This document shows positions 1-21,717 of a stretch of 21,717 nucleotides of DNA, in pieces. Within the stretch, counting starts at the first letter, position 1. Each line of letters opens with the position of its first letter. Where the stretch lies: IMG/VR virus record IMGVR_UViG_3300031669_000266, positions 1 to 21,717 of that record. One strand, written 5' to 3'. The notes beneath the pieces were generated by a model. The model did no database searches and was not told the DNA's origin. It saw nothing but the letters and a program-made list of their open reading frames with translations. The position numbers were made by a program, and so were the translations under genes. The DNA is from a virus.

Positions 1-11
1 CCTGTTGCCAT
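1..11 (-). CDS. Start of a further gene, cut by the window edge
   Basis: After the TGA of the 663-aa gene, TGAGGTTTTAATGGCAACAGG gives a GAGG ribosome binding site that overlaps the stop and an ATG at 11 ('Met-Ala-Thr-...'). Only three complete codons are visible, so the product cannot be named. The spacing and the operon layout make a genuine start likely; by position it should be another ejection or virion gene. Confidence 0.5.
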
Positions 12-18
12 TAAAACC

Positions 19-2010
19 TCACTGATTCAGCCAAGGGATACCCGGCGCGCGTGGCGGCGGCGCAATCCGTTGCTGTGGATTTTTCGGGGCCGGTGCAGCA
101 GGCGATTGTGTTGCGCCCGAAGATACCGCCGCGTAAGCGCCGTTTTCCCGGTCGTAAAAATGATTGATTGCCGCCGCCAGTTTAGAGCTTAAAAACGTCG
201 CTGCGGGAGCAAGATTCTGGTACCCGCCCACGTTTGCCAAAGACGGAGCCGTCCTTTGGTATGCGCTAGCCAAGGCCGTGTACCGTTCGGCATTGTTATA
301 GGTGCGCGCCATTGTGGCGATCAGTTCGCGGGGGTTTGTGTTCATCGTCGGCAAGTCAGCGGTTCCTACATCCGCCATAGGCCGGGTGTTACCACCGCCC
401 ACGGTGCGCATTTTGGCCTCCAACAGATTGTTCTGCGCAAGCGCCAGAACAGTCTCGTTAAACGCCCCTGCGTTGCTTGGATCGATACCGTACTTAGAAG
501 CCAGTTGTTGGGGGTCAACGTGAACTCCTTTCGCAACCGCGCCCTGAATACTGCGCACAAGACCTTGAAGGCCACCGGGGATATTGTTGACCGCGCCCAC
601 AACTTGCTTAACCTGCGCCGCAAAAGCCGGATTCGCGGCGTCCTTCAAAAAGGCCGTCAGGTTTGGTGTGACCGCTGCAAGACCCCCTTGTTGATTGAAG
701 GTGTTGTAGGCTGCGAGAGTGCCTGCCGCGTTCGCTTGCGATAGGGTCGCGGCCCCTTTATCAACCCCGATTTTGTACGGAAACACCGAACCCGATTGCG
801 CCAGTGTATCAAGCGTGGCCGGTGGAATCTGCGCCAGATTCAGGGTGGAAGTGAACGGCGTCGTGTAGTCATGCGGGAGGGCTTGGGCTAAGACTCCTGG
901 ATCGGCGGTAGGACTTTGTGCGAGTTGCACCAAACTTGTTTGCGGTTGCGCCGGAGCGTTTGGAGAATTTGTGTCTACAGGAGGGGCACCAGTAGACCCC
1001 GCGTTAGTGGCGAGCGGATTGGGTTGTCCTTGCAGTATAGCCTGCTCGACAGGCACCGCCACACCTGGGGCGAGTGCGCCCCTTTGCGCCATGTCGCGCA
1101 CGATACGCGCCCCTTGCTGCGGCGACATGATGCTATCCGACAGTTGCTGATAGATGCTGCCGATGACACTTGTCGCGGCAGAAATATCCCCCGGTGCCGC
1201 ACCCGGGATGTGGAACGCCCCTGGTGCGTGCGGCAGATCTGGTGTACCCTGCGTCACACCCATCGGCCCCTGTGGCGCACCAGCAGCCCCTGGCGTCAAA
1301 GCGGCACCAGTAGCATCCGTAGATGGCGTCGGCGTCTGTGGGGTCATCGGCGCAGGCGCCTGCACCCCCGCAACGGTGCTTGCGCCGTGCAGCAGTGCTT
1401 GCGCTACGGGGCCGTGTCCTTGTGCAGCGGCAGCATTAGCCGCGCCAAGGCTCGTACCGACTGTATGTGCAATTGCGCCCGGCAACGCCGCAGCCGTAGT
1501 AGCACCACTTTGAGCGGCGTTTTGGACTTCAGTCGGTGTTGCGAACTTAGAACCCATTTGCGACAAATAGGCGTCCATGTTGGCCGCAAAAACAGGGTCT
1601 TGTTGCATCCGTTGCGCAACGATTGGGTTGCCCAAAACGGCTTGGGCACCCTGCGCCTTGTCCTGTGCCAGCTGGTTGACGGCCATCTGAATTTTCAGGT
1701 TAGCGATTGGGATTTGCATTTGGCGCCGCTGTTCTTGCCACTGACCAAGGGCTTGGTTCGCGCCCCCTAATTCACGGAAGAAACAACTCCCCGCTGGCGC
1801 GCTGGCGAATCCAGCGGCTACCGCACCCCAATTCGGAGACGCAGCGCGCTGCTCAAGCGCCGTGAGCGCGCTTTGCAAACCTGCTTGATACTGCTGCGCG
1901 GCGCTGTCGCTCGCGCCCAGCGGGTTCACCCCGGTGACATTCGGAAGCGCCCCCGCTGGCACCGGGTCTTGATTCAATTGCACGCCCGCAAGTCCACCTG
2001 CGTTTCCCAT
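19..2010 (-). CDS. Large putative internal virion / DNA-ejection protein
   Basis: 663 aa, ATG at 2010 preceded by GGAGAACAGA. The protein is rich in Ala, Gln, Pro and Gly with one cysteine (C76). Residues about 40-150 are helical ('LTALEQRAASPNWGAVAAGF', 'QWQEQRRQMQIPIANLKIQM', 'QDPVFAANMDAYLSQMGSKF'); residues about 220-270 and 345-375 are Pro/Thr/Gly linkers; the C-terminal half has helical segments such as 'FAAQVKQVVGAVNNIPGGLQ' and 'YNNAERYTALASAYQRTAPS'. This layout, large size and position after two other such genes fit a podoviral internal head protein released with the DNA. I see no lytic transglycosylase or peptidase motif. The stop is seven bases from the ATG of a further gene. Confidence 0.72.
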   Translation of the reverse strand: MGNAGGLAGVQLNQDPVPAGALPNVTGVNPLGASDSAAQQYQAGLQSALTALEQRAASPNWGAVAAGFASAPAGSCFFRELGGANQALGQWQEQRRQMQIPIANLKIQMAVNQLAQDKAQGAQAVLGNPIVAQRMQQDPVFAANMDAYLSQMGSKFATPTEVQNAAQSGATTAAALPGAIAHTVGTSLGAANAAAAQGHGPVAQALLHGASTVAGVQAPAPMTPQTPTPSTDATGAALTPGAAGAPQGPMGVTQGTPDLPHAPGAFHIPGAAPGDISAATSVIGSIYQQLSDSIMSPQQGARIVRDMAQRGALAPGVAVPVEQAILQGQPNPLATNAGSTGAPPVDTNSPNAPAQPQTSLVQLAQSPTADPGVLAQALPHDYTTPFTSTLNLAQIPPATLDTLAQSGSVFPYKIGVDKGAATLSQANAAGTLAAYNTFNQQGGLAAVTPNLTAFLKDAANPAFAAQVKQVVGAVNNIPGGLQGLVRSIQGAVAKGVHVDPQQLASKYGIDPSNAGAFNETVLALAQNNLLEAKMRTVGGGNTRPMADVGTADLPTMNTNPRELIATMARTYNNAERYTALASAYQRTAPSLANVGGYQNLAPAATFLSSKLAAAINHFYDRENGAYAAVSSGATQSPAAPAPKNPQQRIAPPPRAPGIPWLNQ

Positions 2011-2022
2011 TCTGTTCTCCTG

Positions 2023-3201
2023 TTACCGGCGCGCAGGGAGTGCCCCGCGATGAACGGCAGATGCGCACCCTGCAGCCCCGCATACCAAGCCGCCTCGTGC
2101 GTAGCCGCCCGACGTACAAGGGATGATATAGCCGCCCCCCGACGTACAAGGGATGCACCCCGGCGTACAAGGGAGGATATAGCCGCCCCCCGACGTACAA
2201 GGGATGGAAGATCCGCACCCTACTCCTGTGCTGCCATTATCGAAGTAGGACTTCACGGCACCGTACCCATTCTCAACCAGACTCGCTAGGCTCGAAGCCG
2301 CCGATGTGCCATTCTGGCTGCTGAACAGGCTCGCCAGCGTACTTCCTACCGCTCCAGCAGCCCCGAGTCCAGACATGGTGCTGGTCTGCCTGCACGTCAG
2401 CGGGATTGTCTTGCCGTTCAGCAACCCGGATGCTTTCGTGAGTTCACTCAGCGGGAAGCACTGCTGGTTCTGCAGAATGGTCTGCTGGTTCGCGCCCATC
2501 TTGTTGAGCGCGCAGACACCCTGCAGTCCGAGTTGCTGCGTGGTGGAAGCAATGCACGCACCGACCTTGGCGAGATTGCCAAGGTTTTGCGCGCCTTGGC
2601 TGGCCGCGCCTGCGGCAGTTGCACCTGCCTGCTGGCAGATCGCACCCTGCTTGAGCGCACCGCACAACGCCGTTTTGTAGCCGCACATCAGCGCGTTTGC
2701 CTGCTGACTAAGGATCTGCTGGTTCGCGTTGGCGACGGTCTGCCCAAGCACCTGCGCTCCGCGCTGCGAACCGAACTGGCCGGAGCCGACGGCCCCGGCT
2801 GTGGCTTGGGGCGCCAAGTTCTGCTGGATATTCTGCTGGCCCAGCGTGTTGATCTGGTTCACTACGCAATGCACATAGGGGTTCATCAGCTTCGTGGTGC
2901 GCGCCCCGAGACACGCCGTCGCGCCCTGCAAGTAGGGCTGCGCGGAGGCCAACGGAGACTGGCCGGTCGCCATCGTGTTTGCGGCGTTAAGGGTGCCTTC
3001 CGCACTCTGCAGCCCCGGCTTGTAGGAACATGCCGCGCCCGCTACGGTACCAAATGCTTGCTGCTGGAGCGGTGTTGCGCCGACGAACTTCGCGCCTTGT
3101 GCCGCGCCAACACCGCATGTTGCCAGTGTGTTCAGGTACTGGTTGTAGTAGCTCGGTGCTTGCTGCTGTTTCTGGACGCAACCCTGTAGTAGATTCGCCA
3201 T
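2023..3201 (-). CDS. Cysteine-rich putative internal virion / DNA-transfer protein
   Basis: 392 aa, ATG at 3201 with CGAGG six bases upstream. The body ('LMNPYVHCVVNQINTLGQQN', 'AVGSGQFGSQRGAQVLGQTV', 'GLQGVCALNKMGANQQTILQ', 'CFPLSELTKASGLLNGKTIP') matches a Gln/Ala/Gly-rich family that I recall as internal or injected proteins of podoviruses, always beside genes like the two flanking ones. Oddly it has 20 cysteines (about 5%), spread over the whole chain at positions where I would expect polar or aliphatic residues. The C-terminus holds a tandem 17-residue repeat (IPCTSGGGYI(L/I)PCT.G.). No standard metal-binding motif is obvious. Cysteine may allow disulfides after ejection into an oxidising compartment; this is a guess. 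Confidence 0.7.
   Translation of the reverse strand: MANLLQGCVQKQQQAPSYYNQYLNTLATCGVGAAQGAKFVGATPLQQQAFGTVAGAACSYKPGLQSAEGTLNAANTMATGQSPLASAQPYLQGATACLGARTTKLMNPYVHCVVNQINTLGQQNIQQNLAPQATAGAVGSGQFGSQRGAQVLGQTVANANQQILSQQANALMCGYKTALCGALKQGAICQQAGATAAGAASQGAQNLGNLAKVGACIASTTQQLGLQGVCALNKMGANQQTILQNQQCFPLSELTKASGLLNGKTIPLTCRQTSTMSGLGAAGAVGSTLASLFSSQNGTSAASSLASLVENGYGAVKSYFDNGSTGVGCGSSIPCTSGGGYILPCTPGCIPCTSGGGYIIPCTSGGYARGGLVCGAAGCASAVHRGALPARR
2104..2207 (-). repeat. 51-bp tandem repeat within the cysteine-rich gene
   Basis: Four copies of CGTACAAGGGA (2113, 2143, 2164, 2194 on the plus strand) alternate at 30, 21 and 30 bases, so the unit is a 51-bp duplication made of a 30-bp and a 21-bp half. 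The longest exact-looking block joins GATATAGCCGCCCCCCGACG to TACAAGGGATG. It encodes two 17-residue units rich in Cys, Gly, Pro and Thr. Confidence 0.85.
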
Positions 3202-3203
3202 TT

Positions 3204-4517
3204 TTATCCTCGCGCCATTCTCAGGTATTCCATCGGGGGTTTCGCCTTCGGCGGGATTTTATCATCCGGGGCCGATCGTTTGTGGGCGCGCAGTTCCTCG
3301 CGCATTTTGTTCAACAATTCCGCGCCGCGCTTGTTGTCCCCACCGCCCAACCGGGTCACGAAGGCCGCAGGCAACACATACTCCCCATCTGCGATTTTTG
3401 CAGGGAGCGCGGTGCCACCTTCGGCCTTGCGCACCGGGAGCGACTGGCGGAACTGTTCGAGCCGATCCGCTCCGGCTTTGCTTGATCCATCGCCAAAGGC
3501 GGACACCGTATCGGCGTCCATCACGAAATCGCCCTGGTGGAGCATGGCCGGGATGTCATCGCTTTGGCCGGTGCCTTTGCCCCGGGCGTAGAAGCCGGTC
3601 TTGCCGGTGATGAATTCCGGGTGATGGCCTTCTGGCGCATCAGGGTGATGCTGGGAAGGCAAACCCCCGTGCGCAAGGCCACCCATGCCGGTAATCACGC
3701 CGCCATCAGCCATATGGGCCATATGGACGCCCTGTGACCCCGTGATAGGAGCGTAAGGCGAGCACGGCGGTACCGCAGTCGCGGGGGTATTGGGCGGCGT
3801 GTAGATCGCCTGCAGGGGGGCGAGGCTGCTCGACGGATGGCAACCCCCAACAACGGATAGTCCTGCCGTCTGTGGCGTCATTCCCGCGGTGCTACCGGCG
3901 TAAACGGACTGCGGCAGCGTATTGAGTTGCGCCATGGGATTCAGCGGCTGGCACCCGATGTAGCCGCCAGAAGGGATTGTGGACTGGTAGGGCGACTGCG
4001 CGGCTTGGGTGGGCTTACCCACCAGATCTTGGCCGACTTGCGAGCCGAGATAGCTGCCAGCTTTCGACCCCAAGGTGCCCACGAGGCGAGAGCCGGTGCT
4101 CGAACCCAGCGCACCCCCAGCACCCCCAAGCCCCCCGGACAAACCCCCGACTACGGCGCCTTTCAGCGCGGAGCAGAGATTGCCGCCGTTGATGCCACCT
4201 TCAACGCCACCGATCGTCGCACCGGTAAGAGCCCCCGCAGCGAGTGCGGAGCCGCCGACCATAGGGAGAAAGAAGCCGGACAATTCCGGCGCGACGACCA
4301 TCGCCGCAGCGGCGAGCAGCAGTTTTGGGTTGTGCCTGACGGCACAGTAAGTGTCAGAAATACCTTGCGCCCCGCATTTGAGGGTTCCGATACTGCCGTT
4401 GTATGCGTCCTTCACGGTGCATATAACGCGCCCATGGATCGCATCGCAGACGCCGCTACTCAGGGAGTGCCCGACTTTGCTGATCGCGTTTTTCGCATCA
4501 CAGATTGCGTGGCCCAT
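3204..4517 (-). CDS. Putative internal virion / DNA-ejection protein with duplicated C-terminal motif
   Basis: 437 aa from the ATG at 4517, two bases after the preceding stop; the in-frame extension to 4700 lies inside the upstream gene. It has nine cysteines, six in the first 130 residues. Residues about 60-140 are hydrophobic and Gly-rich ('LLLAAAAMVVAPELSGFFLP', then 'GGSALAAGALTGATIGG'), suited to membrane insertion during DNA ejection. The C-terminal part carries two copies of 'PA.(L/I)..G(D/E)(F/Y)V..A..V...G.G..K.GA..L' (about residues 318-356 and 367-405), a motif I know from phage ejection and tape-measure-like proteins, followed by a basic tail. Location with two other internal proteins supports a pilot-protein role, which remains inferred. 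Confidence 0.7.
   Translation of the reverse strand: MGHAICDAKNAISKVGHSLSSGVCDAIHGRVICTVKDAYNGSIGTLKCGAQGISDTYCAVRHNPKLLLAAAAMVVAPELSGFFLPMVGGSALAAGALTGATIGGVEGGINGGNLCSALKGAVVGGLSGGLGGAGGALGSSTGSRLVGTLGSKAGSYLGSQVGQDLVGKPTQAAQSPYQSTIPSGGYIGCQPLNPMAQLNTLPQSVYAGSTAGMTPQTAGLSVVGGCHPSSSLAPLQAIYTPPNTPATAVPPCSPYAPITGSQGVHMAHMADGGVITGMGGLAHGGLPSQHHPDAPEGHHPEFITGKTGFYARGKGTGQSDDIPAMLHQGDFVMDADTVSAFGDGSSKAGADRLEQFRQSLPVRKAEGGTALPAKIADGEYVLPAAFVTRLGGGDNKRGAELLNKMREELRAHKRSAPDDKIPPKAKPPMEYLRMARG
3290..3566 (-). repeat. Duplicated 49-residue motif in the ejection-like protein
   Basis: Two consecutive segments of the 437-aa protein share the pattern 'IPAMLHQGDFVMDADTVSAF' and 'LPAKIADGEYVLPAAFVTRL', each followed by 'G.G..K.GA..L..(F/M)R..L'. 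They are offset by 49 residues. DNA identity is low, so it is an ancient internal duplication. Confidence 0.7.
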
Positions 4518-4519
4518 TA

Positions 4520-4960
4520 TCAAGATCCCGAAGGTGCAAGGAGGAAAAGTGTATCGTGCGGCTTGCCGTGGATGCGCAGCGACTGCAGATGCAGCCCCGG
4601 CATCCCGGAGCGATCCACCATCATCCTCGCCAGCGTGTGGATAGCAGGATTGTCGTAGCTGAAAGTGAGTTCGTGTAGGCCCAAAGTGCGAAACACCCAA
4701 TGCGTGGCCGCGATGCAGTTCTGCACCAGATTGTGGTGCGTGTCGGCGTTATACATGGACAGGACACCTTTACCAGGGGCCGGTTCCAGCACCAGAAACA
4801 CCGAATTGCCGAATTGGTGCAGGTGCACATTCGGTTCGTGAAGGATCGCGCCAATGGTGCGGATGTCATCTTCAGGAGGACGGGGATTGCGAGTCTCGTG
4901 AAGCGACTGCAGCATCACATCGTAGGTTCGCAGCTGGTGCTGGCGGCTGTCGATCATCAT
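4520..4960 (-). CDS. Possible GNAT-like acetyltransferase-fold protein
   Basis: 146 aa from the ATG at 4960, which overlaps the preceding TGA; a second ATG at 4957 is possible, and AAGGA precedes both. The pattern 'GAILHEPNVHLHQFGNSVFL' followed by 'LEPAPGKGVLSMYNADT' and 'NLVQNCIAATHWVFRTLGLH', 'FSYDNPAIHTLARMM' suggests the beta-alpha layout of GNAT-like proteins sometimes found with podoviral tail genes, but the classical acetyl-CoA loop (Q/RxxGxG/A) is not evident. It could be a catalytically inactive virion or assembly protein. Histidine content is high. Confidence 0.55.
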   Translation of the reverse strand: MMIDSRQHQLRTYDVMLQSLHETRNPRPPEDDIRTIGAILHEPNVHLHQFGNSVFLVLEPAPGKGVLSMYNADTHHNLVQNCIAATHWVFRTLGLHELTFSYDNPAIHTLARMMVDRSGMPGLHLQSLRIHGKPHDTLFLLAPSGS

Positions 4961-5187
4961 CGTCCTTGCATTATTCCGGTATACCGCTGCGCCCACTCTT
5001 GCCACGAACCAAATCCGCGAGAATCGGGCACGCCTGCCGATACAAAGTTTCCGACTGAAACCATTCCATCAACAAAATCGCGCCACTGATTTTCGGGAAC
5101 TTGCGTGAGCTGTTGCTTCGCAAACTGTTCCACAAGCAGGGCGTTGTACTGCGCCCATGTCATCCCTCGCGGATCATAGATCATCAT
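4957..5187 (-). CDS. Conserved 76-aa phage protein
   Basis: ATG at 5187 overlaps the nozzle gene stop (ATGA) and its own TGA overlaps the next ATG the same way, so it sits in a tight translational chain. 'MTWAQYNALLVEQFAKQQLT', 'QVPENQWRDFVDGMVSVGNF' and 'PDSRGFGSWQEWAQRYTGIM' form a small Trp-rich helical protein of a kind I have seen between tail and ejection genes in podoviruses. No known function; perhaps an assembly factor or small virion component. Confidence 0.75.
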   Translation of the reverse strand: MMIYDPRGMTWAQYNALLVEQFAKQQLTQVPENQWRDFVDGMVSVGNFVSAGVPDSRGFGSWQEWAQRYTGIMQGR

Positions 5188-7235
5188 GGGTTGCCCGTCG
5201 AGCGAACGTCGCCCATATTCAGTGTCAGCAGGATACGGCCCATGTAATAGTCTCCGCCTTGTGCGTTGGAATCGAATCGCAGGCGAAGCTCCCGACGCTG
5301 CTCGCGCATGTTGACTTTCAGGGTAGTGGGGCCGAAAGAATACAGAGGGCCGTCTACGCTGACATCGTTCGCATAGCCGCGCCCGCGCACTTGCACCGTC
5401 ATGGCGCCCACCTGCTGGAAATCCGGCTCCATCTGGTCAATGGTTGTCCAGGTGTTGCCGTCTGGTGGCATGATCTGCATCCACGGCTCTTGAAGCTGCT
5501 GTGTCGAACCGATCATCCCCATCAGATTGCCAATGCCGGGTGTCTCGAAATAGGACTGGATGGCGTTGACCGTGGGGCCGTAGATCGCGTCCTTGCCGAT
5601 CTCATGCTGCCACAGCGAATACTTGCCGTCCGTATTGACTTCGTTTCCGCCCCATACGGGAAAGCGGAATACTTCGGAGAAAGTACCCGCCGAACGTGCG
5701 GCACCAGGGGCCGATCCTGCGTCGTACCAAATCTGCTCGCGCACGTTGTAGATGATCGCATCGGTGCATTCTGTTGCGTTCCCGCGCGGATAGAAGAACC
5801 AGATTTCACCCCAGCGGGGAACTTTGGAGGCCCATACCTTTTGACGCTGCTCGTAGTTCAGGTTGTCGAAAAACCAATTCAGGTTCATTGAATTTGGAAC
5901 TTCTTGAACCACGCCGTTGTACATCAGGAAACGATCTACCCCGCACCAGTAGATGATGCCGTCATACTCAATCACACAAGAAGAAGACAGGATGGACGAC
6001 TGGCTGGCGATGATGTCGTAAGTCCAGTAATACGTCAATCCGCCTACGGTCGTCGGGGTATACGTCACCCGGATGACCGAATCGAGCGAGAAGAACAAGC
6101 CCGCAGGCGAAGTCGAACCGCCGCGCAGCGCCATCCCTTTGACGATCTTCGTACTGGCAACATTGTTCGCGTTTGAATCCGAGGACACCCAATCGTTGAA
6201 GTTGCCTGCGGAACTGTTCTGGATCAGGCCGTAGTTGCCGTACACGAACAGGTATGGGTAGAGCATCACCGCGCCGCCCGATACCGAGATATTGGCGTCA
6301 AAGGTCAGGGATTGCGTGCCACTGGCTGTCGTGTTGGCCGATAGCGTTGCGGTGTAGACCCCCGAAATATTCGCCACCGAGAGGACGGTGGTGCCCGCAG
6401 GAATTCCTGTACCGGAAACAGAAACACCGGCCCCTACCGCAGCAACCGTCGTAGCGAAGGTGATCGTATCCGTTCCGCTTGTCAGCGTCGCAGTTTCCGT
6501 GAAAACGCCTACTGCAGTCACATCGGTACCCGTGAAGGGGCCGACCAAGGGCCGCGTGTTGACGAGGCTGGAAATGTCGGCCAGATTTTGCCCCGGGTGT
6601 GCAATGATCTGATAGTTGCCCGACCCATAGGGGTCATAGGCAGTATCCATCTGCCACAAGGTATTGGCATTGGCTGCGAAGTACGCGGTCTGTGTGACCG
6701 TTACCGCCAGCCCGGTTCCGGTTCCGCCGATGCTGGCAGCCGCCGCACTCAGAATGTCACCCGTGGTGTAGCCCACGCCCGGGGTTGATAACACGAACCC
6801 CGCAACATTCCCGCTGGAGTCCACAGAGACGGTCGCCAACGCACCCGTCCCGCTGCCCCCTGTCACGGGCACACTGGTATATGTGCCGGTCGCGTACGCC
6901 GTCCCTGCATCTGTGATCACGGTTTGTGTGATCGGGCCGACGAAATTGATCGTGAAAGGCCCGGTTCCCACTCCCGCATCTGCATTGGTGCGCCATTGCT
7001 GCAGCCCTGCGGCATAGCCGGAGATGATGTAATTTAACCCCCCTGTGGTGGTCATCAACATCCCGCGTGAAACACCAGCTGCATTCAGAAAAATCGCGCG
7101 GTACCCGCCGATCTTGCGCGGGCGCCCGGTCTGAAATCTGCACCACTCACTGTCGATGTAGTAGGGCGAACGAAACGAAGTTCCGTCGCGCTGGATACCC
7201 CCGCGTACCTGGAGATGGACGACCTTTGTAGCCAC
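5184..7235 (-). CDS. Tail nozzle / packaged-DNA stabilisation protein with inserted beta domains
   Basis: 683 aa, ATG at 7235, one base after the stop of the fibre-like gene. The N-terminus 'VVHLQVRGGIQRDGTSFRSP' and 'CRFQTGRPRKIGGYR', and later 'VASTKIVKGMALRGGSTSPA', 'IEYDGIIYWCGVDRFLMYNG', 'WASKVPRWGEIWFFYPRG' and the C-terminal 'REQRRELRLRFDSNAQGGDY' are typical of gp10/nozzle-like tail proteins with beta-propeller parts. Two segments look like added domains: residues about 100-182 ('STPGVGYTTGD') and 245-312 ('TLTSGTDTITF', 'VSVSGTGIPAGTTVLSV'), both Gly/Thr/Val-rich modules common on phage tails. It should form the tip channel for DNA ejection. Its TGA overlaps the next ATG (ATGA). Confidence 0.78.
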   Translation of the reverse strand: MATKVVHLQVRGGIQRDGTSFRSPYYIDSEWCRFQTGRPRKIGGYRAIFLNAAGVSRGMLMTTTGGLNYIISGYAAGLQQWRTNADAGVGTGPFTINFVGPITQTVITDAGTAYATGTYTSVPVTGGSGTGALATVSVDSSGNVAGFVLSTPGVGYTTGDILSAAAASIGGTGTGLAVTVTQTAYFAANANTLWQMDTAYDPYGSGNYQIIAHPGQNLADISSLVNTRPLVGPFTGTDVTAVGVFTETATLTSGTDTITFATTVAAVGAGVSVSGTGIPAGTTVLSVANISGVYTATLSANTTASGTQSLTFDANISVSGGAVMLYPYLFVYGNYGLIQNSSAGNFNDWVSSDSNANNVASTKIVKGMALRGGSTSPAGLFFSLDSVIRVTYTPTTVGGLTYYWTYDIIASQSSILSSSCVIEYDGIIYWCGVDRFLMYNGVVQEVPNSMNLNWFFDNLNYEQRQKVWASKVPRWGEIWFFYPRGNATECTDAIIYNVREQIWYDAGSAPGAARSAGTFSEVFRFPVWGGNEVNTDGKYSLWQHEIGKDAIYGPTVNAIQSYFETPGIGNLMGMIGSTQQLQEPWMQIMPPDGNTWTTIDQMEPDFQQVGAMTVQVRGRGYANDVSVDGPLYSFGPTTLKVNMREQRRELRLRFDSNAQGGDYYMGRILLTLNMGDVRSTGNP

Positions 7236-7236
7236 C

Positions 7237-8451
7237 TCAGAACGTCCCCGAAGCGATACCCACAGGCACTTTAAGGCCCGTAGGTGTCAGAAGCGCGGCC
7301 AACACACCGCCAGCGACAAAGCCAAGTTGCCCGGATGCGGCTAGAAACAAGCCGGTGGCGGCATCCCCCTGAAAATTAAGCGACAAGGCCGCCTGCGACC
7401 CATTCGCTAAAGAGATCGTTGAAGGGGTAACAAAAGACGCGCTACTGGCGTTGTAGAGGTTAGTGCCGTCGGACACGATCATTGCCGTTTGGCCGCTAGG
7501 AATCGTCACCGTCGCGCCGCCTACCGCACCGGTTTCAAAAGCAAGAGTAAATGCGCCCGTTGTGTTGTTTGTGATTCCGTAAAGCTGTACCGTCTGGGGG
7601 AGCGTGACCGTGGCGTTGCTCGTGAGCACACCTTGGTATTCCTGCAGCACATTCGCAGCTTCCGCCGAGGTCAAAACGATTGCACCCCCGGTAATGCTCT
7701 TGACAAGTTGCGTGAAAAAGAAGGTGTTGGAGCGCCCGTAACCGAAGGTGTTGAAGCCGCTCCCGTTTGCCACCAGCACCAGGGATTCGGTGATCTGTAG
7801 TTGCGCACTGGCCGCGCCGTCGATCGTGTCGGTACCCTGCGGCGTCAGCGTCAGGATGCCGCTGCCGTTGTTGCGGATCATCACAAACCAGTTGTTTGGC
7901 GTGCCAGATGACGACGGCAGCGTGAGCGTCCCGGCTCCGCTTTCCCATACAAAGAACGTCGAACGATCAGTGAGCACGAACGCATAGTCGCTGAACAGAC
8001 CGGTCACTGGATAGGCTTGGTTCAATGCCGATCCGAGGGCGATAAGACCTTCCCCGGCCAGATCCGCAGCATTCGCCGCCGAGGTGCCAGCCCCAAGCGT
8101 CACCGAGGCCCATACACCCTGAATCGTGGTGTTGTCTGTCAGGAAGATGTACTGCGCAACGCCGGGCGAGAGCGCCACGATCACATCGCCGATGTTGTCC
8201 GTGACGTTGAAGATGATGGAGCCGATATTGCGCACCAGCGCCGTTTGACCCGGCGATACCTGAATCGCGGGCGGGAGCGCCAGGGACAACGACGCAAGTG
8301 TCGCTGTGACATCGATGATGCTGGCTGCAGGCGTGGAGTCATTGCCGTTGATCGGCCATTCCAGCACGGTATTCGCCGCGATTGACAGGTTCTCGTAGCT
8401 GACGCTGGAAGGCTGGATCGTTTGACCCGTGAACGGATTTGTGTAGGCCAT
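7237..8451 (-). CDS. Fibre-like structural protein (404 aa)
   Basis: The start is the ATG at 8451 ('MAYTNPFTGQTIQPSSVSYE'), one base after the adaptor stop; an in-frame upstream extension would lie inside the adaptor gene. The N-terminal 140 residues ('ANTVLEWPINGND', 'DVTATLASLSLALPPAIQVS', 'NITDNIGDVIVAL'-like region, 'GVAQYIFLTDNTTIQGVW') match a module that I recall in many podovirus-like tail proteins; the rest is beta-rich Ser/Thr/Gly sequence. It has no cysteine. Position between adaptor and nozzle-like protein suggests a tail fibre attached near the nozzle. Exact role inferred. Confidence 0.75.
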   Translation of the reverse strand: MAYTNPFTGQTIQPSSVSYENLSIAANTVLEWPINGNDSTPAASIIDVTATLASLSLALPPAIQVSPGQTALVRNIGSIIFNVTDNIGDVIVALSPGVAQYIFLTDNTTIQGVWASVTLGAGTSAANAADLAGEGLIALGSALNQAYPVTGLFSDYAFVLTDRSTFFVWESGAGTLTLPSSSGTPNNWFVMIRNNGSGILTLTPQGTDTIDGAASAQLQITESLVLVANGSGFNTFGYGRSNTFFFTQLVKSITGGAIVLTSAEAANVLQEYQGVLTSNATVTLPQTVQLYGITNNTTGAFTLAFETGAVGGATVTIPSGQTAMIVSDGTNLYNASSASFVTPSTISLANGSQAALSLNFQGDAATGLFLAASGQLGFVAGGVLAALLTPTGLKVPVGIASGTF

Positions 8452-8452
8452 T

Positions 8453-9097
8453 TCAGGAATCCACAGCGACGGCGGAGCGATCGCCGACGCGCAAAGTATC
8501 TTCGGTCTTGAGCGTTGACATCGCCTCGTCAAACATGCCCTTGAACACAGCCAGCCGTTGATCGTCTTTCAGGAACAACATCATCTGCTTGAGCGCGCCA
8601 AATAGCATCGCGTTGGGTGCGTTCTGAGTCAACCAGTTGGTCTGGTTGCTCGATGACAGGGGTTCCAGCCGCGTGTACACCAGCGCCTCAACCGCATACG
8701 CGATATCGGGAGTGGGGGCGAACATCCAATGGTCGTAGTCGTAGTCCGCGTAGAACAGCGGCGTACCCGGCGCAGAAACGCTTTGCGCGTAGGCGCTCAG
8801 GTATTCCAATTTACGCAGCAGCACCGGCTGCTTCAAGCCGTTTGCTACGAGGGTCATGGACACCGTTTTGCGCCAGCGCGCGGGTTTGGCGAGGATCGGG
8901 TTTGAAGGAGAGAGCGTTGTGTCCGCGACTTCAAGCTGCCCGAGCGTCTTGATCTGCTGGGCAATCTCGAATTCCGCCATGGTGATCGCCGTCGGCACGT
9001 AGTTCTGTGTAGCTGTGTCGCTGCGTTCCAAGTTCTGCAACACGGCTTGCGTCAGCGAGTCATAGGTCATCGCCCAAGACGGGATGGCTGTGCTCAT
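8453..9097 (-). CDS. Head-tail adaptor protein (phage SU10-type adaptor)
   Basis: 214 aa; the ATG at 9097 follows GGGAG and overlaps the TGA of a small upstream frame. The N-terminus 'MTYDSLTQAVLQNLERSDTA', then 'VPTAITMAEFEIAQQIKTLGQ' is the typical start of the SU10-type adaptor family, with later 'PARWRKTVSMTL', 'LRKLEYLSAYAQ', 'LFYADYDYDHWMFAP' and 'NAPNAMLFGALKQMMLFLKD'. Such proteins form the ring between portal and tail nozzle. It contains no cysteine. It lies far from the capsid genes, beyond the fibre and lysis blocks, but is followed directly by tail genes. A second connector-like gene is at 16688. Confidence 0.8.
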   Translation of the reverse strand: MSTAIPSWAMTYDSLTQAVLQNLERSDTATQNYVPTAITMAEFEIAQQIKTLGQLEVADTTLSPSNPILAKPARWRKTVSMTLVANGLKQPVLLRKLEYLSAYAQSVSAPGTPLFYADYDYDHWMFAPTPDIAYAVEALVYTRLEPLSSSNQTNWLTQNAPNAMLFGALKQMMLFLKDDQRLAVFKGMFDEAMSTLKTEDTLRVGDRSAVAVDS

Positions 9098-9210
9098 CAA
9101 AACTCCCGAGAAACCCCGGACTTCAGACCGGGGAGGTAGAGGGCAGCGCCGCAGGCGCTGGAAATACCCGATGTACCAAGCAGAATAGACAGCGCGGCAA
9201 ACCCCGCCGT
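9097..9210 (-). CDS. Candidate 37-aa small ORF with ACG start
   Basis: Directly after the 60-aa gene, TAAGGAG is followed five bases later by ACG, opening 37 codons: '(M)AGFAALSILLGTSGISSACG', then 'AALYLPGLKSGVSREF', ending at TGA 9097 that overlaps the adaptor ATG (TGATG). The product has a hydrophobic N-terminus with a cysteine at 20, reminiscent of a small lipoprotein, though the lipobox is imperfect. An ideal ribosome binding site and a coupled stop argue for translation; the ACG start argues against, unless it is a recent ATG mutation or a deliberately weak start. GC-rich DNA can give Ala/Gly-rich frames by chance. Confidence 0.4.
   Translation of the reverse strand, partial: TAGFAALSILLGTSGISSACGAALYLPGLKSGVSREF
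9114..9160 (-). other. Two GC-rich hairpins between lysis and adaptor genes
   Basis: Two inverted repeats lie in the 120-nt gap before the adaptor: CAGCGCC/GGCGCTG (7 bp, 3-nt loop, 9144-9160) and CCCCGG/CCGGGG (6 bp, 8-nt loop, 9114-9133). In the transcribed sense the second is followed by TTTCTCGGGAG. They may be a weak terminator or RNA-processing site separating the lysis and tail blocks, or part of the small ORF that overlaps them. Confidence 0.4.
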
Positions 9211-9219
9211 TCAGGCTCC

Positions 9220-9402
9220 TTAATCAAAGCCACGAAGGGTTTTCGCCAGCCGTGCACGCTTGCCTTCGACGCCGGGTTTCTTGGCCGCAGCATCGAGTTT
9301 CTTTGCCGGGATCTTCTTGTCTGCAGGGATGCCCAACTCTTTGTGAAGCGCGCCCTTGTGTTTGATCGCACCCGCGATCCAGTTCTTCTTACCTTCTGCC
9401 AT
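9220..9402 (-). CDS. Conserved 60-aa basic phage protein
   Basis: ATG at 9402 with GAAGGAGA a few bases upstream. 'MAEGKKNWIAGAIKHKGALH', then 'KELGIPADKKIPAKKL' and 'RARLAKTLRGF': a very conserved short Lys-rich protein that I recall from a great many phage genomes, always without known function. It is basic and probably helical; an RNA- or DNA-binding role is conceivable. Its TAA is followed at once by GGAG, which appears to serve a further small frame. Confidence 0.85.
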   Translation of the reverse strand: MAEGKKNWIAGAIKHKGALHKELGIPADKKIPAKKLDAAAKKPGVEGKRARLAKTLRGFD

Positions 9403-9413
9403 GATCTTCTCCT

Positions 9414-9926
9414 TCAGGACTTCAAGCTGCTGGTGATCTTCTCACCGGAACGCCCCACAATGTAGCCACCCACACCGATCTTGAGCAACGCCCACATATC
9501 GGGAGGAAGAACAAGGGGGACAAGATGCGGCCCGAACCAACTCACCACCGGAAGGATAAGCCAGTTCATCGCCACAATGGCGGTAAAAGTGAGCATCAGG
9601 ACGGGGCGCCAGTTCGAGGCCATCCATGAATCGGACTTCGCCTCGGCCTGAATCACATCGCTGCGCTGGGTATCGAGGTTGGTCTGGTAGTCCGTCTGCA
9701 TCTTTACGAGCGCCTCTTGGTGCTCGGTCTGCACCTGAAGGATCTTGGCCGCGCTCGCCGGATCAGCGGCGATGGCCGCGTTCACAGCATCGGGGGATGA
9801 CGAGGTGCCGAGAGCAGACGCCACCAGGGAACCAACAACCGCGCCCGCAGGCCCACCCAGGGCCGTTCCGAGAACCGGGGCAATGCCCGCGATGGCTTTG
9901 CCGACATCCGACCATGAAAGACTCAT
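9414..9926 (-). CDS. Holin of the 3-TM superfamily
   Basis: 170 aa from the ATG at 9926, supported by AAGGAGA six bases upstream; an upstream in-frame start at 9956 would lie inside the endolysin gene. Residues 11-40 form a Gly/Ala hydrophobic segment, residues 55-100 a long charged helix ('KILQVQTEHQEALVKMQTDY'), and residues 104-160 the typical C-terminal pair of membrane helices ('WRPVLMLTFTAIVAMNWLIL', 'WALLKIGVGGYIVGRSGEKI'). This pattern is that of 3-TM phage/GTA holins. Together with the earlier holin gene the block encodes two different holin-like proteins, which may act as holin and antiholin or be redundant. Confidence 0.82.
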   Translation of the reverse strand: MSLSWSDVGKAIAGIAPVLGTALGGPAGAVVGSLVASALGTSSSPDAVNAAIAADPASAAKILQVQTEHQEALVKMQTDYQTNLDTQRSDVIQAEAKSDSWMASNWRPVLMLTFTAIVAMNWLILPVVSWFGPHLVPLVLPPDMWALLKIGVGGYIVGRSGEKITSSLKS

Positions 9927-9936
9927 GCTGCTCTCC

Positions 9937-10425
9937 TTAGGGAGTGTCCTGCGCACCGTAGCGCAGATCCGTGGCGATGCGTCGTGCCCAGCCTTTACCG
10001 AAGGGGGACCAGTTGGAGAGGCCCGACATGAACATCAACCGTTCGGCCAAGAACCGCATGATTGTATCCGCAGCGTCCTGAGCCTTCAGAGCGGCCAGCG
10101 ACACCGGCCCGAACACACCGTCGTCCGCGACGCCGACAGCCCGCTGGAGCGCCCGCAGCGCGGTGCCAACGCCACTGTTGACCGCAAAGTCAAGACACTG
10201 ATAGCCGACACCCGGCGGCAACGCATCGCCATCAATCTTGCTCCAGAAGTCGCGCTCGTAGATCGCAATGGCGTCATCCCGCGTCAGACTGGCGATGTCG
10301 AGGTTGGGGTAGCTGCGTTTGCTGATCCCCCAATTCGTTTCGCCGCCCGGGTCATCGGGGTTGTTGACGTAGCCCCCTTCAATCCCGAGGACGCGGTTGA
10401 TGGCTGTCAGGAAAGCGGTACTCAC
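9937..10425 (-). CDS. Endolysin, glycoside hydrolase family 108 (N-acetylmuramidase)
   Basis: 162 aa, GTG at 10425 inside the stop of the previous gene (GTGA). The N-terminus has the GH108 signature 'EGGYVNNPDDPGGETNWGIS' with catalytic Glu16. The C-terminal half ('YQCLDFAVNSGVGTALRALQ', then 'VGVADDGVFGPVSLAAL') is the peptidoglycan-binding domain usual for this family. The length is slightly short for the family but complete. No signal peptide, so export needs the holin. It cleaves the glycan backbone of murein during lysis. The TAA overlaps the ribosome binding site of the next gene, the 3-TM holin. Confidence 0.92.
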   Translation of the reverse strand: MSTAFLTAINRVLGIEGGYVNNPDDPGGETNWGISKRSYPNLDIASLTRDDAIAIYERDFWSKIDGDALPPGVGYQCLDFAVNSGVGTALRALQRAVGVADDGVFGPVSLAALKAQDAADTIMRFLAERLMFMSGLSNWSPFGKGWARRIATDLRYGAQDTP

Positions 10426-10694
10426 ACCACAGCCCCGGTACCGACCTTGGGCGCCACAACCGGCACGACAGGATCAGGGGCAACGACGGGCACCTCGGGC
10501 GCGGGGGGCGGTTCAACCGGTTTGACCGGATCGGCGGCAACGGGCGCTTCGGGCGCGGGGGTTACAGCCGACGGAACCGGCGCACCGGGTTCAACGAACT
10601 TGCTCTTGAGGTGTTCGATGAACCGTGCGATTTCCTCGCGGAAATCCGTCTCGAAATTCGACAGATGGTGCTCGATTTGAGTCAGAAAATGCAT
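10422..10694 (-). CDS. Pro/Ala/Val-rich protein between holin and endolysin
   Basis: 90 aa, ATG at 10694 with AAAGGA six bases upstream. Residues 1-35 look like an amphipathic helix ('FLTQIEHHLSNFETDFREEI'); residues 36-90 are a Pro/Ala/Val-rich tail with repeated 'VPVVAPDPVVP'-type segments, likely extended. No membrane segment or lipobox, so it does not look like a spanin, although it occupies the spanin-like position. Its TGA overlaps the GTG start of the endolysin by four bases (GTGA), indicating coupling. Function unknown. Confidence 0.65.
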   Translation of the reverse strand: MHFLTQIEHHLSNFETDFREEIARFIEHLKSKFVEPGAPVPSAVTPAPEAPVAADPVKPVEPPPAPEVPVVAPDPVVPVVAPKVGTGAVV

Positions 10695-10705
10695 TTTGTT
10701 TCCTT

Positions 10706-10996
10706 TCAGTTGGCACGGCCAACTACGACACGACGAATCAGCATTTGAAGCCCTGAAGTGCCAAGACTCGCCATCACCGCTGCCAGGGCGAATTCAGCGG
10801 TACGCGGCATCGCCGGGAGCCACAAGAGCGCTACCGGGGCCATGGAGGCCAGCCCCGCAGACACCAACGCCCGCCCGACGATGACGCGCCATGATAACGT
10901 TTCAGCGGAGTCGAGAATCTGTCCGAGGCCGATAAGTGCGCCGAGTACCGTAGACCAGCCAAAGAAGGAAATGTCAACGCCGTTGTTGTGATCCAT
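10706..10996 (-). CDS. Holin (Phage_holin_8-like)
   Basis: 96 aa from the ATG at 10996; upstream in-frame TTG at 11041 has no support. The sequence 'GWSTVLGALIGLGQILDSAETLSWRVIVGRALVSAGLA' with 'FALAAVMASLGTSGLQMLIRRVV' matches a family of putative phage holins that I recall with the same 'SWR..vGRAlvSaGL' and 'ASLGTSGL' signatures. Three hydrophobic stretches at about residues 12-28, 42-60 and 67-88. It would form inner-membrane lesions that release the endolysin encoded two genes downstream. Translation is likely coupled to the overlapping 35-aa peptide. Confidence 0.78.
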   Translation of the reverse strand: MDHNNGVDISFFGWSTVLGALIGLGQILDSAETLSWRVIVGRALVSAGLASMAPVALLWLPAMPRTAEFALAAVMASLGTSGLQMLIRRVVVGRAN

Positions 10997-11081
10997 ACTT
11001 GCGAAAGAGTTTTTTGACACACAGTTCCGCACACACGGCAATCGCTGCGATGCTTAGAACAAGGAAGGCACTATGGAGCAT
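10974..11081 (-). CDS. 35-aa single-pass membrane peptide overlapping the holin start
   Basis: An ATG at 11081 preceded by AGAGGA at eight bases opens a 35-codon frame: 'MLHSAFLVLSIAAIAVCAEL' followed by a basic tail 'CVKKLFRKYGSQQRR'. This is one hydrophobic helix plus positive C-terminus, so it should sit in the inner membrane with the tail inside. It ends at TGA 10974 and overlaps the first 23 bases of the holin gene in a different frame; the holin ATG lacks its own ribosome binding site, so translating this peptide probably feeds holin translation. It may also modulate holin timing, as small membrane peptides do in other phages. Not recognised by family. Confidence 0.6.
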   Translation of the reverse strand: MLHSAFLVLSIAAIAVCAELCVKKLFRKYGSQQRR

Positions 11082-11101
11082 TGTACCTGTCCTCTTCGAC
11101 C

Positions 11102-11290
11102 TTAGAGCAGCATTTCCGGGTGATCGGTATCGTCAACCACGGGAGCCTGCGCCGCCACAATTTGCTGCCGCGCTTCCTGCGCGATGCGGTCGATCAGCGC
11201 CCGCACCTGATTGTGCGGAAGCGCGCCGAGGGCTTGGAGCACGAGGTTTGCATCGTCGATGCTCAGGGGGATTTGAAGGTTTTTGTTCAC
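11102..11290 (-). CDS. Conserved 62-aa phage protein of the lysis block
   Basis: The GTG at 11290 (GTG AAC AAA AAC) is chosen over an upstream TTG because AGGAG lies eight bases before it. The protein 'MNKNLQIPLSIDDANLVLQA' continues 'LGALPHNQVRALIDRIAQEARQQI' and ends in an acidic tail. The central 'ANLVLQALG.LP..QVRALID.I' matches a tiny family I recall as widespread in tailed phages, typically two helices, function unknown. No membrane segment. It lies upstream of the holin, between the tail and lysis blocks. Confidence 0.75.
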   Translation of the reverse strand: MNKNLQIPLSIDDANLVLQALGALPHNQVRALIDRIAQEARQQIVAAQAPVVDDTDHPEMLL

Positions 11291-11312
11291 GGATAAATCT
11301 CCTGTTGGAAAA

Positions 11313-11513
11313 TCAGTATTCAAACCAATAAAAAGAAGTAGAGGTATTGTTCAATATGACCGGATTCACATGAGCCATATAAAGACCACCGGGGGGAACA
11401 ATGAATGTAGCCGATCCCGCGTAGCTATAGTACCCGCCACCAGCAGGAGGTTAGGTGTTCCCTGCAACTGACGCCGACGCATACGCACCGGAAACTGCGC
11501 CGCCGTTGGACAC
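11313..11513 (-). pseudogene. Fibre-like small ORF interrupted by one in-frame TAA
   Basis: In the 300-nt gap after the tailspike one minus frame reads like a short Gly-rich phage structural protein: from GTG at 11513, 'SNGGAVSGAYASASVAGNT', a TAA at 11451-11453, then 45 more residues in the same frame, beginning 'PPAGGGYYSYAGSATFIVPP' and ending 'TSFYWFEY', then TGA at 11313. CAA (Gln) to TAA would be a single transition. A GGAGG lies 14 bases upstream of the GTG, which is too far to be good, so the 5' end may also be damaged; a short frame starting ATG at 11562 ('MFTQCIRLTFGG') may be its original start, out of frame by one base. Either a decayed gene, or readthrough or codon reassignment. 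Function unknown. Confidence 0.5.
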
Positions 11514-11592
11514 GTTTCAGCACTCAACCTCCAAAGGTCAGACGAATACATTGCGTGAACATCGTGCTAAGTTTTTTACGTATGCGCCGCGC

Positions 11593-13161
11593 TCAGTTTA
11601 GTGCCAGAACGTCTAGTCTAACCAACAGCGAGGCGGTAACGTAAGTACCCGCAGAGTTGCGCGTCCCAACAGTGAAAGATTGTGGTGTCAAGCCCGTGAT
11701 GTACGCCTGCGCGTCGAACCCTGGATCGAGCACCTGAACAAATGGGAGTGTGTAATTGGAGTTTAGGTTGTGTGTAAATGTTATGCTGCCAGCGCCATTA
11801 AAAGTCGCCGTCCAATTAGCCGGTAAAAGCGAACCGCCTGAAGCGTTATAGTTCGCCCAATAGCTGCTGAGTAAATTCTGTTTGGGCGCGGGGCCTGACT
11901 CCGTTGCGTTATCAAAATAGCATCCGGGGCCGATAATGAACTGCGTGTTGCTGTCCCCCGACAGATACGGTCTGGCAGAGCTAGCGGTATACCCATTGAA
12001 CCCCTTAAACGTGCAGCCGGTTAGGACAATGATGTTCGGGCCGGTGCTAACAATGTTGTGTGTGGTGTAAGTTGACCCAGACACACGATTAAAATTACAA
12101 CCATTTATGGTGTGGACGACTTTGTTAGTCCCTGTATTGGTTATTTTTATATCTGCGTCCCCGGCATTGCCCTCAAAATACACGCCATCAATGTTTACGC
12201 CGTTACTGCCTTCGGCCCCTGTAACACTTATATTTAGCCCAGCCGTCCCGCTTACCCCCATGACCCCGTTATTGGACACTTGACCACCGATAAAATTTGT
12301 TGTCGCGCAGTTGTCGGTGATAAGCACGCCGTTTGCGGTGTTCCGATCAAAAATGCAATCTTTGAATGTGCTTGCATTTAGATGTGTGAACCCCCCAGTT
12401 CCAAGCGAGGAACTCAACCCGTTGGTGTTCCCTTCAAAAAAACACTTAGTGGCCGTCAGATACTCGACGGAATTACAGATAACCCCGGTAGATAGCTGCT
12501 CAAACCGAAGGTTATCCAGTGTCATCATCTCAACGACATTAAGGTTGAGGCCGCTTACATTGTTTATATTGTTTCTGCCAGAAATGCAAAAATCTCTATA
12601 CCGCGCCTCCATAATGGAAGCAGACGCCGTGCTATTTGCGGATATGGCGGACTGCCCAGTCGTAGACGGGCACATAATTGAGCTTTGCGGCCCGACACCA
12701 TAAACCGCCGCAGGCATCGGTGCACCATCGAAAGCGTAAGTACCGCCGTTTGCATAGCTAATCGACGCAGTGGCAGTAGTTTTGAACTTCCCTGATGGTA
12801 TTAGATAGTTCACGCCCAATACGGCAAACAAATTCCCAAAGGCAGTAGTATTGTCGTAAACATTATCACCTACCCCACCAAAATTAACCACGCTTTCTGC
12901 GTCGGAACCCAACGCACTTGCAAGGACGACGTTCCCGGTTCCCACAGGCGCAGACGCCAGCGACGCCGCCAGCACGCTGTTCAGCTTCGCACCGATGATT
13001 TGCACCGCCCCGTTGTTGTCCTTGTAATACAGGCGACCATCGGTGATGTTGATGGCGATTTCCGAACCCCCCGTTCCGTTCGTCAGGTTCGCGGCAGCGG
13101 GCACCGCACTGGCGGTTGAACTTCCGTACAGCAGAATCGGGGTGTAACCAGTAGCGGGCAT
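11593..13161 (-). CDS. Tailspike with right-handed beta-helix
   Basis: 522 aa, ATG at 13161. The N-terminal part has 'GYTPILLYGSSTASAVPAA' and 'EIAINITDGRLYYKDNNGAVQII', a module found at the base of many phage fibres and spikes. From about residue 93, 'NFGGVGDNVYDNTTAFGNL' is the entry of a pectate-lyase-like beta-helix, followed by short N/D/T/G-rich coils ('TLDNLRFEQLSTGVICN', 'CFFEGNTNGL', 'FKDCIFDRNTANGVLI', 'INGCNFNRVSG'). The last about 90 residues form a separate beta-rich tip ('FTHNLNSNYTLPFVQVLDPG'). Such spikes usually bind and often cleave surface polysaccharide; I cannot point to catalytic residues. The DNA is AT-richer than head genes, consistent with frequent exchange. Confidence 0.83.
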   Translation of the reverse strand: MPATGYTPILLYGSSTASAVPAAANLTNGTGGSEIAINITDGRLYYKDNNGAVQIIGAKLNSVLAASLASAPVGTGNVVLASALGSDAESVVNFGGVGDNVYDNTTAFGNLFAVLGVNYLIPSGKFKTTATASISYANGGTYAFDGAPMPAAVYGVGPQSSIMCPSTTGQSAISANSTASASIMEARYRDFCISGRNNINNVSGLNLNVVEMMTLDNLRFEQLSTGVICNSVEYLTATKCFFEGNTNGLSSSLGTGGFTHLNASTFKDCIFDRNTANGVLITDNCATTNFIGGQVSNNGVMGVSGTAGLNISVTGAEGSNGVNIDGVYFEGNAGDADIKITNTGTNKVVHTINGCNFNRVSGSTYTTHNIVSTGPNIIVLTGCTFKGFNGYTASSARPYLSGDSNTQFIIGPGCYFDNATESGPAPKQNLLSSYWANYNASGGSLLPANWTATFNGAGSITFTHNLNSNYTLPFVQVLDPGFDAQAYITGLTPQSFTVGTRNSAGTYVTASLLVRLDVLALN

Positions 13162-13162
13162 T

Positions 13163-13462
13163 TTACTTTTCCAAGTTCTGATCGGTGGCCGTCATGGCCC
13201 GGTCGCAGTGTCCGGGGTCTAGTTTATCAAGAAGTTTGCAGAGTAGGCACGCCCATTTCTGCGGGCGATCATGTGCGGCCCGGCTGGAGATGGACTCTCC
13301 AAGGTATCCGTTCGTCGCCACGTTGCCGAGGTCATCGAATGCCAGAGCAATGCACCACGCGCGCTCGGGGTTCGTCAGGATCGCCCACGCCATGCGCAGG
13401 AGTGCAAGCGGGGCGACAAGCCAAAGGGCAAGCCAGATCAGGATGAGAGGGTAGCGTTTCAT
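13163..13462 (-). CDS. Small membrane-anchored conserved phage protein
   Basis: 99 aa from the ATG at 13462. A GTG at 13480 would add six residues; neither start has a clear ribosome binding site, and I prefer ATG because it gives a compact signal anchor ('MKRYPLILIWLALWLVAPLALL'). After one N-terminal hydrophobic helix the rest is soluble: 'NPERAWCIALAFDDLGNVATNG' with 'ESISSRAAHDRPQKWACLLCKLLDKLDPGHC'. I recall small proteins with this 'ETISSRA...Lc..LdkldpgHC' signature from many proteobacterial phages, often near lysis or tail genes; their role is unknown to me. It sits between lectin-like and tailspike genes, with its TAA one base from the tailspike ATG. Confidence 0.75.
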   Translation of the reverse strand: MKRYPLILIWLALWLVAPLALLRMAWAILTNPERAWCIALAFDDLGNVATNGYLGESISSRAAHDRPQKWACLLCKLLDKLDPGHCDRAMTATDQNLEK

Positions 13463-13491
13463 ATAAATAGACTGAATCACAAGGGGACTTA

Positions 13492-14217
13492 TTAAAGTTG
13501 ACTGCCAATATGATAGTGCTGAGCTAGCCTAGAGGCTGTTAGCGCATAGTTATATACAGCGACATTGCTTATATACCCTGGAAAGTACTCAGTGTAGGCG
13601 GCAGCGTTGCCTATTTGATTTGCTACTGCTCCACTTATCGCGGGGGACATGGCCATGGACGCCCCTGTCGCGGCTCCATTCATATAGAGTTGAGCTGACC
13701 CGGCTGTAAACACTACTGCAACATGCGTCCATGCCGCCACAGGAACTGTAGTTGCGGCAACAGGCCCTACATTAAGGCTCAAATCGCACGTAAGTGTATT
13801 CGCAGAGTTTACATACAGAAATACTCCCTCATTTGCGATGTTTGCAGTCCCTTGATTAACTATGTCGCTTCTGGCAGATGGAGGTACGGGCAAATAAATC
13901 CAACCCTCAAGTGTAAAACTGGTACCTGTAATTGTAGTGGCGGGGTATGACGCAAATCCTGTCGTTCCGTCAAAAAGAACAGACTTTCCACCCGTGTCCC
14001 CTGGGATTCCTTGCCGCAGAAGGGTATACCCCCCTGTATATGTCCCACTATCAGAATTATTCAGGCTGACGTAATCCCGCATTCCTGTGCCGGAAACGTC
14101 ATCCATGCGCCAGAATTGCGAAGGAGAATCTACGAGTACCGTATCACGATACGCGCTGGAGAACAGGGAGCCATAGCTCCTGCTGGAAAGCGCTCCTCGG
14201 GCGGCAGTAATAGGCAT
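13492..14217 (-). CDS. LamG/concanavalin A-like lectin-domain virion protein
   Basis: 241 aa; its ATG shares one base with the TGA of the fibre gene, so translation is coupled. Residues about 27-235 form a concanavalin A-like (LamG) jelly-roll: 'SPSQFWRMDDVSGTGMRDY', 'VLFDGTTGFASYP', 'SFTLEGWIYLP', 'WTHVAVVFTAGSAQLYMNGA', 'GYISNVAVYNYALTASRLAQHY'. Such domains bind carbohydrate or stabilise adhesins, so it probably is a receptor-binding or accessory tail protein. The first about 25 residues (Arg/Ser-rich) could attach it to the virion. Its DNA is visibly more AT-rich than the fibre gene's, hinting at exchange of receptor-binding genes. Confidence 0.8.
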   Translation of the reverse strand: MPITAARGALSSRSYGSLFSSAYRDTVLVDSPSQFWRMDDVSGTGMRDYVSLNNSDSGTYTGGYTLLRQGIPGDTGGKSVLFDGTTGFASYPATTITGTSFTLEGWIYLPVPPSARSDIVNQGTANIANEGVFLYVNSANTLTCDLSLNVGPVAATTVPVAAWTHVAVVFTAGSAQLYMNGAATGASMAMSPAISGAVANQIGNAAAYTEYFPGYISNVAVYNYALTASRLAQHYHIGSQL

Positions 14218-16337
14218 CAGAATCTCGTTTGCGATGCAAGCACAGTGAACGTCGCAGTTCCCGTCTTGATGATAGTGTAGGAATATGCGTCGATTCCACT
14301 TGCGTAGCCGGAAATAGGAGCAGCACCGCCCTGCCAGTATGGAGTAACAGTGACACCATCAATCTGCAATGTAGCGCTGAAATACGCTTGCGCGCCCTGT
14401 GCGGTAAGTACCGCCAATGTAACAGATTGACCGACAGCCATCGCGGTATCAAGCGACGTTCCGCTTGACATAGCAATGTTAAGCGCCCAATTGTTCACTG
14501 CTGCGCCGGTGAAGTACGCTACCGCGCCGTTGGACAGATAAATGGTCTGCGCGGCTGTAGGGGGCGTTGCGCTGATCTGTGCGTCTTCTGCCGCATTCGG
14601 CAGCGATGTCGCAATATCGGCGGAAGTACCCGACAGAGTAAGATGCGTGGCCGCACCATTCAACACCGAAACAAGGCCACTTGTACTGTTTATCGCCTGT
14701 CCGAGTGCGGTTTGCACCCCCGTGCCGAGGGCCGTTGAAAGGCCACTGAGTACTTGCACGCCGGTTGCCACGGTCAGCGGGGATGTGCTGTTGCTGTACA
14801 GAAGGCCGGTGAGCGCGGTCAGCGTGATATTGCTAAAGGCTTCACTGCTGGAGCCATTGACCTTCTCCCACGCGGTGCCGTCGAATACCGCCCAATCACC
14901 GACAGACCACAGATTGACGCCGTTCAGGGTCGTCGTGCCCGCCGTTGTGACGATGTAGTAGTATCCTTTCGTCCCGACGCCCGAGGACAGTGTAGGCGCG
15001 TTCGTGCTGGCGTTCCAGCCGCCCTGATACGCCACGGCACCCGCGATCGAGGCCGGGAGCTGCGCAATAGGCACCACGCCGGTCGCGTCGAGCGATGCCA
15101 CACCATTCGCCGCGCCCTTGTCGGTGATCTGCTGCGAGAGGATGGCAATCGGCGTGGAGGCCGCAGCGGTGAGCCTGCCTTGTGCGTCCGCCGTGAAGGT
15201 AGTCGCGTCCGCTGCACTCCCATAGCTTCCTGCCGTCACCGCAGTATTCGCAAGCGCGAAGGTTACGGCGCTCGCGCCGGTGAAACTGCCCCCTGAAAAG
15301 CCCGTTCCTGCCGTGAGAGCGTTCGGCGTCGCCGCCGTTACCGTCGTTGAGCTGCCGAGATTCACCAGCGCCCCGTTGATCGTCAACGAAGGGTTAACGA
15401 GTTGCGCGTTCGCGATCTGGCCGGAAAGGGCCGTCGTCGGAATCGTTGTGCTGGCAGTCGCGGGGGACGCGCCGTTACCAAACAGGTAGCCAGTCGGTGA
15501 TACCGCACCGGTTCCTCCGCTTGCGGTGTTCAGGACACCCCCCAAGGTGATGACACCCGTGCTCGCCGTGTTCGGAGTCAAGCCGGTGCCATTCGCGCTG
15601 AACGATGTCACCGCTGCGCCGCCGATGGAGAACGGGCGCCAAAAGACCCCGTCATAGCCCTCAAATTGGCTTAACGTGCTGCTGAAACGGAACATCCCCG
15701 CCGCAGGAACCGCAGCGCGCTGCGCATTCGTGCCAGTGGGCACCGTGATGCTAGCGGTTCCTGGCACCACAGGATTGTCGGCCAAGCCCACTGCGGGCGC
15801 GCCAGCCACCGCAGAAGGGTCATACACAGCCGTCTGATTGGCGACCGGCTGCAGGCTTACAGGCGTAACTGTTCCGCTGTTCACCGCGAGGAAGCCGGTT
15901 CCGGTTGTCGCCGCGAGGTTGGACATAATCCCTGTCGCCAAGGAAATCGTGGGGTTGCCTGTCGTGCCGTTAGCGTTTGCAACGCTCAGACCCGCACCTA
16001 CGGCGATCTGCACCGCGCCCACGGTATTCGGGCCGGTCTTGACCTGCAAACCGTTTGGCGAGGTCAGGAGCGATAGCCCCGCGCCCGTCAGGGCGATTTG
16101 GTAGGTCGATTGTGCGCCGCCGTCGGTCAGCCCAAGGCCACTACCCACACTCAGATACCGGCTGTTTGGTAGCGTGGGTTCCTGATTTAACGTCAAGAAC
16201 GTCTGCGACTGCACAGGGGCGCCCGCGAGCGCGCCCGTAGTTGTCTGAACGGTCACCCCGTTTTGCACCACAGGTACCAGTTCGGTGCCCGTAATCGGCC
16301 CCGCTGCAGGGAGTTGAGTGATGGTGACATTCGCCAT
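14217..16337 (-). CDS. Tail fibre protein (706 aa)
   Basis: ATG at 16337 directly after the upstream TAA. The N-terminus 'MANVTITQLPAAGPITGTELVPVV' followed by 'VQTTTGAL' is a common virion-attachment-type start of phage fibres. The body is Gly/Thr/Ala/Ser/Val-rich with repeated 'TGTGF', 'ASGGTGA' and 'GVGTKGYYYIV' style segments. A recognisable module 'YQGGWNASTNAPTLSSG...GVNLWSVGDWAVFDGTAWEKV' (about residues 440-500) occurs in many adhesins and fibres. The C-terminus 'ISGYASGIDAYSYTIIKTG' followed by 'TATFTVLASQTRF' is a common fibre ending. It probably mediates host adsorption together with the lectin-like and tailspike proteins downstream. Its TGA overlaps the next ATG (TGATG). Specific receptor unknown. 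Confidence 0.82.
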   Translation of the reverse strand: MANVTITQLPAAGPITGTELVPVVQNGVTVQTTTGALAGAPVQSQTFLTLNQEPTLPNSRYLSVGSGLGLTDGGAQSTYQIALTGAGLSLLTSPNGLQVKTGPNTVGAVQIAVGAGLSVANANGTTGNPTISLATGIMSNLAATTGTGFLAVNSGTVTPVSLQPVANQTAVYDPSAVAGAPAVGLADNPVVPGTASITVPTGTNAQRAAVPAAGMFRFSSTLSQFEGYDGVFWRPFSIGGAAVTSFSANGTGLTPNTASTGVITLGGVLNTASGGTGAVSPTGYLFGNGASPATASTTIPTTALSGQIANAQLVNPSLTINGALVNLGSSTTVTAATPNALTAGTGFSGGSFTGASAVTFALANTAVTAGSYGSAADATTFTADAQGRLTAAASTPIAILSQQITDKGAANGVASLDATGVVPIAQLPASIAGAVAYQGGWNASTNAPTLSSGVGTKGYYYIVTTAGTTTLNGVNLWSVGDWAVFDGTAWEKVNGSSSEAFSNITLTALTGLLYSNSTSPLTVATGVQVLSGLSTALGTGVQTALGQAINSTSGLVSVLNGAATHLTLSGTSADIATSLPNAAEDAQISATPPTAAQTIYLSNGAVAYFTGAAVNNWALNIAMSSGTSLDTAMAVGQSVTLAVLTAQGAQAYFSATLQIDGVTVTPYWQGGAAPISGYASGIDAYSYTIIKTGTATFTVLASQTRF

Positions 16338-16685
16338 TTATGATCCTGTTGCGGTACTCAAATCGTCAAGATTGCCGTTGTTCTCCGGCGTCGCGGTGTT
16401 CTGTTCGGGTGATAGCGTCCACTGATCTTGCCCCGTGGTCTGAATCCCGTTCGGATTCGTGTCGATGTTCGCGTCGGGACGCGGAAACCGCAGGGTGATG
16501 CGCTCGGTTTGCCGGGCCGGGAGCCGGTATGGATCGAGTTCGTCGGCGCAGCCGTGCGTGCATACCTTCAGGCCCGGGAAGTTATGATCCGGGATCTGTT
16601 CGGTGATCGGGCGCTTCATCTTGCAACGCGCACAGATGAAAATCGCCAGCGACGCATTCCCGGTTGTGTTAAGGAATCGCGGCAT
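16338..16685 (-). CDS. Hypothetical protein with N-terminal CxxC...C...C motif
   Basis: 115 aa, ATG at 16685, two bases after the previous stop, and its own TAA abuts the ATG of the 706-aa fibre gene. Residues about 18-46 contain CARC followed by two further cysteines in 'KVCTHGCADELDPYR', spaced like a zinc ribbon or rubredoxin-type knuckle. The rest is Asn/Pro/Thr-rich and probably unstructured. I do not know its function; the tight coupling on both sides suggests co-production with connector and fibre, perhaps a small virion or assembly factor. Confidence 0.65.
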   Translation of the reverse strand: MPRFLNTTGNASLAIFICARCKMKRPITEQIPDHNFPGLKVCTHGCADELDPYRLPARQTERITLRFPRPDANIDTNPNGIQTTGQDQWTLSPEQNTATPENNGNLDDLSTATGS

Positions 16686-16687
16686 GG

Positions 16688-17761
16688 TTATGCGGTGTAG
16701 ACACCGATTCCGGGTACAAGGTAGATCGGGCTGCGGTCGCGTTCTTCCAGTTCGGCCATCGCGAAGTATTTTTCGGCCTGTTGTTCAAGATACATGACAC
16801 GCTTCATATCAACCCCGGGCATTGTTTGGGACATCTGGTGCGCGAGCATGTTCTGGATCGCCATCAACCAACGATCCGGCACTGCGAGTTGGCCGCTCAA
16901 GGCGCCCACGTCCTCTACCTGAGCGGAATACCACACGGTCATTTGATAGAACGCGCTGTCCGGGGTGGGCCACAGCACCATCGTGGGCTGTGGTGCGGTC
17001 CGGTTGAACCAGAACTGGAACGGCTGATTCGCGGTGAAGTTCTTATTCGGGAGATTCGTATAGTCATCCCGGTTGAGCCGCGCCATCGTGATTTCGGTTG
17101 AGTTTGTGCCGAAATACAGTTCGCGCAGTGCCAGCGTGGTGCCCCCCGACGCAACCATCCGGTAAAACTCGGTGTTCGCGCTCGGGTCAATGTCCTGCCA
17201 CACCCATTGCCCATCGGTAACGGCCTGATTCACCGCAGTGTGGAGGGTCGTCCAGTTCACACCATCACTGGAGGACTGGAAGCTGTAGTTCCACACTGCC
17301 GAACCTCCACCCACGATGTACGGCATGATGCCGATGGAACCGATGTACTGCGGATTCGTGGGGCCATAATCGACCGTGAAAGAACCGTTAGGCGCCGTCT
17401 GCGCGCAGTACGTCGAAGTATCGTGATCGGTCAAGTTTGCGACGGTGCCACCGTTCGATGAGGTGTACGCCCCTGACGGCTGTGTCATCCAGCGATACAG
17501 GGCGTTGAGTACATCGTTTGCGCCCACAGGGAGCGCGTATTCCAGTTGATTCGGCTGCAGGCCGATGACCTGTTTCTTGATGGCGAAATACTGGATACCC
17601 TGATTGATGAGGTTGCTCAGGAGCAGAAACAGCGATTGCCGGGCCGACGCGACCTGTTCGACCGTCAATTCTTCGGCCAGTTTCCCTGCGCGGCGTGCGC
17701 CGTCATCAATGAGGTTCTGAACCGTGATGACGGTTTGCCCGACAGTGCCCGAAGTCGCCAT
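16688..17761 (-). CDS. Head-to-tail connector / tail accessory protein (gp4-like) with discoidin-like insertion
   Basis: 357 aa; ATG immediately follows the TAA of the previous gene. The N-terminal helical part ('VQNLIDDGARRAGKLAEELTVEQVASARQSLFLLLSNLINQG', residues 15-55) and the C-terminal part ('FWFNRTAPQPTMVLWPTPD', 'VPDRWLMAIQNMLAHQMSQTMPG', residues 250-317) look like phage packaged-DNA-stabilising/connector proteins of the P22 gp4 type, which seal the portal and attach the tail. Between them, about residues 98-218, lies a segment typical of F5/8-type C (discoidin, galactose-binding-like) domains: 'ANLTDHDTSTYCAQTAPNGSFTVDYG' start, 'WNYSFQSSSDGVNWTTL' centre and 'YRMVASGGTTLALRELYFG' end. 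This would make the connector a surface-exposed, possibly sugar-binding piece. Connector role inferred from fold-like similarity and position. Confidence 0.72.
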   Translation of the reverse strand: MATSGTVGQTVITVQNLIDDGARRAGKLAEELTVEQVASARQSLFLLLSNLINQGIQYFAIKKQVIGLQPNQLEYALPVGANDVLNALYRWMTQPSGAYTSSNGGTVANLTDHDTSTYCAQTAPNGSFTVDYGPTNPQYIGSIGIMPYIVGGGSAVWNYSFQSSSDGVNWTTLHTAVNQAVTDGQWVWQDIDPSANTEFYRMVASGGTTLALRELYFGTNSTEITMARLNRDDYTNLPNKNFTANQPFQFWFNRTAPQPTMVLWPTPDSAFYQMTVWYSAQVEDVGALSGQLAVPDRWLMAIQNMLAHQMSQTMPGVDMKRVMYLEQQAEKYFAMAELEERDRSPIYLVPGIGVYTA

Positions 17762-18064
17762 TTAGATGCCCGCTTGCACCACGGTCAAAGCGACAGAGCC
17801 GGTGCCCGCAGTGACGGCAACGCGCACCCCGGTTACGGGAAACAAGCAACTATCGAATGCCGAAGCGGTTTTGCCGGTTAGCGTCGTGCTGGTAAACCAG
17901 TTCACAAACCCCGCGCCCGGATCGTCAAAGCAATACTGAACGGAATACGTCACTGTGCCAGTGGCGTACGCCCCAAGCCCAAGGGCAACGGGCGAAATAC
18001 GGGTATCAACGACAACGGGGCTGCTGTTTCCTACCCCGGTGACTGAAACAACTTGCGACTTCAT
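17762..18064 (-). CDS. Conserved small phage structural protein
   Basis: 100 aa, ATG at 18064 with AAGGA eight bases upstream. Its pattern ('VTYSVQYCFDDP', 'WFTSTTLTGKTA', 'FPVTGVRVAVTAGTGSVALTVVQAGI') matches a short beta-rich protein that I recall between capsid and connector genes of many podovirus-like genomes; its function is unknown to me. There is no signal peptide or membrane segment. Its TAA stop directly abuts the ATG of the gp4-like connector gene, so the two are probably translationally coupled and used together. Confidence 0.7.
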   Translation of the reverse strand: MKSQVVSVTGVGNSSPVVVDTRISPVALGLGAYATGTVTYSVQYCFDDPGAGFVNWFTSTTLTGKTASAFDSCLFPVTGVRVAVTAGTGSVALTVVQAGI

Positions 18065-18084
18065 GGCCGGTGTCCTTTGTGAAA

Positions 18085-18104
18085 GCGGGGGCCGAAACCC
18101 CCGC
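18085..18104 (-). terminator. GC-rich hairpin after the Lys/Gly-rich gene, possible weak terminator
   Basis: A perfect 7-bp stem (GCGGGGG / CCCCCGC) with a 6-nt loop lies four bases after the stop of the 389-aa gene, in the 43-nt gap before the 100-aa gene. On the transcribed strand it is followed by TTTCAC, a very short U-run, so it would be at most a leaky intrinsic terminator or an RNA-stabilising element that lowers expression of downstream connector genes relative to head genes. Confidence 0.45.
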
Positions 18105-18107
18105 CGT

Positions 18108-19277
18108 TTACTGCCCGCCCATCAAGGCGTTCTTGATTCGCTGCAAAAGGCCCGGATTAGCCTCAAGAGCCTGCGCCGCTTGCTGCACTTGGGGTGACTG
18201 CGTAGCGGCTGCATACCCGGCGTTGTTCGCCATGTCCTGCTGGTGGGCAAGCATGTCGTAGTACGTCGCCAGATCCGCTTGGCCTTGGGGGGCGGGGACG
18301 TTCCCGACAGCCGGGGGCAAGCCCCCTGCGGCCAGCTTCGGCACTTTGCCGCCTTTGCGGAACGCCCCAGACTGCATGGTGTTTGCCACAGGTTGCGAGA
18401 GGAAATGATGCGGCATCTTGACGGCTTTGCCGTCATCAACCACGTTGCCCCCCGTGGCATAGGCTTTTTTTGCCTTACCACCCTTCTTGTAGCCACCTGC
18501 ACCCAGCTTCACCTCACCGGTTCCGCGTGCGGAATCGTAACGGTCGCCGTCGGTCACGTTGCCATTGGTGAACTTGTCCTCGTTGCCTTCGATGGCTTTT
18601 CCGACACCCGGCTCCTTGGCACTCCCGCCTTTGGCATACTTCTTGGCCCGACCACCGCGCTTGTAGCCGCCGTCACCCAGGGTGACACCGCCTGTTCCGC
18701 GCGCCGGGTCGTGGCGGTCGCCATCGACGATCTTGTTCACGAACTTGTCAGCATCGCCCTCAATCGTGCCGCCGTCGGCCTTCTTGTGGATCTTGCCGCC
18801 GCGCCGGTAGCCGCCCGGCTTGCCCATGTCAACATCGCCGGTTCCCTTGGCGGGGTCGTGGCGATCTGCCGACACGACTTTGCCTTTGACGAACTCGTCA
18901 ATGCGTCCGCCTTCGGCTTTCTTGTGCACTTTGCCGCCTTTTTTCAGGCCGTCATGTGCGGCAGAAGCCGGTTTGCCCGCGTGGCGCTTGAGGTCAACTT
19001 CCACCTCGATTGCAGTGGGTTTGGCCTTCCCGCCACCTTTGTACTGGTTCGGGTTCATGGCCTTGCGTCGCTCCGCCATGGACGGCTTCTTCGGGCCGCA
19101 ACCTTCTTCCGCACCCATGAAATCGGACGTAGGACGCGTTTCCAAGCCGGACATCGGCTTGTGGCCGTGCTCGGCTTTGGCGTCCTTCTCGGACGCAACG
19201 CGCCCACCCTTTTTCAGCTTCAAGATCACGGACGGTTCATCCGTCATCATCTTGACCATTGGTTTGAACTGTCCCAT
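18108..19277 (-). CDS. Lys/Gly-rich repeat protein, possibly DNA-binding internal head protein
   Basis: 389 aa, ATG at 19277 with GGAGG seven bases upstream. The protein is strongly basic, full of GGK/GGR/KKGGK motifs. Three imperfect repeats of about 45-58 residues span roughly residues 126-279, each with the core '(D/E)KF.....V...DR.D.A.GTG.V.LG.GGY..GG', with DRHDPA at 138 and 187 and DRYDSA at 245. The C-terminal about 70 residues differ: a Gln/Ala-rich helical tail ('YYDMLAHQQDMANNAGYAAA'). There is one cysteine (C60). I know Gly/Lys-rich proteins of this sort from phage structural clusters, without a defined function. Charge and position behind the capsid genes make binding of packaged DNA, or assembly, plausible but unproven. 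A hairpin just downstream may end or thin transcription. Confidence 0.75.
   Translation of the reverse strand: MGQFKPMVKMMTDEPSVILKLKKGGRVASEKDAKAEHGHKPMSGLETRPTSDFMGAEEGCGPKKPSMAERRKAMNPNQYKGGGKAKPTAIEVEVDLKRHAGKPASAAHDGLKKGGKVHKKAEGGRIDEFVKGKVVSADRHDPAKGTGDVDMGKPGGYRRGGKIHKKADGGTIEGDADKFVNKIVDGDRHDPARGTGGVTLGDGGYKRGGRAKKYAKGGSAKEPGVGKAIEGNEDKFTNGNVTDGDRYDSARGTGEVKLGAGGYKKGGKAKKAYATGGNVVDDGKAVKMPHHFLSQPVANTMQSGAFRKGGKVPKLAAGGLPPAVGNVPAPQGQADLATYYDMLAHQQDMANNAGYAAATQSPQVQQAAQALEANPGLLQRIKNALMGGQ
18441..18902 (-). repeat. Three imperfect coding repeats in the Lys/Gly-rich protein
   Basis: Within the Lys/Gly-rich gene three units encode the same pattern: a (D/E)-K/E-F segment, then DR(H/Y)D(P/S)A(K/R)GTG, then a GGY(R/K)(R/K)GG(K/R) basic hinge. 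Successive DR.D.A cores are 49 and 58 residues apart, so the units have changed length by small insertions. On DNA the copies are diverged rather than identical, suggesting an old duplication kept by selection. Confidence 0.75.
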
Positions 19278-19289
19278 GATCTGGCCTCC

Positions 19290-19658
19290 TTAGCCTGCAG
19301 CGCTGATGAACGTCACGCCCACGCGCGCACTGCCCGACGTGCTGGTCGTCGTGCTCGGGGTCACGTAGATCGGGGTGTCGGCGTTCGGATTGGGTGTTGA
19401 CCACGAGGCATTCCAGGGAGGCGAAATGCGGCCCACGGAGGTCACGGCAACGCCCGAGGCGATAGAACCGGAGGCTGCGGACGTCCCGACAGCGATCGCG
19501 GTGCCCGAAGTGGAGAACGCTGTCAGCGTGGAGACGTTCATCGTGTGGATGATCGCACCAGCGGGCAGCGTGCCCACCAAAACCGGGGACGGGCTATTGA
19601 AGTTAACGGTGGCGTTAATCTCCGACAGCATCCCCGCAATACTTGTTGCACTTGACAT
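19290..19658 (-). CDS. Small Ser/Thr/Ala-rich structural protein (possible head decoration)
   Basis: 122 aa, ATG at 19658, preceded by TAAGGAG with five bases to the start. The protein is rich in Ser, Thr, Ala, Gly and Val, without charged stretches, and reads as a small beta-rich phage structural protein ('FNSPSPVLVGTLPAGAIIHTMNV', 'TPIYVTPSTTTSTSGSARVGVTFI'). Such short proteins near the capsid gene are often decoration or head-completion proteins. It would have followed the capsid gene directly before the endonuclease gene was inserted. I do not recognise a defined domain; the decoration role is a guess from composition and position. Confidence 0.7.
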   Translation of the reverse strand: MSSATSIAGMLSEINATVNFNSPSPVLVGTLPAGAIIHTMNVSTLTAFSTSGTAIAVGTSAASGSIASGVAVTSVGRISPPWNASWSTPNPNADTPIYVTPSTTTSTSGSARVGVTFISAAG

Positions 19659-19677
19659 AGCTGCTCCTTACGCGGGG

Positions 19678-20373
19678 TTAGGCCGCGCGATTAAAGGATT
19701 GTAAATACCGCTTTGCTTTTTCCAGTCTATCCTCGTCGTCTGCAAAAAGTCCAAGTCCACGATTGCATTTACTGCACAAAAGGCCCCTTGCTTCCCCTGA
19801 TGTGTGGTCGTGATCCACCGCCAAACCCACCACTTTACCCTTGATTTGCATTGCCTCGGGAACGCTGCAAATAGCGCAACTGTGGTTCTGTTTAGCAAGC
19901 GTTTCCCGATACCACGCAAGGGATACGCCGTAGTTTCGGCGCAAATCGGAGTCCGCGTAATACTCGGGATTTGCTTCCCGAACTCGCTTTCGCCACTGCC
20001 GCACATACTCTTTGGTGCCATCGGAAGACTTAATGCTTTCCTTCCAGTAAAAATTGTCTTTAGACCAAGGTTTACTGACATCTTTCCGGCAAGCATTAAC
20101 GCGGCCCCCAAGAGAACTTTTTTCGGGGCGCGGCGGTACATCATTGGTAAACGCCCAAAAATCAGCTTCCCAATTTTCCGGTATGTCTCGGCGATGGTAC
20201 CGAAGCAAATTGCACCACGTTTTGTAAGCCGGGTGTGAAGTTCGCGAACCCCAATCGCCCGGACGCGTGTCGGCAACATCGCCATGCCGAAGAACGCGCA
20301 TGTAATGTTTTTGACACAGACCTTTTGCGATGACAGGAGCATGACAGTTATGGACTAGACATTTAAGCGGCAT
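19678..20373 (-). CDS. Homing-type endonuclease with N-terminal zinc finger and endonuclease VII domain
   Basis: 231 aa, ATG at 20373. Three parts can be read. Residues 5-30 hold C5, C10, C20 and H23 followed by 'YMRVLRHG', a zinc-binding module common in phage HNH proteins. Residues about 47-112 ('HPAYKTWCNLLRYH...W...FWAFTNDVPPRP...RVN....KPWSKDNFYW') resemble the AP2-like or degenerate HNH domain of homing enzymes. Residues 150-215 are a recombination endonuclease VII domain: C166-x2-C169 and C200-x2-C203 zinc ligands around D187-H188-D189-H190, then N204. All expected key residues are present, so it is probably an active nicking or cutting enzyme of the His-Me finger type. The gene is more AT-rich than the capsid genes on both sides, which fits an inserted mobile gene. 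A debranching role like T4 gp49 is possible, but the extra DNA-binding modules favour homing. Confidence 0.85.
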   Translation of the reverse strand: MPLKCLVHNCHAPVIAKGLCQKHYMRVLRHGDVADTRPGDWGSRTSHPAYKTWCNLLRYHRRDIPENWEADFWAFTNDVPPRPEKSSLGGRVNACRKDVSKPWSKDNFYWKESIKSSDGTKEYVRQWRKRVREANPEYYADSDLRRNYGVSLAWYRETLAKQNHSCAICSVPEAMQIKGKVVGLAVDHDHTSGEARGLLCSKCNRGLGLFADDEDRLEKAKRYLQSFNRAA

Positions 20374-20381
20374 TTGGTATC

Positions 20382-20410
20382 TCCGAAGGGCTGAAAATTT
20401 ACCCTTCGGA
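20382..20410 (-). promoter_or_regulatory. Hairpin overlapping the ribosome binding site of the endonuclease gene
   Basis: A perfect 9-bp inverted repeat (TCCGAAGGG / CCCTTCGGA, 11-nt AT-rich loop) lies in the 55-nt gap between the major capsid stop and the endonuclease ATG at 20373. In the transcribed (minus) sense the 3' arm ends in CGGA and runs straight into GATACCAAATG, so the only Shine-Dalgarno-like sequence (GGAGA, six bases before ATG) begins inside the stem. Folding should therefore hide the ribosome binding site. There is no U-run after the stem on the transcribed strand (it is followed by GATACC), which argues against a terminator in that direction. Free-standing homing endonucleases of T4 are known to be held down by such RBS-occluding hairpins; function here is inferred. 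Confidence 0.6.
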
Positions 20411-20428
20411 TTTTACCGGACTTGGCGT

Positions 20429-21343
20429 CTAAACTCCAGGCGTGCCGAACATCGAGCGCCAGTCGGTGAATCCGGTCTCGTAACGCTCGGTCGCCTTGTA
20501 GCGCATGGAGTCAGTCTCGAAGTCACCCTCCATCGTCTTCTCGAGCCGACGACGCATCATCAGCTTCAGCCCTTCGGGGGCGTCAGTCTGTACCCACCAC
20601 GCAGTGGAACTGGTCAAACGGGAGAGAATGGCCGCGCCTTCGTCCAGCAAACCGATCGATTTCACCGGGTTGATGTCGTTGTTGGCGTTGCCAGTCCGCA
20701 GTACCGACTTGAGCAGAACCTCGGCCTGGAAGATGTTGCCGGGAGCCACGACAAGCTGACGCGGAACCAAGCGGATGCGCTTGCCGTTGTTGTCCGCCGA
20801 CTGACGTACTTGGATCAGCATCTGTTCCAGAGAGGTCTGAGAGAGGACAGCAGCGGTGCCAAGCTGGTTGCTCTGCGTGCCGTTGACGATCGGGTGCGAC
20901 GTGCTGATGAGCGCCACGCCATCGCCGCCCGGATAGGCGGAGTTGAACGCGGTGTTCAGCACGTTCGCGGCCTTCAGTTCCTTGGTTTCCACCAGTGACT
21001 GTGCCAAGTGGCGGGCGTAGACTTGGCCCAGGCGGATGTGGTCGCCGTCTTCAACCAGAACCTTCGTCAGTGCGAAGGCGAGGCCGTAGACCTTGTACAC
21101 ATACCGCTTGAGGAACAGCACGCCGCCTTCTTGGTACGTCACCGGAGTGCCTTCGGGCAACTGCGGGGCCGCGCCGAAGCCGTACAGGACGGGTTCTTCG
21201 TGGTAGTTACGGGGAATGCCGTCTTCTTCGCGGAACACTCGGCTCCACTCGTCGGCGCGTTGGTCATAGACTCCATCAAACGATTCGTTGAGAATCGGCT
21301 CGACGATCGATCGAAAATCAGTACTGCGCATTGGTGCGGCCAT
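20429..21343 (-). CDS. Major capsid protein
   Basis: This 304-aa protein forms the head shell. Start: ATG at 21343 with GGGAG six bases upstream. The sequence has features typical of phage major head proteins: an N-terminal segment with 'IVEPILNESFDGVYDQ', a central 'ISTSHPIVNGTQSNQLG' loop, 'LVVAPGNIFQAEVLLKS', and a C-terminal 'WWVQTDAPEGLKLMMRR..EKTMEGDFETDSMRYKATERYETGFTDWR' segment. These read like the Mu gpT-like/HK97-fold major head subunits, and the length is right for that group. It contains no cysteine. It sits directly behind a capsid-associated gene, and a homing-type endonuclease gene follows 55 nt downstream. Family assignment is by recognition, not by search; the role as main capsid protein is fairly secure. 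Confidence 0.88.
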   Translation of the reverse strand: MAAPMRSTDFRSIVEPILNESFDGVYDQRADEWSRVFREEDGIPRNYHEEPVLYGFGAAPQLPEGTPVTYQEGGVLFLKRYVYKVYGLAFALTKVLVEDGDHIRLGQVYARHLAQSLVETKELKAANVLNTAFNSAYPGGDGVALISTSHPIVNGTQSNQLGTAAVLSQTSLEQMLIQVRQSADNNGKRIRLVPRQLVVAPGNIFQAEVLLKSVLRTGNANNDINPVKSIGLLDEGAAILSRLTSSTAWWVQTDAPEGLKLMMRRRLEKTMEGDFETDSMRYKATERYETGFTDWRSMFGTPGV

Positions 21344-21359
21344 TTATCGCTCCCTTGTG

Positions 21360-21717
21360 TTAGGCAATTGCGGTTTCAGCACCGAAGAATTGCGAGTTGG
21401 CGATCACGACGCGCACGATGGTGTATGCGTCCCCCCAGGCATTGTCCACATACGGGGCGATGTCCACCACCCGCAGTTGACCCTGCACACCGTTGCCCAC
21501 TGCAGTTGCCGCGCCCAGCGTGGCTTGTGACAGCCCGGTGGTCGTCGAACCTGCGGTGACGTTGGTGAAGTTGTACTCGTTGCCCACGGTGGTCTGCGCC
21601 ATGGTGCCATCGGCCTGAATCTCGTAAACGATTTGCTTGTCGTTGTAGAAATAGGCGATGCACGAACCGGCTTGGTACGCGGTGTTCGCGGGCCAATAGT
21701 TCGAGATGCGTTCGCGG
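21360..21717 (-). CDS. Capsid-associated structural protein (C-terminal part, cut by window edge)
   Basis: The reading frame stays open from the right edge of the window to a TAA at 21360, giving 118 visible residues; the start codon lies outside. An internal ATG at 21602 is not the start, because the upstream residues (for example YWPANTAYQAG and FYNDKQIVYEIQADGTMAQ) are clearly protein-like and continuous. The pattern 'IVYEIQADGT.AQT..G', 'STTTGLSQA', 'GVQGQLRVVDIAP..DNAWGDAYTIV' resembles a small structural family that I recall upstream of major capsid genes in many phages (decoration, cement or scaffold-associated). The next gene, the major capsid protein, starts 16 nt downstream. The role as capsid decoration is inferred from position; no enzyme motif or membrane segment is visible. 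Confidence 0.75.
   Translation of the reverse strand, partial: RERISNYWPANTAYQAGSCIAYFYNDKQIVYEIQADGTMAQTTVGNEYNFTNVTAGSTTTGLSQATLGAATAVGNGVQGQLRVVDIAPYVDNAWGDAYTIVRVVIANSQFFGAETAIA

Follow-up and report, generated by a model that had tools for sequence, protein, structure and literature searches.

Why should the Shine-Dalgarno (SD) sequence of an endonuclease gene lie within a hairpin, immediately behind the gene of the major capsid protein? The question arises from the window, by which we mean the whole stretch of viral DNA that was analyzed (21,717 nt). The answer we favor, at a probability of about 0.8, is that the hairpin belongs to a switch controlling the expression of a mobile endonuclease cassette, in which it would close the SD on transcripts that read through from the capsid gene, and in which a promoter lying in one arm of the hairpin would give the endonuclease a message of its own. 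The case is drawn from sequence, namely the hairpin with its conservation and covariation, the placement of the promoter, the mobility of the cassette and the lack of a recognizable terminator between the capsid and endonuclease genes.

The hairpin and its setting in the window

All the long open reading frames assigned as genes in the window share one direction. The major capsid protein gene (20429..21343, minus strand) is identified by its matches to Pfam Phage_capsid_4 (1.4e-10) and Mu-like_gpT and to the major head protein families of PHROG, and its product is 90.8% identical to the annotated major capsid protein MW202545. Its stop codon lies at 20431-20429 (minus strand). The gene that follows on the same strand is intact and encodes a homing-type endonuclease of 231 amino acids (19678..20373, minus strand), beginning with the ATG at 20373-20371, and a terminator scan of the minus strand found none between the two genes. 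The C-terminal domain is that of endonuclease VII (His-Me), as shown by Pfam PF02945 (Endonuclease_7; 7.2e-19) and PHROG endonuclease VII (2.6e-30), and the residues D187, H188 and N204, together with cysteines 166, 169, 200 and 203, are invariant in the protein alignment (A1). The N-terminus carries a zinc-ribbon-like C-x4-C...C-x2-H motif and matches phage HNH endonuclease families of PHROG; to our knowledge T4 gp49 has no such zinc-ribbon N-terminus. Directly behind the endonuclease lies an open reading frame that is the next gene of the structural module (19290..19658, minus strand), with a product 39-47% identical to that of the capsid-adjoining gene in L074 and L079, both of which are without the endonuclease. 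Elsewhere in the window, the segment 16688-17761 (minus strand) matches the SU10 adaptor family and has an F5/8 type C (discoidin-like) domain inserted in it, which is unusual in an adaptor.

The main hairpin (20382..20410, minus strand) reads TCCGAAGGG-TAAATTTTCAG-CCCTTCGGA from 20410 to 20382, and is recognized from the sequence, from its fold and from covariation in 23 relatives. It has a perfect stem of 9 bp closed by an 11-nt loop, and the final GGA of its 3′ arm provides the first three bases of the SD, GGAGA (20380..20384, minus strand). The transcribed strand has no U-run behind the stem, such as an intrinsic terminator would show. These features agree with the original prediction, and the stem, loop and overlap with GGAGA are reproduced by RNAfold, but the hairpin is larger than was predicted, an outer helix of 4 bp having been missed. 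The leader after the capsid stop codon can be written ACGCCAAGTCC GGTA AAA TCCGAAGGG TAAATTTTCAG CCCTTCGGA GA TACC AA ATG, and in the RNAfold structure the stem gains a tenth pair (G-U) and is continued across an AAA/GA internal loop by a helix of GGUA (20414..20417, minus strand; columns 14-17 of the leader alignment, A2) with UACC (20376..20379, minus strand), the latter situated between the SD and the start codon. The homologous outer helix in L081, L084 and L090 is GGUAA/UUACC. In the window the pairing spans the SD and ends 2 nt before the start codon. The computed folding energy is -30.3 kcal/mol (z -3.5), and 1 of 200 shuffles was equally good. Rfam 15 gave no match at the gathering threshold in the window or in five relatives.

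This is the only perfect stem of at least 9 bp (loop 3-15 nt) in the window, and dinucleotide shuffles of the window contain 1.1 such stems on average. As a bare feature the hairpin is within chance expectation for 21.7 kb; we have therefore rejected any claim of significance from the window by itself, and the evidence must be comparative. The position of the hairpin on the SD is beyond chance, with a cost of opening the SD of 9.1 kcal/mol versus 3.5 ± 1.7 kcal/mol in shuffles confined to the upstream part (p 0.005), and its conservation in relatives is decisive.

The SD hairpin across relatives

Viral contigs and genome contigs were scanned for relatives, with the capsid protein, the endonuclease and the endonuclease alignment as queries. 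With the window counted, the scans yielded 37 rows of distinct endonuclease loci. L105 was excluded as a short N-terminal match that does not lie behind a capsid gene, and L166 because its start is unclear, so that 35 loci were analyzed, forming 17 clusters at 70% protein identity. The location behind the major capsid gene formed part of the original prediction; the Pfam, PHROG and MW202545 matches bear it out in the window, and it is common to all 35 loci, where the endonuclease lies directly behind a capsid gene of the window type even at 36-39% endonuclease identity. The same is true of L145, L146 and L148, in which the endonuclease starts upstream of the matched part. We found no lysate-derived isolate with the endonuclease cassette in the annotated phage collection. 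Comparison with the window capsid protein also showed RW_GP086c of Caulobacter phage RW (L108:3001-3915) to be 75% identical across the full length; a 2024 paper gives the RW cluster as having no identified capsid gene (PMC11053796).

Nearly all the leaders of the 35 loci, which are 55-94 nt in length, can form a stable hairpin whose 3′ arm includes the SD. In the diverged loci the stems have no sequence in common, as exemplified by CTTGACCCCTCCTGTGG/CCACAGGAGGATCAAG (L190), TCTGGTATCC/GGAGGATACCAGA (L152), GATACCTCC/GGAGGTATC (L145) and AAACTCCAAGGT/ACCTTGGAGTTT (L094), and in several (L081, L084, L090 and L100) the start codon is paired as well. In a long transcript the median cost of opening the SD is 12.1 kcal/mol for the 35 loci versus 2.4 kcal/mol for the 541 SD-bearing control genes of the same loci; the control set retains a few near-duplicate endonuclease loci, which work against the contrast and account for most of the controls above 9.1 kcal/mol. 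Endonuclease VII genes in other contexts have a median of 2.8 kcal/mol (26 genes, with starts guessed by rule). When each locus is compared with shuffles of its own upstream part, retaining the SD and start, the cost is significantly higher (p<0.05) in 30 of the 35. Four more have obvious hairpins and p 0.06-0.12, leaving L151 as the sole remaining locus whose cost is not above that of its shuffles. Relatives with the endonuclease and no pairing, which were named beforehand as the finding that would count against an SD-hiding hairpin, are thus essentially absent.

The leaders of 23 loci can be aligned (A2). With the arms aligned by sequence and not fitted to structure, and the named structure being the one counted, 84.5% of cells are paired and 10 of 18 pairs show compensatory changes. 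The covariation score is 0.360, versus 0.171 ± 0.015 for shuffled alignments and 0.04-0.11 when slid. G-U pairs are present, as expected of RNA, and the three pairs between the SD and the anti-SD vary almost solely by way of G-U, as expected where the SD is fixed. The RNAalifold consensus of A2 contains 7 pairs only, because the stems differ and the loops have gaps. Taken with the opening costs, these strong compensatory changes support the idea put forward at the outset that the hairpin hides the ribosome binding site.

The leader of L103 (L103:3001-3100) has a further peculiarity. Its loop holds a second SD-like sequence, GAGGAG, followed by an out-of-frame ATG, from which a short peptide might start.

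A predicted promoter overlapping the 5′ arm

The original prediction had the SD hairpin right but missed a promoter embedded in its 5′ arm. In most relatives a sigma-70-like promoter overlaps this arm, with the -10 box at its base. Scoring the 80 nt before each start with an approximate E. coli matrix, which may not suit the hosts, gave a median of 11.4 for the 35 endonuclease loci versus 3.6 for 605 control gene starts, and scores of at least 11 in 57% of the endonuclease loci versus 0.3% of the controls. Of the 35 loci, 33 have a -10 box whose end lies 26-32 nt upstream of the ATG (15% of controls). The boxes of the relatives are TTGACA-like and TAtaaT-like with a spacing of 15-18 nt, for example TTGACA-17-TATACT (L151), TTGACT-17-TATCCT (L152), TTGACA-17-TATATT (L103), TTGTAA-17-TATACT (L096) and TTGACG-17-TATAAT (L146). 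L103, L150 and L096 are examples of relatives in which the promoter is strong. No T4-type late promoter, TATAAATA, was seen in the leaders.

Some bases belong to both the -10 box and the anti-SD, and therefore conservation of the -10 is confounded with that of the hairpin and only the -35 is independent. Since the -10 also pairs within the stem, the -35 was tested alone with the -10 fixed. It is significant in 13 of 17 clusters, with a Fisher p of ~1e-16 that treats the clusters as independent, which is only partly so; no significant -35 box was found by this test in L142, L021 or the window. With a predicted start 7 nt after the -10, the leader would be 20-26 nt long in nearly all loci, keeping the SD and losing the 5′ arm. 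Because the predicted transcript lacks this arm, the cost of opening its SD is lowered to 2.5 kcal/mol, like that of ordinary genes, and by computed count the drop from the long to the short transcript exceeds 2 kcal/mol in 34 of the 35 loci.

In the window itself, promoter scoring points to a putative -10, TAAAAT (20410..20415, minus strand), at the base of the 5′ arm, in the same place in A2 as the -10 of L081, L084 and L090. The putative -35, TGGAGT (20433..20438, minus strand), is 17 nt from it and is poor, with 3/6 matches. The promoter score is 8.1 (p 0.02), the -35 alone gives p 0.18, and no promoter was detected at the hairpin when the window was scanned with a strict consensus. With such a -35, and a -10 that lies 36 nt from the ATG, the window promoter is not convincing, and this half of the switch therefore rests on the relatives. 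For the window, the sequence argues strongly for the hairpin half and weakly for the promoter half; its promoter may have decayed, or the window may rely on something unrecognized. A search of six records for a phage single-subunit RNA polymerase (PF00940) gave no match, which shows little since the controls were equally empty; the table for the RW cluster lists no single-subunit RNA polymerase (PMC11053796).

Empty alleles and mobility of the cassette

In the empty alleles, those that lack the endonuclease, a G+C-rich hairpin comes after the capsid gene, in most cases with a T-run, and the next gene then follows with an SD of its own. This terminator or hairpin is unrelated to the SD hairpin, even between sisters on the capsid tree (L077/L078, L004/L021 and L071/L088). 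In the sister pairs the SD hairpin and the endonuclease occupy the place of the terminator or hairpin of the empty allele, and the same AACATCGGTCAAACTTTTCAAGGAGCAGACCATG follows the terminator in L004 and the endonuclease in L021. As the empty sisters hold an unrelated hairpin, the SD hairpin travels with the endonuclease, and the layout of the pairs indicates that leader and gene behave as one cassette, with loss of the old terminator in most. The alternative raised along with the original prediction, that the hairpin is older than the insertion and is left over from a capsid terminator, was rejected on the same ground.

The endonuclease is present in 5 of the 80 closest capsid loci, and on the capsid tree its distribution needs 12 changes, with at least 6 gains or losses forced by well-supported branches. 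By its domain and by this pattern of presence and absence it would be classed as a free-standing phage homing endonuclease, and presumably it homes.

The empty alleles have structures of other kinds. In relatives that have the capsid terminator, the capsid-adjoining gene has a conserved SD structure of its own (alignment A3: L004:1027-1063, L020:3961-3997, L026:4010-4046 and 26 others), of the form GGTC-AAA-CTTTTCAAGGAG-CA-GACC-ATG. Compensatory changes occur in 5/5 pairs of its outer stem (score 0.318, versus 0.126 ± 0.019 shuffled), and the inner CUUUUCAAGGAG is nearly invariant; it possibly tunes that structural gene. In a subgroup of the empty alleles (L045, L050, L060 and L069) a hairpin of the UUCG type or similar lies between the capsid stop codon and the next SD, without a long U-run, and resembles clearly neither a terminator nor a stem that would hide the SD.

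A proposed mechanism and its alternatives

We propose that the capsid gene reads into the endonuclease gene on a long structural-gene mRNA, and that the leader of this mRNA would fold so that its 3′ arm holds the SD and, in some relatives, the start codon. Since the SD would be buried on the most abundant message, the endonuclease would not be translated from capsid mRNA. In most relatives the 5′ arm would carry the sigma-70-like -10, with the -35 in the stretch that separates the capsid stop codon from the hairpin, and a transcript of the cassette's own would begin ~20-26 nt before the ATG, without most of the 5′ arm and with the SD open. As only this short message would have an open SD, the enzyme would be made only from its own low-level message. 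The proposal supposes that the hairpin blocks 30S binding and that the arm promoter is active; from the promoter type, the endonuclease message would be made early or constantly, and the capsid message late.

Of the alternatives, the one that survives best, while still improbable, is that the hairpin is an element of the 3′ end of the capsid message, either a terminator or a block to exonucleases, and overlaps the SD by accident. At exactly that place a strong hairpin, in most cases a terminator, is found in the empty alleles, and any stable stem could protect the capsid mRNA, so that a double role can be envisaged. Yet there is no U-run, the scan gave no minus-strand terminator, and the hairpin moves with the endonuclease and shows no sequence relationship with the terminator of the empty sister. 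Moreover it is placed with respect to the SD and ATG and not to the capsid stop codon, and a 3′-end element would need no constant placement of a promoter.

We consider it somewhat less probable still that the inverted repeat acts as DNA, as an operator through which the promoter is autorepressed (compare the I-TevI operator), with the RNA pairing incidental. The stem sequences are wholly different among the clusters while pairing is kept, the tolerance of G-U pairs and internal loops is RNA-like and unlike the DNA half-sites of a protein, and the SD is always in the 3′ arm; all this outweighs the overlap of the repeat with the -10 region and the precedent of the T4 intron endonucleases, which autorepress at their promoters (PMC2988022). 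Just as unlikely is translational coupling, whereby ribosomes ending at the capsid stop codon would open the hairpin and the enzyme would be made in proportion to capsid. In the window the outer helix does start only 11 nt, and the main stem 18 nt, past the capsid stop codon, but a terminating ribosome would reach the outer helix alone and leave the 9-bp stem, the leaders of the relatives extend to 94 nt, and the conserved promoter inside the arm would go unexplained. A functionless chance hairpin, one perfect 9-bp example of which is expected for the size of the window, is the least probable reading; its position on the SD (p 0.005) and its conservation with covariation speak against it, and for the family it is already refuted.

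Relation to known systems

The expression switch proposed here has known counterparts. In T4 genes e, soc and 49, in I-TevI and in mobE of phage Aeh1 the read-through transcripts have their SD or start codon sequestered (PMC3014915, PMC2988022), and a late promoter of e and of I-TevI yields transcripts that lack the 5′ strand (PMC3014915 section 29; PMC2988022 section 12). The leaders of T4 I-TevI, I-TevII and I-TevIII share with ours a homing endonuclease whose SD is sequestered on read-through, and an adjoining upstream promoter that gives a transcript too short for the structure (PMC2988022). These endonucleases, however, are intron-encoded, of GIY-YIG or HNH type, and use T4 late or middle promoters, with early or middle read-through and late expression, whereas the window-type element is free-standing, has the endonuclease VII fold and a sigma-70-like promoter, and is read through from the capsid gene. 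MobE of the Aeromonas phage Aeh1 and T4 segB are likewise homing endonucleases of the free-standing kind, each with a promoter of its own and an SD hairpin (PMC2988022, PMC3014915), but belong to other nuclease families and to T4-like phages, lie inside nrdA or the tRNA region, and have T4-type late promoters. T4 gene e has its late promoter within the DNA that specifies the 5′ strand of its SD hairpin, soc and gene 49 show SD/AUG sequestration, and the product of gene 49 (endonuclease VII) has the same nuclease fold (PMC3014915); these three genes differ in being resident and not mobile, and in their T4 late promoters.

By its anatomy the element appears to match the arrangement of T4 e, I-TevI and mobE, with a host-type promoter and in phages that are not T4-like. 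We have seen no sequence likeness that would support a common origin with the T4 leaders. In the literature that we found, occlusion of the ribosome binding site of homing endonucleases is confined to T4-like phages (PMC2988022, PMC3014915), and no paper in the open-licence literature was found to describe this capsid-endonuclease control element; the sigma-70-like promoter overlapping the 5′ arm of the hairpin is what appears to be new. The present loci show the same logic in a different nuclease family, represented by 17 diverged clusters, in non-T4-like phages and with a host-type promoter. We lean, with rather less assurance than for the switch as such, towards a broader statement: that in a widespread, capsid-associated endonuclease VII lineage a single stretch of DNA serves as both host-type -10 and anti-SD arm, so that the gene would have its own message from the host polymerase and be silent on the late capsid message, with the timing of T4 reversed and an origin independent of T4. 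If true, keeping the enzyme off structural mRNA would be a general need of such mobile genes, for which convergent solutions exist.

A different endonuclease-like gene (MKKVCSIDGC...) is located behind the capsid gene in two further loci (L027:3916-4440 and L218:640-760). It is unrelated to the endonuclease of the window, has the capsid terminator retained upstream and has neither an SD nor an SD hairpin, and it possibly represents another way of silencing at the same site, and so another solution to the same problem.
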